From the NCBI GenBank assembly GCA_030680855.1, contig JAUXUN010000055.1, positions 1 through 64,000 on the forward strand: a DNA stretch of 64,000 nucleotides, in the 5' to 3' direction. Source of the stretch: Aestuariivirga sp. (GTDB taxonomy: Bacteria > Pseudomonadota > Alphaproteobacteria > Rhizobiales > Aestuariivirgaceae). The notes below the pieces were generated by a model. It saw nothing but the letters and a program-made list of their open reading frames with translations, had not been told where the DNA came from and made no database searches. Positions 1 through 64,000 of the stretch are shown here, one piece after another. Position numbers and translations under genes: made by a program. The number at the start of each line of letters is the position of its first letter. Positions within the stretch are counted from its first letter, which is position 1.

Positions 1-288
1 TATTACCGGCGCGTGGATCACTCAATTTGCCAAAACAACTCTCAAGACAGGCCATCGCAGTTCTCCTTCAAACTGCAACCCTACTGAATCCCTTCCGCGC
101 TGATCCGCAACCCCAAATCGCCCATATGCGATTCCCCTGCCGCAAGGGGGAGGGGAAAGGGGCCCGTCCTGCGAAGCAGGATGGGATAGGTGAGGGGAGC
201 GAGGTCAAAGTGCCCTCATCTATCCCATGTCATTACATGACATGGGCCCCTTTCTTCTCCCGCTTCGCAGGAGAAGACTAAGTAAGTT

Positions 289-420
289 CCTCACGCCGAG
301 GTGCATCGCCCTTGCGATGCCTCGAAGCGCCCTTTTCCAGCAGCCCTTCGAGGCCTTGCTGGCGCAAGGCAGCTCAGGGTGAGGGAGAGCGCTACAAAAT
401 CCGCGCCCGCGGCTCAGTCC
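289..420. repeat. ~130 bp direct repeat, copy 1 (flanks GNAT module)
   Basis: cctcacgccgaggtgcatcgcccttgcgatgcctcgaagcgccc...gagagcgctacaaaatccgcgcccgcggctc recurs at 1362-1497 with few mismatches. Confidence 0.9.
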
Positions 421-432
421 GTCTCGGCAGAG

Positions 433-945
433 TCAAATTTTTGACAGATCGACATACATGACCGGAGACGGCCTCTTATGGTTTGCCTCCGTGTCGAGCA
501 TTGTGAATCCGCATTTTTCATAGAACTTCACAGCGTCTTTTTTCGAGTCGACCATTACGAAGCGGCAGCCAACATGGGGACAAATATATTCTGTTGCGAT
601 ACCCAGGGCCAATTCAACCAGTTGCCGGCCAATGTTTCCCTTTCGACTTTCAGAGTCCACGGCGAGCCTGGCTATCTTGACCGCGGGATAAGTCGAATAG
701 CGATAATCTATTTCGGTGCCAACGAGCTGGTCGCCATCGGTGAGTACTTCTCCGCAAAGTATCGTTATATACGCGCAAATTTTGTTTTTTTCGTCAAACG
801 CGCCGTAGGTCGTTGCCAAAAACCCGTCTTGATACTGCTTGGCGTGCTTCTGCAGGAATGTTTTGAGAGGGGTAAACTTATGGTCACCAAGAGAAAACCC
901 GGTGAGTTTATCACCGGGTTCAATTTTACGGACTGTTATTTCCAT
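433..945 (-). CDS. GNAT-family N-acetyltransferase (toxin-like)
   Basis: 170 aa with ARLAVDSESRKGNIGRQLVELAL acetyl-CoA-binding motif and VDSKKDAVKFYEKCGF GNAT C-terminus. Confidence 0.75.
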   Translation of the reverse strand: MEITVRKIEPGDKLTGFSLGDHKFTPLKTFLQKHAKQYQDGFLATTYGAFDEKNKICAYITILCGEVLTDGDQLVGTEIDYRYSTYPAVKIARLAVDSESRKGNIGRQLVELALGIATEYICPHVGCRFVMVDSKKDAVKFYEKCGFTMLDTEANHKRPSPVMYVDLSKI

Positions 946-955
946 AGAATCGCTT

Positions 956-1147
956 TTAGCGAGACTGCGTTTTCAATACGAAATGACTCTTACCTGACTT
1001 GCTCATGTCCCGCACCATGGCAACTCCGCGCTTCACACTTTCCTTTGCGGCAGCTTTTGGCTTCCCATAAGTTACCTGATCACGAAACTTTTTTGCGTCT
1101 GCGCCGGTCAAAGTCACTCGTCCAAACGCATTGGACTTAATGCTCAT
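956..1147 (-). CDS. small protein upstream of GNAT enzyme, candidate antitoxin
   Basis: 63 aa ORF ending 10 bp before the GNAT start on the same strand; basic, no recognised RHH signature. Confidence 0.5.
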   Translation of the reverse strand: MSIKSNAFGRVTLTGADAKKFRDQVTYGKPKAAAKESVKRGVAMVRDMSKSGKSHFVLKTQSR

Positions 1148-1361
1148 AACTGGCTCCTTTCTGATTTGGTCCTTTGCTGTCTTAATGCAGCTTGGTTAAG
1201 TGTGAGTTATAGTCTCATACTGCAAATTGCAAATATAATTTGCACCAGCGCGACAACATTTCCGTACCAACACCAACTTAACTAATTGAAATATATCAGT
1301 TATTTTTATATCTCAAAAACCCCGTCCGCAGCTTATGTCTGCCTGCGATCCACAAACAAGT

Positions 1362-1497
1362 CCCTCACGGCTCGAGGTGCATCGCTCTTGCGATGCCTCG
1401 AAGCGCCCGCTTCCACCAGCCCTTCGAGGCCTTGCTGGCGCAAGGCACCTCAGGGTGAGGGAGAGCGCTACAAAATCCGCGCCCGCGGCTCCGTCCC
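1362..1497. repeat. ~130 bp direct repeat, copy 2 (flanks GNAT module)
   Basis: Near-identical to 289-420, same orientation. Confidence 0.9.
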
Positions 1498-1553
1498 TCC
1501 ACCCCTGAACCGTAGCGGGTGTTGGACCTTTTGGCGCGCCATGCTAGTTCTGT

Positions 1554-1886
1554 TTGATGTTTTTTCTGGCCGTATCCTTTGCAGCAGTCGCCATCCCGTA
1601 TGGTTTCGAGCGACTCTATTTTATGAAAACATTTGGGCCGTTTGCAGTTCTCTTCAGGCTGTTAGTTTTTCAGTGGAGTATTTTACTTGCAGGAGAAGTC
1701 ATCCTCGACAATCGATTGGGCCAGTCATTGCCCAGTTGGGTCAAATCCGTCGGTTCGGCAGTTGGATTCATCTCTTTCATAGCGATTGCCATTACGCCGC
1801 TCGTTGCGTTCGTAGCAGCTTTGGTGGCCATGATCGTCATTGCAGCCGAACGGTACCGGAGAAGGTCTTGGAAAAGTCCAGATTGA
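1554..1886 (+). CDS. hypothetical membrane protein
   Basis: 110 aa with several hydrophobic segments. Confidence 0.4.
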   Translation: MMFFLAVSFAAVAIPYGFERLYFMKTFGPFAVLFRLLVFQWSILLAGEVILDNRLGQSLPSWVKSVGSAVGFISFIAIAITPLVAFVAALVAMIVIAAERYRRRSWKSPD

Positions 1887-1902
1887 GCCACTATTTGTTT
1901 CA

Positions 1903-3228
1903 CTAAAGAATCCTCACCCTCGGCTCTGCCCGTCTTCGTAGCATCAGGTCGCTCACGGCCCAAACCAGGGCGTCGAGGCGGTCGGGGCTTTTCTGGCCTT
2001 CGCCGATGGCGGAGCACATTTCATCTTCCAGCGCAGCGAAGGCGCCGACGTGGGAAACCCTGCCCTGTTCATACAAAGCCGCCACCGGCTCCGCCCTCGC
2101 CTGTTTGCCGCGCGTGGCGTGCACGCTGCGGAACGGCAGGTCCGGGTCCACCTCGCGCAGCACCTGTTCCACCATGGCGCCGCCCTGGTTTATTTCGGCA
2201 ACGATGCGGTCGGCATCGCGCGCATGGTAAAGCGCTACAATCTTCCTCGCCCATTGCGCCGGCCTTAATCCTTGGGCGGAGCAATCATCCAAAACATAGC
2301 ATCTGCCATCAACGCCGAGGCCGGCGCAGACAATGCCACAGGCGTTGTTCTTCTTGCCGAAGCCCGCCGGCGGATCCACCGCCACGACAACACGTTTCAA
2401 CTCAGGCGCACATGAAACCCGGGCGTTCTCAATATGGTCGCGCTTGAAAATCGCGCCGGGATCATCCTCAATCAGTTCGCCATGCAGCTCCTGCCGCCCC
2501 AGCGTGGTTTCGCCATAGCGTTTCAGCACCTCGTCGAGAAAAGGTTTTGCCAGGTTCCGGCTGTTGTCGAAGGTCGTGGAACGGCTCGTCACCGTGCCAT
2601 CGTCCGCCAGCAAGCGTTTCAACAGCGGGATGGGCCGTGGCGTTGTGGTAATCACCGCCCTTGGATTTTCCCCCAGCCGCAAAGCGAATTGCAGCATATT
2701 CCAGACATGCTCGTTGTGTTTCCATTTCGCCAGCTCGTCGCACCAGGCCGCATCGAATTGCGGGCCCCGCAATCCGTCGGGCTCTTCCGCCGTGAACACC
2801 TGTGCCACACAGCCATTGGGCCAGGTGAGCAGGCGCTTCGTGGGCTCGAACACGGGCCGCCAGCTTTCGTCGTGAATGGCAAGCAGGCCCGACACGCCTT
2901 CGATCATCACCATGCGGGCCTCATCGAAAGTCGGCGCCACAATTGCAATGCGCTGGGCCAGCTGGCCTGTATCAAGTCCCTGCCCCGTGGCCCGCGCCTT
3001 CACCCATTCCGCTCCGGCCCTTGTCTTTCCTGCGCCACGCCCGCCGAGAATGAGCCAGCTTCGCCAATCGCCCGGCGGCGGCGTCTGGTCGCCGCGTGCC
3101 CACAGTCCAAACCAGTCGTGGTCAAGTTCGTCATGCTGCAGTGGTTCAATTTCTTTAAGAGCTTCCGGCACTCTCCCAAGAGTCCGCAAGCGCTTCAAGA
3201 CGCCTTGCAAGCGCAAGCCTGGTGGCAT
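1903..3228 (-). CDS. terminase large subunit, GTA/phage-like (TerL)
   Basis: Walker A-like LILGGRGAGKTRAGAEWV, FDAAWCDELAKW, and nuclease-domain VVVAVDPPAG; start uncertain (ORF open to 3393). Confidence 0.85.
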   Translation of the reverse strand: MPPGLRLQGVLKRLRTLGRVPEALKEIEPLQHDELDHDWFGLWARGDQTPPPGDWRSWLILGGRGAGKTRAGAEWVKARATGQGLDTGQLAQRIAIVAPTFDEARMVMIEGVSGLLAIHDESWRPVFEPTKRLLTWPNGCVAQVFTAEEPDGLRGPQFDAAWCDELAKWKHNEHVWNMLQFALRLGENPRAVITTTPRPIPLLKRLLADDGTVTSRSTTFDNSRNLAKPFLDEVLKRYGETTLGRQELHGELIEDDPGAIFKRDHIENARVSCAPELKRVVVAVDPPAGFGKKNNACGIVCAGLGVDGRCYVLDDCSAQGLRPAQWARKIVALYHARDADRIVAEINQGGAMVEQVLREVDPDLPFRSVHATRGKQARAEPVAALYEQGRVSHVGAFAALEDEMCSAIGEGQKSPDRLDALVWAVSDLMLRRRAEPRVRIL

Positions 3229-3811
3229 CGTCGATGATGAGACGTCCAGTTCGCTCTGCGTCATCGCGCCGATTTTCCCTGTGTTCGATATCGAGAATCT
3301 TGACGGTGAGGCTGGCGAGCTGGTGCAGGCCGCGCAGCGCGTCGTCCGTATCAATTTTTTCGCCCAGCGCACGGCGCGCTTCGAGCCCGGCAAGGGTGCT
3401 GGTCACCAGGTCGCGCAACCGCTTCGTGGTTTTCACCGGGCCGCCGGCGCCAAAGGTTTTTGGCCTTCGGGCCCGCCAGCTTTCACGGTGGGCCACGCTA
3501 TAAAAACTGTCTGCGCAAATGCCGTGGCGCTCGCATATATCCCGGACTGTGAATTCCCCGCTTTCATATTCAAGGCGGACGCCCGGCCAATCCACCCTGC
3601 GCCTTGGTGGAAAGGCGGCAAGTCCGCGCGCAATGCGGGCGCGATTGCGGCGCGTGGGCCAGTTCTCTTTTCTGCGTCGCAGGGCCATGGCGCTTATGCT
3701 GGTGCCATATTGCACGGCGACAACAGGAAGCGGATCGTCGCCGTCTTCATAGGCCTTGCGGATTGCGGCCCAGTCGGGAGCGGGCAACGCCGGCATTTCC
3801 GGTGCTGTCAT
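3155..3811 (-). CDS. TerS-like double HTH protein, copy 1
   Basis: Two tandem HTH-like segments (DWAAIRKAYEDGDDPLPVVAVQYG..., DWPGVRLEYESGEFTVRDICERHG...); overlaps terL; paralog at 15529-16245; start MTAPEMP after an RBS-like GAAGAA. Confidence 0.65.
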   Translation of the reverse strand: MTAPEMPALPAPDWAAIRKAYEDGDDPLPVVAVQYGTSISAMALRRRKENWPTRRNRARIARGLAAFPPRRRVDWPGVRLEYESGEFTVRDICERHGICADSFYSVAHRESWRARRPKTFGAGGPVKTTKRLRDLVTSTLAGLEARRALGEKIDTDDALRGLHQLASLTVKILDIEHRENRRDDAERTGRLIIDDATRLALARRLEALADSWESAGSS

Positions 3812-3841
3812 TTCTTCTAACCCAATTGTGGAGAATAGCCG

Positions 3842-3870
3842 TTTATAGCGAAACGACCGTACGGTGTCAA
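3842..3870 (-). promoter_or_regulatory. sigma70-type promoter of TerS-like copy 1 with palindromic spacer
   Basis: Minus strand TTGACA - 17 bp (ccgtacggtcgtttcgc) - TATAAA; ACCGTACGGT palindrome next to the -35. Confidence 0.7.
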
Positions 3871-4071
3871 GCACTGTTTTCCTATGAAAGGAATTTTATT
3901 TTTGGACTTGCGTAGAGAATGCGGGAACCATTTCGGCCAGCCGCAGTTTCATGGGGAACTTCCCGGTCCAATTCCCGCAAAACTTGAAAAGGACCGGGTG
4001 TTGCCGCCGCAAACAATCCTGTGGCGCTGATTGCTGGTTTTACAGGTCCCCACTTGGCCCGCAATCTAAAG

Positions 4072-4102
4072 AACCCCGTCACCGAAAAGTGGCGGGGTTT
4101 TT
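4072..4102 (+). terminator. Rho-independent terminator
   Basis: AACCCCGTCAC CGAAAA GTGGCGGGGTTTTT hairpin plus T tract. Confidence 0.7.
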
Positions 4103-4127
4103 CATTGCAAACTCAGAAGAGCTGCGC

Positions 4128-4352
4128 TCAGGCGTCCTGGTTGCGCATTTCCTCGATGACGGCTTCCGGGTTGGAAACATCATTGGCGGACTTGCGGCGC
4201 ACCACTTTCGGTCCACCGCCGGTGTTCTCGGGAGTCTCCGCCAGCCCCTCCTCGGCCTTAGACGTTCCGGATTGCGGCAGGCCCTCATCCACTTCGAGAT
4301 CCTCGTTTTCCTCGCGCTCGATGCGGGTTTTTGGTTCTTGCCTGCCGGTCAT
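4128..4352 (-). CDS. hypothetical protein, acidic
   Basis: ORF adjoining 4354-4677 on the same strand; low complexity, charged. Confidence 0.4.
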   Translation of the reverse strand: MTGRQEPKTRIEREENEDLEVDEGLPQSGTSKAEEGLAETPENTGGGPKVVRRKSANDVSNPEAVIEEMRNQDA

Positions 4353-4353
4353 T

Positions 4354-4677
4354 TCACAGGCTCCAGCTTGCCTTGCCAAGCCACGCGCCATCCACCTTCT
4401 TCCACGATACGCCCATGAAGGTGGCCTTGGTCATGCAGCCAGACTTGTTCTTGAGGCGCGAGAGAACTTGCGGGAGCTTGCGCTTCACCGGTTTGTTTTT
4501 CTGCGCGGCGTGTTCGCGCTTGTGGAAAAGCTTGAGGGCGGTCACATATTCCTCGGGCGTAATGTTGGGCCAGCGCGCGTAAAGCCCCTTGATCTGCTCG
4601 TCGTGCGGCAGATGCCGGGTTTCACCGAGGTAATCCGCCTGGCGGGCCGCATCATCCATCCGGTTTGCGCTGCCCAT
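4354..4677 (-). CDS. hypothetical protein
   Basis: MGSANRMDDAARQADYLGETRHLPHDEQIKGLYARWPNITPEEYV...; coding-like composition. Confidence 0.5.
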   Translation of the reverse strand: MGSANRMDDAARQADYLGETRHLPHDEQIKGLYARWPNITPEEYVTALKLFHKREHAAQKNKPVKRKLPQVLSRLKNKSGCMTKATFMGVSWKKVDGAWLGKASWSL

Positions 4678-5131
4678 TTTTTGATCTCCCTGTATTCGCA
4701 TTTGAAGTGTCATGAACAACGCGGCAATCAAGAATTCGTTCCGTTAGCCCCGGCGCTTGAGGAGTTCAACGGAGACGCGGCGTTGCGAAGGGATTTTTCC
4801 GACAATTTTTTTCCAGAATTCAAGGCCCACTTCCACGTCGGCTGCTGCCTCGTGAATGGCCCGCAGCATGGGCAGCCTTCCGCCGTCCTGGCAGAACAAG
4901 CCATCCCTGGCTGAAATCTCGGAATGAACCAGGTTACTTCTCATTGAATCGCTTTCAAACAACGAATTGCATTCGCGGAAACCCGCAGGATCCCGCCTTC
5001 TTCCACATTAACCATTTTGCGCCGGCTTGGTTCCCTGGGCTGCAAAAATTCCAATGCGCCCGGAGCAGTGGAACCAATTTTAGGATCATGCATTTCAAAT
5101 CCGGTATCAAAAACCGAAAGGAATACATACC

Positions 5132-5422
5132 ATGAACAGCAATGACAAAAAGCCAGATCCCTGGACCAGCAACATGAACGAAAGCTCCAACAGCACAACC
5201 ATCGCCATTATTGTTGCTGCCCTCGTTTTGGTTGTGGGCGCCTTCATATTTTTTGGCAGCACCTCGACGACGGCGCCTGACGGGCAGCAGTTGACACAGA
5301 ACAGCATGCCTCCGGCGCCGATCACCGAGCCTGCTACGCCGCTGCCTGCGGAGCCCCCGGCGAATGAACCTGCAACAGCGCCGGCCACACCGCCAGCCGA
5401 TGCGCCGGCTGCCGACCCCTAG
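5132..5422 (+). CDS. small single-TM protein with Pro/Ala-rich tail
   Basis: TIAIIVAALVLVVGAFIFF TM segment, then P/A/E/T-rich tail; followed by a terminator at 5460. Confidence 0.6.
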   Translation: MNSNDKKPDPWTSNMNESSNSTTIAIIVAALVLVVGAFIFFGSTSTTAPDGQQLTQNSMPPAPITEPATPLPAEPPANEPATAPATPPADAPAADP

Positions 5423-5459
5423 GTTGATGCAACCAGCTGTCAATTAGCGCAACTCGGGG

Positions 5460-5491
5460 AAAAGCCTTCATCCAAATGATGGGGGCTTTTT
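5460..5491 (+). terminator. Rho-independent terminator
   Basis: AAAAGCCTTCATC caaat GATGGGGGCTTTTT. Confidence 0.65.
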
Positions 5492-5589
5492 CGTTGCAAA
5501 TGAGGGGGTTGGAACCTTTCAGGCTCTCCCGCGTTATTGCTGCTCAGAAGGGGTTTTTTCTATACTTAACAAACATAAGGAGTTTTCCC

Positions 5590-5943
5590 ATGAAAAGTTT
5601 CTTCCTCGCCTCCGCCGTTGCGGCAACGCTGGCGCTTGCAATGCCAACCGCCGCTGATGCCAAGACCAACGTCCAGATTTACTTCGGCGTGCCGCACTAC
5701 GGCTACCAGATGGGCCCTGATTACCGTTTCCGCTCGGGTTACGGCTGGTACCAGGATCGCAATTACTATAACCGCGGGCGCCTGTCCTGCGGTGAAGCCA
5801 AATGGCGCGTACGCGATAAAGGCTACCGGAATGTGGCCACGATTGAATGCCGGGGCGCTACCTACACGTTCAAGGCGCGGCGTGGCGGCAACCGGGTCAC
5901 CGTCTACGTGAATTCCTGGAATGGACGCGTCTGGCGCGGCTAG
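5590..5943 (+). CDS. secreted hypothetical protein
   Basis: Signal peptide MKSFFLASAVAATLALAMPTAADA; Tyr/Arg-rich mature part. Confidence 0.65.
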   Translation: MKSFFLASAVAATLALAMPTAADAKTNVQIYFGVPHYGYQMGPDYRFRSGYGWYQDRNYYNRGRLSCGEAKWRVRDKGYRNVATIECRGATYTFKARRGGNRVTVYVNSWNGRVWRG

Positions 5944-6062
5944 AAACGTCGCAAGGGTCGGCGGGCTCCACGTGAGCCCGCTGACGCAGCGCGGTCAAAT
6001 TTCATAAAATTGGATTTGTATATTTCAGCGCTCCTTATACCTTGGAAAAAGGAGCGCAGCCC

Positions 6063-6308
6063 ATGGAAATGCCCTTTACCTTTGAAAGCGCTGTCGTTCG
6101 ACGCCCGACCGGCTATTTCAGCCCGGAGCGGTTGACGACGCTCAAGAACATTTTCGAAACGGTTTGCGATGAGGCCGCGATTCCCGTTGACGCCAGCGGC
6201 GACCGAAATGCCCTCGCCACCAAAATCCTGGTCACGAGTGAAACCATCGAGTCGGAAATGATGCTGGTGCTCGCAGCCATGCAGGCCGCCATGGATGGCC
6301 GGCGCTAG
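6063..6308 (+). CDS. hypothetical protein
   Basis: 81 aa ORF with ggag RBS upstream. Confidence 0.55.
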   Translation: MEMPFTFESAVVRRPTGYFSPERLTTLKNIFETVCDEAAIPVDASGDRNALATKILVTSETIESEMMLVLAAMQAAMDGRR

Positions 6309-6310
6309 GA

Positions 6311-8311
6311 TCACAGCTTAATCAGTTCGACTTCAATTCCGTGAACCGCGGTGCTGTCGGCGATGTCGGTGCGCAGGCCTGGGTTCAGGATGTTGATGTT
6401 GCATTCCCCCTTCGTGAGACTGGGCCAGCGGCTTTTGTGGGCAAGGGCCACGCCTTCGGGCACGTCGGCGGAAACATCCACGGCAAGCTCGATGCTGCCG
6501 GCCTTGGTTGAAAGCCTGACGATGTCGCCCTGCGCCAGTTTCCTTAGCGCCACGTCGCGGGCGTTAAGGTGCAGCTTGGCAGAGCCGAGTTGTGCGGCGA
6601 TTTTGGGGTCGTTGCCGTAGCTTGAATTCATCAGCCACTCGCCGGCGGGGGTGAGCAGGCGGAGGCGGCCTTCTTCCGGCGCTTCGTCGGCATGGGCCAC
6701 GGGAACTGCCGGATGCCCCTGCTCCGCGAGCCTTTCGCTGCGCACTTCGATACGGCCGGACGGCGTTGCAAAGGTGAGCCCTTCAAATTGTACGCGCGGC
6801 ACCGGGAAAAGCCGCGCCGTGCCCATTTCCTTCAGATCGTCGAATGTTCCTTCAAATGAAGTCTGCTTCAGCAGGCGCGCGATCATGGACTCGTCGCTTT
6901 CGAACAGCTCAGGCTCGTTGAAGCCCATGGCCGCAGCCAGCCTGCGGAAGATTTCCTGGTTGGGCAGCGACTGGCCGTGGGGTTCCGCCGTTTTCAGTTG
7001 CGCGGACACCGTGTCGTGGAAATAGGGGAAGATGATATCGTCGAATTCGAGGAAGCTGGCGGCGGGCAGGACATAGTCGGCGTAGACGGCCGTATCGGTC
7101 ATGAAGAGGTCTGCCACGACGGCGAACAGGTCCTCGCGCGCCAGGCCTTCGCGGATGGCTTTCGTGCCGGGGCTGGAGGCCACGATGTTATTGTTCCAGG
7201 TGAAGAGTGCCTGGACTTTTTTCGGATCGTTGAGGTGCGCGGCCAGATCCATGTGGCTGACGGTGGCCGCTGCGCCGCCCGCAATGAAGCCCGCATCCAC
7301 GCCGCGGGTTTCGCTGCCGTTCATGTAGCAGAAGCCGGCACCGGGTTTGCCCAGTTGCCCCGTCGCGATATTGAGCAGCGGCAGGGCGCGGAACACATTG
7401 CCGCCCTTCGGCTGGCGCTGCACGCCCTGGCCGAGCCAGAGCAGCGAGGGCCCCTGCGCAAATACAAGCGCCGCCTTTTCGATCAGCGCCGCGTCAACGC
7501 CCGTCAAGGCTGCGGTGTGCTCAGTTGTGGCGGCGTCGATCTCCGCTTCGACGTCGTCAAATCCCAATACATGCTTCTCGATAAAGGCCCGGTCAAACAG
7601 GCCCGTCTTCTTGATGACATGCAGCATTCCGAAGGCCAGCGCCGCATCGCTGCCCGGACGCAACTGCAGGTGAATGTCCGCGAGTTTCGCTGTGCCGGTG
7701 GCAATGGGGTCGACGACAACGAGCGCTGCGCCCGTGGATTTTACCCAGCCTGAGTGCATGTGCGGCGCGCTGTGCGAAGGGTTGGCGCCCCAGATCATCA
7801 GGCAGCGGGCATTGGCAATCTGCTCGGGATCAAAGCCCGACAGTGAGGTGCCGAACATGTCAGCCAGCGCCACATGGCCTGCCTTGTTGCATACGGTGTC
7901 GGGGTCCACTTCCGTGGCGCCGAGGCGGTTGAAGAAGCGGCCGGGAAAGCCGCCGGCGATCATCGACAGGGTGCCGGTGTAGTGGGTGTGATAGATCGTG
8001 CGCGGATCGCTGATCTTTTTCAGCCGCGCCGCGATATCGGCAAGTGCGGCATCCCAGGAGACGGGCTCGAAAACGCCAGCGCCCTTTTTGCCAACACGGC
8101 GCAGCGGCACCGAGAGGCGCCTTCCGGCATCGCGGAACACGCCGTTATAGGCAATGGCGCATTTCCCGCAGAGCTTTCCCCGGCTCACGTGATGCTCGCG
8201 GTCGCCCATCACATTCTGGATCACGCCGCCCCGCACCCGCACCGACATGCCGCAGGCATCATAACAATCGCGCGGGCATGTGGTTTTGATGAACGTGTCG
8301 GTTTCGGGCAT
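6311..8311 (-). CDS. molybdopterin-dependent oxidoreductase
   Basis: CPRDCYDACGM Fe-S motif, CNKAGHVALADMFG, IWGANPSHSAPH. Confidence 0.9.
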   Translation of the reverse strand: MPETDTFIKTTCPRDCYDACGMSVRVRGGVIQNVMGDREHHVSRGKLCGKCAIAYNGVFRDAGRRLSVPLRRVGKKGAGVFEPVSWDAALADIAARLKKISDPRTIYHTHYTGTLSMIAGGFPGRFFNRLGATEVDPDTVCNKAGHVALADMFGTSLSGFDPEQIANARCLMIWGANPSHSAPHMHSGWVKSTGAALVVVDPIATGTAKLADIHLQLRPGSDAALAFGMLHVIKKTGLFDRAFIEKHVLGFDDVEAEIDAATTEHTAALTGVDAALIEKAALVFAQGPSLLWLGQGVQRQPKGGNVFRALPLLNIATGQLGKPGAGFCYMNGSETRGVDAGFIAGGAAATVSHMDLAAHLNDPKKVQALFTWNNNIVASSPGTKAIREGLAREDLFAVVADLFMTDTAVYADYVLPAASFLEFDDIIFPYFHDTVSAQLKTAEPHGQSLPNQEIFRRLAAAMGFNEPELFESDESMIARLLKQTSFEGTFDDLKEMGTARLFPVPRVQFEGLTFATPSGRIEVRSERLAEQGHPAVPVAHADEAPEEGRLRLLTPAGEWLMNSSYGNDPKIAAQLGSAKLHLNARDVALRKLAQGDIVRLSTKAGSIELAVDVSADVPEGVALAHKSRWPSLTKGECNINILNPGLRTDIADSTAVHGIEVELIKL

Positions 8312-8415
8312 GGAAGGCTCCTTAAGCAATTACCCTAAGGCATCCCGGCGCGAATGTCTCGCCCAGGCAAAAGCCGGCGCCCTTTCGGGACGCCGGCTTG
8401 CATTTATTTACTGCG

Positions 8416-8877
8416 TCAGCCGTACGGGCTGTTGCACTGGTTTACATTGCCGCTATAGGCCACCCAGGTGTTGGTGCGCGGGTTATAGGAGCGGTAACGG
8501 TCAAGGCACCATTCCACGTGCCGGCTGCCATAGCCGCCGCCATCATAGTTGTTTTGCGCGGCGAAGCTGCCGCCGATGATCAGCGGCAAGGTCCACCATG
8601 GCGTTTCATAGTAGTGGCCGCGATAGTAATGGCGGCAGTTGCCAAAGCGCTTGGAACAGCGTTGGCCATCGCGCTTCCGGTCCCACCTGTCGCGCATGCG
8701 GCGGTCCCTGTCGCCTTGGGCAACTTTAATGATGCCGTCAATGCCGGCATTCTGCTGGCTCTGGGTCAGCGGCTGGAACGGCTGCAACGCCGCAGCGGAT
8801 GCGCCACCGCTGGTCAGCGCCATGGCGCCGAAGCCCAAAGCGGCTCCCAAAACCACCAAACTTAAATTCTTCATCAT
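8416..8877 (-). CDS. BA14K family secreted protein
   Basis: Signal peptide; C-terminal HVEWCLDRYRSYNPRTNTWVAYSGNVNQCNSPY typical of BA14K. Confidence 0.8.
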   Translation of the reverse strand: MMKNLSLVVLGAALGFGAMALTSGGASAAALQPFQPLTQSQQNAGIDGIIKVAQGDRDRRMRDRWDRKRDGQRCSKRFGNCRHYYRGHYYETPWWTLPLIIGGSFAAQNNYDGGGYGSRHVEWCLDRYRSYNPRTNTWVAYSGNVNQCNSPYG

Positions 8878-9113
8878 CGTCTCCTTTTTTCTCTTCATTT
8901 GCCACCGTGGCAGATTTTCTTTCTGCTGGTGGTTCAATGAGCAAGACGGCCGGAAGTTTCGAATCCGGTCCACACGAATTTGTGTTGGGCATTATCCGCC
9001 TACGGAGCTTTCTTGCAGATTTGTAATGGAACAAATTGCGATGGCAGGCGTTCGCGCGGATTATCCGAATCGGAAGATTGTGAAGCTGGTGCAAAACACA
9101 AGACGGGACATTA

Positions 9114-9857
9114 TCAGTAGGTCGCCCGGCCACCGGTCAGGTCGAAGGCAAAGCCGGTGGTGAAGGTGCATTCGGGCCCGGCAATCCAGCTCACCATGTT
9201 CGCAACTTCCTCTATCTGCAGCAGGCGCCCCATGGGGATCTTGGCGCGCATGGCGGCAATGTGTTCAGGCGTCATTTCGGCAAAGAGACCGGTTTCGACC
9301 AGGGCGGGGGCGATGCAGTTCACCAGCACGCCATCAAGCGCCAGTTCCTTGGCAAGCGCCTTGGTGAAGGCAATGACTCCGCCCTTCGCGGCGGAATAGG
9401 CTGATATGCCCGGAACGCCTTCCTTGCCGGCAATCGAGGCGACATTGATGATGCGGCCGGATTTGCGGGCGCGCATGTGGGCAAGCACACTCCTGCTGCA
9501 GAAGAAGACGCCGTTCAAGTCAATGGCGATGACTTTCTCCCAATCCTCCACGGGATAGTCCCAGGCGGGAAGCACGGGACCATTGATGCCGGCGTTGTTG
9601 ACGAGGATGTCAACGCGGCCAAACCGGTGCATGGTTTCATTGAATGCCTTTTCCACCGAACGGACGTCAGACACATCGGTCTTGACGATAACTTCGGGTG
9701 AGAATCCTTTTGCCGCTTCGCCCCATGCGGGCGTCTCGCGGTCCCAGATGGCGATTTTTGCTCCCCGCTCATGCAAGCGCCGGGCAATGCCAAGGCCAAT
9801 GCCACGCATGCCCCCGGTGACAATGGCGACCTGTCCTTCCAGGTATTTCTCGGTCAT
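9114..9857 (-). CDS. SDR family oxidoreductase
   Basis: TGGMRGIGLGIA, NNAGI, YSAAKGG motifs. Confidence 0.9.
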   Translation of the reverse strand: MTEKYLEGQVAIVTGGMRGIGLGIARRLHERGAKIAIWDRETPAWGEAAKGFSPEVIVKTDVSDVRSVEKAFNETMHRFGRVDILVNNAGINGPVLPAWDYPVEDWEKVIAIDLNGVFFCSRSVLAHMRARKSGRIINVASIAGKEGVPGISAYSAAKGGVIAFTKALAKELALDGVLVNCIAPALVETGLFAEMTPEHIAAMRAKIPMGRLLQIEEVANMVSWIAGPECTFTTGFAFDLTGGRATY

Positions 9858-9879
9858 GACGGCTCCAGCGTGAACAGGC

Positions 9880-11178
9880 TCAGAGGCCTTGGTATCCAAA
9901 CATGCGCGGCAAGGCAAGAACGAGGTCCGGGAAGACCGCAATCACAATCAACGCCAGGAAGAGCGCATAGAGGAACGGCAAGCCTTCCCGCACGATGTCC
10001 TTGATCGGGATGCCGGTGGTGCCGTTCACGACGAAGAGCAGCATGCCATAAGGCGGCGTGATCATTCCGATCATGCAGTTGACGACGGAGACGACGCCAA
10101 AATGAATGAGATCAACGCCAAGGGCGCGCGCCGAGGGCAGAAACAGCGGGATGATGACAAGGATAATCGTTGTGGCATCCAGCACGCAGCCAAGCAGAAG
10201 AAACAGCACCATTGTAAACGCAAGAAACCCGGCCCGCGTCAGTTCAAGCCCGACCATAAACTGCGACAGGGTCTGTGGAATGTTCTCGATGGCCACGATA
10301 TAGTTGAAGATCAGGGCCGAACCGATGACCAGTCCGACCGACGCCGAGGAACGGGCCGAGTCAACGAAGACACCGTAGAGCGTGCGCGGGGTGAGAGACC
10401 GGTAGAGAAGCCCGGCCACCAGGAGCGCATAGAATGCCGCGACGGCCGCCGCTTCCGTGGGAGTTGTGGCCCCGCCATAAATGCCCGCAAGCAGGATGAC
10501 CGGCATCAGCAGCGCCGGAAGCGCCCTTAGCGTAACGCCGGGAATCTTGCGCAAGGGCACGGCGTCCTCGGCTGGAATGTTGCGGCGATGGGCTATGATG
10601 GTGTTCATGGACATCAGCAGGGCCGTCATCAGCAAGCCCGGAACGACGCCGCCAAGGAAGAGATAGCCAATCGAGGTGTCAGACACGAGGGCATAGAGCA
10701 CCAGGGGAATGGATGGCGGAATGATCGGGCCGATGGTTGCTGACGCCGCCACGACTGCGCCGGCATAGCCCGGCGTATAGTGGCCGGTCTTGATCATCAT
10801 GTTTATCGTGACCTTGCCCACGCCAGCGGCATCGGCCACGGCGGAGCCCGACATGCCAGAAAATATCAGGCTGACCAGAATATCCACCTGTGCCATGCCG
10901 CCCTTGAAACGTCCGACGATGGCTTTGCAGAATTCAAGCAGCCGGTCGCTGATGGAGCCGACATTCATGATGTTGGCTGCGGTGATGAACAGCGGCACAG
11001 CCAAAAGGACGAAGCTGTCATAGACACTCTGAATGAATTGTTCCGAGGACAGCGCCAGATCCTGGCCCGAGAGCAGGAGATAGGTAACGGCTGACGCCAC
11101 CATGGCGAAGGCAATGGGGGCACCAATGGCTGCCATAAAGGCGAGAATGAAAAGCGCAATGCCGAAGGACGAAGTCAC
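9880..11178 (-). CDS. TRAP transporter large permease (DctM)
   Basis: Multi-TM; GKVTINMMIKTGHYTPGYAGAVVAASATIGPIIPPSIPLVLYA. Confidence 0.9.
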   Translation of the reverse strand: MTSSFGIALFILAFMAAIGAPIAFAMVASAVTYLLLSGQDLALSSEQFIQSVYDSFVLLAVPLFITAANIMNVGSISDRLLEFCKAIVGRFKGGMAQVDILVSLIFSGMSGSAVADAAGVGKVTINMMIKTGHYTPGYAGAVVAASATIGPIIPPSIPLVLYALVSDTSIGYLFLGGVVPGLLMTALLMSMNTIIAHRRNIPAEDAVPLRKIPGVTLRALPALLMPVILLAGIYGGATTPTEAAAVAAFYALLVAGLLYRSLTPRTLYGVFVDSARSSASVGLVIGSALIFNYIVAIENIPQTLSQFMVGLELTRAGFLAFTMVLFLLLGCVLDATTIILVIIPLFLPSARALGVDLIHFGVVSVVNCMIGMITPPYGMLLFVVNGTTGIPIKDIVREGLPFLYALFLALIVIAVFPDLVLALPRMFGYQGL

Positions 11179-11696
11179 ATGACGCTTCCTTCGTCGTGAC
11201 GGACGTAGGACGTGATTTTGCCCTCCACCTCCTCTTTTCCGCGCACGAAGTTGAGAAGCACACCGGAATAGCGCACCACAACCACAACCATGAACAGGAG
11301 GTAGATGGAGAATACATAGTGCAGGCGGATGCCCAGCGTGTTGCTGCGCTTGATCTTGTAAAAACTCACGTAATCGAAGGTTGGCAGGAAGGCTACGGCG
11401 AAGGCGGCGACGATCATGACCGCCGAAATGGCGCCGAAGATGCGCTGCGTCGGGCGGTTGACCGACAGGTAAAGCACGTCAAAGCGGATGTGGTCGGCAG
11501 GGCGTAGGCAAAAGGCCCCGCCCCAGAAGACGATCCACAGCCACAGCGTGAGGCAGACTTCGACGGTCCAGCCCATGGGAACATTGAACAGATAGCGCGC
11601 CGCGATCTGCACCAGAAAAACTAGGAACAGGGCAAACAGCATGGCCGCCGCCACGCCATCGGCGGCATGGCGCAGCCCTTGAAACAGCTTCTTCAT
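11175..11696 (-). CDS. TRAP transporter small permease (DctQ)
   Basis: Four-TM protein; WTVEVCLTLWLWIVFWGGAFCLR; adjacent to DctM. Confidence 0.85.
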   Translation of the reverse strand: MKKLFQGLRHAADGVAAAMLFALFLVFLVQIAARYLFNVPMGWTVEVCLTLWLWIVFWGGAFCLRPADHIRFDVLYLSVNRPTQRIFGAISAVMIVAAFAVAFLPTFDYVSFYKIKRSNTLGIRLHYVFSIYLLFMVVVVVRYSGVLLNFVRGKEEVEGKITSYVRHDEGSVM

Positions 11697-11717
11697 GGCC
11701 AGACGGGCCTGCTCGGC

Positions 11718-12716
11718 CTACTTCGCCAAGGCATTAACGGCGTCAACAACGCCGGCGGGCCAGGTCTTCGAGAAATCCGAATCCAGGTAGGCCTTCTGCA
11801 CCGTGGTGCGGAATGCTTCGAGATCAGGCTCGTAGATCTTGAGGCCCTTGTCCTTGAGGCCTTCAACCAGTTCCGCTTCCTTCTTGAGCTGGTTCTGGCG
11901 GCCGAATTCGCAAGCCTCGTCCGCCGCCATCTGCAGCTTGGCCTGGTTTTCCGGCGAGAGGGAATCCCACGCCTTCTTTGAAACCGTCAGGTAGTTGAGG
12001 TCGACGAGATGCGAGGTGAGCACGATCTGCTTGGTCACTTCATAGTATTTGGCGTCCATCACGGTGGGAAGCGGATTGTCCTGGCCATCCACCGAACCGG
12101 TCTGCAGTGCGGTATAGAGTTCAGGGAACGGCACGGGCACCGGGTTGGCGCCCAGGGCCTTGCCGAGGAACTGCCAGGCGTCGGACGGCGGCATGCGCAG
12201 CTTGATGCCGGCGAGGTCGGCGGGCGTCTTTATCTCCTTGTCGGTGCGCAGGTTGATCTGGCGGCGTCCCAGATACATGATCGAGAGCAGCTTCACGCCC
12301 AGTTCGGCTTCAATCTTGTCCTTGAACGGCTGCATCAGGGGCGCGTTGAACACGGCCACCTGGTGGGCCGCGTCGCGGTGCAGGTAGCCTGCCGAGAAGA
12401 CCGAGAATTCCGGAAAGAAGTTGGCGATTTCCTGGGCCGAAGAAATCGACATTTCGATATTGCCGCGCGAAATGGCTTCAAGCTCGGTGCCCTGCTTGAA
12501 CAGCGAGCCGCCCCAGTAAGGCTCGAACGTGGCGAAATCGGCGATGGCCGGGCCAAATTTCTCGATAAGGGCAATGGCGCGCTGGTCAGTGACCGAATTG
12601 ACGGAGGACAGGCGCAATTTGAGCTTGTCCTGGGCAAGGCCGGCGCCCGCGCCAAGGGCCATGCCAGCGGCGATGCTTGCGGCCATCATGCCGCGACGGT
12701 TCATCTTCAATGTCAT
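11718..12716 (-). CDS. TRAP transporter substrate-binding protein (DctP)
   Basis: ADLAGIKLRMPPSDAWQFLGKALGANPVPVPFPELYTALQTGSVDGQDNPL. Confidence 0.9.
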   Translation of the reverse strand: MTLKMNRRGMMAASIAAGMALGAGAGLAQDKLKLRLSSVNSVTDQRAIALIEKFGPAIADFATFEPYWGGSLFKQGTELEAISRGNIEMSISSAQEIANFFPEFSVFSAGYLHRDAAHQVAVFNAPLMQPFKDKIEAELGVKLLSIMYLGRRQINLRTDKEIKTPADLAGIKLRMPPSDAWQFLGKALGANPVPVPFPELYTALQTGSVDGQDNPLPTVMDAKYYEVTKQIVLTSHLVDLNYLTVSKKAWDSLSPENQAKLQMAADEACEFGRQNQLKKEAELVEGLKDKGLKIYEPDLEAFRTTVQKAYLDSDFSKTWPAGVVDAVNALAK

Positions 12717-12814
12717 TGGGTTTTCCTCCCTAATCAGTCTCGTTTTCCGCCTCTCTCGGGGAGGCGATTCACTTGAGATTTGCAGGTTTTGGGGTTGATG
12801 TCTACGAGGCGGCT

Positions 12815-13093
12815 TCAACAGTCCTCGGCGCTGAAGGTGCCGCCGGATTTCTCCATGCTGCCGGTGCATTCTTCTTTCTGGGCTTCGTCGCGCAGGCCGT
12901 CGAAGAGCAGCTTTGCGGGCTTCCCCCTGAGCTGGAATGACAGAACGCACGTGTCGGACTTCACGCCACCGGCGCAATCCGGATCGCCAACGAAAGCGCC
13001 AAGGAGTGCGCTGCCCTCCAACGGGACTTCATCCGCGGCAGCAGCCGGAGACAGGAAGAGAAAGATGAGCGCCAGGTGGCGGAAGCGGGCCAT
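12815..13093 (-). CDS. small secreted Cys-containing protein
   Basis: Signal peptide MARFRHLALIFLFLSPAAAA; truncated copy of its 5' end at 15391-15485. Confidence 0.65.
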   Translation of the reverse strand: MARFRHLALIFLFLSPAAAADEVPLEGSALLGAFVGDPDCAGGVKSDTCVLSFQLRGKPAKLLFDGLRDEAQKEECTGSMEKSGGTFSAEDC

Positions 13094-13153
13094 TTCTTGT
13101 TTCCCGAAGTTTGAGCTTCACGGCAGTGTGCAACAGCAGACATGGAGTGGCAA
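13008..13153. repeat. ~146 bp direct repeat copy A (5' end of secreted-protein gene)
   Basis: Matches 15401-15546, same orientation. Confidence 0.9.
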
Positions 13154-13312
13154 TCCGGCCTTGGAGGCCCCATGTAAGCCGCAGCAGGTTTGGGGCCTAT
13201 TGCTGGGTTGCGCCGGTATTCGGGCACAGGTATGCTCAGTATCGTAACTGCTTGAAAAGAGGAAGTATTGTAGCGGGCGCCGGCACAAGAATGTGAAAAA
13301 AAGGGCATCTAG

Positions 13313-14380
13313 ATGCAATCGCAGAACGATATCAATCAACCGGGTGGCGGCCCTTGGGCCAGGCAAACCAGCCGCATGCCTGACTTGGGGGACATCGCCC
13401 GCCAGTTGCAGGGCCAGCTCCAGCAGTTTTTGTCCGGCGGCGGCTTTCGCGAGAAAATCATAATTTTTTTCCTCATCCTGGCAAGCTTCGTTGCGTGGAC
13501 GTCCTTTTACACCGTGCCCAGCGATTCCGTGGCTGTGGTGCAGCGCTTCGGCGCGTACCTCAAGGAGGTTCCCCCGGGGCTGCACTTCAAGATTCCGCTG
13601 GGCGTTGATGTGGTGACGATCGTTCCGGTCAAACGGCAACTGAAGCAGGAATTCGGATTCGCCACGCCGGGGGCCAGCGATCCGTTCCAAAGCCCACGCG
13701 GCGGAGAGAAAGAACTGCAACTGGAAACACAGATGGTGACCGGCGACCTGAATGCCGCGCTGGTGGAGTGGGTGATTCAATACCGCATCGCGGAGCCTAC
13801 CAAATTCCTGTTCAAGGTCCGGGAGCCCAGCGAAACCCTGCGGTATGTTTCCGAATCGGTCATGCGCGAGGTTGTCGGCGACCGCACCGTGGACGAGGTG
13901 ATCACCATCGGCCGCCAGGAAATTGAGTCGGAAGCGCTTGTCAAAATGCAGGACCTCTCCTCCAAGTACGAGATGGGGATCAGCATTGACCAGGTGCAGC
14001 TGAAAAACATCAATCCGCCGCAGCCAGTGCAGCAGTCGTTCAATGAGGTCAACCAGGCCCAGCAGGAGAAGGAGAAGCTGATCAACGAGGCCCGGCGCGA
14101 CTACAATAGGGTCATCCCGCTGGCGGAAGGCGAGAAAGACCAGCGCATACGCGAGGCGGACGGCTACAGCCTCAAGCGCATCAACGAAGCGGAAGGCGAT
14201 ATCGCCCGGTTCAATGCCCTGCTGGAGGAATACAGCAAGGCGCCGGAGGTAACCCGGCGGCGCATCTATATCGAGACCCTCCAGGAGGTCATGCCGAACC
14301 TCAGGTCCAAGATCATTGTTGACGAGCAGACACGCAGCATCCTGCCGCTCCTGAACCTCGATCAGCTGAGGGGGAGGTAA
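13313..14380 (+). CDS. hflK: FtsH protease modulator HflK
   Basis: SPFH protein; TVPSDSVAVVQRFGAYLKEVPPGLHFKIPLGVD; followed by hflC. Confidence 0.92.
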   Translation: MQSQNDINQPGGGPWARQTSRMPDLGDIARQLQGQLQQFLSGGGFREKIIIFFLILASFVAWTSFYTVPSDSVAVVQRFGAYLKEVPPGLHFKIPLGVDVVTIVPVKRQLKQEFGFATPGASDPFQSPRGGEKELQLETQMVTGDLNAALVEWVIQYRIAEPTKFLFKVREPSETLRYVSESVMREVVGDRTVDEVITIGRQEIESEALVKMQDLSSKYEMGISIDQVQLKNINPPQPVQQSFNEVNQAQQEKEKLINEARRDYNRVIPLAEGEKDQRIREADGYSLKRINEAEGDIARFNALLEEYSKAPEVTRRRIYIETLQEVMPNLRSKIIVDEQTRSILPLLNLDQLRGR

Positions 14381-14383
14381 GCC

Positions 14384-15394
14384 ATGAAGCGGCTCATTGC
14401 CTACATCCTCGCCGTCATCGTCGCTGTCGGGGCCGCAGTCGCGGCAAGCGCGCTTTACACAGTAAGCGAGGTCGAGCAGGTGATCATCACCCAATTCGGC
14501 AAGCCTGTCGGCGCTCCGGTGACGACGGCGGGCCTCAAGCTCAAAGTTCCGTTCATCCAGAATGTCAACTCGATCGACAGGCGGATTCTCGAATGGGACG
14601 GCAATCCGTCGGACATGCCGACCAAGGACAAGCTTTACATCGCGGTTGACCTCTTCGCCCGCTGGCGGATTACCGATCCCCTGCAATATTTTCTGCGGCT
14701 GCGCGATGAACGCAGTGCCCAGTCGCGGCTGGACGACATTCTTGGCAGCGAAACCCGCAATGCTGTCGCCAAGCACGAACTGATCGAGATCATCCGCACC
14801 ACCAGGGACCGCGCGCCGCTGCGCGAGGCGCTCTTTACCAACGCGGATCAGGATGTCGGGATGTTGGTGCCCATCCAGAAGGGGCGCAAATTGGTCGAGC
14901 GGGAAATTTTTGTCGCGGCTGCCGAGAAAGTCCGGGTGTTCGGCATCGAACTGCTCGACATAAGGTTCAAGCGCATCCACTATAACGAGAGCGTGCGCCC
15001 GAAGATCTATGACCGCATGATCAGCGAGCGGCGGCAGATCGCCGAGCGCTTCCTGTCGGAGGGCCACGGCGAGGCCGCCAGGATACGCGGCAACCGCCTG
15101 CGCGACCTGAACAAGATACAGTCCGAGGCCTATCGCCGGGTCGAGGAAATCCGCGGCGCGGCTGATGCCAAAGCCACGGAGATTTACGCCAGCGCCTATA
15201 ACCAGAGCCCGGAGGCGGTTGAGTTCTATGAGTTCACCCGGACGCTGCAGGCCTACAAATCCATCATCGGGGCAAACACGACTTTGGTTTTATCGACGGA
15301 CAGCGATCTCTTCAAATTCCTGAAGGGCATGGCCCCGGCTGGCCAAGGCATCCCCATCCAGCCTCCCGAAACAACCGGCGACGCGCCGCGCTAG
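14384..15394 (+). CDS. hflC: protease modulator HflC
   Basis: YTVSEVEQVIITQFGKPVGAPVTTAGLKLKVPFIQNVNSIDRRILEWDG. Confidence 0.92.
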   Translation: MKRLIAYILAVIVAVGAAVAASALYTVSEVEQVIITQFGKPVGAPVTTAGLKLKVPFIQNVNSIDRRILEWDGNPSDMPTKDKLYIAVDLFARWRITDPLQYFLRLRDERSAQSRLDDILGSETRNAVAKHELIEIIRTTRDRAPLREALFTNADQDVGMLVPIQKGRKLVEREIFVAAAEKVRVFGIELLDIRFKRIHYNESVRPKIYDRMISERRQIAERFLSEGHGEAARIRGNRLRDLNKIQSEAYRRVEEIRGAADAKATEIYASAYNQSPEAVEFYEFTRTLQAYKSIIGANTTLVLSTDSDLFKFLKGMAPAGQGIPIQPPETTGDAPR

Positions 15395-15485
15395 TTGAGG
15401 GCGCTGCCCTCCAACGGGACTTCGTCCGCGGCCATTGCCGGAGACAGGAAGAGAAAGATGAGCGCCAGGTGGCGGAAGCGGAGCA
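15391..15485 (-). pseudogene. truncated copy of the 12815-13093 gene (MLRFRHLALIFLFLSPAMAADEVPLEGSALN*)
   Basis: Translation matches residues 1-30 of the intact gene, then an immediate stop. Confidence 0.85.
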
Positions 15486-15546
15486 TTGGGTGTCTCCTGA
15501 AGTTCAAACCTCATGGCAGTGTGCAACATCAGGCATGGGGTGGCAA
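15401..15546. repeat. ~146 bp direct repeat copy B
   Basis: Matches 13008-13153. Confidence 0.9.
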
Positions 15547-16245
15547 CGGGCCCAGGTCCCGGCCTTCCGCATCACCTGCTCTTCGTTCCTTGTCGGCTTT
15601 CCAACTGTCGGCAAGCGCTTCAAGGCGGCGCGCAAGCGCCTCGCGGGTGGCGTCGTTGATGATGAGACGGCCGGCGGCGGCTCCGTCATCGCGGCGTTTT
15701 TCCTTTGCCTCGATGTCGACAACTTTCTCCAGCGCCCTGGCCAGGGTCAGCATGCCCGTGAGGGGTTCGGCCGGATCAATTTTTTCATCAAGTTGCAGGC
15801 GCTGTGCGAGGGTCTCAAGCTTCTTGTATAGCAGCACCTTGAGCCGCACCGCCGCATTCACCTTGCCGCCGGCGCCAAAAGCCCTGGGATAAGCGGGGCG
15901 CCGCGGTTGCCAATTTTCCTCCAGCCGGCGCTGGTTAAGGCCGTACTTGCTGCAGCCATGGAGCTTGCAGATTTCGCCAATGGAGCGTTCGCCGCTTTCA
16001 TAGTCGCGCCGCACCTCCAGCCAGTCCGCGGCGCCCTCTTGCGGGCTTGCCCCGGGCGCCATGGCGCCGCGCGCCATGTCACGGCGCGTGAACCAGCCTT
16101 CCTTTTTCCGCCGGCGCTGGATGGTGCGTTCATTGACGCCATGCTGAAAGGCAATGGCGGGAAGCGGATCAATGCCAGCCTCATAGGCGCGGCGAACCGC
16201 CACCCAGTCAGCCGCCCGCGGCGGTTTCTTGTCCGGTGCTGTCAT
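15529..16245 (-). CDS. TerS-like double HTH protein, copy 2 (no terL)
   Basis: Paralog of 3155-3811: MTAP start, DW..VR..YE.G repeats, AFGAGGKVNAAVRLK, GRLIINDATREALARRLEALADSW. Confidence 0.65.
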   Translation of the reverse strand: MTAPDKKPPRAADWVAVRRAYEAGIDPLPAIAFQHGVNERTIQRRRKKEGWFTRRDMARGAMAPGASPQEGAADWLEVRRDYESGERSIGEICKLHGCSKYGLNQRRLEENWQPRRPAYPRAFGAGGKVNAAVRLKVLLYKKLETLAQRLQLDEKIDPAEPLTGMLTLARALEKVVDIEAKEKRRDDGAAAGRLIINDATREALARRLEALADSWKADKERRAGDAEGRDLGPLPPHA

Positions 16246-16273
16246 GTTGATACCCAATTGTGGAGAATAGCCG

Positions 16274-16302
16274 TTTATGGCCCAACGACCGCACGCTGTC
16301 AA
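16274..16302 (-). promoter_or_regulatory. sigma70-type promoter of TerS-like copy 2
   Basis: Minus strand TTGACA - 17 bp (gcgtgcggtcgttgggc) - CATAAA; aligns with the promoter at 3842-3870. Confidence 0.7.
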
Positions 16303-16367
16303 GGGTTATTTTCCTAGGTTGTGACTTTTAGCAACCGCTAGGCCGGAGCGTGCCTTCGCTGGCCGTT

Positions 16368-17291
16368 TTAATCGCTCCTGCCCAGAACAATTTTAAGCTG
16401 GCCGGCCATCTTGTCCCTTGCCTTCACCGAAAGCTTATCAAGGTTGATCTGTTTCCAACGTACTGCCGGCAGGTTGGCGGCATCCGGCAAATCGAGCAAA
16501 GTCCAGTCCGGTGTTCCCTGCTTGAACCCCATAAGAAATTCCCGATGCGCCTCAAGCATATCGCTGATGATTGCAGCAACCAGCGCTTCCCGCGCCTTAA
16601 GCAATTCCGCAAGAGCCAGAGGTTCCGCCGTCATGCCTTCGAAATTTTCGGAGAACTCAGTGGCAAGGTCTTTCCGTCGCGCATTCAAAACTTCTGAAAT
16701 CGGCCGGTCATGGCTGACGAGATAGACAATGAAAGCCCTGCGCAAGCCATCGTCTATTCCCTCTTTGGCCAGCAGGCCGCGAACGTCGAACAGGTCGCGC
16801 GGGTGCTGGCGGTCAAGTGCGGCCATGATCTTGCCCGCATAGAGGTCGGCAAATGAGACGACCCGCATTTCAGCAAAACCAAACTGCTCTTCAACTGATT
16901 GGGAAACAGTTCGCAATTCTGGAGCGAAAACGCTGCCGCGCAGAACCGGGGTTACTTCAATCTTGATTTGGGCTCTTCCCAGCTGAACAATCAGACGTAT
17001 GAGCGGTCCGTCGCCTTGCGTGCGGCTCTCAACCACACGGATGCTTGCAAAGTTTGTCTCAAGCCTTTGTTTGATCCTTAGAAGCGCTTCCTCAATTGCA
17101 GCAAGCGATTCCTGCCATGGCATAACAGGGAGAAATGTGAGGTCGATGTCGACCGACAGCCGGGGCATATCGCGGATAAAAAGATTTATGGCGGTTCCGC
17201 CTTTTAAGGCAAAGCAATCTTCTGCCGCGATCGCGGGAATCGTCCGGACAAGGAGCGCCGCCTGCTGGCGATAGCGTTCACTTGGTGCCAT
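16368..17291 (-). CDS. AbiEii-type nucleotidyltransferase toxin
   Basis: FALKGGTAINLFIRDMPRLSVDIDLTF nucleotidyltransferase motif; paired with AbiEi-like gene. Confidence 0.88.
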   Translation of the reverse strand: MAPSERYRQQAALLVRTIPAIAAEDCFALKGGTAINLFIRDMPRLSVDIDLTFLPVMPWQESLAAIEEALLRIKQRLETNFASIRVVESRTQGDGPLIRLIVQLGRAQIKIEVTPVLRGSVFAPELRTVSQSVEEQFGFAEMRVVSFADLYAGKIMAALDRQHPRDLFDVRGLLAKEGIDDGLRRAFIVYLVSHDRPISEVLNARRKDLATEFSENFEGMTAEPLALAELLKAREALVAAIISDMLEAHREFLMGFKQGTPDWTLLDLPDAANLPAVRWKQINLDKLSVKARDKMAGQLKIVLGRSD

Positions 17292-18126
17292 GGAGTTCTT
17301 CCGGCACTGTGATCAAGTAACGCTGGTCAAGCTTTCCGCCGCGCGCCAGCATGCGTTTGCCTGTCCCGAGATTGACCGCGGCCGTATCGAGGTGCTTGAG
17401 CCAGCCATGATGATGGCGGGCAGCGAAGAACAGAAATAGTCTTTTGACTTTGACGCTCTTGCAATCGGCCAGCAGTTTCTGAATGCGCCGGGGGCTCAGG
17501 CTTGCCAGGCCTTCCATGAATTTGTCCGCCTGATCGAAACTCTCATGCTCCGGCAGGTCATCAAGGAGTTCGAGAATGGCGCGTTCCGGGGTGGAGAGTG
17601 TGAGAGGCCAATCCCATTGCCCCCATGGCATGATGTTAAATCTGCCGTGGACCGGATCGGCGCTAACAGAGGTATTTTCTTTCTGAATCCAGCTGAGATG
17701 CGTCAGGCCGCGCGTTATAGGATCATCGCGAAACAGTGTTTCGCTGTTGTGATAATGAAACCGCACCTGCAACGGCAGCTTGTTCAGCCAGGTGGGCATG
17801 GCCTTGGGGCCATAAAGGTGCACATCATTCACCTCGCGCGGAAGGTAATGGGCGAAGCCTTGCAGGGTCAGGGCAGTTTTGCCGCCGACAACGAGGGGAA
17901 ATTCCAGCAAGGCCTGAAGCGATATAACAACCTGCTCCCAAACAAGCTTCCCGCCGGGGCGCTTGTAAACACCCTGTGCAAGGCGCTCCAGCCAGCCGCT
18001 TGCCACATACTTGTTGCAGAGCTGCGGGGAATAGCCCTTGGCCACTAGCCAAGCGGCGCTGGCGAGCAGCCCCTCGGGCAAATCGCGCTGCAAGCGGTTT
18101 AGTTTACCTGTTTTTTCTATACTCAT
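17278..18126 (-). CDS. AbiEi-type antitoxin
   Basis: N-terminal wHTH, VVGGKTALTLQGFAHYL, overlaps AbiEii start by 14 bp. Confidence 0.85.
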   Translation of the reverse strand: MSIEKTGKLNRLQRDLPEGLLASAAWLVAKGYSPQLCNKYVASGWLERLAQGVYKRPGGKLVWEQVVISLQALLEFPLVVGGKTALTLQGFAHYLPREVNDVHLYGPKAMPTWLNKLPLQVRFHYHNSETLFRDDPITRGLTHLSWIQKENTSVSADPVHGRFNIMPWGQWDWPLTLSTPERAILELLDDLPEHESFDQADKFMEGLASLSPRRIQKLLADCKSVKVKRLFLFFAARHHHGWLKHLDTAAVNLGTGKRMLARGGKLDQRYLITVPEELHGTK

Positions 18127-18161
18127 GGTTTATATATAGCGCAGAATTCAAACCAATGTCA

Positions 18162-18226
18162 AGTTTGAAATTTATTCTAAAACTAAACCATTGGTTCACT
18201 TAACATGAATCTTTCAAACTAAACCA
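18162..18226. promoter_or_regulatory. candidate AbiE operator cluster
   Basis: AGTTTGAAA...TTTCAAACT inverted repeat, two AAACTAAACCA direct repeats, and AACCATTGGTT palindrome. Confidence 0.45.
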
Positions 18227-18307
18227 AAAACTTCTACGTTGAAACAAAGAGAGAACACAGATACAGGGTGAGTCAAGGGCCACTGTATTCTACAACCAGC
18301 TTGACGT

Positions 18308-18823
18308 ATGCGATATTTGAATGAGGGGTCGGAGTCGATGGCCGCGAATGAAACTCGAGCTAGAAAGTATGTCATGGGATGGCTTGGCAACAATTGGCTA
18401 CAGCTCGCAAGCATCGTCGCCATTCCTGCTTTGACAATCTGGTTGGGACTAATTGCGCAAGACCGTCAGACCCGGCAGCGCGATTTTGAACTTGCCGTGC
18501 AAATTGAAAGCCAGCGTGAGAAGCATGGAGAAAAGGCGAAGAAATGGGCAGAGCAAGAAATCGCGAGGTACACTGGAACTTCACAGATTACGCTGGGCTC
18601 TTTGCCACCCGAACTGAAAAAGAGGCTTTGTTTTGCACCTAGCGCCAAATCACTAGAGCCCTTCAATTATAAGAAAATAGTGTCCGTTGAAGATTTCGAG
18701 AATTTCGTTAAGGAATTCAAAGTCGGCGGAGTACTTATGGATGGAGAAGATCTAATCGCGAAGTACGAGACGCTGTTGTCTGAAGTCAAAGCCGGATGTG
18801 AGGCAGTTCAACAAGCGCAATGA
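18308..18823 (+). CDS. membrane-anchored hypothetical protein
   Basis: Single TM (LASIVAIPALTIWLGLIA) plus charged coiled region; 24 bp upstream of Mrr-like gene. Confidence 0.55.
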   Translation: MRYLNEGSESMAANETRARKYVMGWLGNNWLQLASIVAIPALTIWLGLIAQDRQTRQRDFELAVQIESQREKHGEKAKKWAEQEIARYTGTSQITLGSLPPELKKRLCFAPSAKSLEPFNYKKIVSVEDFENFVKEFKVGGVLMDGEDLIAKYETLLSEVKAGCEAVQQAQ

Positions 18824-18846
18824 CTTGATACAGAAAAAATGAGCAA

Positions 18847-19737
18847 TTGAATTCAATGAAGGCTTCACGAGACTTAGAAATTTTGGTAGCCCGAATTCAG
18901 CAGCAATTGGCTCCAAATGCCGAAGTGTTACATGACGTGAAACTTGATGGCCGAAGTAGCAAACGGACTCGACAGGTCGACGTTTTGGTTACCCAGAGTA
19001 TTGGTCAATACAAAATACAAATTGTTATTGAATGCAAAGACTATGCGAAGCCCGTCGACGTAAAAGGCGTGGAAGAATTTTACGGGCTCCTCTCCGACGT
19101 TGGCGCACAAAGAGGGGTACTTGTTTGCCCCAAAGGCTTCTCTGCAGCAGCAAAAACGCGGGCGGCGGATTTGCAAATTGATCTTTACAGTCCTGTCGAT
19201 ACCGACGCTCATAAATGGCAAGCCAAGCCAACAATCCCGGCATTATGTGATTTCAGAAGTGCGGTAATGGCATTCAAACTTCAAATAAGTTCTCCTGTAC
19301 CTTTTGAAATGAAAATGGATTTCTATAGCAAAAACATCATTCATGACATGGAGGGAAGAGCACTGGGTACTTCGGCGGAAATCGCAATTGCGAAGTGGAA
19401 TGAAGGCAAGTTCCCGTTAGATGTAGGGGAACACCGAGACCTCCAAATATTCGACATTCCAGAGGTTAAAATGGACAATGGGTTTGGTGTGCTCGTGCCG
19501 GTGTCAATCACCGTACGCGCACGTGTTTCGAGGCGACTTTACTTTGGTCAGTATCCCGTTCTGGAAATGTCGGGGTTCAAGGACCATTTGTCGGGCAAGG
19601 TACTAACCAACGCATTTACTATTGGATTGCTTGATCCCGAAATCATCGAAAAGGATTGGCGATTGATTGAGAAAGAGGAGGACGCTCCTATCAAGCCCGT
19701 AATTATGTTGCAAGGACTTATCGGGTGGGCAGATTAA
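18847..19737 (+). CDS. Mrr-like restriction endonuclease-fold protein
   Basis: RQVDVLVTQSIGQYKIQIVIECKDYAKPVDVKGVEEFYGLLSDVGAQRGVLVCPKGFS: D...ExK nuclease core. Confidence 0.75.
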   Translation: MNSMKASRDLEILVARIQQQLAPNAEVLHDVKLDGRSSKRTRQVDVLVTQSIGQYKIQIVIECKDYAKPVDVKGVEEFYGLLSDVGAQRGVLVCPKGFSAAAKTRAADLQIDLYSPVDTDAHKWQAKPTIPALCDFRSAVMAFKLQISSPVPFEMKMDFYSKNIIHDMEGRALGTSAEIAIAKWNEGKFPLDVGEHRDLQIFDIPEVKMDNGFGVLVPVSITVRARVSRRLYFGQYPVLEMSGFKDHLSGKVLTNAFTIGLLDPEIIEKDWRLIEKEEDAPIKPVIMLQGLIGWAD

Positions 19738-19784
19738 CTCTGCAAAAGCTCTATAAATCAATAGAATCAAACTATGGAAAACTT

Positions 19785-19872
19785 TGGTGTAGGCGGACGG
19801 ACTCGAATCGACACGAAATTTCTTCAAGTAAGAATTTTTAGTCCGTACCGGCTGCCATTTCGCCACGCCCTC
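19785..19872 (-). tRNA. tRNA-Leu-like sequence, possibly degenerate, 3' CCA encoded
   Basis: GAGGGCGTGGCGAAATGGCAGCCGGTACGGACTAAAAATTC...GATTCGAGTCCGTCCGCCTACACCA aligns with class II tRNA-Leu; several stem mismatches and unusual anticodon region. Confidence 0.4.
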
Positions 19873-19890
19873 CCAAACAATTGTTTCAAG

Positions 19891-20098
19891 CCTTTGCCTT
19901 CCCCGCCCTTCCCCGCTAGCCTGCCTCCCCATGGACATCCGTCAAATTCAATATCTCGCGGCTCTTGCCCGCGAGAAACATTTCACCCGGGCGGCGCAGG
20001 CCTGTAATGTCACACAGCCCACGCTTTCGGGGCGCATCCGCCAGCTTGAGAAAGCTGTTGTTACCTTGCGGGCTGAGGGCTGGCGGGCTGGAAGGTAA
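19891..20098 (+). pseudogene. truncated lysR 5' fragment, copy 1
   Basis: Promoter-proximal sequence plus [41 protein letters not shown], then diverges and stops. Confidence 0.85.
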
Positions 20099-20143
20099 GA
20101 TCGTGACATCACGCAGGGTAGGCCAGGAGGAGGCGAGCTATCG

Positions 20144-20953
20144 ATGAAGAGGCATGATTCTGGAATCAACTTTGATCGCTATGCCATTGGTGCCTTGACC
20201 GTTATTGCCCTCCGTGACGGATACGTTGACCTGCCAGCAAGCCGTTTGCGGCAACCGGATAATCGCCCGTTCAATTCGGACCTCCCAACAGAAGTTGAGT
20301 TGGTGCAGGGAAAGCTGCGGCTGTCGGTCAACGTGTATCTAGTGATTGACGGTGACCAGCACGTTCTCATCGACACGGGGGCTGCCAATTCGTGGGACCC
20401 GACGATGGGTCTTTTACCTCACGCATTGGCCGAGGCTGGCGTGAATCAAAATGAGATAACTACTGTTGCTCTTACGCACACCCATGAAGACCATGGCAAT
20501 GGCTTGGTTGCGGCGGACGGGTCTGACACATTTCCCAATCTTCAGCGCCTGCTCGTTCCAAAAGAGGAAATTGGGCTGTTTGATGACAATGAACGGCTCC
20601 TTCGCTTTCGTGAGCGGCGTTCTCCCATCACCGACGCTTACGAAGTGAGCCCCCACATCACTGCACGTGCGGCACATGGGCACGAGGTTGGTCATACTGC
20701 GTATGAAGTTTCAATCTCGGGAGAGACGCTGCTGATTTGGGGCGACATCGTCCACGTTCCCTCAATTCAGTTTACGAGACCGGAGATAACTTGGGGGGCA
20801 GATGCCAATCAAGATGAGGCACGTGCGACGCGACTCAAACTGCTTCACAGAGCGGCTCGTCCGGATTTCCATGTGGCCGGCTCGCACCTGGAGTTTCCGG
20901 GCGTCGGAGCGGTGAGCGAGCACGAAGGGTCATATTCATTCAAGCCTTTTTGA
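20144..20953 (+). CDS. MBL-fold metallo-hydrolase
   Basis: TVALTHTHEDHGNGL HxHxDH motif; IDTGAANSWDP; AAHGHEVGH. Confidence 0.9.
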   Translation: MKRHDSGINFDRYAIGALTVIALRDGYVDLPASRLRQPDNRPFNSDLPTEVELVQGKLRLSVNVYLVIDGDQHVLIDTGAANSWDPTMGLLPHALAEAGVNQNEITTVALTHTHEDHGNGLVAADGSDTFPNLQRLLVPKEEIGLFDDNERLLRFRERRSPITDAYEVSPHITARAAHGHEVGHTAYEVSISGETLLIWGDIVHVPSIQFTRPEITWGADANQDEARATRLKLLHRAARPDFHVAGSHLEFPGVGAVSEHEGSYSFKPF

Positions 20954-20985
20954 GCCTCATCGTTTGCCAACCATAACAACCCGCC

Positions 20986-21155
20986 CCTTTGCCTTCCTCC
21001 CCCTTCCCCGCTAGCCTGCCCTCCATGGACATCCGTCAAATTCAATATCTCGCGGCTCTTGCCCGCGAGAAGCATTTCACCCGGGCGGCTGCTGCCTGCA
21101 ATGTGACGCAGCCCACGCTTTCGGGGCGCATCTCATTCTCGACAGTCGGCAGCCG
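20986..21155 (+). pseudogene. truncated lysR 5' fragment, copy 2, with internal 100 bp deletion
   Basis: Same upstream sequence and [36 protein letters not shown], then joins at CATC microhomology to CTCATTCTCGACA (full-length 22095 onward). Confidence 0.85.
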
Positions 21156-21176
21156 ATGCAGCTCAAATCCGCCGGC

Positions 21177-21754
21177 TTACTCGGGATCAAGCCGGGACCA
21201 CTCAATGTAGACCCGCCCGGTATCATGGTTCACGCGGACCATGGGTGCGCTCTCACCCGGAGCCAGCACGTATTGCACCATTTGGGCGGTGGGCCAGTCC
21301 TTGTAAAAGACCTTCAGGGTGAAAGCATTGTACTGGTCAGGCGAGGTGTTCTTGGCATGCCAGACCTCATCGTCGGCCACGTGCGCCGCGGACAAGGAAA
21401 GGAACTTTGATCCATCATCGCTTCCATCGTTCGTCCAGGCCTTGACCCAATCGACCACGACAAAATCACCCAAATGCTTGAAGGGTCGCTTCGTCTTGCG
21501 CCAGACATGATAGACTTGCGTTCGGATGTATTCCTCACCGTTGAAGAAGGCCAATCCAATGGTGTGCGGTTCATTGCAATTGTTGAACACCTCGGGCTTG
21601 TCGGTTTTCAGATTTCTAAAACTGATGCAGGCGGGGCGGATGTAAGGCACGACCTCGCCAACCGGCTCCGTTTCAACAGCGACTGCTGCCGTTGACAAGA
21701 GAGGAAGTCCAAGAACCATTCCGAAAAGCGAGGCGAGATTTAATGCACTTCTCA
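21177..21754 (-). CDS. secreted hypothetical protein
   Basis: Signal peptide [26 protein letters not shown]; 192 aa. Confidence 0.6.
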
Positions 21755-21890
21755 TGCGGACCTCCCTGCTAAAGCGCTTCGAATTTATACCCTCTCGAGG
21801 AAATATGCCAGAACTCAAGCGCAATCGCGTTGCAGCAACTTGAGCCCGCCCCTTTGCCTTCCCGCCCCTTCCCCGCTAGCCTGTCTCCCC

Positions 21891-22787
21891 ATGGATATCC
21901 GTCAAATTCAATATCTCGCGGCGCTGGCCCGCGAGAAGCATTTCACCCGGGCGGCTGCCGCTTGCAATGTCACGCAGCCCACGCTTTCGGGGCGCATCCG
22001 GCAGCTTGAGCAGGAGCTGGGGGTTCCCATCGTCGAGCGCGGCCAGCGCTATATCGGGCTCACGCCGGAGGGCGAGCGCGTGCTCAAATGGGCCCATCTC
22101 ATTCTCGACAACTGGCAGTCGCTGAACCAGGAGCTGGCGCAGATCAAGGGCAGACACGGCAATCTCGTCGGCCGCCTGGTGCTCGGCGTGGTGCCCTCGG
22201 CGCTGCCCATGGTTTCGCAGCTCACCAAGGCCATGCAGGCGGCGCATCCGTCGGTGGATTTTTCCATCCTGTCGCACTCCTCGGAAGAGATCATCCGGGC
22301 CTTGCATGATTTTTCCATCGAGGCCGGCATCACCTATCTCGACAACGAGCCGGTGGAGGGGATGCTTACGACGGTGCTTTACCGCGAGCGCTATTGCCTG
22401 TTCGTGGGTGCTGGCCATGAGCTGGCCAGGGCCAGGAGCGTCACCTGGTTCGAGGCGGCGCAGATCCCGCTCTGCCTGCTCACCCCCAACATGCAGAACC
22501 GGCGGATCATTGACCGGGCGTTTCTCGCGGCCAACGCGCAGCCCTCGCCCCGGCTGGAAACCAATTCGATCATGAACCTGTTCTCATCGGTGCGCAGCAT
22601 GGGCCTTGCCTCGATCATGCCGGAATATTTCCAGAATGCGCTGGGGCCGATGGAAGGGGTGAAGGCGGTGCCCTTGGCCTCGCCCACGGTGGAACATGCG
22701 GTGGGCCTCGTTGCGGTTGCCCGCGAGCCGCTGTCGCCCCTGGTGGCGGCGCTGTTTGCGGCGGCGAAGAAGATGATGGCGGGCTAG
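21891..22787 (+). CDS. LysR family transcriptional regulator
   Basis: [54 protein letters not shown] plus substrate-binding domain. Confidence 0.9.
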   Translation: MDIRQIQYLAALAREKHFTRAAAACNVTQPTLSGRIRQLEQELGVPIVERGQRYIGLTPEGERVLKWAHLILDNWQSLNQELAQIKGRHGNLVGRLVLGVVPSALPMVSQLTKAMQAAHPSVDFSILSHSSEEIIRALHDFSIEAGITYLDNEPVEGMLTTVLYRERYCLFVGAGHELARARSVTWFEAAQIPLCLLTPNMQNRRIIDRAFLAANAQPSPRLETNSIMNLFSSVRSMGLASIMPEYFQNALGPMEGVKAVPLASPTVEHAVGLVAVAREPLSPLVAALFAAAKKMMAG

Positions 22788-22799
22788 CCCGCCCGGGCC

Positions 22800-23297
22800 T
22801 CAGCCGAGGCGTTCCCTGATCAGGTGATCGAGCGAAGCACGTCCCGGGCCCCAGGCCATGATGCCAAGCGCCATGGCAGCCCAGGCCACATGCAGCGGCC
22901 AGCCACCGGGCACGGTGAGTTGCACAACAAGTGTCATCAACAGAAGCCCCGCCGCGGCAAAGCGTGTCGCCAGTCCGAGAACGAGGAGTATGGGCAGGAG
23001 GATTTCCGCCGCACCCGCCGCAAACGCCATGGCGGCGGGGGCAGGAAAGGGATAGGGGCCGCCCGGCAGATGCAACTGGAATTCCGAACTGAAAAGCAGA
23101 ATGGCAACGTCGTTCAATTGAAGAAAGCCATCCCATTTGTTGACGCCCGAGCGCCAGAACGGAACCGCGAGGCCAAAGCGCAAAACAAGCTGGGTGAGAG
23201 AGGGCTGGGCAATGGCGCGTACTATGGCGTTTGCGCGCTCGATAAGCCCGCCCAACCTGTGCTGACCGTTCCCGCCGTTTTGCCGCTCAATGGCCAT
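22800..23297 (-). CDS. DoxX family membrane protein
   Basis: LRFGLAVPFWRSGVNKWDGF, AAEILLPILLVLGLATRFAAAGLLLMTLVVQL. Confidence 0.85.
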   Translation of the reverse strand: MAIERQNGGNGQHRLGGLIERANAIVRAIAQPSLTQLVLRFGLAVPFWRSGVNKWDGFLQLNDVAILLFSSEFQLHLPGGPYPFPAPAAMAFAAGAAEILLPILLVLGLATRFAAAGLLLMTLVVQLTVPGGWPLHVAWAAMALGIMAWGPGRASLDHLIRERLG

Positions 23298-23302
23298 CGT
23301 GA

Positions 23303-24103
23303 TCAGTCTCCCTGCCTTGCCGCCGTGAAGGCCCCCGCCCCAATCATTCCGGCGATGCTGGCCGAAAGATCAAATTGCGGATAATCGGAAAAAGCCGCCG
23401 CGGCGGCCGCGCCTAACGTTTCGCCCGCAATGAGGCGCAGCAGGAATACCGCCCCGCCCGGAGGCAGATGCCGGACGGCCACTTCGAGGCCGGGCCTGGT
23501 TACCAGCGCATCTTCCGGTGCGGTTGCCTCAACCGGGCTCTCGGGTCCTTCTTTCCGGTTTGCCGCGAAAATGCTGACTGCCGGAAACCGTGAGCGCACG
23601 ATGCGCGTCGCGGGATGCGGCGTAAAAATGGTATCCACCAAATTCTCAGGAGGAATCAAAGCCAAGGCCTCAGGCGCCAGCGCCGCTTCATCGGCGGCAT
23701 GATAGGCATCAAGCCAGGCGCGCTCAATCCGCGCAACATCGGCAAGCCATGGCATTGGCTTGGCGTATTCGTAGCGCTCAATGAAAGCGGGAAATCCGTG
23801 GCCGTATTCGAAGAGAAGCGGCGAGGTAGGCGGTGTGGCGCGCGCATGAAACCTGGCCATCGCGCGGAAGAAATCCACGCCGGTAATGCGCTGCGTTGCC
23901 GGAAATGCCGCCGCCAGCGCGTTGATCAGGCTTACCGTGACGTTGTTTCTATAAACATTGTAGCGCTTGCCCGCGGCCTTGCCGTTTGGCCCTGCGACGA
24001 TTGCCGGCGGCGGGCGCTCCGGATCGAGCAGTGCGGGCGTAAAGCCCGCCGCATAGTCAAGGCGGCTACCGAGATGATGGATTTTATGGTCAACGGGCTG
24101 CAT
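23303..24103 (-). CDS. DUF2063 protein, bufferin-maturation partner (BufC-like)
   Basis: [58 protein letters not shown]; downstream of DUF692. Confidence 0.85.
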
Positions 24104-25016
24104 TGGCTCTGCCGGACATTGATCCTTGCGCATGGCGGTCGAGGATTGCCTGGGCGGCAATTGCCTCCGCCTTGAGAATGGGCCAATCGGGAATGGCGCT
24201 GTCCCACTCAACCAATGTCGGAATTGGCCCGCACCGGCCGATCACATTCTCGAAAAGAATCCAAACCGCATTGGCGACCGGGCCATCATGGCTGTCAATC
24301 AGCAGCAGGTCGCCCTCGTCATCGGCCTGTGTGGCGTGTCCGGCCAGATGGATTTCGCCGACATGATCGAGCGGGAAATCCGCGAGATAGGCAAGCGCCG
24401 AATAGCCGTGGTTGGTGGCGGAAACAAAAACATTGTTGACGTCGAGAAGCAGGCCGCAGCCGGTGCGCTGCGCCAGCGCCCGGATGAATTCCGTTTCGCT
24501 CATGGTTGATTCGGGAAAAACCACATAGGTTGAGGGATTCTCAAGCAGGATCGGGCGGCCAATCGACTCCTGCACCTCATCGATGTGAGCGGCGACGCGG
24601 GCAAGCGTTGCGGGCGTGTAGGGCAGAGGCAATAGGTCGTTGAAGTAGGTCGTGTTATGGGTCGACCAGGCGAGATGCTCGGAAACAAGTGCCGGCTCGT
24701 AGCGGTCAACAAGCGCCTTGAATCGCCCAAGATGCGTCTTGTCGAGCGGCTGTGGTCCGCCAATCGACATGCAGACGCCGTGCAATGACACTGGGTAATC
24801 GCGGCGAATGCGGGTCAGCGCGTCGTGCGCCGGGCCGCCGGCACCCATGTAGTTCTCCGCGTGGACTTCGAAGAATCCTCGTTGCGTATCATCGGCGAGG
24901 ATCGAGGCAAGATGCTGATGTTTCAGGCTGGTGCCTGCGAGACCTGCAACGGGGTGTGCCGGAAAGCGTGAAGCCGCCAATGAGCGCGCGGCTCGATGAA
25001 TAGCCAGTTCGTTCAT
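24090..25016 (-). CDS. DUF692 / MNIO-family enzyme (BufB-like)
   Basis: [57 protein letters not shown]. Confidence 0.9.
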
Positions 25017-25049
25017 TGCGGTCTCCGCTTTCCGGCAAATTGCATGTGA

Positions 25050-25373
25050 TTATGCCGGGACGTCGCGTGTCAGAGGCTCCGGCGAGCCGCTGCGGTCGCC
25101 CGGCACCTTGATCGAGGCGCAAGTTCCGCCTGCCGCGAATTTCCAGGCGTTGCCCTGGAAGTCAACGGTTGAAGAGCCCTGGCACGTCGTGCCCGGACCC
25201 GCCGCGCAGTCGTTTTGGCCCGCGAGCGCGATGCCGTAGCACTTCTCCTTGCCGGCAGCCATCGCCGCCTTGCCTTCCGCTTCGGTCAATGGACCTGCGG
25301 CCGCAAAGGACGCAAGGGCTGCGGTAACGGCACCGGCCAAAATGGCCGCGCCCACTGTTGATCTTGTCGACAT
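25050..25373 (-). CDS. DUF2282 bufferin-like RiPP precursor (BufA1-like)
   Basis: Signal peptide; four Cys (EKCYG, QNDCA, TTCQG, GTCAS); first gene of DUF2282-DUF692-DUF2063-DoxX operon. Confidence 0.85.
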
Positions 25374-25417
25374 GTTTTTCATCTCCCATGGGTTTGGACT
25401 GCACCCGCTCACCGGGC

Positions 25418-25535
25418 GCATAATGATTAATTCGATCTGAAGGGCCTGATGTTACATCCCGTGGGTGACACGATTTCGTGATTGGCCGCCCGTGGCTTGG
25501 ACAAAATTTTTCCCAATTTGTAACAGTGAGTCTTC
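25418..25535. repeat. ~118 bp regulatory repeat, copy 1 (upstream of DUF2282 gene)
   Basis: atgttacatcccgtgggtgacacgatttcgtgattggccgcccgtggcttggacaaaatttttc recurs at 30988-31105. Confidence 0.9.
25431..25455 (-). promoter_or_regulatory. candidate ECF-sigma promoter of bufferin operon
   Basis: Minus strand GTAAC-N16-CGAA, ~58 bp upstream of DUF2282 start. Confidence 0.65.
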
Positions 25536-25721
25536 CATATCCACAGTTCCAGTCATGGAAACCAGCTATGAAGCTCAGCATTGATTGGTCTAATTAAAAA
25601 GTCGCGCATTAGGCGTACTTGCATGCCCGTCGAATCCAATTGCCGATCTCGAGTCGGCAAAAACGGAAGAGCCGGCAGAACTTCTGCCGGCTCAAGTCGT
25701 CACGGTTTGATGAGGAATAAT

Positions 25722-25970
25722 CTAGTGGCGACCTTGATTGTTCTCAATCGAGAGCTTCATCATGCGATCGAAATTGGTCATTGTTCCAGTGTCACCGGAA
25801 ACCGCCAGGGCAGCGCTGCTGACGGCGGAGGCTGCGTTGTCCTTTAACTGCGTCGAATACTTGCCAAAGTATGTATCTGAATCGCGCAGATCCCAGCTGC
25901 GATTTTCGCCGGCAAACGATACTGTTGAAAGTGCAGCGAGAGCGGCAATGGTGAAAATGATCTTCTTCAT
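25722..25970 (-). CDS. small secreted 'DSDTYFGKYS' peptide, paralog A
   Basis: MKKIIFTIAALAALSTVSFAGENRSWDLRDSDTYFGKYSTQLK...MTNFDRMMKLS; paralogs at 33053 and 59409. Confidence 0.75.
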   Translation of the reverse strand: MKKIIFTIAALAALSTVSFAGENRSWDLRDSDTYFGKYSTQLKDNAASAVSSAALAVSGDTGTMTNFDRMMKLSIENNQGRH

Positions 25971-26291
25971 GGTAGTCTCCTGTTGAGTTTGCAGTGGTTC
26001 AATCTGTTGCCGGGTTGCGATCATCGCTTCCCGATGACTTCAACTTAAGCCTTTCCGAGGCTAAATCGAATCAAGTCCAGTTACATATTGGAGAGCAGTT
26101 TCCCTAATTATTTCAATCTTTTACCCGTGTTACAGGTGAGAGAATTCAACTCCTGTTCACGATCACAAAACTGAACACACTGCGCTGTGAACAGAGGAGC
26201 GTTCTTCGATACCTGCGACCATCTCCCCGAGGAAATGAACAGATGCTGATTGAATCAAGGAGTGCTGCGCACCACGCGGTGAAGGCGAGGT

Positions 26292-27608
26292 TCAGGACTG
26301 GATGATGATGGGCCGGAGGGCCCCTGCCCGGTAGACGAGTAACCGCACAGGGCCGCGCGACTCGCTGGCCAGGCGGTCGCAGACTTGCTGAGTGGCGGCG
26401 AACTCATTGTTCACGGCGACGATCACATCGCCGACCATCAAGCCGGACAGCGCGCCAAGTGAGCCCGGAAGCAACTCGCGGACGATCATGCCTTTGACAT
26501 CTTCCGGAAGCTTGTCGGCAGGCTGGATGGGCCGGATGAACACGCCGAGCGAGCTAAGCCCGGACACAAGAGGCGGCTTGAGCGGCTCTGCTTTGACCGC
26601 AACGACTGTCTCTTCGGCGCGCCCGCGCTTATAGGTAATCTCAAGCGGGGTGCCGGCCTGGCTCACGCCAATCCAGGTGCGCAGGCCTCCGGCGGATTTG
26701 ACGTGGCGCCCGTTGTACGCCGTGATAATATCGCCTGGCTTCAACCCGGCAGCCTGCGCAGGCGATCCAGCCTCGACCGAGACTACCAATGCGCCATCCC
26801 AAGAGTTGATTCCGGCCGCAGCCGAAGCTGCCTCAGAAACATGATCAAGCACCACGCCGATTGCGCCGCGCCGCACTTCGCCGAATTCCGCAAGCTGATC
26901 GGCGACTTGCAACGCCACGCGTGACGGCGCGGAAAATCCGATCCCGATGTTCCCGCCGGACCTCGAGAGGATCAACGTATTGATGCCTACAAGCCGCCCC
27001 TGGCTGTCAAGCAGAGCGCCGCCGGAATTGCCGGAATTGATCGCAGCATCGGTCTGGATGAAATCGCTGAGGCCAGCCCCGCCGCTTGAACGGCCAAGCC
27101 CGCTGATCACTCCAAGTGTCAGGGTCTGCTCCAACCCCAGCGGATAACCGACGGCAAACACCAGGTCGCCGACGCGCGCCGCATCGGAGTCAGCCAGCTT
27201 GATCTCCGGCAGGTGCTGCCCCATGGCGCGGAGCAGCGCGATGTCGGATGGCGTATCGCTGCCAACGAGCTCGGCAGCCAGCCAGCGGCCGTCGAGAATC
27301 TGCACGCGGAATTTCGCGCCGTCCGCGACGACATGGGCATTGGTGAGAATCAGGCCCCGCTACGCATCGATGACAACGCCGGATCCCGAGGCGTTCGGGG
27401 TGAACCCCCCGGAACCGGATTTGACACTCACTTCGATCAGGACAACCGACTTGAGGGCGGGCTCCAAAATCTGGCTGAAACTCATTACGTTCCGTGAGCT
27501 GTCGAACGGAACCGGGCCTTCAGCGAGAGCACCCGAATGCGCTTCCCCGATACCGGGGGGTACGAGCAACCCTGCGAAAAACAGCAATGCGATAAGCAAT
27601 GTTCTCAT
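26292..27608 (-). pseudogene. HtrA/DegP-like trypsin-PDZ protease interrupted by one in-frame TAG
   Basis: MRTLLIALLFF...GSGVVIDA-TAG-RGLILTNAHVVADG...PSDIALL...INSGNSGGALLD...PDZ; both halves in the same frame. Confidence 0.85.
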
Positions 27609-27940
27609 GTCAGCGACCGTCATCAATGGTTCAACTGCCAGCAGGATGGGCCAACAATGATGCAGGCTGGCGTTGTCATTTGAGATTACTCTATTCCACA
27701 TGCTGCTCGCACACACATCAATTTCAAACGCGATTGTGTGATCTGCTCCGCTGGCGCTGGACTATTTGGCATGAGCATGGGCATGATGGCGCTAGTCATG
27801 ACGTTGGTTCTTCATGTCATTTTCGGTGCCGTACTCGGGATTGCTTACGAAAAGCGGAGCAGTTTGGCCTTAGCTTGATTGAGGTGACAGCCTTCATGAC
27901 CATTCGTATGCCCGGTAGCGTGCCAAGATGGAAACCACCA

Positions 27941-28942
27941 ATGATGTACTGGATACGCGTTCTTTGTTTTGCCGCCGCCACATCACTCGGCGCATTGCCC
28001 GCATTGGCGGACCCCGAGGCATGGAAGGCCGAGGGCTGGAACCTGACCGACTTTGGCAAGACCGCGATTCCCTGGGCCGAGATCAAGTCCGGCGGCCCTC
28101 CGAAGGACGGCATTCCGTCAATCGACCAGCCCTTATTCCAACCCGTGGCAGAAACCGAGGACCTAGCGGCCAACGATCCTGTCATCAGTGTTGAGATTGC
28201 AGGCGATGCGCGGGCTTATCCGCTACGGGTCATGATCTGGCACGAAATCGTCAATGACACAATGGGCGGCTTACCCGTGACAGTGACTTATTGCCCCTTG
28301 TGCAACGCCGCAATAACTTTTGACCGCCGCGTAAAAACCCGTGTGCTTGACTTCGGCACGACCGGCAAGTTACGGAATTCAGATCTCGTTATGTATGACC
28401 GCCAAACGGAAAGCTGGTGGCAACAGTTCACAGGCGAAGCAATCGTCGGTGAAATGACGGGAACGGCCTTGCGAATGCTGCCGGCGCGGCTGGAATCCTT
28501 TTCAGACTTCAAGTCACGCCATCCCGGCGGGAAAGTGCTGATCCCAAACGACCCGGCGGCGCGTAACTATGGCAGTAATCCCTATGTCGGATATGATTCC
28601 AGTTCAAATCCCTTTCTTTACCAGGGAGACTTGCCCGAGGGAATCGATCCGATGGAGCGGGTCGTTGTCGCACGGCTTGAACAGCAGGCGCCGGTTATCA
28701 TTTCGCTTTCTCTTCTCCGCCAGAGCCGCACGCTGCGCGAAGGAGCGCTCGAATTCTCGTGGAAACCGGGCCAGTCCTCGGCCGTAGACGAACCAAAGAT
28801 TGCCGAGGGCCGCGATGTCGGCACGGTCGAGGTATATCGCATATCGCCATCGAATGAGCGTGAGCTTGTACCCTATGACGTGACTTTTGCGTTCGTTGCC
28901 CATGCCTTTCATCCCGATATAAAAATCAGGCAGCAATTATAA
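27941..28942 (+). CDS. DUF3179 domain-containing protein
   Basis: RAYPLRVMIWHEIVNDTMGGLPVTVTYCPLCNAAITFDR, FGTTGKLRNSDLVMYDRQTESWWQQFTGEA. Confidence 0.88.
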   Translation: MMYWIRVLCFAAATSLGALPALADPEAWKAEGWNLTDFGKTAIPWAEIKSGGPPKDGIPSIDQPLFQPVAETEDLAANDPVISVEIAGDARAYPLRVMIWHEIVNDTMGGLPVTVTYCPLCNAAITFDRRVKTRVLDFGTTGKLRNSDLVMYDRQTESWWQQFTGEAIVGEMTGTALRMLPARLESFSDFKSRHPGGKVLIPNDPAARNYGSNPYVGYDSSSNPFLYQGDLPEGIDPMERVVVARLEQQAPVIISLSLLRQSRTLREGALEFSWKPGQSSAVDEPKIAEGRDVGTVEVYRISPSNERELVPYDVTFAFVAHAFHPDIKIRQQL

Positions 28943-28957
28943 CTCTGTGGAAATCAG

Positions 28958-30190
28958 CTACTTTGCAAGCCGCGTGGAGATCGCGGATTGCGCCTTGAGC
29001 GTTCTGTGCACGGGGCACTTGTCGGCGATCTCGAGAATCTTGTCTTCAAGCCCGGATGGCACACCGCCATCAATTGCAATTCGACGTTCAAACCGGTCAA
29101 TCAGGCCTTCCCTGTTTTCGCACTCGGCGCAGTCATTTGCATGGACCTTGCCATGTGACACATCCACGGTAATTCTGCCTAAGTCGATTCCCTTGTGTGC
29201 CGCATAGATGCGCAGTGTCATGCTGGTGCAAGCGCCTAATGCCACTGACAGGTAATCGTAAGGTGAAGGCCCCATATCAAGACCGCCAACAGATGTTGGC
29301 TCGTCGGCGGCAAGCTGATGAATTCCGGCAAGTATCTTTTGCCCGAACTTTCCCACCCCCGATTCCGAAACGCGCACGCCATCAGCAAAGCCTTTCACCT
29401 GTTCGGCGTCATTGATCCGGCCAGGCCCTTCGATATAGCGCGACGCCCAACTTGCCAGGATGCCAGCGACATAGACAGCATCCCGCCTGCGAGTCAGCAT
29501 GTGATCAGCGCCATCAAGTGACACAAAGCTTTTGGGATGGCGCGCCGCGCCAAATATTGCTCCCGCGTTCTCAATGCCAACAAGCGCGTCGCCGGGGGCA
29601 TGAAACACCAGAAGCGCCGCTTTCATGGAGCCGATACGCTCAATCAACCTCTGCTCTCGGACATCTTCAAGGAAGTCCTTACGGATCGTAAAACTCCGGC
29701 CGGCGAGCGTTACATCAGCCTCTCCATCCCGTTCGATGGCCTCAATGTTCATTCCGAACGACTGAGTGACGTGAGCTGCATCTGACGGTGCATTGATCGT
29801 TGCCACGGCTCGAACTTCAGGAATTTCACCTGCGGCAGCAAGAACTGCTGTGCCGCCAAGACTGTGGCCCACGAGAAGCTGCGGCGCCTGAAAGTTACTC
29901 CGCAGATAATCCGCGGCCTTGACGATATCCTGAACATTCGAGGAAAAATCCGTACTGGCAAACTCCCCCTCACTTGCGCCCAAGCCGGTAAAATCAAAAC
30001 GGAGCACGGCAATGCCATTTAAAGCCAGAGCCTCGGCTATGCGCGAGGCAGCAAGTATATCCTTTGAACAGGTGAAGCAATGTGCAAAAATTGCAAATGC
30101 CTTGGGCGCAGGTTCCGGCAGATCAAGGCGCGCCGCAAGCTGCGCATTGCGGCTTCCGTTGAATGAAAGTTTGACTGATGAGGCGGGCAT
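28958..30190 (-). CDS. bifunctional alpha/beta hydrolase / OsmC family protein
   Basis: N-terminal GHSLGGTAVLAAAGE hydrolase; C-terminal OsmC domain (GACTSMTLRIYAAHKGI, CPVHRTL). Confidence 0.9.
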   Translation of the reverse strand: MPASSVKLSFNGSRNAQLAARLDLPEPAPKAFAIFAHCFTCSKDILAASRIAEALALNGIAVLRFDFTGLGASEGEFASTDFSSNVQDIVKAADYLRSNFQAPQLLVGHSLGGTAVLAAAGEIPEVRAVATINAPSDAAHVTQSFGMNIEAIERDGEADVTLAGRSFTIRKDFLEDVREQRLIERIGSMKAALLVFHAPGDALVGIENAGAIFGAARHPKSFVSLDGADHMLTRRRDAVYVAGILASWASRYIEGPGRINDAEQVKGFADGVRVSESGVGKFGQKILAGIHQLAADEPTSVGGLDMGPSPYDYLSVALGACTSMTLRIYAAHKGIDLGRITVDVSHGKVHANDCAECENREGLIDRFERRIAIDGGVPSGLEDKILEIADKCPVHRTLKAQSAISTRLAK

Positions 30191-30268
30191 GGTTTCTCCT
30201 CGTTATGGGGACGCCGGGCTCAAATATGAGCCTGCTATCCGAGTCTGAAGAATAGCTGATGCGCAGTG

Positions 30269-30889
30269 TTATGATTGCAGCTTTTTGCCAAACTGCTGCC
30301 AACCCCAGTACCAGCGAAAGACGATGGTGAATCCCGCCATGGCAGAAAACGAGTATGCCAGATAGGGAAACGAAGCCGGAAACATGCAAATGGCTGCGAA
30401 AAAGGCAATTGTTTCCGCTCCCTCGGTCAATCCTCCAATGAACTGGATTCCTTTACCCGAATAGGCATGCACTGCTTCATTGCGCTTGTGGCTTATTGCC
30501 GAATAGGCCAAGAAACTGCTTCCTGTTCCTATGAATGCAAGAAGAAGGGTCGCCGCAGCCAATGCGTTGTACTCAGGTTCTGCTATCGCAAAACCCAGCG
30601 GAATTGCTCCGTAGAAAACAAAGTCCAGTGTGATATCGAGGAAGGCTCCGCGGTCTGTCGGCCCTCGAAGCCTCGCGACGCTGCCATCAAGACCGTCCAT
30701 TATCCGGTTGATAAGTATGCAAGCCAGTGCAGCAGAATACGATGAAATCGCAATCAGCAGCACTGCCATCAATCCAAAACCAAAACCCAGAAGTGAAATC
30801 CAGTCTGCTTTTGCGCCTTTTTTGACCAGGAAGTGAGCAATTGGATTCAGCAGACGAGCCTGGTATGGGATGATATGACGATCGAACAC
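30269..30889 (-). CDS. CDP-alcohol phosphatidyltransferase family protein
   Basis: DGLDGSVARLRGPTDRGAFLDITLDF matches DGxxAR...GxxxDxxxD. Confidence 0.9.
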   Translation of the reverse strand: MFDRHIIPYQARLLNPIAHFLVKKGAKADWISLLGFGFGLMAVLLIAISSYSAALACILINRIMDGLDGSVARLRGPTDRGAFLDITLDFVFYGAIPLGFAIAEPEYNALAAATLLLAFIGTGSSFLAYSAISHKRNEAVHAYSGKGIQFIGGLTEGAETIAFFAAICMFPASFPYLAYSFSAMAGFTIVFRWYWGWQQFGKKLQS

Positions 30890-30987
30890 GAATTTTCTTT
30901 CTGAGAAGTCACCCGGCGCGCAAATTGATCAAGTTATCGAGCGGCCCGTTATCTTCCAAGGGCTTGGACAGCGCCCACACTTCGGAG

Positions 30988-31105
30988 GCATGATGGTTAA
31001 TTCGGTCCGAGGGGTCCGATGTTACCTCCCGCGGGTGACACGATTTCGTGATTGGCCGCCAGTGGCTTGGACAAAATTTTTCCAGCCATGTAACATTTGG
31101 CCGTC
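30988..31105. repeat. ~118 bp regulatory repeat, copy 2 (between CDP-alcohol PT and ECF sigma)
   Basis: Matches 25418-25535. Confidence 0.9.
31001..31025 (-). promoter_or_regulatory. candidate ECF-type promoter toward CDP-alcohol phosphatidyltransferase
   Basis: Minus strand GTAAC-N16-CGAA. Confidence 0.55.
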
Positions 31106-31115
31106 CACCGGCGAA
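31090..31115 (+). promoter_or_regulatory. candidate ECF autoregulatory promoter
   Basis: Plus strand GTAAC-N17-CGAA just upstream of the ECF sigma gene. Confidence 0.45.
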
Positions 31116-31132
31116 ATTGAAGGAAGGAAGAT

Positions 31133-31684
31133 TTGGAACGCAGGGACGAGGCAGAACTGGCCAGGCTTATGCGCGCCGCTATTTCAGGAGACGAAAGAGC
31201 CTATGGCGATTTCCTTCAAAAGGCAGCATGCCTCGTGCGTCACTTGGCCCGTCGAAAGATCGTGCATGGCGGGATCGACCCGGAGGACATTGTGCAAGAA
31301 ACGTTACTAGCAATTCACTTGAAGCGTCACACCTGGCGCCAGGACGCGCCCATCCTGCCGTGGCTCTACGCCATCGCCAGGTACAAACTCATCGATTCCT
31401 TTCGCCGCCGCGGACGCCGGCTGGAAATCGAAATTGGCGAGATTGCCGAGACTTTTGCCGGGCCCACATCTGAAACCCTGAACGACCGGGAAATCGGCCA
31501 TGCGCTTACGGCGCTCGCACCTGGCCAGCGCTCCGTCGTGGAGTCAATTTCAGTCGATGGACGCTCGATAGGCGAGACGGCAAAATGGCTGGGCATGAGC
31601 GAGGCAGCCGTGAGGGTGGCCTTCCATCGCGGCCTAACGGCGATCACGGGGCGGTTTGGCCAGAAGCAAAATGAATACAAGTGA
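31133..31684 (+). CDS. ECF sigma factor (SigF-like)
   Basis: Sigma2 DPEDIVQETLLAIHLKRHTW, PWLYAIARYKLIDSFRRR; sigma4 IGETAKWLGMSEAAVRVAFHRGL; TTG start after GGAAGGAAG. Confidence 0.9.
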   Translation: MERRDEAELARLMRAAISGDERAYGDFLQKAACLVRHLARRKIVHGGIDPEDIVQETLLAIHLKRHTWRQDAPILPWLYAIARYKLIDSFRRRGRRLEIEIGEIAETFAGPTSETLNDREIGHALTALAPGQRSVVESISVDGRSIGETAKWLGMSEAAVRVAFHRGLTAITGRFGQKQNEYK

Positions 31685-32309
31685 ACTTATCAAGAAGCTG
31701 GCGGCGGACACGCGACGAACCTCAATTCCGCTGCCGGCAATGTGGTGGGGCGCGGTTGTCATTGCGGTTTTTTTTGCCGCAGGCGTGTTCTTTGCGATTC
31801 TCGGTCCGAGGCCCGATATTGCGGCGGCGGCGGCAACGGCCCGATTCCTGTTCAAGTTCCTGTTTGCGACTGCACTTGCCGCAAGCGCATTCGGCTGTGC
31901 CGCCGCGCTCTCGCGGCCGGGTGCGAACTGGCATAATGCGGCTCTCGGTATTTCGGCAGCGCCAACGCTCCTGGCCATGGCGGTCATCGCCGAGCTCTTT
32001 GCGCTTTCGCCCGCTGCGTGGCTGGCGGCGATGATTGGCCGGAACGGCCTCGTCTGCATGACCTACATACCGCTTATTGGCCTGGGCCCGCTCGCAATCT
32101 TCCTGTGGATACTGCATCGCAGCGCCCCAACGCGGCCCGCTGTTGCGGGTTCCGTCGCAGGACTGTTGGCAGGCGGGATCGGCGCCTTTGCCTATGCCGC
32201 GCATTGCAACGACGACTCGCCGCTTTTCGTCGCCACGTGGTATTCGCTTGCGATTGCAGGGCTTGTGGCACTTGGAGCTGCCGGCGCCAGCCGATTTGCC
32301 CGCTGGTAA
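31671..32309 (+). CDS. NrsF family (DUF1109) anti-sigma factor
   Basis: Multi-TM; CMTYIPLIGLGPLAIFLWILHRSAPTRPAVAGSVAGLLAGGIGAFAYAAHCNDDSPLFVATWY; overlaps ECF gene. Confidence 0.9.
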   Translation: MNTSELIKKLAADTRRTSIPLPAMWWGAVVIAVFFAAGVFFAILGPRPDIAAAAATARFLFKFLFATALAASAFGCAAALSRPGANWHNAALGISAAPTLLAMAVIAELFALSPAAWLAAMIGRNGLVCMTYIPLIGLGPLAIFLWILHRSAPTRPAVAGSVAGLLAGGIGAFAYAAHCNDDSPLFVATWYSLAIAGLVALGAAGASRFARW

Positions 32310-32541
32310 AATCCGGACCGGGTAAGCCGGTGCGATTTGCCTCTGCGAAAAGAATGGCGCGGTGAACTTCTTTGCCCAAGGTTTATGGCCGGTTAAGGAG
32401 CCCGGCCATTTTGGCTCAAAAACCCAGGAAAAACCGCGCATTTAAAGCACTTCGGCGCGTCAAATTGTGCTGACCTTGTTAATCTTCGTTACGGAAATTG
32501 AGCGTAAATTCAGGCTGACAGCTGATTACTCGAAGCTGGCA

Positions 32542-32587
32542 CAAAAAACGGTCCCGGCATTATACAGCACCGCCGGGGCCGTTTTTT
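32542..32587. terminator. strong bidirectional Rho-independent terminator
   Basis: AAAAAACGGTCCCGGC...GCCGGGGCCGTTTTTT. Confidence 0.8.
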
Positions 32588-32607
32588 AAATTGCAATTCC
32601 TCTCAGC

Positions 32608-32715
32608 CTCAGGCCGCCTTTGCCTGCCTTACAGTGGCGCTGGCCAATGCCTGGTCGAGATCGGCGATGATGTCGCTGATGTGCTCCATGCCCACCGGGT
32701 TGGCAAAGGCTGTCA
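32608..32715 (-). pseudogene. C-terminal remnant of Cys/Met-metabolism PLP enzyme
   Basis: MTAFANPVGMEHISDIIADLDQALASATVRQAKAA*; GMEHISDIIADLDQAL resembles the C-terminus of homocysteine-synthase-type PLP enzymes. Confidence 0.5.
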
Positions 32716-32770
32716 TGAAAAGCTTCCTTTCAAGAACCTGCCTGTGCGGATTCTGGATTGGCAACGGGCG

Positions 32771-32980
32771 TCAGCCGCGGATGTGGCGGTCGCGGATGGC
32801 CGAGCGGATGCTGCCGCGGGTGAGGCCGATATCCTTGAGCATGTGATCGTCGAGATTCGAAAGTATGGCGTGGTCCCGGCGTGCCGCCAGCAGGCCGGCA
32901 AGCATCTGCCAGGGCTGGAAGGCGATGGTGAAAAGGCTTGCGCGGCGTGGGCGGTGGCTGGCGGCGGTGTCGTAAAACAT
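32771..32980 (-). CDS. DUF1127 small protein
   Basis: LSNLDDHMLKDIGLTRGSIRSAIRD. Confidence 0.8.
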   Translation of the reverse strand: MFYDTAASHRPRRASLFTIAFQPWQMLAGLLAARRDHAILSNLDDHMLKDIGLTRGSIRSAIRDRHIRG

Positions 32981-33052
32981 GTTTTTTCCTTGCAGGGGTA
33001 ACAGGGGTAAGGGGGCGGCCGGGCGAGGGATTTTCCCGGCCGCAGTGATGCA

Positions 33053-33322
33053 TTATTCTACTGATGGGCCACGGGACTCATGAGCCTTGCCGCCGCGACC
33101 TTCCTGGGCGTTCAGGTTCATGCGTTCGAAGGCGGTCAGAGGCTTTTTGCGGCCCTTCACGACGGCGATGGCGTTGCTGTCCGTGGCCAGGCTTTCCATC
33201 TTGTGCTTGGCAGAATACTTGCCGAAGTAGGTGTCGGAGCTGCGCAGGTCGTCGCCACCTGCGGCAAGGGCTGCGCCCGAAACGGCTGCGAGGGCTGCGA
33301 GGGATACGATAAGGGTCTTCAT
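33053..33322 (-). CDS. small secreted 'SDTYFGKYS' peptide, paralog B
   Basis: MKTLIVSLAALAAVSGAALAAGGDDLRSSDTYFGKYS...AIAVVKGRKKPLTAFERMN. Confidence 0.75.
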   Translation of the reverse strand: MKTLIVSLAALAAVSGAALAAGGDDLRSSDTYFGKYSAKHKMESLATDSNAIAVVKGRKKPLTAFERMNLNAQEGRGGKAHESRGPSVE

Positions 33323-33344
33323 TCTAGGTCATCCTTTGTTTCTA

Positions 33345-33555
33345 GGTTAACGTTTAGGCGGACGCCGGCTGCCGCCCGTGACCGTCACGGGCGCTTCATC
33401 CGGGTTCGCTGGCTTTGTGCGCACCGGCCGGAATTGGCCGAAACGCGGGTTCAGCGGGGCTCATCAGCGCCGCCAACCAATGGCGCTTATCTAGGTGAAG
33501 GCATACGCCACGTGAATGACCGTACCGCCGGATGGCTTGACTGATCGTCCGGCAT
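33345..33555. repeat. ~200 bp dispersed repeat copy 1 with GCCCGTGAC-C-GTCACGGGC stem
   Basis: Aligns with 58905-59115 (gcggacgccggctgccgcccgtgac...tcacgggcgcttc..ccgggttcgctgg...). Confidence 0.8.
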
Positions 33556-33573
33556 TCACTTAATGACCCCCTC

Positions 33574-34536
33574 ATGGATACGCTGTCGGAAATTCTGCGG
33601 ACGGTCCGGTTGAAAGGGGGCATTTTTCTCGACGCCCGCTTTACCCCCTCGTGGAGCGTTGCCTCCGCACTCACCCCCGACGACCTGCTGCCCTACATGG
33701 CAAAGGCGGAAGTGCTGTGCGCCCTGCATTATGTGATTTCCGGCGAAATGTATGTCGAGGTCGAGGGCGAAGAGCCACTCCATGTCAAAAGCGGCGAGCT
33801 TGTCCTGCTGCCGCGCAATACGCCGCATGTGATGTCGAACAGGCCCGGCCAGCGTCCCATCGATTCCGGGGAACTGATCCAGCCAGGCACTAACGGCGGG
33901 CTGTCGAGCATCGTCTACGGCGGGCCTGGCGGCCCACTCACCAACATCATCTGCGGCTATCTCGCCAATGAGGAAATGCGCAATCCGCTGATGGCAACGC
34001 TGCCGACGGTCCTGAAGGTCAACATCAACGAGGGCGCCTCGCGCGACTGGATTGAATCGTCGGTTCGCTACGGGGCGCAACAGCTCAGCGATGGCCACCT
34101 TGCCTCATCGTCGATCATAGCGCGGCTGTCGGAGCTGCTGTTCGTCGAGGCGGTTCGGGCCTATTCCGAATCCCAGAAGGTGCACGAGAAGCACTGGCTG
34201 CACGGGCTGAAAGATCAATATGTGGGACGCGCCCTTGCCGCCTTGCATGACCGCCTGTCGCACGGCTGGTCGGTGGCCGATATGGCCGAAGTGGCCGGCC
34301 TGTCGCGCAGCGCCTTCGTGGAGCGCTTCACGGCAGCCATGGGATCGCCGCCGATGCAGTATCTTGCCAAGTCGCGCATGCTGTTGGCCAAGGAGCTTCT
34401 GGCGGAGCGGCAAAAGTCAATCAGCCAGGTTGCCGCCGCCGTGGGCTATGGCGCGGAAGCCGCCTTCAACCGCGCCTTCAAGCGCGAGTTCGGCCTACCC
34501 CCTGCCCGCTGGCGCGACCAGCAGGCGGCGGCGTAA
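33574..34536 (+). CDS. AraC family transcriptional regulator (cupin_6 N-terminus)
   Basis: VADMAEVAGLSRSAFVERFTAAMGSPPMQYLAKSRM...VGYGAEAAFNRAFKREFGLPPARWR. Confidence 0.9.
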   Translation: MDTLSEILRTVRLKGGIFLDARFTPSWSVASALTPDDLLPYMAKAEVLCALHYVISGEMYVEVEGEEPLHVKSGELVLLPRNTPHVMSNRPGQRPIDSGELIQPGTNGGLSSIVYGGPGGPLTNIICGYLANEEMRNPLMATLPTVLKVNINEGASRDWIESSVRYGAQQLSDGHLASSSIIARLSELLFVEAVRAYSESQKVHEKHWLHGLKDQYVGRALAALHDRLSHGWSVADMAEVAGLSRSAFVERFTAAMGSPPMQYLAKSRMLLAKELLAERQKSISQVAAAVGYGAEAAFNRAFKREFGLPPARWRDQQAAA

Positions 34537-34590
34537 CGCAAGCGCCGCGCAACGGGGCGCGGCGCCAACTTCTCACGGAGCGGCTTGGCC

Positions 34591-35080
34591 TCAGTCCGGC
34601 ATTGGGCCGAGGACTTCGATGCCGTAGCGTGCGGCCGTCGATACGACCCGCTCCAGATCTGGCTCGGAAGGCGGTGGCAGTTCGTTGCCGGCAGCCGGTT
34701 CGCTGATTTCGCGAACGAACTCGGCGAAGTCCCTGTCACCTGTCATCATGAGCAAACGCGCCGGGCCGGATCCGGTAACGCGGTAGCCGTGCGGGACGCC
34801 GCGCGGACCGAAGGCGTAGTCGCCGGGCCGGAGCGCCACACGCGTGTCGCCCACCTGGGCGGTGACCTCGCCTTCGAGGATATAGAAATACTCGTCATGG
34901 GTAAGATGGTTGTGCCATGGCGTCGCCCAGCCGGCGGGGGCCAGAATCTCAATCAGGCTCTGGGTGCCGGCAGTTGCGGCTCCGTCGGCCTTGATCCAGA
35001 CAAGGGTGTTTAGGAACTCGCGCGGCGGCACGGCGGCCAGGGCGGTTGCGTCGTCGGTCTTAATGGGGGTCATCAGCATT
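34591..35080 (-). CDS. cupin domain-containing protein
   Basis: TPWHNHLTHDEYFYILEGEVTAQVGDTRVALRPGDYAFGPRGVPHGYR; RBS aaggag upstream of ATG at 35080. Confidence 0.88.
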
Positions 35081-35142
35081 TTGTATTTCTCCTTATGGAC
35101 ATTGGGTTGATAACGATATAGTTTAGTGAGAGGCATATTTCA

Positions 35143-35158
35143 CGAAATAATTATCTCG
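35143..35158. promoter_or_regulatory. palindrome between divergent cupin and TetR genes, candidate TetR operator
   Basis: CGAAATAATTATCTCG near-perfect inverted repeat. Confidence 0.5.
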
Positions 35159-35175
35159 TCAATAGGAAAATCGGA

Positions 35176-35799
35176 ATGGCTGAAAGAAAATATCAGATGC
35201 GGAAGCGGGCCGAGGGCCAGGATGCCACGCGCGAGCGCATCGTCGAGGCCACCGCCGCCCTGCACTACGAGCATGGTGTGACCGCCACGTCCTATATTCA
35301 AATCGCCGAGCGGGCCGGGGTCGGCGCGGCTACGGTTTACCGCCACTTCCCAACGCTCGGTTCGCTGGTCGAGGCCTGCGGCGCGCATGTCAATGAGTCG
35401 ATGCAGCCACCGCTTCCGGAGAATGCGCAAACCGTCTTTGCAGGCCTGGGCATGCGGGGGCAGCGCCTGGAACGCCTCGTCGCCGAGCTCGATGCGTTCT
35501 ACGACCGCGGCGCCGTCTGGCTTGGGATCGCGGCCCGTGACCGGGGCCGCGTGCCCGAGCTCGACGCGTTCCTGCGGCAGGTCGAGGCCGGGGTGGAGGC
35601 GCTGGTCCGGGAGGCGATCGGAGCCGGGTCTTCGGAAGCCGTGGTCCGGCTCACGACGGCGCTGGCCGACGTTTCAGTGTGGCTTTCATTAAAGCGGCTC
35701 GACGCGCCGCCAGCGGAGTTCCGGCGCACAATGGCCGGCCTGCTTGACTGTGCGAACGCGCTCGCCGCGCACGCTCACGAAAGTCCTGCGCGACCCTGA
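35176..35799 (+). CDS. TetR/AcrR family regulator
   Basis: RERIVEATAALHYEHGVTATSYIQIAERAGVGAATVYRHFPTLGSLVEA. Confidence 0.88.
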   Translation: MAERKYQMRKRAEGQDATRERIVEATAALHYEHGVTATSYIQIAERAGVGAATVYRHFPTLGSLVEACGAHVNESMQPPLPENAQTVFAGLGMRGQRLERLVAELDAFYDRGAVWLGIAARDRGRVPELDAFLRQVEAGVEALVREAIGAGSSEAVVRLTTALADVSVWLSLKRLDAPPAEFRRTMAGLLDCANALAAHAHESPARP

Positions 35800-35802
35800 A
35801 GC

Positions 35803-35866
35803 TGCCTTCAAGCGCGAATTCAGTGTGCCCCCTGGCCGCTGGCGGGGCCAGCAGGTGGCGGTGTAA
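35803..35866 (+). pseudogene. AraC 3'-end fragment (AFKREFSVPPGRWRGQQVAV*)
   Basis: Close match to the 3' end of the 33574-34536 AraC gene (34473-34536). Confidence 0.85.
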
Positions 35867-35904
35867 GCGGGTTTACGCTTTCGAATGCTGCCCAGTCGTG
35901 GTCT

Positions 35905-36177
35905 TCACACCTCTTCATTTTCCAGCCGGGCCAGCCAGAAATTGACGTTCTTCTCGAGCTTGCTGATGTCGTCAATGTGTTTTTCAGTGTCTCCGATTTC
36001 CCTGCTGACGTCCTCCAGCAAGGTTTCGCAGCATTCCTGGAGCTCCAGATGCCTGATCTTGTGATGGATGGTTCTTCTGCCCTTCAGCATGGGCTCCGCG
36101 TCCTGCAATTTTGAGCTCAAATCGATAAGCGTAGTGCGCATGTTTGTCCCATTCACCTGCATCCGCTCCATCTCCTC
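35905..36177 (-). CDS. coiled-coil hypothetical protein
   Basis: MERMQVNGTNMRTTLIDLSSKLQDAEPMLKGRRTIHHKIRHLELQECC...; start approximate. Confidence 0.5.
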   Translation of the reverse strand, partial: EEMERMQVNGTNMRTTLIDLSSKLQDAEPMLKGRRTIHHKIRHLELQECCETLLEDVSREIGDTEKHIDDISKLEKNVNFWLARLENEEV

Positions 36178-36190
36178 AATTATTACCAGC

Positions 36191-36421
36191 TCATTTCGAA
36201 AACTCGGCTTCCTGGGCAATTGCCCGGATTTCCTCTTCATTGAGAACGCCCCCACCGTAGTCAATGCTCAGGCCGTAGTAATCCGCGGGAGAAACCTGCG
36301 AGGCAAATTCCAGGACCTTTGAAAGCTTTCCGGCCGCAATCGGCACGGAAGGGTTGTTTTCGACTGCAGGCATCTTGAATGCCCTCAGGATTGAATATGA
36401 TTTCAGGTCAGGCTTATTCAT
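36191..36421 (-). CDS. hypothetical protein, phage-cargo context
   Basis: 76 aa ORF between DUF2190 and coiled-coil genes. Confidence 0.45.
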   Translation of the reverse strand: MNKPDLKSYSILRAFKMPAVENNPSVPIAAGKLSKVLEFASQVSPADYYGLSIDYGGGVLNEEEIRAIAQEAEFSK

Positions 36422-36439
36422 CGCGGCAGGCCCAGGCAG

Positions 36440-36775
36440 CTACTGCGCGAGGCCGAAAATCTTGATCCTGCCCAGTTCGGCGGACTGCCCTGAACCCGCT
36501 TCGAGGGCTATTCCGACAAAACAATTTCCGATGCGCAGGTTTGTTATCTTGCGGTCCTTGTTGTCCCAGTAAAGCTTCTCGCCGATTTCCCAGACCTGTT
36601 TCGGGCATTTCCTGACATCAAAAACCCCGGTTGTGACCACTTCGACAGTTTCGCCAAGTGATGCCCAGGACTTCGCCACCCCAAAAATCGCACCAATCTG
36701 CACACAGTCCCCGCTGTTGACTTCATAGGGCGCGGAAAGCGAGAGCGTGTTTCCCGGATGAATATAGTTGTTCAT
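36440..36775 (-). CDS. DUF2190-like phage-associated protein
   Basis: IHPGNTLSLSAPYEVNSGDCVQIGAIFGVAKSWASLGETVEVVTTGVFDV. Confidence 0.65.
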   Translation of the reverse strand: MNNYIHPGNTLSLSAPYEVNSGDCVQIGAIFGVAKSWASLGETVEVVTTGVFDVRKCPKQVWEIGEKLYWDNKDRKITNLRIGNCFVGIALEAGSGQSAELGRIKIFGLAQ

Positions 36776-36815
36776 GTCCTAACCTTTTCTTTGCCAATTC
36801 ATAAAAAATCCGCGC

Positions 36816-37154
36816 CTATTGGCTGGCCCAGATCACGCGACCGAGAAACTCGATATCAGACGCCTTGATCAGGGTTTCCTTCCGCTTCTGCCCGCCAAGG
36901 TTGATGCCGAGAAAATCTTCCGCCTTGTGAAAGAGCGTCCCGCACAATTGGCGCTTGTCCCTCGTTTCAATAATGACCCTGTCGCCGATCCGCACCGGAA
37001 CCGTGGCCGAAACGATCAATTGGTCGCCATGGCGATACAGCGGCAGCATGCTGTTGCCGTATACGTTGATTGCCTTGGCATCCTGAACGGAAAGCAAATC
37101 CAAATCGTCCCTCCACATTGCAGCGATGATAGCGCCTCCGAATCCGGGGGACAT
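36816..37154 (-). CDS. S24/LexA-like peptidase domain protein (repressor lacking N-terminal HTH)
   Basis: INVYGNSMLPLYRHGDQLIVSATVPVRIGDRVIIETRD. Confidence 0.75.
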   Translation of the reverse strand: MSPGFGGAIIAAMWRDDLDLLSVQDAKAINVYGNSMLPLYRHGDQLIVSATVPVRIGDRVIIETRDKRQLCGTLFHKAEDFLGINLGGQKRKETLIKASDIEFLGRVIWASQ

Positions 37155-37315
37155 AGGTAGCTCTACCTATTGGCCGCCGGGGCGGGAGGACGCACAGTGG
37201 AATAGTCCCCGCAGCCTGGGTAAACCGAACCCAGAAATACCAATCGGGCAATACATGGACCGCGCGTCAGCTCCCGCACCCCCCCTCAATGACTGGTGTG
37301 CGGTCCAATAATTTC
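37065..37315. repeat. ~250 bp direct repeat copy 1 (S24 gene 5' end + operator)
   Basis: Aligns with 39600-39842. Confidence 0.9.
37153..37170. promoter_or_regulatory. 18 bp inverted repeat overlapping S24 start codon
   Basis: ATAGGTAG-CT-CTACCTAT, identical at 39690-39707. Confidence 0.65.
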
Positions 37316-37377
37316 AAGGCACGGGGGCAATCTGCAAAAACAGCGATTCGCCACGGAGACTGTTCAGTTTCCAGCCA

Positions 37378-39663
37378 TCAGACGCCGTAATGCCGCAGCC
37401 CATCCAGAATGCCGGCGGCGTTGGCCTGCTCTGAAAAATACACATCCTTGGACTTTTTCAGAACGCCAACTTCCTTGCTGTAATTTCCCACGACTATGCC
37501 CCGCGAAAGCCCGCGCAGCATGTCGATGTCATTGCCGGAATCGCCAGCGGTGAGGACATGGGACATATCGATGCCAAACCGCCAGCTCACATAACGCAAG
37601 GCATGCCCCTTCGAGGCGCGAACCGGGAGAACATCAACACACCGATTTCGCGAGACGACGACCCTTGCCTGCAATGAGCTCTTCCGCAAGAGCGTCTTGA
37701 TCGCGCGTGCCGCAGTTGGCAGGGGCCGATCCAGATAGTAGCTGATCTTGTCGTGGGTCTGGGCTTCGGGTTCCTGCGGCTCGAGCCAGTCAATCTGGCT
37801 GAGGAGAGCGCGGATTTCATGGGGCTGCCAGCGAAACTGAATATGCCGGTGCCAGTGTGTATCCTGGTTGAATCTGCCAAAATTATAATCAATCCGCGTG
37901 CCCACCGAGGTAATCAGCAAGCTCGGATCGGGCAGCCTGCTTTCCTCCATGAAAGCCCGGGCGCTCTGCAGGTTCCGGCCAGTAGCGATTCCGAACAGTA
38001 TATCGTCGCGGTCATTGATAAGGTCAGTCAGCTGCCGCATCGCCCGGTCATCACCGGTCAAGGTATCGTCAATGTCGCAGACGAGATAGTGCCTGGCGGT
38101 GGCGAACTGCTTCACCCGTTTTCGAACGGAAGGCGCCGCCCTCCGGTCGGGGGTAAGCTGCTTCACCAATCTCAGGTAGCTCGCAATATGCCGCTGCCAT
38201 GTGTAGAAACGCGAGACGTTCTTTTTGCCAGCGGCGGACAAGGCGCGCCAGCGGGCCGGATCGGCAATGAGGCCCGAAATGGCCTGGGCGGTCTCCTCGA
38301 AGTTTTCGGGATCGACAGTCAAACCGTGACCGCAATTCTTCAAGACATCACTCATCCCGCCGGCACCCGAACTGACCACAGGCACACCCGCCGCCGCGGC
38401 CTCGACCAGCGTCAGCCCAAAATTTTCGTGCTTGGACAGCGCGAGAGAGACACCGCGGGTGTTGCGGGCATGCTGATACAGCGCTGTGACAAGCTCGGGG
38501 CTATGCGTTTTCGGGTACGCGACGCTGCCGTGGAGATCATAGAGATCAATCAAATTGAACATTTCCAAATACAGGTCACGCTGCGGCTGGCCGATGGAAT
38601 CCAGATCGGTGCGCAGGCCAATGAAAAGATACAAATTGGCCACGTCCTTCAGGTTGGAACGGCCAAATGCATGGATTGCGGCAGCCGTGTTCTTTTGCGC
38701 GTCAGGCCTGGCAATGACAAGCAGCGCAGGCTTGGCGGGATCGGCCAGGAACTTCGTTCCAATGCTCCTGAATTCCTTCAGGGCCGATGCGGACAGCCGG
38801 GTCCTGAGTTTTTCTATCTCGCACCCCGGAGGCAAAATGCGCATCCTGTCCTTGTCATAATGGTCGTATCTGGCGTACTGGGTCTCCACTTCGTTGCTGG
38901 TGCTGGCAATGACCAGCTCGGCATTCTCCAACGTTTCTTCTTCCGCCTCAATGCGCTCGCGAAAATGGAATTTGCGTTCAGAGGCACGGGGACTCATTCC
39001 CTCGGAGAGGATTCTCTCCCGCTTGAACCGCCCCAGCGAATGCGCCGTATAGAAGACTGGAATGCCGAGTATCTTCGCTATTCGCGTGGCGACAAGGCCG
39101 CCGTCAGCATAGTGCCCGTGAATGGCATCCGGAACCTCGCCCTGATCGCGAATATAACGAAGCGCGTTGTCGATGAATTCCTGCAGGTGGGGCCAGAGCT
39201 GCTCCTTTGGCAAATAGCGCTCAGGACCACAGGCCAGGCGCACAATTCGTGCCCGGTCGGCCACCACCTCGATTTTTTCCGCGTAATCAGCGGAAAGCCG
39301 GACGTCATTGATCTTCCGGGTGAGAAGCTCCACGCGATGCACGCTGCGCGCTTTCCCCAGCCGCCGCAAAAGCTCCAGAACATACTTGGTCTGCCCGCCG
39401 GTATCGGCATCCACGCCGATCTCCGGCGATTCAGAACGAAAACGCCCATGAATGCTGACGTGCAGAAGGTATAGACCTCTTTGCGAAGGCGTGTCTTTTG
39501 CGCTCAAGTTCACGTACGATCCCCGGATTGCATTGCCATTGAAGCAGGCTCCATTAATTGCCGGCATTTCTGTCGGGAACTGAAATGGAACGCTGCCATG
39601 AATATTGACTGCCTGGCATCCTGAACGGAAAGCAGGTCCAGATCGCCCCATCAATTGCGGCAA
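37378..39663 (-). CDS. sucrose-phosphate synthase with C-terminal HAD (SPP-like) domain
   Basis: HVSIHGRFRSESPEIGVDADTGGQTKYVLELLRRLG, ALSKHENFGLTLVEAAAAGVPVV, LVCDIDDTLTGDDRA, TAGDSGNDIDML; start may be GTG 39513. Confidence 0.88.
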   Translation of the reverse strand: MPQLMGRSGPAFRSGCQAVNIHGSVPFQFPTEMPAINGACFNGNAIRGSYVNLSAKDTPSQRGLYLLHVSIHGRFRSESPEIGVDADTGGQTKYVLELLRRLGKARSVHRVELLTRKINDVRLSADYAEKIEVVADRARIVRLACGPERYLPKEQLWPHLQEFIDNALRYIRDQGEVPDAIHGHYADGGLVATRIAKILGIPVFYTAHSLGRFKRERILSEGMSPRASERKFHFRERIEAEEETLENAELVIASTSNEVETQYARYDHYDKDRMRILPPGCEIEKLRTRLSASALKEFRSIGTKFLADPAKPALLVIARPDAQKNTAAAIHAFGRSNLKDVANLYLFIGLRTDLDSIGQPQRDLYLEMFNLIDLYDLHGSVAYPKTHSPELVTALYQHARNTRGVSLALSKHENFGLTLVEAAAAGVPVVSSGAGGMSDVLKNCGHGLTVDPENFEETAQAISGLIADPARWRALSAAGKKNVSRFYTWQRHIASYLRLVKQLTPDRRAAPSVRKRVKQFATARHYLVCDIDDTLTGDDRAMRQLTDLINDRDDILFGIATGRNLQSARAFMEESRLPDPSLLITSVGTRIDYNFGRFNQDTHWHRHIQFRWQPHEIRALLSQIDWLEPQEPEAQTHDKISYYLDRPLPTAARAIKTLLRKSSLQARVVVSRNRCVDVLPVRASKGHALRYVSWRFGIDMSHVLTAGDSGNDIDMLRGLSRGIVVGNYSKEVGVLKKSKDVYFSEQANAAGILDGLRHYGV

Positions 39664-39842
39664 TGATAGCGCCAGCGAATTCCGGGGACATAGGTAGCTC
39701 TACCTATTGGCTGCCGGGGTGGGAGCAAGCAGAGTGGAATGGCCCCCACAGTCTGGGTATCCCGCACTCAGAATTACCAATCGGGCAAAAATGGACCGCG
39801 CATCAGCTCCCGCCCCCCTCAATGACTGGTGCGCGGTCCGGC
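39600..39842. repeat. ~250 bp direct repeat copy 2
   Basis: Aligns with 37065-37315, contains the same ATAGGTAGCTCTACCTAT palindrome. Confidence 0.9.
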
Positions 39843-40885
39843 AAGTTTAAGCCTTGCAGGCCGCTCTCCTGAGCGGATGCCGGCGAGAGCGCGTCGCGCA
39901 GCGCCATGCCGTATTGTCGGCCATCAATGCGCAAGTGGCCTTCCTTTGTTGTCCAGATCGGTATTGGATCCGATATTGCGCCCACAAAACTGCCGTCGGC
40001 CCGGTGATTCAGAAATGCCATGAACACGGGCTTGCCTTCCCGTGTGCGGAGAAAGCGCCCGCCGTAAAACCGGCCCACCGAGTCGCCTCCAAAAAAACTG
40101 TCTTCGACCAGTTCAAAGGGGCCCGACGGCGATCTGGAGCGTATGTAATGTGTTCCCGTCACGGCTCCGGTCTTGCCCGTCGCCAGGTAGGTGGGCGCCA
40201 TGTGCCGTGATGCATTGCTGAAGAGGCAAAACCACCAGCCATCAAGTTCAAATATCTGGGGCACCTCCATCTCGCCGTAGTAACCGATCCGGAACAGGGG
40301 CTTTTCGACTTTCCAAGCCAATAGGTCCGGCGATGTTGCCTGGCCGATTACCCCGCTGCCGCCGGGATGCCCGTCCTTCTCGCGCGCCGTAAATATCATG
40401 CGCCAGCCGCTGCCGGACGGATCCGGATAGACCCATGGATCGCGAAACGCCTGGTCATGCCAGCGGGAGATATCATAGGTCTCGTAGATGTCGGGATCAA
40501 TTTCCAGCAACGGACGGTTGCCAAGTTTGACCCAGACAAAGAGATCGTCAGAGACGGCCGCCCCGATACGCTGGTACTTTCTTTCTTCCGACAGCATGGT
40601 GCCGGTATAGAACATCATCCATTTGCCGTCGGGCCGCTTCACGACCGAGCCTGTCCAGGTTGTTCCGTCGTCCCAGTAGGGCGGATCCGATGGCTTAAGC
40701 ACGATTCCTTCGTACTTCCAGTTGATCAGGTCCTGCGAGGTGGCGTGGCCGATCCGCGCGTGGGGATGGCGGAGATCGGCATGGTCACTGGTTTTGGGCG
40801 CGGTGAGGAAGAACAAGTGAAGTGTCTCCTCGTGCCATGCAAACCAAAAGTCCCATACATAGCTCCCGGGTATTTCAAAGGCCAT
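39803..40885 (-). CDS. GH32/GH43-like glycoside hydrolase (beta-fructosidase fold)
   Basis: YVWDFWFAWHEETLHLFFL, WTGSVVKRPDGKWMMFYTGT, FRDPWVYPDPSGSGWRMIFTAR, EVPQIFELDGWW. Confidence 0.7.
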   Translation of the reverse strand: MAFEIPGSYVWDFWFAWHEETLHLFFLTAPKTSDHADLRHPHARIGHATSQDLINWKYEGIVLKPSDPPYWDDGTTWTGSVVKRPDGKWMMFYTGTMLSEERKYQRIGAAVSDDLFVWVKLGNRPLLEIDPDIYETYDISRWHDQAFRDPWVYPDPSGSGWRMIFTAREKDGHPGGSGVIGQATSPDLLAWKVEKPLFRIGYYGEMEVPQIFELDGWWFCLFSNASRHMAPTYLATGKTGAVTGTHYIRSRSPSGPFELVEDSFFGGDSVGRFYGGRFLRTREGKPVFMAFLNHRADGSFVGAISDPIPIWTTKEGHLRIDGRQYGMALRDALSPASAQESGLQGLNLPDRAPVIEGGGS

Positions 40886-41040
40886 TCCATTCCCTTTAGT
40901 TTCAGCTTAGGCATTGCTGTAGTTGAAGTTCAGTGGGTCAAATGTTTGGCCAATTTAAGGATTAAATTCTGTAGGTGCCAGTACCCATAACGCGGCACGC
41001 CGGTTTTGCCTATAGCGCCTGCGCGCGCGGCCCAATGAAT

Positions 41041-41652
41041 TCAGGGCTTGGGCGGCAATATCACGAGCAGGTAGCGGATGAGCTGGGGCAAGGATGTGGC
41101 CTGCATCTTGGCCAGGACGCTGGCCCGGTGATGGTCCACGGTGCGCACGCTGATGGAAAATGTCGAGGCAATGGCAGCACTCGAGTAGCCTTCGGCCACC
41201 ATTTCGGCCACGGATTTTTCACGCTCGGTCAAAAGCCCAAAGCGCGCCATGAGGGATTTTTCGTCCGGCCCGGCGCTTGCTGTCGGCTTGCGCTGCTCGA
41301 TGGCGCTGGTGATGGAGGCAACGAGCTGTTCGTCGTCAACCGGCTTCTCGATGAAATCGAAGGCGCCGTTGCGCATGGCCTGCACCGCCATGGAGATATC
41401 GGCGTGGCCAGTTATGATGATCACCGGGAGGCCCGCGGCGGTTTGGGCCAGCATGCGCTGCAGGCTCAAGCCGTCCATGTCAGGCATGCGCACGTCCAGC
41501 ACGACGCAATCGGGAGCCGATTTCTGGATCCGCTCCATCGCATCTCGCGCGTTGCCGCTTGATGCTGTCTTGAAGCCATAGGTGGCAAGGACCGAGGAGA
41601 GGGACGTGCGCACCGATTGCTCGTCATCGACAATCAGTATCTTGTGCTTCAC
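41041..41652 (-). CDS. FixJ-type response regulator
   Basis: LIVDDEQSVRTSLSSVL, DCVVLDVRMPDMDGL, LuxR-type HTH C-terminus. Confidence 0.92.
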   Translation of the reverse strand: MKHKILIVDDEQSVRTSLSSVLATYGFKTASSGNARDAMERIQKSAPDCVVLDVRMPDMDGLSLQRMLAQTAAGLPVIIITGHADISMAVQAMRNGAFDFIEKPVDDEQLVASITSAIEQRKPTASAGPDEKSLMARFGLLTEREKSVAEMVAEGYSSAAIASTFSISVRTVDHHRASVLAKMQATSLPQLIRYLLVILPPKP

Positions 41653-43352
41653 TTGGCCTGCTCCAAACCGGCGGACAGGGGGAGCGTGAAGGCAAAGCGG
41701 GCGCCGCTGGAGACCGATTCATCGTACCAGATATCACCGCCATGGGAGCTTATGATGGTGTTGCTGAGCGAGAGCCCCAGGCCCAGGCCATTGTCCTTTG
41801 AAGATTTCAGGGGCTTGAACAGCATGGCTTTCACCTCAGGCAATATGCCAGCGCCCGAATCCGTGACGGCTATTTCCACATAGCCGGGACGGGAGTCGAG
41901 AGACACGTCAAGCTTGATGTTCCGTGCCTTGCCGCGCCCCTCCAAAATGGATTCCTTGGCATTGCGCACCAGATTGAGAACGACTTGTTGAATCTGCATT
42001 GCATTGCCCATGACTTGCGGAAGTTTTTCAGGCAGCCGCAAATCCCAGCTGATCCTGGAGGCGCCCAGTTCAGGCCCAATCAAGTCAGAACAGGTCAAGA
42101 GAAGTTGCCGGAGATTCAGCTTCTCCTTGGTGACATCGCCGCGCTCGAGGAATTTCCGGGTTTCCCGGATCAGGCTGGCGGCGACGTCAACTTCCTTGAC
42201 CGCCGCGTCGATATCCGACTTCAACTCCGCGTGCTTCACCCTGCCCTTGTCGAGCTTGCGCCGCGCGGCGCGGATGAAGCTGCGGATTGATGACAGGGGC
42301 TGGTTGATTTCATGGGCGAGGGCCGCGGCCATTTCGCTGGCAAGCGAAAGCCGCGAGGCCTGAAGCAGCGCTGCCTGGCTGTCACGCAGGCGGGCGTGGC
42401 TTTCCTCCAGCTCGAGCGAAATGCGCCGGCGCTCGGAGATTGTGGCCCCGAGGACAAGGCCGGTGGCGGAAAGCGAAATCATCAGCACCTGGAGTTCGGT
42501 GGCGATGGAGGGCTCGGACACACGCCAGAGCAGAATGGCGATCATCGCGGTGTCGCTGAGGAGAATGGAAAAGGCGGCCCCCATGAACCCGTCCCTGATG
42601 GCGAACACCAGGACGGGAAGGAAAACCAGGTAGAAGAACTTGAACTTGTCGGTATCCTGAAGGCCAAAGACGATGAAGGACGTGAGCAGGATCGCCAGCG
42701 TGGAAATCCAGTGGAACAGGGTGAAGCCGGCAAAATAGCGGATCCAGCCGCGCACCGGCGAGGCCACGAAGAAAAGCGGCACGATGGTGAGTACGCCGAC
42801 AACATTTCCGACCGAAAGCGTCATGGTATAATTGATCAGGTAGACCGGCGATATGTTCAGCGCCAGGGCGGCAATGACGAGGCGGGAAATGGCCGAGGCC
42901 AGCGTCACGATCGCGGCATAGATGATGAAGAGAACAATGCTTGCCGTGGTGGTGGTCTGAAGCGAGGGCAGGAATTTCCGCATGGCTGCCGCCGAGCCGG
43001 CAAAAATCAGGGCATTGGAAACAGCCGCGACAATTTCCCAGCCGAGCGTCAGGATCGAGGGATTGGTCAGTTTGCTGGCAAGCGACGCCAGGAAAATGAC
43101 CGGAAGGCTCGACCAGCCCAGAACAATGCCGCTGACGACGGCTAATCCCGCCTCGGGGTTCCACGGCGTGGAGCGAAGATCGGAAATCTGGAATATGTAG
43201 GAAATCCTGAAGAGCAACACATAGGCCAGAAAGAATGCAACATGCAGGGCGGCCTGGCGCGCCAAAGAAGGGCGCACGCCTGACGGTGCGGAGAATGCGT
43301 TGCGTGCCAGTCCGGTGAGCACTGTGTGATCCCTGTTGTTGACCCCGCCCAA
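41649..43352 (-). CDS. MASE1-domain sensor histidine kinase
   Basis: MASE1-like TM region; AHEINQPLSSIRSFIRAARRKL H-box; NAKESILEGRG; DSGAGILPEV; GLGLGLSLSNTIISSHGG. Confidence 0.92.
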   Translation of the reverse strand: MGGVNNRDHTVLTGLARNAFSAPSGVRPSLARQAALHVAFFLAYVLLFRISYIFQISDLRSTPWNPEAGLAVVSGIVLGWSSLPVIFLASLASKLTNPSILTLGWEIVAAVSNALIFAGSAAAMRKFLPSLQTTTTASIVLFIIYAAIVTLASAISRLVIAALALNISPVYLINYTMTLSVGNVVGVLTIVPLFFVASPVRGWIRYFAGFTLFHWISTLAILLTSFIVFGLQDTDKFKFFYLVFLPVLVFAIRDGFMGAAFSILLSDTAMIAILLWRVSEPSIATELQVLMISLSATGLVLGATISERRRISLELEESHARLRDSQAALLQASRLSLASEMAAALAHEINQPLSSIRSFIRAARRKLDKGRVKHAELKSDIDAAVKEVDVAASLIRETRKFLERGDVTKEKLNLRQLLLTCSDLIGPELGASRISWDLRLPEKLPQVMGNAMQIQQVVLNLVRNAKESILEGRGKARNIKLDVSLDSRPGYVEIAVTDSGAGILPEVKAMLFKPLKSSKDNGLGLGLSLSNTIISSHGGDIWYDESVSSGARFAFTLPLSAGLEQAK

Positions 43353-43397
43353 ACTACCTTATGCGGCGGGCAGTGCCAAACGCTGATTACCGAAGAA

Positions 43398-43856
43398 TTA
43401 TTTGGCGCTTCTTGGCTTCTTCGCGGCGCGGGCGGGAGAGGTTTTGGCGGGCTTTGCCGTGTTCAGCGCCACGGCGGCGCGAATGAGCACCTTGAAGGCA
43501 GTTTCATTGATCTTGCCACCCTCAGGAAAATCAATGGCGCGCCGCACCTTGCCTTCAAGGCTGGAGTTGAACAGGTGTTTCGGGTCCACCAACGAAGCGC
43601 CCCTGGCGAAGGTGGTCTTCACCGCAGCCTTGTAGGTCTCGCCGGTGCAGATGATCCCGGCATGCGACCACACCGGAATGCCCCACTTCCACTCCTCGGC
43701 CACTTCCGGGTCGGCCTCTCTGATGAGAGCCCGGATGCGGGCGAGCGTCACTCCACGCCAGTCATTGAGCTCCTTGAGGTGAGCGTCGATCAGCTTGGAG
43801 GGAGGGGTTTTTGCGTTACTCTTTGCGACAGCTTTCTTCATCGTTCTAAGCCGCAT
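43398..43856 (-). CDS. DUF1801 domain-containing protein
   Basis: IRALIREADPEVAEEWKWGIPVWSHAGIICTGETYKAAVKTTFARGASL. Confidence 0.8.
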   Translation of the reverse strand: MRLRTMKKAVAKSNAKTPPSKLIDAHLKELNDWRGVTLARIRALIREADPEVAEEWKWGIPVWSHAGIICTGETYKAAVKTTFARGASLVDPKHLFNSSLEGKVRRAIDFPEGGKINETAFKVLIRAAVALNTAKPAKTSPARAAKKPRSAK

Positions 43857-44145
43857 GCTTCAGTGTGCGGCGGACAACGCCGGGGTCTTTGCTCAGCATG
43901 GTGAGCAACACGCGCGCCGGGCCATCCGGCATGCGGCGGCCCTGCTCCCAGTTCCGCAGTGTGGCGACGGAGACGCCGATCTCACGGGCGAACGCGGCCT
44001 GGCTCAGGCCCGCTTTCGCACGGATGGCAGCCGCATCGATGGCACGCGGAATGTGAATGCGCCCGCCTTTCAGCTTTCCCGCGCGGACAAAGCCGCTCGC
44101 TTCCTTGAGACCCTTGATCAGGCCGTCAAAATCGGGTTTCTTCAT
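43846..44145 (-). CDS. HTH (NadS/HigA-like) antitoxin-type regulator without adjacent toxin
   Basis: IPRAIDAAAIRAKAGLSQAAFAREIGVSVATLRNWEQGRRMPDGPARVLLTMLSKDP. Confidence 0.8.
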   Translation of the reverse strand: MKKPDFDGLIKGLKEASGFVRAGKLKGGRIHIPRAIDAAAIRAKAGLSQAAFAREIGVSVATLRNWEQGRRMPDGPARVLLTMLSKDPGVVRRTLKHAA

Positions 44146-44205
44146 TTCACGCTCCTGAACTGCCTCAAACAGTCCGTTTCGAAGCCGGGACAAATACGCA
44201 TGTCC

Positions 44206-44241
44206 TATACGCCATTGGCGGATATACGTCAATGGCGTATA
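44206..44241. promoter_or_regulatory. 12 bp-arm inverted repeat operator upstream of HTH gene
   Basis: TATACGCCATTG-N12-CAATGGCGTATA. Confidence 0.7.
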
Positions 44242-44644
44242 CTACTCAAGCGTTGGCGCACCGGAAAGTTGAGCGGAACCGAAACCAGTAAAATCCGACG
44301 CCATTCCCACCGCGCGGCGTGAATGCGTCAGAGGCGTTTTGGGTTGCGGTTAACGCTCTGCCAATTGCACATTTAAATGCATGTGAATGGCCATTTTTTC
44401 TCGGTTTATGCACCTTACGATACCTTCTAACTAACATTCGAATCGCTAATTACTCACTATAACGTCATATAAAGTGGATTTTAAACCGTGATTTTAAGAA
44501 TTAAAATTGATTATTGTCAATATGTTATGTCTGTATTCATATTTTTTTGTTGCATTTATCCAAATTTCATACAATTATATTCACGCTGTGACAAACGCAA
44601 GGAAGTTGCGGCATCGGACATTCACAAACAGAAGGAAGTGAACC

Positions 44645-45574
44645 ATGGCTACAAATATTGCTACTATTCGCCCGCCCTCGGCTGAGAAGGCGGAACGCAA
44701 GATCAAGGCTAATATGCCGCTCGCCGAGCAAATCGCGACTCTCGGAGAACTGATTTCCCACCCGCCGACTAACAGCCGTGTCATTGATTTTGGTCCCAAG
44801 CTGGCTGAGTATGTGTTGACTGAGCTCAATCCGCACAACCGGCCAATGAAATCGGCTAAGATCAAGAAATACACGTCCGATCTTCTCGAAGGGCGCTGGG
44901 GCCTGACGGGTGACACGATAAAGTTTGGGTCTGACGGATTCTTGAAAGACGGACAGAACCGCTTGGCCGCAAGCGTTCGCGCGGGCAAAGCACTAACAAC
45001 GCATGTGGTTTTCGGAATCCAGCCCGACTTGTTTGCCCGAATGGATATTGGCAAGAACCGCACGGGTGGCGATGTGTTCGCAATTGCCAAGATCAACTAT
45101 GCCGGTCATGTGGCCGCTGCGGTGCGCTGGTTGCTCATTTTGACGAGCGACGATGCGGCGGATCGCGGCGCACAATTCTCAAACGAAGAACTGTTGACTG
45201 CCTATCGCGAAAATTTTGACGCCGAGCGGCTCGAACATTCGATCATCGCCGCGCTTGCGGTTCGCAAGACTTGTGGTCACCCAATTGGTCCGCTCGCGGC
45301 CCTTCACTACCTCTTCGCTGATCGTGACGAAAGGTTGGCGGATGAATTCTATGACCAATGGGCAAGCGGCCGCGCCAAGAAGGTCCGCGCTCCTACGCGC
45401 TCTTTGCAAAGCCGTCTCGTCGAAATCGCCGCCACTAGCAACAATCGCGTACATGAGAACGTCCGCAACGCCCTGATTATCAAGGCATGGAATGCGTTTA
45501 AGCAACGGCGTACGGTTACGAAGGCTGAAATGCAGCACTCAATTAGTGATCCAATGCCGGAGATCGCGGGCTAG
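44645..45574 (+). CDS. accessory protein with ParB-like 'DGQNRLAA' motif
   Basis: GDTIKFGSDGFLKDGQNRLAASVRAGKALTTHVVFGI; preceded by AT-rich region. Confidence 0.6.
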   Translation: MATNIATIRPPSAEKAERKIKANMPLAEQIATLGELISHPPTNSRVIDFGPKLAEYVLTELNPHNRPMKSAKIKKYTSDLLEGRWGLTGDTIKFGSDGFLKDGQNRLAASVRAGKALTTHVVFGIQPDLFARMDIGKNRTGGDVFAIAKINYAGHVAAAVRWLLILTSDDAADRGAQFSNEELLTAYRENFDAERLEHSIIAALAVRKTCGHPIGPLAALHYLFADRDERLADEFYDQWASGRAKKVRAPTRSLQSRLVEIAATSNNRVHENVRNALIIKAWNAFKQRRTVTKAEMQHSISDPMPEIAG

Positions 45575-45717
45575 TCTCGCGCGGTGTGCCCGCCGGATGT
45601 TTTGTTCGGCGGGCGACTTCAGTCGCTCCATCGTCATATCGAAGTTGATCGCCGATATGAACCGTTGCCGATTCTTGGCGACCGTTCAAGTCAGGTGCGC
45701 CTCGCACTGGTTATCAC

Positions 45718-46119
45718 TTACAGCTTTTCTCCAGGCAGCTTGCTCGCCTGTTTCACCCAGGCAGTGAACTGTTTTTCGTCGAGTTGATCGTCCTCGCGGA
45801 TGTCGAGGTAGCGCACGTGCTGTTGCTTGGACTTGCCGGGCGGGACGGGGCTGAGCGAGGCGCCGCGGAAGAAGGCCACTTTCACGTAGTTGGTGAAGAC
45901 ATGGATGCCGAGGAACCATGCCCCCTCCTCCACTCCGTAGAGCGGCGAGTTGTATTTGACTGCCTTGTGTACGCCGGGGACGGTGCGCGTGATGAGCTTG
46001 TCGAGCTTGCGGCCGACCTTGCTTTTCCAGCCCGGGATGGCGGCGATGTAAGCCTTGACGGGCGCATTGCCGTAGCCTTTGGCGATTTGCGGGTTGCCGC
46101 CTGAGAGAAGTTTCGCCAT
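45718..46119 (-). CDS. DUF1801 domain-containing protein
   Basis: HKAVKYNSPLYGVEEGAWFLGIHVFTNYVKVAFFRGASL. Confidence 0.8.
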   Translation of the reverse strand: MAKLLSGGNPQIAKGYGNAPVKAYIAAIPGWKSKVGRKLDKLITRTVPGVHKAVKYNSPLYGVEEGAWFLGIHVFTNYVKVAFFRGASLSPVPPGKSKQQHVRYLDIREDDQLDEKQFTAWVKQASKLPGEKL

Positions 46120-46132
46120 CCCGTTGACGCCT

Positions 46133-47488
46133 TTATCCGGCTTCGGCGCGGATGGCGCGCACGACAATTCCGAGCCCCTCGGCCAGGTCGCTTTCGGCGA
46201 TGGTGAGCGGCGGGCAGAGGGTGAGGACATTTCCGCCGCCGTTCTTGAAGCTGAGGTTCTCCGACAGGCAGCGATAGAGCACGCGGCTGGCCAGCCTGGC
46301 GGAAGGTTGTCCGCCGTGATCCTGAAGCTCCACGCCGAAATACAATCCAAGGCCGCGCACGTCGCGCACGGCGGGGTGGCCGTCAAGCTCGCTCCGCAGC
46401 CAGCCGAGGTATTGGTCTCCAAGGTTGCGGGCGCGCGCCGCCAAGCCTTCGCCTTCGATGACATCCAGGGTGGCCAGGGCCGCGGCACAGCCAACGGAAC
46501 TCTTCTCATGGGTATAGTGGCCAAGCGCGCCCGCCGCTGCGACGTCGAGATCGCCCCGGCCAATCATCGCCGCCATGGGCATGATGGCCCCACCCAGCCC
46601 CTTGCCGATCACCAGAATATCGGGAACAGCGCCCACCTGCTCGCAGAGGAACATGGTGCCGCTGCGGCCCAGGGCGCTGGGTATCTCGTCGAAGATCAGC
46701 AACGCGCCATGGCGGTCGCAGGAGGCGCGGACGCGGGGCCAGAAATCAGCGGGCACCGGTTCCACCGTGGTCCAGCGCATGGGCTCGGCCAGAACGGCGG
46801 CAACATCGCCCTGCACTTCCAGCACATAGTCGATGTAGTCAGCCAGCCGCTCATGGGCATGGCCGTCATTGCCGAAGAATCGCGCGGCCAGTCCCGGCGG
46901 CGGCACATGCTCCGCACCCGGCATGAGCGGGCCGGCATTGGCGCGAAACAGCGCCTCGCCACCCACGGCAATCGAATCCAGGTTGGCGCCATGGAAGGAG
47001 TCCCACATGCTCACGGTCTTGTGGCGGCCGGTGGCACAGCGCGCCAGCTTGAGCGCCATGGAAATGGCCGCGGCCCCGCTTGGCGCAAACAAAACCTTGG
47101 CATTGGCCATGGGGGCAAGCTGCGACAGGCGCCGCGCCAGGTCAACGGCATGGCGGTTGGTGTAGCGGCGCGGCGAGAACGGGAGTGCATCAATCGCGGC
47201 CTTGACGGCGGCCACCACCGTGGGATGGCCATAGCCCACCTGGTGCACGGCGTTGCCATGGAAATCGAGAATGCGCCGGCCCTGGCTGTCGATGAGGTGG
47301 CTGCCGCTCGCTCCTTTGAGCGCATTCAGGCAGGGCGTGGAGAGCGACTGGCGGAAAAAATAGCGCTCGTCCTCATCGAGCAAGGCCCGGGTCGCGGCGT
47401 CAATATGCGCATCGGACCATTCCCGGCGCTCGGGCGCCAGGTTGATGTCACCCTCGCTGTGGAACGCGCCGGGTTTGCCTTCCGCCAT
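46133..47488 (-). CDS. class III aminotransferase-fold enzyme, PbfA-like (phosphonate catabolism)
   Basis: ILDFHGNAVHQVGYGHP, LIFDEIPSALGRSGTMF, GHYTHEKSSVG; directly downstream of AEP transporter genes. Confidence 0.75.
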   Translation of the reverse strand: MAEGKPGAFHSEGDINLAPERREWSDAHIDAATRALLDEDERYFFRQSLSTPCLNALKGASGSHLIDSQGRRILDFHGNAVHQVGYGHPTVVAAVKAAIDALPFSPRRYTNRHAVDLARRLSQLAPMANAKVLFAPSGAAAISMALKLARCATGRHKTVSMWDSFHGANLDSIAVGGEALFRANAGPLMPGAEHVPPPGLAARFFGNDGHAHERLADYIDYVLEVQGDVAAVLAEPMRWTTVEPVPADFWPRVRASCDRHGALLIFDEIPSALGRSGTMFLCEQVGAVPDILVIGKGLGGAIMPMAAMIGRGDLDVAAAGALGHYTHEKSSVGCAAALATLDVIEGEGLAARARNLGDQYLGWLRSELDGHPAVRDVRGLGLYFGVELQDHGGQPSARLASRVLYRCLSENLSFKNGGGNVLTLCPPLTIAESDLAEGLGIVVRAIRAEAG

Positions 47489-47489
47489 G

Positions 47490-49490
47490 TCAGCGGGCCC
47501 GCCAGGCCTGGGTGCGCCTGAGCAGCCCGCGCGAGGCGAGATAATGCAGGCCCCGGGCGGTGACGTTGGTATAGAAAATCATCATGCCCATGGCGGCGGC
47601 GGAGGCCACGTCGCCCGCGTCGTCCATGTTGAGCACCGCCACGGAGGCGAGCTTGGTTGCGGGTGAATAGAGAAACACCACCGCCGACACGGTGGTCATG
47701 GCATTGACGAAGAGATAGATCGAGATGTCGAGCAGCGGCGGCATGCAAACGGGCACCGTCACCCGGCTGAACAGGCGCCACGCCGGCTGCTTCAGCGAGG
47801 CCGAAACGCTTTCGAATTCCGGATCGAGCTGTTTCAGCGCCGTCACCGCCGTCAGGTGCGAGACCGTATAGAAGTGGGTGATCGAGCTGATGACGAGGAT
47901 GGCCATGGTGCCGTAGAGGAAGTTCAGCGGGTTGGCCGGATCGTTGAAGAAGAAGATGTAGGAGAGGCCGAGCACCATGCCGGGCACCGCCAGCGGCATG
48001 ATCGCCAGCATGTGCAGCAGGCTGCGGCCGGCTTTCATGCCCTGGAGCTTTTCGACGATGTAGGCGCCGATGAAGACGATGCCGGTGCCGGCCAGCGCCA
48101 CATAGAGCGCCATGCGCATGGAGTTGAAATAGGCTTCCCAGCCGCCGCCGTCGGTGCGGCTGAAATCATAGTTCCGGAGGCCGAAGCTCAGGTCATAGGG
48201 CCAGAGCTTCACCAGGGCGGCGAACTGGCAGACGAGCAGGATGCCGGCGATGAACACCGCCACCATTATGCAGAACAGCAGCGCCATCCGGTCGGCAAAA
48301 GCATTGGGCGTGGGGGCGAAGGGCACCGACCTTGCCGACAGCGTGGACTGCTGGCGGCGCTGGACAATGCGGTCCACGGCGAAGGCAATAACCGCGGGGA
48401 TCAGCAGCACGACGGAGACCACCGCACCCATTTCGAAGTTCTGCTGGCCGATCACCTGCTTGTAGATATCCACCGCCAGGACGTTGAACTGGCCGCCGAT
48501 CACCTTGGGCAGGCCGAAATCGGTGATGACCAGGGTGAAGGTCACAAAGATTGCCGAGATCAGGCCATAGCGGGCGCCGGGCAGCGTGACGCTGATAAAG
48601 CGTTTCCACGGGCTGGCCTTGAGCGCGATCGAGGCTTCATGCAGCCTGGCATCGGACAGCGACAGGGCGGTGGCGATGATGATGAAGGCGTGCGGAAAGG
48701 AAAAGAACACCGAGCCGATGACAATGCCGATGGGGCCATAGATCGAATGGCCCATGAGCAGCGGCGTGAGAAAGCCCTGCTTGCCGAACATGTAGACCAG
48801 CGCGATGCCCGGCAGCAGCGACGGCACCAGAATCGGAATCATAACAATGAGCCGGAACGCGCCCTTGAACGGCATCACGGTCATGGCGAGCGCATAGGCA
48901 AAGCCGAAAGCCAGGACCACGGTGAAGGCCGTGGTAATGGCGGCGATGAACAGCGAGTTGCTGATCGAATTGACCAGCGTGGGCGTGGAGAAATAGGTGA
49001 CGTAGTTGTCGAGGCCGCGGCTTGGGGCGGGCCGCATCATGACCTTGCGAAACTCATTGGCCGGATATTCATGCCAATCAGTGCCGGTAATGCGGAGCGA
49101 GCCGGCGAGATGGAATGCGCCCTCCTCCGCATTGCGGAAGCGGTAGACCTCAGTGCCGCGGAAGCTGTAGCCTGGGACAAAGTCAACGACCGCGAGGCGG
49201 CCGTCGGTGCCGGAGGTGAGCTTCGGCAGCTTGGCGGGATCAAGTTGTGCCGCAAGCTCCGAGATCTTCCGGGCGGGCTGCCAGCCTTGCCCTGCATCCA
49301 CCTGCATTTCAAAGGATGCAAGGTTGAAGCGATATGTGGTCATCGACTTGGACAGCATCGTGTAAAGCGGCCAGGCCAGCGTCAGGATCAGATAGAGGGC
49401 AATCACCGCCATGAAGACCAGCTGCAGGATCCGGTCGCGGTCGATGGCCAGGGCCGGGCGCGCCGCCGGGGCTATGGCGCTCTCAGCCAC
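47490..49490 (-). CDS. 2-aminoethylphosphonate ABC transporter permease (fused PhnU/V-type)
   Basis: Two binding-protein-dependent permease domains; GTG start overlaps upstream ATPase gene. Confidence 0.85.
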   Translation of the reverse strand: MAESAIAPAARPALAIDRDRILQLVFMAVIALYLILTLAWPLYTMLSKSMTTYRFNLASFEMQVDAGQGWQPARKISELAAQLDPAKLPKLTSGTDGRLAVVDFVPGYSFRGTEVYRFRNAEEGAFHLAGSLRITGTDWHEYPANEFRKVMMRPAPSRGLDNYVTYFSTPTLVNSISNSLFIAAITTAFTVVLAFGFAYALAMTVMPFKGAFRLIVMIPILVPSLLPGIALVYMFGKQGFLTPLLMGHSIYGPIGIVIGSVFFSFPHAFIIIATALSLSDARLHEASIALKASPWKRFISVTLPGARYGLISAIFVTFTLVITDFGLPKVIGGQFNVLAVDIYKQVIGQQNFEMGAVVSVVLLIPAVIAFAVDRIVQRRQQSTLSARSVPFAPTPNAFADRMALLFCIMVAVFIAGILLVCQFAALVKLWPYDLSFGLRNYDFSRTDGGGWEAYFNSMRMALYVALAGTGIVFIGAYIVEKLQGMKAGRSLLHMLAIMPLAVPGMVLGLSYIFFFNDPANPLNFLYGTMAILVISSITHFYTVSHLTAVTALKQLDPEFESVSASLKQPAWRLFSRVTVPVCMPPLLDISIYLFVNAMTTVSAVVFLYSPATKLASVAVLNMDDAGDVASAAAMGMMIFYTNVTARGLHYLASRGLLRRTQAWRAR

Positions 49491-50634
49491 GGCGGCCCTC
49501 CGTGGTGAAAACGTGAACGCGGTCCTGCGGCAGCTGGATGGAGAGGTTAGCGCCTTGGGAAATGTCCAGCCGGCGCACGGCGTTGATCGAGAACTGGCAG
49601 TCGATTTCGGCCCCGCCAAAGGCCTCGGAGGTGAGCCAGGCCCGCCAGTGGGAGCCGAGGAACTCCATGTCGCGCACCTTGACGGGATAGGCGTTGACGG
49701 CTTTGGCGGCATCAGCACTTTCCAGCGGAATGACATCCTCGGGGCGCAGCGCCAGGATCGCGTCGGCCTTTTTGGGCAGGCCATGGCTGCGGCAGGCAAG
49801 CGTGGCATTGCCGATTTTCACATGGGTCTCATCGGCGACGGTGACCCGCAGCTTGTTCATGCTGCCGATGAAGTCGGCGACGAACAGCGATGCCGGTTCG
49901 CGGTAGATTTCGGTGGGCGTGCCGATCTGCTCGATGACGCCGTCGTTCATCACCACGACTCGGTCGGCCATCGAAAGGGCCTCTTCCTGGTCGTGGGTCA
50001 CCATGATGGTGGTGACGCCGAGGCGGCGCTGCAGCCGCTTGATCTCATGGCGGAGATAGCCGCGCACCTTTGCGTCAAGCGCCGACAGCGGCTCGTCGAG
50101 CAGCAGCAGGCCCGGCGAAATTGCCAGGGCGCGGGCGAGCGCTATGCGCTGCTGCTGGCCGCCCGAAAGCTGTGCGGGATATTTGGGCCCCTGCTCCGGC
50201 AGGCCGACGAGGGCCAGGAGTTCGGCGGTGCGCGCCCTGATCTTCGCCTTGTCGCGCTCGACGCTTTGCAGGCCGTAGGCAATATTCTGTTCGACCGTGA
50301 GATTGGGAAAAAGCGCATAGGACTGGAAAACGATGCCGAAATCGCGCTGCGACGGCGGCAGATTTGAAATGTCGCGGCCGGCCTGCTCAATGCGGCCCGC
50401 GGTCTGGGTTTCAAGCCCGGCGATGATGCGCAGCAGGGTGGTCTTGCCGCAGCCGGAAGGCCCGAGGAAACACACGAACTCGCCCAGCGCCACGTCAAGG
50501 GAGACGTCTTTCAGCGCCGTGAAGGTTCCGAAATTCTTGGTCAGATGCGCGACGCGGAGATACGCCGCTGGTCCACCGGTTTGCGATGCGGTCAATGTGC
50601 TGGTGCCCAGACAATGGAGCGGCGGCCGGAGCAT
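49483..50634 (-). CDS. AEP ABC transporter ATP-binding protein (PhnT-like)
   Basis: FLGPSGCGKTTLLRIIAG, LSGGQQQRIALARALA, LLLDEPLSALDAKVR. Confidence 0.88.
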   Translation of the reverse strand: MLRPPLHCLGTSTLTASQTGGPAAYLRVAHLTKNFGTFTALKDVSLDVALGEFVCFLGPSGCGKTTLLRIIAGLETQTAGRIEQAGRDISNLPPSQRDFGIVFQSYALFPNLTVEQNIAYGLQSVERDKAKIRARTAELLALVGLPEQGPKYPAQLSGGQQQRIALARALAISPGLLLLDEPLSALDAKVRGYLRHEIKRLQRRLGVTTIMVTHDQEEALSMADRVVVMNDGVIEQIGTPTEIYREPASLFVADFIGSMNKLRVTVADETHVKIGNATLACRSHGLPKKADAILALRPEDVIPLESADAAKAVNAYPVKVRDMEFLGSHWRAWLTSEAFGGAEIDCQFSINAVRRLDISQGANLSIQLPQDRVHVFTTEGRRG

Positions 50635-50661
50635 GGCGCCCCGGCCGCCGGCCCGAACAGC

Positions 50662-51687
50662 TTACGACTTCGGCTCAGACTTGGCGTCGTAACGCTTCTG
50701 CCATTCCTTGAGAATGGCGGCGCGGTTGTTGGCAGCCCACTCGAAGTCGTTCTTGATCATGCGCGTGACGGCTTCCGGCGGATAGTTTTCCACCGGCTTG
50801 GCAACGCCCGGATAGGCAACGACGGCATAGCCGACATTATACATCTCGTTGGCCTTCTTGCTGATCGACCAGTCGACAAGCGTCTTGGCCGCTTCGAGCT
50901 TCGAGGTGCCCGCTATGATGGCGGTCGCCTCCATGTCCCAGCCCACGCCCTCGGACGGGATAATGACCTCAACCGGGGCACCACCGGCTTTTTCCTTGGC
51001 GCCACGGAAGGCGAAGGAAATGCCCATCACGGTTTCGCCGGCGCCTGCCAGTTTGCAGGGCTTGGAGCCGGAATGGGTGTAGGAGGCAGCGTTGGCATGA
51101 AGCGCATCCATGTAGGCCCAGCCTTCAGCCTCGCCGAACAACTGCAGCCAGCTCGATACATCGAGGAAGCCGGTGCCGGAGGAATTCGGGTTCGGCATGA
51201 CGATCATGCCCTTGTATTCGGGCTTGAGCAGGTCCTTCCATGACGTAGGTGCCGCAACTCCGGCCTTCGCGGCCTCGGCCGTGTTGAAGCAGATGGCGGC
51301 GATCCAGGCGTCCATGCCAACCCATTGGGGCGGGCTGGCCGAATCGACGAATTTCGGATCGAGTATCTCGACACCCTTGGGCGCGTAGGGTTCGAGCATG
51401 CCCTCGGTCTTGAGGAGCATCAGCGAGGTGGCCGCCAGGCCCCAGACCACATCGGCCTGCGGATTGTTCTTTTCGGCCAGAAGCTTGGCGGTGACCACGC
51501 CGGTCGAATCACGGACCCAGTTGATCTTGATGTCTGGGTGGTCCTGGTTGAAGGTTTCGGCGTAGCGCTGAAGATCTTCCGCTTCCACGGCGGAATAAAC
51601 GGTCAGTTCGGTATCCGCATAGGCTGCGGTGCCCGCCAGCATTGTGGCAAATGCAGTTGCTTGAAAAATTCTTCGTGTCAGTTTCAT
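50662..51687 (-). CDS. AEP ABC transporter substrate-binding protein (PhnS-like)
   Basis: Signal peptide; ELTVYSAVEAEDLQRYAETFNQDHPDIKINWVRDSTGVVTAKLLAEKNNPQADVVWGLAATS. Confidence 0.88.
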   Translation of the reverse strand: MKLTRRIFQATAFATMLAGTAAYADTELTVYSAVEAEDLQRYAETFNQDHPDIKINWVRDSTGVVTAKLLAEKNNPQADVVWGLAATSLMLLKTEGMLEPYAPKGVEILDPKFVDSASPPQWVGMDAWIAAICFNTAEAAKAGVAAPTSWKDLLKPEYKGMIVMPNPNSSGTGFLDVSSWLQLFGEAEGWAYMDALHANAASYTHSGSKPCKLAGAGETVMGISFAFRGAKEKAGGAPVEVIIPSEGVGWDMEATAIIAGTSKLEAAKTLVDWSISKKANEMYNVGYAVVAYPGVAKPVENYPPEAVTRMIKNDFEWAANNRAAILKEWQKRYDAKSEPKS

Positions 51688-51820
51688 GTTTCTCTCCCTG
51701 CCAGACATCGCGACATTCACAGCATAATTGTGACAGTCTGATTACGGCGGGGCCAGATTGCAGAATTCCGCCCCATGGAGTCAAGCTAATCCCGTCAAAT
51801 GCGAGGGCATCGGGCCGGGG

Positions 51821-52444
51821 TCAACCCCCAGTCCAGTTGCCCGGGTCATCAGGCAATCTAGCCGGATCATTCTTGGGAAGCGCGTCGCAAGACCATTCCA
51901 TGCGCTTCCAGGCGGGAACGGGCGTGGTGACGTCGGTGCGGGGCACGAAGTTGGAGCGCTCCACCATCTGCATCTTGTGGATGTAGCGCGGGCAGTTGGG
52001 AAAGACCTGGGTGACGTGAACCTTCACCACGAACTGCGCCTCCAGATATGCGGGCTCAATGGATCCAGCCGGCACGATGCTTGCGGTGCCATTGAGCCGG
52101 AAGCGTTTGCGGTTTTCGAAATCGATAAACAGCAGGCCCACGGCCGGATTTTCCAGTGTGTTGCCGGTGGACAGATACATGCCGTTGCCGTCGTAATTCG
52201 GGAAGGCCAGGGTCTTTGGGTCGAGGACGCGGATGAAGCCGGGATCGCCGCCCTTGTAGGAACAGTTGGGGCGGCCTTCGCTGTCGGCGGTGGCCAGGAA
52301 GAACATGTCCATGCGTTCGATGAAGGCCTGGTCGTCGGGCGTGATATGTTCGTGGAACAGGCGCTCCTCGATCCGGTTGGCCAGGCGCTCGGTATCGAAT
52401 TCACGCTGCAGCTTGCGGTGGCTTTCGCCGTAGAGCTTGGACAT
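51821..52444 (-). CDS. pyridoxamine 5'-phosphate oxidase-like flavoprotein
   Basis: FFLATADSEGRPNCSYKGGDPGFIRVLDPKTLAFPNYDGNGMYLSTGN. Confidence 0.85.
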   Translation of the reverse strand: MSKLYGESHRKLQREFDTERLANRIEERLFHEHITPDDQAFIERMDMFFLATADSEGRPNCSYKGGDPGFIRVLDPKTLAFPNYDGNGMYLSTGNTLENPAVGLLFIDFENRKRFRLNGTASIVPAGSIEPAYLEAQFVVKVHVTQVFPNCPRYIHKMQMVERSNFVPRTDVTTPVPAWKRMEWSCDALPKNDPARLPDDPGNWTGG

Positions 52445-52477
52445 GGCATTCCTCCGTAATTTCAGTTCCCAAAATCA

Positions 52478-54271
52478 TCATGTGGCAGGCGTCAAGGGCC
52501 ACACCAGCGGCACCATCACAATGGCGATGGCAAAGATCAGCACTGTCAGCGGCAACCCAACCTTGACGAAATCCGCGAAGCGGTATTTCCCGGGGCCATA
52601 GACCATCAGGCTGGAGGGTTCGAGCGGCGTCAGATAAGAGCAACTGGCGGCAATTGCGATCATCATGGCAAAGCTGCGTGGATTCAATCCCAGCTGGCTT
52701 GCTGTTTCAAAAGCGATTGGCAGAATGACAATTGCCGCCGCCTGATTTGACATGGGCTGCGTCAGGGCAACCGTCAGCAGGAAAAACGAGCCCAGCACGA
52801 AAACGGGATCCTGCGCGCCGATGACCGCTATCAACTGGGCGGCAAGATATTTTCCGGTTCCGGTTGCTTCCATTGCCGCGCCAAGCGACAGGAGCGAGCC
52901 AATGAGGATGAGCACCTTCCATTCAACCTTCCGATAGGCTTCCTCGGGGGAAATGCAGCGCGTCAGCAGCATGAAAAACGCGCCACCGATCCCCGCCACG
53001 GGAAAAGATACAAATCCGAACGTGGCGGCCATCAGCGCAGAGGCGAATATCATCACGGAGAGCGCGGCGTGCGAGGATTTCTGCCGGACGGCATCGACGC
53101 CGCCGAAGATGCTGAAGAGATTGCCGCGATCCATAGCGCTGACGTTTTCAGGGCTTCCCTGCAACAGCAGGACGTCGCCGAGCCTCATCCTGATGCGGCT
53201 CAGCTTGTGCGCCAATCCGTAACCGGCGCGGTTCAATCCGAGGACCTGCAAACCGTAACGGTCATAGAATTCGGCGCTGCGGAGGCTCTGCCCGATGAGC
53301 GGCGAGCCGGGCATCAGCACGCCTTCGACCACCACGGCATCCTCAGGCCGCAAATCCGGATCCGCGAGATGCACGTCGGCCTTGATTTCGATGCCCTTGA
53401 TGTCCTTCACACGCAGCAAATCGCGCCTGGTTCCTTCAATCACAATTTCATCGCCTGCCGCCAGAACGGTTTTGGCGGCTTTTGAATCAAGGGTTTTGCT
53501 GCCGCGCAGCAGCTTGACGACCGAATAGCCGGAATTGGCCGCAATAGGCGACTCGGCAATTGTCTTGCCGATGAGCGATGATCCATCAGGAATCACGAGG
53601 TCGGCCTGGTATGTCCGGTTGCCGACGTCTTCCATCGAAGGACCGTCTTTTTCGCGATGGGGCATCAAACGCACGCCGATCGTCAGCATGTAGATGATGC
53701 CTGCGATGGCGATGGGAATTCCAACGGGCGCAAGTTCAAACATGCCCATGGCCGGCTGTCCGGACCGCGACATCAGTTCGCTGATCACAATATTGGTCGA
53801 CGTGCTGACGAGCGACACGGAGCTGGTCAGTATGGAGGCGAAGGCCAGCGGCAAAAGATAGCGCGATGGGCTGGTGCCGCGCTTGCCCGCGAGGCCCAGG
53901 ACAATCGGAATGAAAAAGGCAGCCGCCGCAGTATTGCTGATAAAAGCCGACAGTGCCGATACGGAGACCATGACAACTGCAATCAGGACCGTGGGATTGC
54001 TCCCGACATGGCTGAGGACCGATCTACCCACGATGTCGACGATCCCGGTGTTTGACAGCGCCGCGGTCATGATAAACAGGCCCAGGATCATCACAACCGT
54101 GCCGCTGCCGAAACCGGCGAAGGCTTGTTCCGTGCTGATCAGATTGGTGCTTACGACGGCGAGGAGTACGCCGAGCGCCACCACATCGGCCGCTATCCGG
54201 TCCCAGGCGAAAAGCGCCACGGCGGCGATCAGGATGGCGAGGCATAGTGCAATGTCCGGCGTCAACTGCAT
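52478..54271 (-). CDS. SLC13-family permease with TrkA-C domains
   Basis: Many TM segments; FISNTAAAAFFIPIVLGLA, TQPMSNQAAAIVILPIAFETA; two TrkA-C-like segments. Confidence 0.88.
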   Translation of the reverse strand: MQLTPDIALCLAILIAAVALFAWDRIAADVVALGVLLAVVSTNLISTEQAFAGFGSGTVVMILGLFIMTAALSNTGIVDIVGRSVLSHVGSNPTVLIAVVMVSVSALSAFISNTAAAAFFIPIVLGLAGKRGTSPSRYLLPLAFASILTSSVSLVSTSTNIVISELMSRSGQPAMGMFELAPVGIPIAIAGIIYMLTIGVRLMPHREKDGPSMEDVGNRTYQADLVIPDGSSLIGKTIAESPIAANSGYSVVKLLRGSKTLDSKAAKTVLAAGDEIVIEGTRRDLLRVKDIKGIEIKADVHLADPDLRPEDAVVVEGVLMPGSPLIGQSLRSAEFYDRYGLQVLGLNRAGYGLAHKLSRIRMRLGDVLLLQGSPENVSAMDRGNLFSIFGGVDAVRQKSSHAALSVMIFASALMAATFGFVSFPVAGIGGAFFMLLTRCISPEEAYRKVEWKVLILIGSLLSLGAAMEATGTGKYLAAQLIAVIGAQDPVFVLGSFFLLTVALTQPMSNQAAAIVILPIAFETASQLGLNPRSFAMMIAIAASCSYLTPLEPSSLMVYGPGKYRFADFVKVGLPLTVLIFAIAIVMVPLVWPLTPAT

Positions 54272-54342
54272 TGAATCGGCATACCTTCGGCGGTTTAACG
54301 CCAGTGTAGACGGTTCGTTCCGGATTGAAAGATCGTCGCAGT

Positions 54343-54744
54343 CTATTCCTTTTCATCGAGGTCATAGGGCTTCGTCGGCAAGCCTGCGGACTTCCATCCG
54401 GTAAAGCCACCCTCCATGTCCGTGGCAAAGGTGAGGCCCAGGAGCTGGAGATTGGCGGCGGCCAGAACCGACTGGTAGCCCTCGTTGCAGAACAGGATGA
54501 TTTTCTGCCGGCGATCCGTAACGCTGGGATGGCGCCAGGGAGACACGGGATCGCAACGCCACTCCAGCACGTTGCGGCGAATGACCAATGTGCCGGGAAT
54601 GAGGCCGTCGGCACGCTGCTGTTCGTCGCCGCGGATATCGATGACCAGGGCGCCGGCATCTATCTCCTTTGCCGTCTCCGTTGGCGTGCATCTATAAGGC
54701 AGCAATGCCCTGGCCTCATGGAGAAGCTGTTCGACCGTCTTCAT
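54343..54744 (-). CDS. rhodanese-like domain protein
   Basis: ALVIDIRGDEQQRADGLIPGTLVI, ILFCNEGYQSVLAAANLQLLG. Confidence 0.85.
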   Translation of the reverse strand: MKTVEQLLHEARALLPYRCTPTETAKEIDAGALVIDIRGDEQQRADGLIPGTLVIRRNVLEWRCDPVSPWRHPSVTDRRQKIILFCNEGYQSVLAAANLQLLGLTFATDMEGGFTGWKSAGLPTKPYDLDEKE

Positions 54745-55175
54745 TGATTTGCGTCAACCAGGAATTCGATGCCGATGGTTCCAGCGTGGCGAAACATAAG
54801 ACGCGCCGGATAGGCACCGACGTCGGCTTCAAGGCCCTTTGGAATGTCGCTGAGAAAGAGGCACCATTCGTGGCGGTGCAGGTCAAGTGTGGCGCCTGGC
54901 GCAATCGCAACTTCGGACGGCGCGCTGATGTCATGTTCGCGACTTGCGACATGAAGCAGCCGCGTATTGCTTGCAACGGCAATTTCGGCGCCGAGAAAAT
55001 ATTCTGTTTCAGAGCCATGGTTGACAATCGTCACATGGGCGCAGGTACAATCGGAATTTGCCTGCGGCACCATGATGGCGGGATGCAGGATTTCCAGATG
55101 GCCAACGCGGTAGGAATGCGCCTGTGCCGCGCATGTACCAAATAGCATGAGAGCAATGGATACTGCCGTTCTCAT
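54741..55175 (-). CDS. copper chaperone PCu(A)C-like periplasmic protein
   Basis: Signal peptide; VGHLEILHPAIMVPQANSDCTCAHVTIVNHGSETEYFLGAE resembles PCuAC start, His/Met ligands atypical. Confidence 0.55.
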   Translation of the reverse strand: MRTAVSIALMLFGTCAAQAHSYRVGHLEILHPAIMVPQANSDCTCAHVTIVNHGSETEYFLGAEIAVASNTRLLHVASREHDISAPSEVAIAPGATLDLHRHEWCLFLSDIPKGLEADVGAYPARLMFRHAGTIGIEFLVDANQ

Positions 55176-55226
55176 GGAAAACTCCGTGGCGCAGGAACAG
55201 TGATCATGCCCCTGCGCCAGCGTATT

Positions 55227-55769
55227 CTATTCCACCGGAACCATGAGGTGTTGATAGGGCGTCCCTGACCACATCACATATGGCCTGCTGGTGTCGGGTT
55301 TCGCATCCGCCGGGTAGCCCGCCATCATGTCCATGGCATTCATGATCATGACATGGCGGCCCGTCGTGACCCAGTTGTTGGCCTCGGTTGGCGCCGTCGC
55401 AAAGGGATCGGTGTTACTGGCATCCGAACCGCCGGCAAGCATGTAAATCAGGCCCACTTTGCCCTTCGGCGGATCTTTCTTGCTCATCCATGCCATCGCC
55501 CATTCCATCGAATTGGCATCGCCGCACATCGGGTCGTTGCCCGGCGTGTTGGGATCGTTTGGCATGCACCAAAAGCCGTTCTTGCTTTCGCGCAAGGTTT
55601 TCATTGAACCGTCGGCTTGCGGCGCATAGACCGCCGCGCCAGCGCCTACGGCAGCGGGAGCCGCCGATTCGGCGTTCTTGATTGTCTCAGCGTCGTCAGC
55701 CCGGGCACTGAGCGAGGGGGCAAGGCAGAATGCACATAGGCTAGTCGTCAGTATTACAAATTTCTTCAT
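55227..55769 (-). CDS. secreted hypothetical protein
   Basis: Signal peptide; GKVGLIYMLAGGSDASNTDPFATAPTEANNWVTTGRHVMIMNA. Confidence 0.65.
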   Translation of the reverse strand: MKKFVILTTSLCAFCLAPSLSARADDAETIKNAESAAPAAVGAGAAVYAPQADGSMKTLRESKNGFWCMPNDPNTPGNDPMCGDANSMEWAMAWMSKKDPPKGKVGLIYMLAGGSDASNTDPFATAPTEANNWVTTGRHVMIMNAMDMMAGYPADAKPDTSRPYVMWSGTPYQHLMVPVE

Positions 55770-55830
55770 GATACGTCTCCCTAGAATGTGGGCAGTTTTG
55801 GAATCGCCCTACTCCGAATGTGCTTACCTA

Positions 55831-55849
55831 TTGATAAGTAACTTGTCAA
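55831..55849. promoter_or_regulatory. palindrome between divergent genes, candidate TetR operator
   Basis: TTGATAAGT-A-ACTTGTCAA. Confidence 0.55.
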
Positions 55850-55930
55850 CTAGTAGATAGAATTGTAAGAGGTTTTAAGAAAACCACGAATCGATGAAAC
55901 GTCATTTCCAAAGGATTTTAGTGCCAACCC

Positions 55931-56512
55931 ATGGATCACAAAACAGACCCGGTTCATACGTCACAACAAATATTGGAGATCGCCCAGCGGCTGGTGCAAA
56001 CCCGCGGATACAATGCATTCAGCTATGCCGATATTGCCAGCGAGCTGAGAGTTTCGAAGGCCAGCCTCCACTATCATTTCGCTTCAAAGCATGAACTTGG
56101 CGTCAAGCTCATCGAACGTTACGAACTTGGAATGGAGCGGGCCCTTGGCGAAATCGATGCCAATGGCGGGGGGGCAGCGGTGAAGTTGCGGCGCTATGTG
56201 GATATCTATGCAAAGGTCCTGGCGGACGAACGGATGTGCCTGTGCGGCATGCTGGCCGCGGAATTTGAGACGCTTCCGAAGGCGATGCAGACGGCATTGG
56301 AGAACTTCTTCCAGTTGAACGAGCGCTGGCTCACCGGCGTGCTCAATGAGGGACGCACAAGCGGCGTCCTGCGCTTCGATGGCCCGGCTGCGGAGGCATC
56401 GCAGTTTATTATCGGCTCATTGGAAGGCTCGATGATGATGGCGCGTTCCAAGGGCGGCATGGCGCGATTTGACTCCGCTTCAAGAAGAATCCTCACCGAG
56501 TTCGGAATTTGA
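55931..56512 (+). CDS. TetR/AcrR family regulator
   Basis: ILEIAQRLVQTRGYNAFSYADIASELRVSKASLHYHFASKHELG. Confidence 0.9.
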   Translation: MDHKTDPVHTSQQILEIAQRLVQTRGYNAFSYADIASELRVSKASLHYHFASKHELGVKLIERYELGMERALGEIDANGGGAAVKLRRYVDIYAKVLADERMCLCGMLAAEFETLPKAMQTALENFFQLNERWLTGVLNEGRTSGVLRFDGPAAEASQFIIGSLEGSMMMARSKGGMARFDSASRRILTEFGI

Positions 56513-56574
56513 CAGGAAGCGTGGACCCGTTTGCATAGGCAACCGGGACGCGTCTGCGCTACGGAGTTTGTATC

Positions 56575-57519
56575 ATGGAAATCAAAGCCGCAATCTGCCA
56601 AAGACCGCCCGTGCTGCTCGACAAAACGGCGTCGATAGCGGCGGCACTGGCCATGATCGCGGAAGCGGCAGGCCAAGGCGCGAAACTGATGACATTTCCC
56701 GAGGCATTCCTGCCGGGCTACCCAACCTGGATATGGCGTCTGCGCCCCGGAGGCGACATGGCGCTGGGAAACGAGATTCATCGCCAGTTGCAACGCAACG
56801 CAATCGACATCGCATCCGGCGACCTCGATCCGCTTCGCGACGGAGCCGCCAAACACGGCATGGTCGTTGTCATGGGAATGCATGAGCTCGATAGCGCATT
56901 CAGCGGCTCAACGCTTTTCAACACCGTGGTGGTGATCGGCGATGATGGCACAATTCTGAACAAGCACCGCAAGCTGATGCCCACGAACCCGGAGCGGATG
57001 GTTTGGGGGGCGGGCGACGCAAGCGGCTTGCGCGTCGTGGACACGAAGTTCGGCCGCCTCGGCTGCCTGTTATGCTGGGAAAATTACATGCCGCTCGCCC
57101 GCTATGCGCTTTATGCGCAGCAAATGGACATTCTGGTGGCGGTTACCTGGGATTGCGGTGACCTGTGGACCGCCAGCATGCGGCACATCGCCAAAGAGGG
57201 TGGCTGCTGGGTCCTGTCATCGGCAACGGCCCTGCAGGGATTGGATATTCCAGCCTCATTCCCGGGCCGCGGCCAGCTCTTCAAGGACGCGGAATGGATC
57301 AATCCGGGCGATGCCATCGCCGTCAAACCCGGCGGCACTCTCGCTGCCGGGCCTCTGCATCAGGAGAAGTCGATCCTCTATGTCACGGTTGATGCGGACT
57401 CGGCCCGCGCCGCGCGCAAGTCGCTGGACGTTGCGGGCCACTACTCCCGTCCGGACGTTTTCCGGTTGAACGTCGACCGGCGGAAAAAACCGCCGGCCAT
57501 GTTCCGCGATTCCGATTAG
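56575..57519 (+). CDS. nitrilase / carbon-nitrogen hydrolase
   Basis: TFPEAFLPGYP, KHRKLMPTNPERMVWGAGD, GCLLCWENYMPLAR catalytic Cys. Confidence 0.92.
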   Translation: MEIKAAICQRPPVLLDKTASIAAALAMIAEAAGQGAKLMTFPEAFLPGYPTWIWRLRPGGDMALGNEIHRQLQRNAIDIASGDLDPLRDGAAKHGMVVVMGMHELDSAFSGSTLFNTVVVIGDDGTILNKHRKLMPTNPERMVWGAGDASGLRVVDTKFGRLGCLLCWENYMPLARYALYAQQMDILVAVTWDCGDLWTASMRHIAKEGGCWVLSSATALQGLDIPASFPGRGQLFKDAEWINPGDAIAVKPGGTLAAGPLHQEKSILYVTVDADSARAARKSLDVAGHYSRPDVFRLNVDRRKKPPAMFRDSD

Positions 57520-57555
57520 CGCCCCCTGCCCCCGTCATCGTTGCGGACTCCGCGT

Positions 57556-58437
57556 TCATCCCGGGTTGCGGGCCGTGACCTTCCAGGAGCTTGAATCCAT
57601 GATGATCCCGTTCGGGCGCTGGAACCTGGCGAGTTCCACCCTGAGTGCGGCGGCAATCTCTGCGTGACGTTTTTCAGCCAGCTCGCCAGCCTCACGGTAA
57701 ACTTCCCCCGCCGGGCCGATCGCGAGCTGAAAGGCAACCGCATCATCAACGTCGTTGCCCACGAACAGCTCAGCGTCGACCTGTTCAAACTGGATGTCCC
57801 TGTAGCCGGCGATTTCAAGCTGCCTGGTGACCAGGCCCGTGTCCGCCATGGAGAATGGGCCGGGACCGCAGGTCGCGGCATTCTCACCGGGCGGCGGCAG
57901 GAATTTCAATACGACATCCTTTGCGTGCCCGAGCCAGGGGTTATCTTCGATGCCGCGCCAGACCACCATGGTCATGACGCCGCCAGGCTTGAGCGTGGCG
58001 CGCATGTTGCGCAGGCCCGCCACCGGGTTCTCGAAGAACTGCGTGCCAAAACGCGAGAAGCAGAAATCATGGACCGGCTTGAAAGGATAGGACTGCACGT
58101 CGGCTTCCAGAAAAGTGACATTGGAAATGCCCGCGGCCGCTGCGTCCTGCCGCCCGTAGGCGAGGAACCCGTCACAGCAATCAACCGCAAGGACAGATCC
58201 ATTGGGCCCCACCAAACGGGCAAGCTGGATCGCGGTGTCTCCGAAGCCGCAGCCGGCGTCAACAACCTTGTCGCCCTCACGCACCTCGAGCGAGGGGAAG
58301 ACCTTGGCGCTGTGCAGGGTCAAGCCATCCACAAGAATGTGTTTCCAGCGGACGAACTTGGGAACAAGGATGGTATTCCAGAAATCGACATACTCATTCC
58401 TCGGTTCAACCGCGGCTTCCACATTACTCATCTTCAT
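57556..58437 (-). CDS. class I SAM-dependent methyltransferase
   Basis: DKVVDAGCGFGDTAIQLARLVGPNGSVLAVDCCDGFL. Confidence 0.9.
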   Translation of the reverse strand: MKMSNVEAAVEPRNEYVDFWNTILVPKFVRWKHILVDGLTLHSAKVFPSLEVREGDKVVDAGCGFGDTAIQLARLVGPNGSVLAVDCCDGFLAYGRQDAAAAGISNVTFLEADVQSYPFKPVHDFCFSRFGTQFFENPVAGLRNMRATLKPGGVMTMVVWRGIEDNPWLGHAKDVVLKFLPPPGENAATCGPGPFSMADTGLVTRQLEIAGYRDIQFEQVDAELFVGNDVDDAVAFQLAIGPAGEVYREAGELAEKRHAEIAAALRVELARFQRPNGIIMDSSSWKVTARNPG

Positions 58438-58452
58438 CTCCTCAAATCGGGC

Positions 58453-58887
58453 CTATTCGGCCATTAGAACGCCAGAGCCGCCCATTTCCCTCGGCACATC
58501 CTTCTGCTTGGGCAGGCCGTCCTTCATGGGCAGCACGGTTTCCTGGTAATTGACATGCACGCCGGGCTTGAACGTCACGGACGGAATGACCGCGGCATAG
58601 ACATCAACCAGCTTCCAGTGCGGATGGTCGGTGAAAAGATGTCCGCCGCATGTCTTGCACCACTTTCTGAGGCTCCTGTCGGTCCGGTGGTGGACCTCGA
58701 TGTTGGCCGCTCCCTTGGTGACTTTGAGCGCCTCGGGCGCCCAAAGCGTGAAGGCGTTGACGGGACCTGCCGACCATTCGCGGCAGGAACTGCAGTGGCA
58801 GTAGCCCATCGCCGCCGGTTCGCCGGTTACGGTGAATTCAACCGCGCCGCAGAAGCACTTCCCTTTGTTGGCATTTGCATTGGTCAT
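58453..58887 (-). CDS. GFA family glutathione-dependent formaldehyde-activating-like protein
   Basis: GKCFCGAVEFTVTGEPAAMGYCHCSSCREWSAGPVNAFTLW, KWCKTCGGHLFTDHP. Confidence 0.92.
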   Translation of the reverse strand: MTNANANKGKCFCGAVEFTVTGEPAAMGYCHCSSCREWSAGPVNAFTLWAPEALKVTKGAANIEVHHRTDRSLRKWCKTCGGHLFTDHPHWKLVDVYAAVIPSVTFKPGVHVNYQETVLPMKDGLPKQKDVPREMGGSGVLMAE

Positions 58888-58904
58888 CTTGGTTTCCCTT
58901 TCGA

Positions 58905-59115
58905 AGTTACGTTAAGGCGGACGCCGGCTGCCGCCCGTGACCATCACGGGCGCTTCGTCCGGGTTCGCTGGCACTATGCGCGGTGGCCGTCATTGGCCTT
59001 GGCGCCGGTTCGGCGGTACTATGCAGCACCGACAACCGATGGCGCTCAACTAGGCGAAGGCAGTTCCGGGATGAATGACCGTGCCGCCGAATATCCTGAC
59101 TGATCATCCAGCTTT
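58905..59115. repeat. ~200 bp dispersed repeat copy 2
   Basis: Aligns with 33345-33555; stem GCCCGTGA-cca-TCACGGGC. Confidence 0.8.
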
Positions 59116-59334
59116 CCTTTGATGAAGGGACCGGCTGGAAATCCTGTCGATGTCGGAGCGCGAGATTCCAATGTCCTTGAGCATATAGTCATCCAGCCTG
59201 CCGAGCGCCGTTCGGGTTCTGCGCCGCTCGATGGCTGCTGCGATTTCCGCGCACAGCGCAGCAACAGCTATCGCAAATGCGCGGAGGAACCTGGAACTGC
59301 CGTGCAGAAAAATTGAAATGGTCCTGGATGACAT
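59104..59334 (-). CDS. DUF1127 small protein
   Basis: ALGRLDDYMLKDIGISRSDIDRISSR. Confidence 0.8.
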   Translation of the reverse strand: MSSRTISIFLHGSSRFLRAFAIAVAALCAEIAAAIERRRTRTALGRLDDYMLKDIGISRSDIDRISSRSLHQRKAG

Positions 59335-59408
59335 GTTTAACTCCAAATGGTGAGTGACCGGGCCCGGAGCCCGGTCACGAGAATTCATAGCGTGGTTGGG
59401 GAACCGCG

Positions 59409-59669
59409 CTATTTTACTTGCGGTTTCGAAACGCTCCAGTTTCCGCCTTTGCTTTCTTCAGAATTCTTCATCATGCGTTCGAAGTTGGTCAAAGGTTTTG
59501 CGCGCTTGATGACTGCCAGGGCATGGGTCTTCGTGCCGGCGTTCTTCAACTGCGTTGAATACTTGCCGAAGTACGTATCCGAGTCACGCAGGTCATAGCC
59601 GTTCTGGGAGGCAAGCGATGACGTCGAGATGGCAGCGAGGGCGAAAAGGGAAAGTGAGAGTTTCTTCAA
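59409..59669 (-). CDS. small secreted 'DSDTYFGKYS' peptide, paralog C
   Basis: TTG start; KKLSLSLFALAAISTSSLASQNGYDLRDSDTYFGKYSTQLK...ALAVIKRAKPLTNFERMMK. Confidence 0.75.
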   Translation of the reverse strand: MKKLSLSLFALAAISTSSLASQNGYDLRDSDTYFGKYSTQLKNAGTKTHALAVIKRAKPLTNFERMMKNSEESKGGNWSVSKPQVK

Positions 59670-59847
59670 GATAGTATCCTTTTGAGTTTTATATGTTCGC
59701 AAGAGCCGCACCGTTCATGGCGGGGACCTTCGAAACGTGATTGGTTAAAGTGAAATGTCAGGACCGGGGGCAATACTTCCGGTTCGGGCAATGCTCTTGC
59801 AGGGCTAAAAAGTCATTTGTGTCTCCGATTTCATGGGCGTTACATAT

Positions 59848-60161
59848 TCAGTTGGGGACTTTCTTGAGGACGCCTCCGCCGCTGCCATCGCTCGACTTCG
59901 GGCGCATGATCACTCCGCCAGTTGTGTCTACGGGATTGTCTCTCAGTGAGCAGACACCCGTGCAGGCAGTGCTCGCACCGCCGTCAGGGACGCATTCAAA
60001 CTGATAGTCTTTGTTGAGTTTTACGTAACACTTACCAGCACTGCTGCAACCACATGATTGGCTTGGCCAGTTGCTTCCTAGGTTCTGCGCGGCCAGCGCG
60101 CTGGGGATGAAGGCTGCAGAGAGGGCGATCATTGCGATCGATGCGAGAATTCTACGGTTCA
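59848..60161 (-). CDS. secreted Cys-rich hypothetical protein
   Basis: Signal peptide MNRRILASIAMIALSAAFIPSALA; SCGCSSAGKCYVKLNKDYQFECVPDGGASTACTGVCS. Confidence 0.6.
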
Positions 60162-60214
60162 TAAGAAATTTCCTTTGATCAATTTTGGGTTTTGGATTGT
60201 AAATCATATCAATT

Positions 60215-60300
60215 CTGTCATCCCGGCGTACGCTGGGACCCAGACTCTCAGTCATCCCGCGCGAGTAAAGTCTGGGCCCCGACTTGCGTCGGGGTGACAG
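60215..60300. repeat. intergenic palindromic repeat element
   Basis: CTGTCATCCCGGCG...GGGACCCAGACT...AGTCTGGGCCCC...CGGGGTGACAG nested inverted repeats. Confidence 0.75.
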
Positions 60301-60347
60301 AGTTTGAAAGGCGTTCGCTGGATGACAGAGAGTGGGGTTGCTATCCC

Positions 60348-61505
60348 TTAAAAGATTTTATCAACCGGCAAGCCAAGCGCCATGGCGCCGGCGTATTCCG
60401 CCTGCTGGCCGGGCTGCATGGGATGATAGCGCGCGCCCTGGATATCGCGGAAGCGGCGCTCCAGTCCCTGGCTGCGGTAGAAGCCAGCGCCACCTGCCGA
60501 TTCCATGGCAAGCTCAACGGCACGGATGGCGTGGGCCGCCACGAGCCTGCGCCCCATCATTACCTGGTTGATGCTTTCGGCTCCGGGCGTATTCTGCGCC
60601 ACCACATCCAGCATGTAGCTGTGGGCAACGCGGGCGCCGAGCAGTTCAGAGTCCATTTGGCCGACGAGCTGCAGGATGTGGTGGTCGTTCCGGCGTTTCT
60701 TCGCCAGCTTCACGGCGATGTCGCGGGCGCTTTCGGCAACGCCGAGATAGACGCTGTAGATCAGCGGAATGGCGAAGGTCCCGATGATATGAAACAGCGG
60801 GTGCCATTCGCCGGCCTTGCGCTTGAGGGCGACAGCCGCTTCCGGCACCACATGGCCCTCGATGATGACATCATGGGAGGCGGTGCCACGCATGCCAAGG
60901 GTTTTCCACACGGGATCGATGCGCAGGTTTGGCGAATTCATGGGGATGCCGAAATGCAGAACCATGGGCTCCGCGCCCTCTTCTTCCAGGACAGCGGTGG
61001 TCATGAAGATGCTGCCGGCGGGAACGCCCGACGAAAACACCTTGCGCGCGGTGATCTTGTAGCCGCCTTCGACGCGCTCGGCCTTGCCGGCGCCTGCCAC
61101 CCAATCGGAGCCGCCGCTGGTTGACAGGAAGATTTTTTCAGCGGCGATGCGCTTCAGTAGGGGTTCCACCGCCGCGACCTTCTGGTGGCTCCAGCGCCAG
61201 GACGGCACCGTGACAAGATGGGTGTGCATGGCGAAGGCCAAGGCAGTCGAACTGCAATGATGCGCCAGGGTGCGCAACATTCCGGCCAGTTCATGGATGT
61301 TTGCCCCGCCGCCGCCGAGTTCGGCTGGAACGGCAGCTTCCACGAGCCCCGAGGTTTTCAGCGCGGCATAGTTGTCGGCCACGAAGCTATCGGATTCATC
61401 GGCAAGTTCGGCCCTTGCGGCAAAATCCTTTCCCAGCGCTTCAGCCCGGGCGGCGAGGCCGGGGGATTCGGATTTCTTCGGTTTCAGTTTGGTAACGGCG
61501 CTCAT
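60348..61505 (-). CDS. acyl-CoA dehydrogenase family protein
   Basis: ELGGGGANIHELAGMLRTLAHHCSSTALAFAMHTHLV, GGYKITARKVFSSG, GMRGTASHDVIIEGHVVPE. Confidence 0.9.
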   Translation of the reverse strand: MSAVTKLKPKKSESPGLAARAEALGKDFAARAELADESDSFVADNYAALKTSGLVEAAVPAELGGGGANIHELAGMLRTLAHHCSSTALAFAMHTHLVTVPSWRWSHQKVAAVEPLLKRIAAEKIFLSTSGGSDWVAGAGKAERVEGGYKITARKVFSSGVPAGSIFMTTAVLEEEGAEPMVLHFGIPMNSPNLRIDPVWKTLGMRGTASHDVIIEGHVVPEAAVALKRKAGEWHPLFHIIGTFAIPLIYSVYLGVAESARDIAVKLAKKRRNDHHILQLVGQMDSELLGARVAHSYMLDVVAQNTPGAESINQVMMGRRLVAAHAIRAVELAMESAGGAGFYRSQGLERRFRDIQGARYHPMQPGQQAEYAGAMALGLPVDKIF

Positions 61506-61720
61506 GGCGGTCTCCTTGTACGTTTTTTGATGGCCTTATCGTGCCTGTTAGGCGGCTTTGCCTCTAGTCCCGAAACTGTACTGAGAGGCCAGATTGTCGA
61601 TTACCGGTGACGTCGGCTGGTACAGTTTTTGTACTATCCTTACGCAACCCGGTGTGTTAAAAGTGGCACCTACAACATTTATAGATGTATGTGCAACATT
61701 TATTTTTTGTGGAGACTACG

Positions 61721-62416
61721 ATGTCCGAACACGGCAGTTATGGCCAGTTTTGCCCGGTTGCGATGGCGGCGGAAATCTTCTGTTCACGCTGGACGCCGCT
61801 GATCCTGCGCGAAATGTTTTGCGGCACACGGCGTTTCAATGACCTGCGGCGCGGGGTTCCCCGCATGTCTCCAACGCTCTTGTCCAAGCGGCTGGTCGAA
61901 ATGCGCGAGGCCGGAATCATTGAGGAAGTGGCGGGCAAGGGCGGCAAGGAATACCAGCTCACCGCGGCAGGCGAGGATTTGAAGCCCATCGTCATGGCGC
62001 TCGGCTTCTGGGGCCAGCGCTGGGTTGAGTCCAAGCTGTCGCTCAAAAACCTCGATCCCTCGCTTCTGATGTGGGACATGCGGCGCTGGCTTGATCCCAA
62101 GCCGCTGCCGAAAAAACGCTGCACCATCGCCTTCTATTTTCCGGAAGTTGAGAAATCCCGGCAGAAATTCTGGCTGGTCGTTGAACCCGACGGCAAGGTG
62201 GACCTGTGCAGCACCGACCCGGGATTCGACGTGGACCTTTTTGTTTCAGGTTCGCTGCGCGCCATGACGGCCATCTGGATGGGGGTCACAACAGTGAAGA
62301 AAGAGGTGGACTGCGGGGCGTTGGATATCCAGGGTGACAAGACAATTGCCAGCGCCATGCAGTACTGGCTCGGCCTCAGCCCCTTCGCCAAGGAGAAAAG
62401 CCGCCTGGCGGCGTGA
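61721..62416 (+). CDS. HxlR family transcriptional regulator
   Basis: CPVAMAAEIFCSRWTPLILREMFCGTRRFNDLRRGVPRMSPTLLSKRLVEM. Confidence 0.9.
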   Translation: MSEHGSYGQFCPVAMAAEIFCSRWTPLILREMFCGTRRFNDLRRGVPRMSPTLLSKRLVEMREAGIIEEVAGKGGKEYQLTAAGEDLKPIVMALGFWGQRWVESKLSLKNLDPSLLMWDMRRWLDPKPLPKKRCTIAFYFPEVEKSRQKFWLVVEPDGKVDLCSTDPGFDVDLFVSGSLRAMTAIWMGVTTVKKEVDCGALDIQGDKTIASAMQYWLGLSPFAKEKSRLAA

Positions 62417-62495
62417 GGTTCAGTTTCAGAGTCTTGATCCAGATCAATGACGAACTCACGCGCCTGGTGCCCATTGGCAGCAAGGGGCAGGACTC

Positions 62496-62699
62496 ATGCG
62501 CATTCCGATCAATCCGGGCTATCATTACTGCAAGAATGCCAAGCGGAATGTGTCGCTGGATCAAACCGAGGGGCAATGCCGCGAGCGCCACAACTGCGCC
62601 GATGGCCCCTGCCCGCTCGAGTCTGAGTTCAAGGAGGGCCGGTTTTCGAAGGCTCTTGCCCTGCTGATGCCGAGGTTCGGCCGTGATCCGGATTCCTGA
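62496..62699 (+). CDS. small Cys-containing hypothetical protein
   Basis: MRIPINPGYHYCKNAKRNVSLDQTEGQCRERHNCADGPCPLESEF; four Cys. Confidence 0.55.
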   Translation: MRIPINPGYHYCKNAKRNVSLDQTEGQCRERHNCADGPCPLESEFKEGRFSKALALLMPRFGRDPDS

Positions 62700-62768
62700 T
62701 CGGCCCCGCCTATAGGCCCATAGGCTGGCGCAATTGGCTAAAACCTGGGGTTTCTGCCATAATGGCGT

Positions 62769-63260
62769 ATGCGCGGAAAACACACCCTTATCGACGTTCG
62801 CGTCACAAAACCTGATGCAGCCAGTGTCATAGCCTCGCGTTATGACAATAAGCCTGACGCATTGCTCGAAATCCTGCATGATCTGCAGCATGAGGTAGGC
62901 CATGTGCCGGAGGCGGCCCTGCCGGTTCTGGCCAAGGCGCTGAACATTTCGCGCGCCGAAGTGCATGGCGTGGTGAGTTTTTACCATGAATTCCGGCGCA
63001 AGCCGGCGGGCCGCCACGTGGTGAAGGTCTGCCGGGCGGAAGCCTGCCAATCGATGAAGGGCAATGAGCTGGCGGAGGCAGCGCAGAAAAGCTTGAAAGT
63101 GAAATTCGGTGAGACCACATCTGATGGGGCCATCACTTTGGAGGCGGTCTATTGCCTCGGGCTGTGCGCCACGTCGCCTTCCCTGCTGGTGGATGAGCGC
63201 CCAATGGGCCGGATGACGCCGCAAAAGTTTGAAGCGCTGGTCAAGGAACTGGCCTCATGA
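62769..63260 (+). CDS. fdsG: NAD-dependent formate dehydrogenase gamma subunit (NuoE-like)
   Basis: LHDLQHEVGHVPEAALPVLAKALNISRAEVHGVVSFYHEFR, VCRAEACQSM, VYCLGLCATSP 2Fe-2S motif; followed by NuoF-like gene. Confidence 0.85.
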   Translation: MRGKHTLIDVRVTKPDAASVIASRYDNKPDALLEILHDLQHEVGHVPEAALPVLAKALNISRAEVHGVVSFYHEFRRKPAGRHVVKVCRAEACQSMKGNELAEAAQKSLKVKFGETTSDGAITLEAVYCLGLCATSPSLLVDERPMGRMTPQKFEALVKELAS

Positions 63261-64000
63261 TCAAGGTTTATGTACCAAAGGATTCCGCCGCCCGCGCCGT
63301 TGGCGCCGATGAGGTGGCTGACGCCATCGTGGCTGAAGCTGCGGCCCGGAAAATTGATGTAAAAATTATCCGCAATGGTTCGCGCGGGCTTTTGTGGCTT
63401 GAGCCCTTTGTTGAAGTTGAAACAGCGAAGGGCCGCGTGGCATTCGCTCCAGTTGAAGCGGGCGACGTAAAGAGTCTGTTCGATTCAAAGTTCCATGAGG
63501 GCGGCAAGCACAAGCTGTCTCTTGGCCTTACCGAAGAGCTGCCCTATCTCAAAAATCAAGAACGCCTCACCTTTGCGCGCTGCGGCATTACCGATCCGCT
63601 TTCGCTTGACGATTATATTTCGCATGGCGGATTTGTTGGCCTGAAGAAGGCCCTCACCATGAAGGGCGCGGAGATCGTTGCCGAAGTCACCACGTCCGGA
63701 TTGCGCGGCCGTGGTGGCGCGGGCTTTCCTACGGGCATCAAGTGGAAAACCGTGCATGATGCCAAGGCGGAGCAGAAATATGTGTGCTGCAACGCCGACG
63801 AGGGCGACAGCGGCACCTTCGCCGACCGCATGGTGATGGAGGGCGATCCCTTCATGCTGATCGAAGGCATGACCATTGCCGGCATTGCGGTAGGCGCCAA
63901 CAAGGGCTTCATCTATATCCGCTCGGAATATCCCGATGCGATCCGCGTCATGAAGGATGCGATCCGCATCGCCACGACGGCAAAGTGGCTGGGGCAAAAC
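63257..64000 (+). CDS. fdsB: NAD-dependent formate dehydrogenase beta subunit (NuoF-like), 3' truncated by window end
   Basis: MIKVYVPKDSAARAVGADEV..., TSGLRGRGGAGFPTGIKW, CCNADEGDSGTFADRMVMEGDPF. Confidence 0.88.
   Translation, partial: MIKVYVPKDSAARAVGADEVADAIVAEAAARKIDVKIIRNGSRGLLWLEPFVEVETAKGRVAFAPVEAGDVKSLFDSKFHEGGKHKLSLGLTEELPYLKNQERLTFARCGITDPLSLDDYISHGGFVGLKKALTMKGAEIVAEVTTSGLRGRGGAGFPTGIKWKTVHDAKAEQKYVCCNADEGDSGTFADRMVMEGDPFMLIEGMTIAGIAVGANKGFIYIRSEYPDAIRVMKDAIRIATTAKWLGQN

Follow-up and report, generated by a model that had tools for sequence, protein, structure and literature searches.

The reading that we favour, and consider rather probable from comparison of the locus across its genus, is that an 18-bp dyad upstream of a sucrose-phosphate synthase gene is the binding box of a FixJ-like response regulator (RR), and that a promoter duplication in the window (the whole 64,000-nt stretch analyzed here) and the insertion of a gene string in a related genome, G009, would have put laterally acquired sucrose genes under the control of this regulator and its histidine kinase (HK). 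Sucrose production has probably been wired in this way into an existing sensory circuit. All genes concerned lie on the minus strand, and their order in the direction of transcription is MASE1 HK, FixJ-like RR, GH32-like fructosidase, repeat copy 2, bifunctional sucrose-phosphate synthase/phosphatase (SPS-SPP), repeat copy 1, a short S24-domain protein, and a DUF2190 protein.

The SPS-SPP gene occupies positions 37378..39513 on the minus strand, most likely starting at the GTG at 39513 (alternatively at the TTG at 39507) rather than at the TTG at 39663 given in the open reading frame list. The encoded protein has a glycosyltransferase domain and a HAD domain with the catalytic motifs of a bifunctional enzyme (EX7E, DIDDT, and GDSGND, all intact). 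It matched Pfam S6PP (6e-65, 219.6 bits), exceeded the cut-off of NCBIfam TIGR02471, and scored 506.7 bits (5e-152) against TIGR02472, under the cut-off of 576; its product is predicted from the enzyme class to be sucrose. The neighboring gene (39803..40885, minus strand) encodes a GH32-like fructosidase of clan GH-J, which scored 78.9 bits against the GH32N profile (cut-off 22.1), also matched the GH68 and GH43 profiles, and has the WDFW, RDP, and EVP motifs expected of the family. A first-pass annotation of this DNA had named sucrose synthesis and hydrolysis, which is the right function class, and had placed an SPS-SPP-like enzyme between two repeats of ~250 bp, in agreement with the S6PP and TIGR02471 matches and the two repeat copies described below. 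It erred in having the fructosidase start just past the second copy: the gene is read on the minus strand from 40885 and ends at 39803 within copy 2, which contains its final ~16 codons. The interval between the GH32 and SPS genes consists of copy 2 and ~100 bp, the latter with no significant match among the relatives, and nothing else.

The two direct repeat copies, at 37065..37320 (copy 1) and 39605..39856 (copy 2) on the minus strand, are 85% identical overall and align in three ungapped blocks of 135, 39, and 36 nt with 85–89% identity. Copy 1 as a query retrieved copy 2 at E = 5e-70, and a whole-genome search detected only these two in the 3.73-Mb genome. A dispersed or mobile repeat was ruled out: besides the two copies here, G009 and G023 have a single one apiece and the other genomes of the genus have none. 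Copy 1, which is 83% identical to the single copy of G023 and 74% to that of G009, contains the native hairpin, the putative promoter, and the 5' end of the S24 gene. Copy 2 (79% to the G023 locus) lies immediately upstream of SPS and carries the same elements, but its S24 5' end is truncated and frameshifted; despite these frame-breaking deletions, the dyad and its TATCAT hexamer are unaltered. The conserved terminator-like hairpin of copy 2 (39793..39839, minus strand; 10-bp perfect outer stem, MFE -26.8 kcal/mol) is now located downstream of GH32, and its topology is kept in the relatives while its sequence is altered. In copy 1, the stem of the hairpin (37257..37306, minus strand) is partly disrupted by mismatches (z-score 0.1). 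An intrinsic-terminator consensus scan returned nothing useful, and an Rfam search of the repeat for a structured RNA or riboswitch gave zero matches, even at E up to 5. The RR stop codon marks the start of both copies, and ~25 bp of that sequence persist in the 3' flank of the RR gene itself. A nearby TetR gene has a comparable 3'-end duplication of 63 nt.

The HK-RR-S24 locus is kept in five genomes of the genus (the window, G023, G009, G004, and G043); kinase orthologs at E < 1e-120 were found in 5 of the 37 genus genomes. In G023, the closest relative compared in detail, the locus consists of HK, RR, a single repeat, S24, and DUF2190, with no SPS, GH32, or second copy. Colinearity of the window with G023 extends to 37320 and resumes at 41025; compared with G023, what is inserted in between is GH32, copy 2, and SPS. 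Since G023 has one copy, no sucrose genes, and colinearity with the window, the repeat is, on this comparison, the native hairpin, promoter, and 5' end of the short S24 gene. G009 also has a single copy, which is followed by S24, DUF2190, and then SPS, all in the same direction and with a gap of 66 bp between DUF2190 and SPS, while its GH32 gene is upstream of the kinase. The diverged kinase-regulator-S24 loci of G004 and G043 have no SPS within them. As judged from these arrangements, this two-component locus belongs to the chromosome and is older than the sucrose genes. The window arrangement could have arisen from a G009-like ancestor by tandem duplication followed by deletion. The first-pass annotation had tied the cassette to its flanking repeats; this holds only in part, as G009 has both SPS and GH32 with a single copy, although its SPS is still located downstream of that promoter.

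The sucrose genes were probably acquired laterally. Of 41 genomes searched, 3 encode an SPS, the window's included, and one of the three is a distant homolog (39%). A contig binned as Planctomycetota (L048) encodes the same SPS at 89% amino acid identity; the genes that come next, named from their translations only, are those of a tyrosine recombinase, an EgtB-like protein, and an ABC transporter of the osmoprotectant type. SPS relatives beyond G009 and L048 show ~42% identity or lower and are sporadic in the order. Between the window and G009, fourfold sites of SPS are 58% identical compared with 43% for HK and RR (P = 1e-4), suggesting that SPS was probably exchanged after the locus diverged, though codon-use effects are also possible; for GH32 the value was 51%, not significantly different.

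The two-component pair consists of a sensor histidine kinase (41649..43352, minus strand) with MASE1, HisKA, and HATPase domains (Pfam MASE1 1e-20, HATPase_c 5e-20, HisKA 4e-7) and the RR (41041..41652, minus strand), whose gene overlaps that of the adjoining kinase. With its receiver and GerE/LuxR helix-turn-helix (HTH) domains (Pfam Response_reg 3e-33, GerE 1.5e-16) and a partner kinase, the RR belongs to the NarL/FixJ family. An assignment as FixJ itself was rejected, as the top NCBIfam model, FixJ, gave 199 bits, under the cut-off of 255. The DNA-contacting helix of the HTH, RTVDHHRAS, is invariant across all five orthologs.

Sequence conservation led us to propose the 18-bp dyad ATAGGTAGAGCTACCTAT as the RR box, both for S24 in copy 1 (37153..37170, minus strand) and for SPS in copy 2 (39690..39707, minus strand). 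In an alignment of the two copies with those of G023 and G009, no invariant runs are longer than the two dyad halves, ATAGGTAG-N2-CTACCTAT. The strict dyad TAGGTAGNNCTACCTA occurs in this genome only in the two repeat copies, and once each in G023 and G009. A sample of 397 other genomes of the order Hyphomicrobiales, which did not include the dyad-bearing G009 and G023, had no strict dyad. G004 and G043 have two weaker dyads apiece, of the GGT-N6-ACC type, in the corresponding gap between RR and S24. A -10-like TATCAT lies 21 bp past the dyad in copy 1 (37126..37131, minus strand) and copy 2 (39663..39668, minus strand), and this hexamer or a one- or two-base variant is present at the same distance in G023, G009, and G004. 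With transcription assumed to start 6–7 nt after the hexamer, the dyad would be centered near -41.5, the usual position of class-II activators. Among the points against our reading, no clear TATCAT stands at the predicted spacing from the dyad in G043, and a sigma-70 consensus scan detected no promoter here. We know of no FixJ-family member with this dyad sequence. Since RR and dyad are neighbors by descent, their co-occurrence is no proof that the one binds the other.

The best independent point of support for the dyad is the GH32 gene of G009, elsewhere on its contig, which has a 21.5-bit dyad, left out of matrix building, followed by a TATCAT at 22 bp. No dyad as strong as this was found in 10 Mb of simulated sequence. 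As only two sites of the G009 genome other than that at S24 come within 3 mismatches of the dyad, we estimate the chance of finding one of them within ~250 bp upstream of GH32 at ~2e-4. Upstream of the GH32 gene of the window, only a weak and uncertain dyad (40971..40988, minus strand; 11.2 bits, a score expected ~13 times per Mb by chance) was detected, which counts against our reading, and TATCAT was not found at the expected distance from it. Two further candidates for regulon membership were treated as chance matches, one on contig C48 of genome G000, inside a large coding ORF, and a weak site on contig C112 of G043.

In the mechanism that we propose, an older locus of MASE1 HK, FixJ-like RR, hairpin, promoter, short S24, and DUF2190 would later have gained laterally acquired sucrose genes. 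In the window, these are GH32, which separates the RR from copy 2, and SPS-SPP, which follows the copy-2 promoter. The phosphorylated RR would bind the dyad centered near -41.5 of the TATCAT promoter and activate, rather than repress, the S24 genes via copy 1 and SPS-SPP via copy 2; GH32 may be read along with the HK-RR string, with termination at the copy-2 hairpin. In G009, one promoter would serve S24, DUF2190, and SPS, and the second dyad GH32. Sucrose made by SPS-SPP might act as a compatible solute or reserve, which the fructosidase would remove. We infer an osmolyte role from the enzyme class and from cyanobacteria, where this role of sucrose is known (PMC6753628, PMC4390843). The signal presumably sensed by the kinase need not be osmotic, since the two-component locus predates SPS.

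The alternative that survives best, which we nonetheless regard as rather unlikely, is that the duplication is a mere recombination scar, left when SPS and GH32 were inserted at the 3' end of the RR gene, so that copy 2 is idle and SPS is transcribed from its own promoter or by upstream read-through. The start of both copies at the RR stop codon, with ~25 bp kept in the 3' flank of that gene as though the insertion had duplicated gene ends, the similar duplication after the TetR gene, and the broken S24 coding portion of copy 2 all fit this explanation. However, the dyad and TATCAT of copy 2 stayed intact while the S24 remnant decayed, only copy 2 and ~100 bp separate GH32 and SPS, and the same promoter-SPS linkage exists in G009 through a different arrangement. 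The earlier proposal that the repeat controls SPS is retained as probable, given the duplicated regulatory region directly upstream of the gene, although not in the S24/LexA-type form in which it was made.

The short S24 protein (36816..37103, minus strand; Peptidase_S24 4e-8) has 95 aa when read from its likely start, the TTG at 37103 behind GGAGG, and 112 aa if the ATG at 37154 is used. This dyad-overlapping ATG was rejected because in G009 its frame runs for only 20 codons before a stop. Even at 112 aa, the S24 domain was the sole match and no HTH was found. At the Lys position of the Ser-Lys catalytic dyad, the 25 aligned HTH-S24 homologs all have Lys and the five short orthologs all have Gly, and the nucleophile position reads S/G/G/S/T across the five, so that Ser is kept in two. 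The S24 catalytic residues were also sought by a profile search of the PDB, which retrieved no S24 chain. The protein thus lacks both the HTH and the Ser-Lys dyad of a LexA/CI-type autocleaving repressor and, by these features, is unable to run a LexA-type circuit. The phage-type repressor circuit and S24 operator of the first-pass annotation were an assumption, as no test tied the dyad to the S24 protein. A tentative and rather doubtful idea is that the short S24 proteins dimerize in a dominant-negative manner with the full-length HTH-S24 regulator, which is widespread; if true, the two-component system would control the sucrose genes and, via this partner, an S24 regulon, with an anti-repressor built from the repressor's own dimerization domain.

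It is less probable still that the dyad serves a different regulator, for instance a full-length HTH-S24 protein encoded elsewhere in the genome, which would place SPS under S24-type control. A 214-aa paralog of this kind, with the usual Ser and Lys, is indeed encoded on contig C4, and the dyad adjoins the S24 gene; yet HTH-S24 homologs are present in most relatives, while the strict dyad occurs in 0 of the 397 other genomes sampled. The dyad instead tracks the HK-RR locus, the second dyad of G009 stands at GH32, apart from the S24 gene, and a position near -41.5 fits activation better than repression.

Finally, the DUF2190/Phage_cement_2 family protein (36440..36775, minus strand; Pfam 5e-22, PHROG head decoration 1e-21), whose gene follows S24 also in G023 and G009, resembles a phage head-decoration family as S24 resembles phage repressor families, but a phage origin, with SPS and GH32 as prophage morons that arrived with these two genes, is very improbable and already largely refuted, as DUF2190 is the single phage-like neighbor, the 36440–37320 region had no DNA match among 50,697 phage and 72,556 plasmid records, SPS matches in phage records span only 13% of the protein, the S24 locus is chromosomal in five genomes and has no SPS in G023, G004, and G043, and the window and G023 are colinear around the site.

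A single locus is seen here in three states (empty, with a gene-string insertion, and with a promoter duplication), and under the favored reading, in which the dyad is the RR box, a foreign metabolic gene would have come under an existing two-component circuit via two different rearrangements. This reading names a candidate regulator of sucrose synthesis in bacteria and yields a specific, testable binding-site prediction for an uncharacterized MASE1/FixJ-type system.

With LexA/CI-type S24 repressors, the short S24 proteins share the C-terminal S24 domain, and with the HTH-S24 proteins of Hyphomicrobiales a conserved IWASQ tail, but they differ from the former in the missing HTH, the Lys-to-Gly change of all five orthologs, and a Ser kept in only two. 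The SPS-SPP resembles the bacterial fusions of compatible-solute synthesis in its GT4 synthase and HAD phosphatase with intact motifs, whereas its nearest relatives among them outside G009 and L048 are ~42% identical or less. A precedent within the NarL/FixJ family is EupR of Chromohalobacter salexigens, which governs compatible-solute uptake (PMC2964678) and, like the RR described here, combines a receiver with a LuxR-type HTH; the present RR differs in its adjacent kinase of the MASE1 type, in its proposed target, sucrose synthesis, and in a site that would have been supplied by promoter duplication.

A long hairpin was found directly 3' of the response-regulator stop, and it is retained with altered sequence in relatives (loci L044:6062-6134, L043:3224-3298, L045:9176-9226 and L162:5548-5606). 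In the window, the hairpin (39793-39839) comes after the GH32-like fructosidase gene, and its version in copy 1 of the S24 repeat contains mismatches. As a conserved structure, the hairpin appears terminator-like.

The final 63 nt of the AraC-type gene were present again directly past the TetR gene stop (34474-34536 and 35804-35866, 84% identity), with two copies in the window versus a single copy in G023, a genome of the same genus. This pair is a second duplication of a gene end close to the S24 repeat. The chromosomal DUF2190/phage head-decoration family gene (36440-36775) comes next after the S24 gene in the window, in G023 and in a second congeneric genome, G009. A 309-aa protein (44645-45574) matched phrog_5931, a family of unknown function (3e-50), and profile searches found no Pfam or NCBIfam family for it.

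Window positions 48115-50634 showed 91% identity to G009 contig C82, far exceeding that of the histidine kinase and response-regulator genes between the same two genomes, and G023 gave no comparable match, suggesting that this is possibly another laterally shared segment. The same sucrose-phosphate synthase/phosphatase as in the window (89% aa) was also found on a contig binned as Planctomycetota (L048:1-9043), where the genes behind it encode a DUF202-like protein, a tyrosine recombinase, an EgtB-like protein and an osmoprotectant-type ABC transporter; this region is a possible osmoadaptation island.
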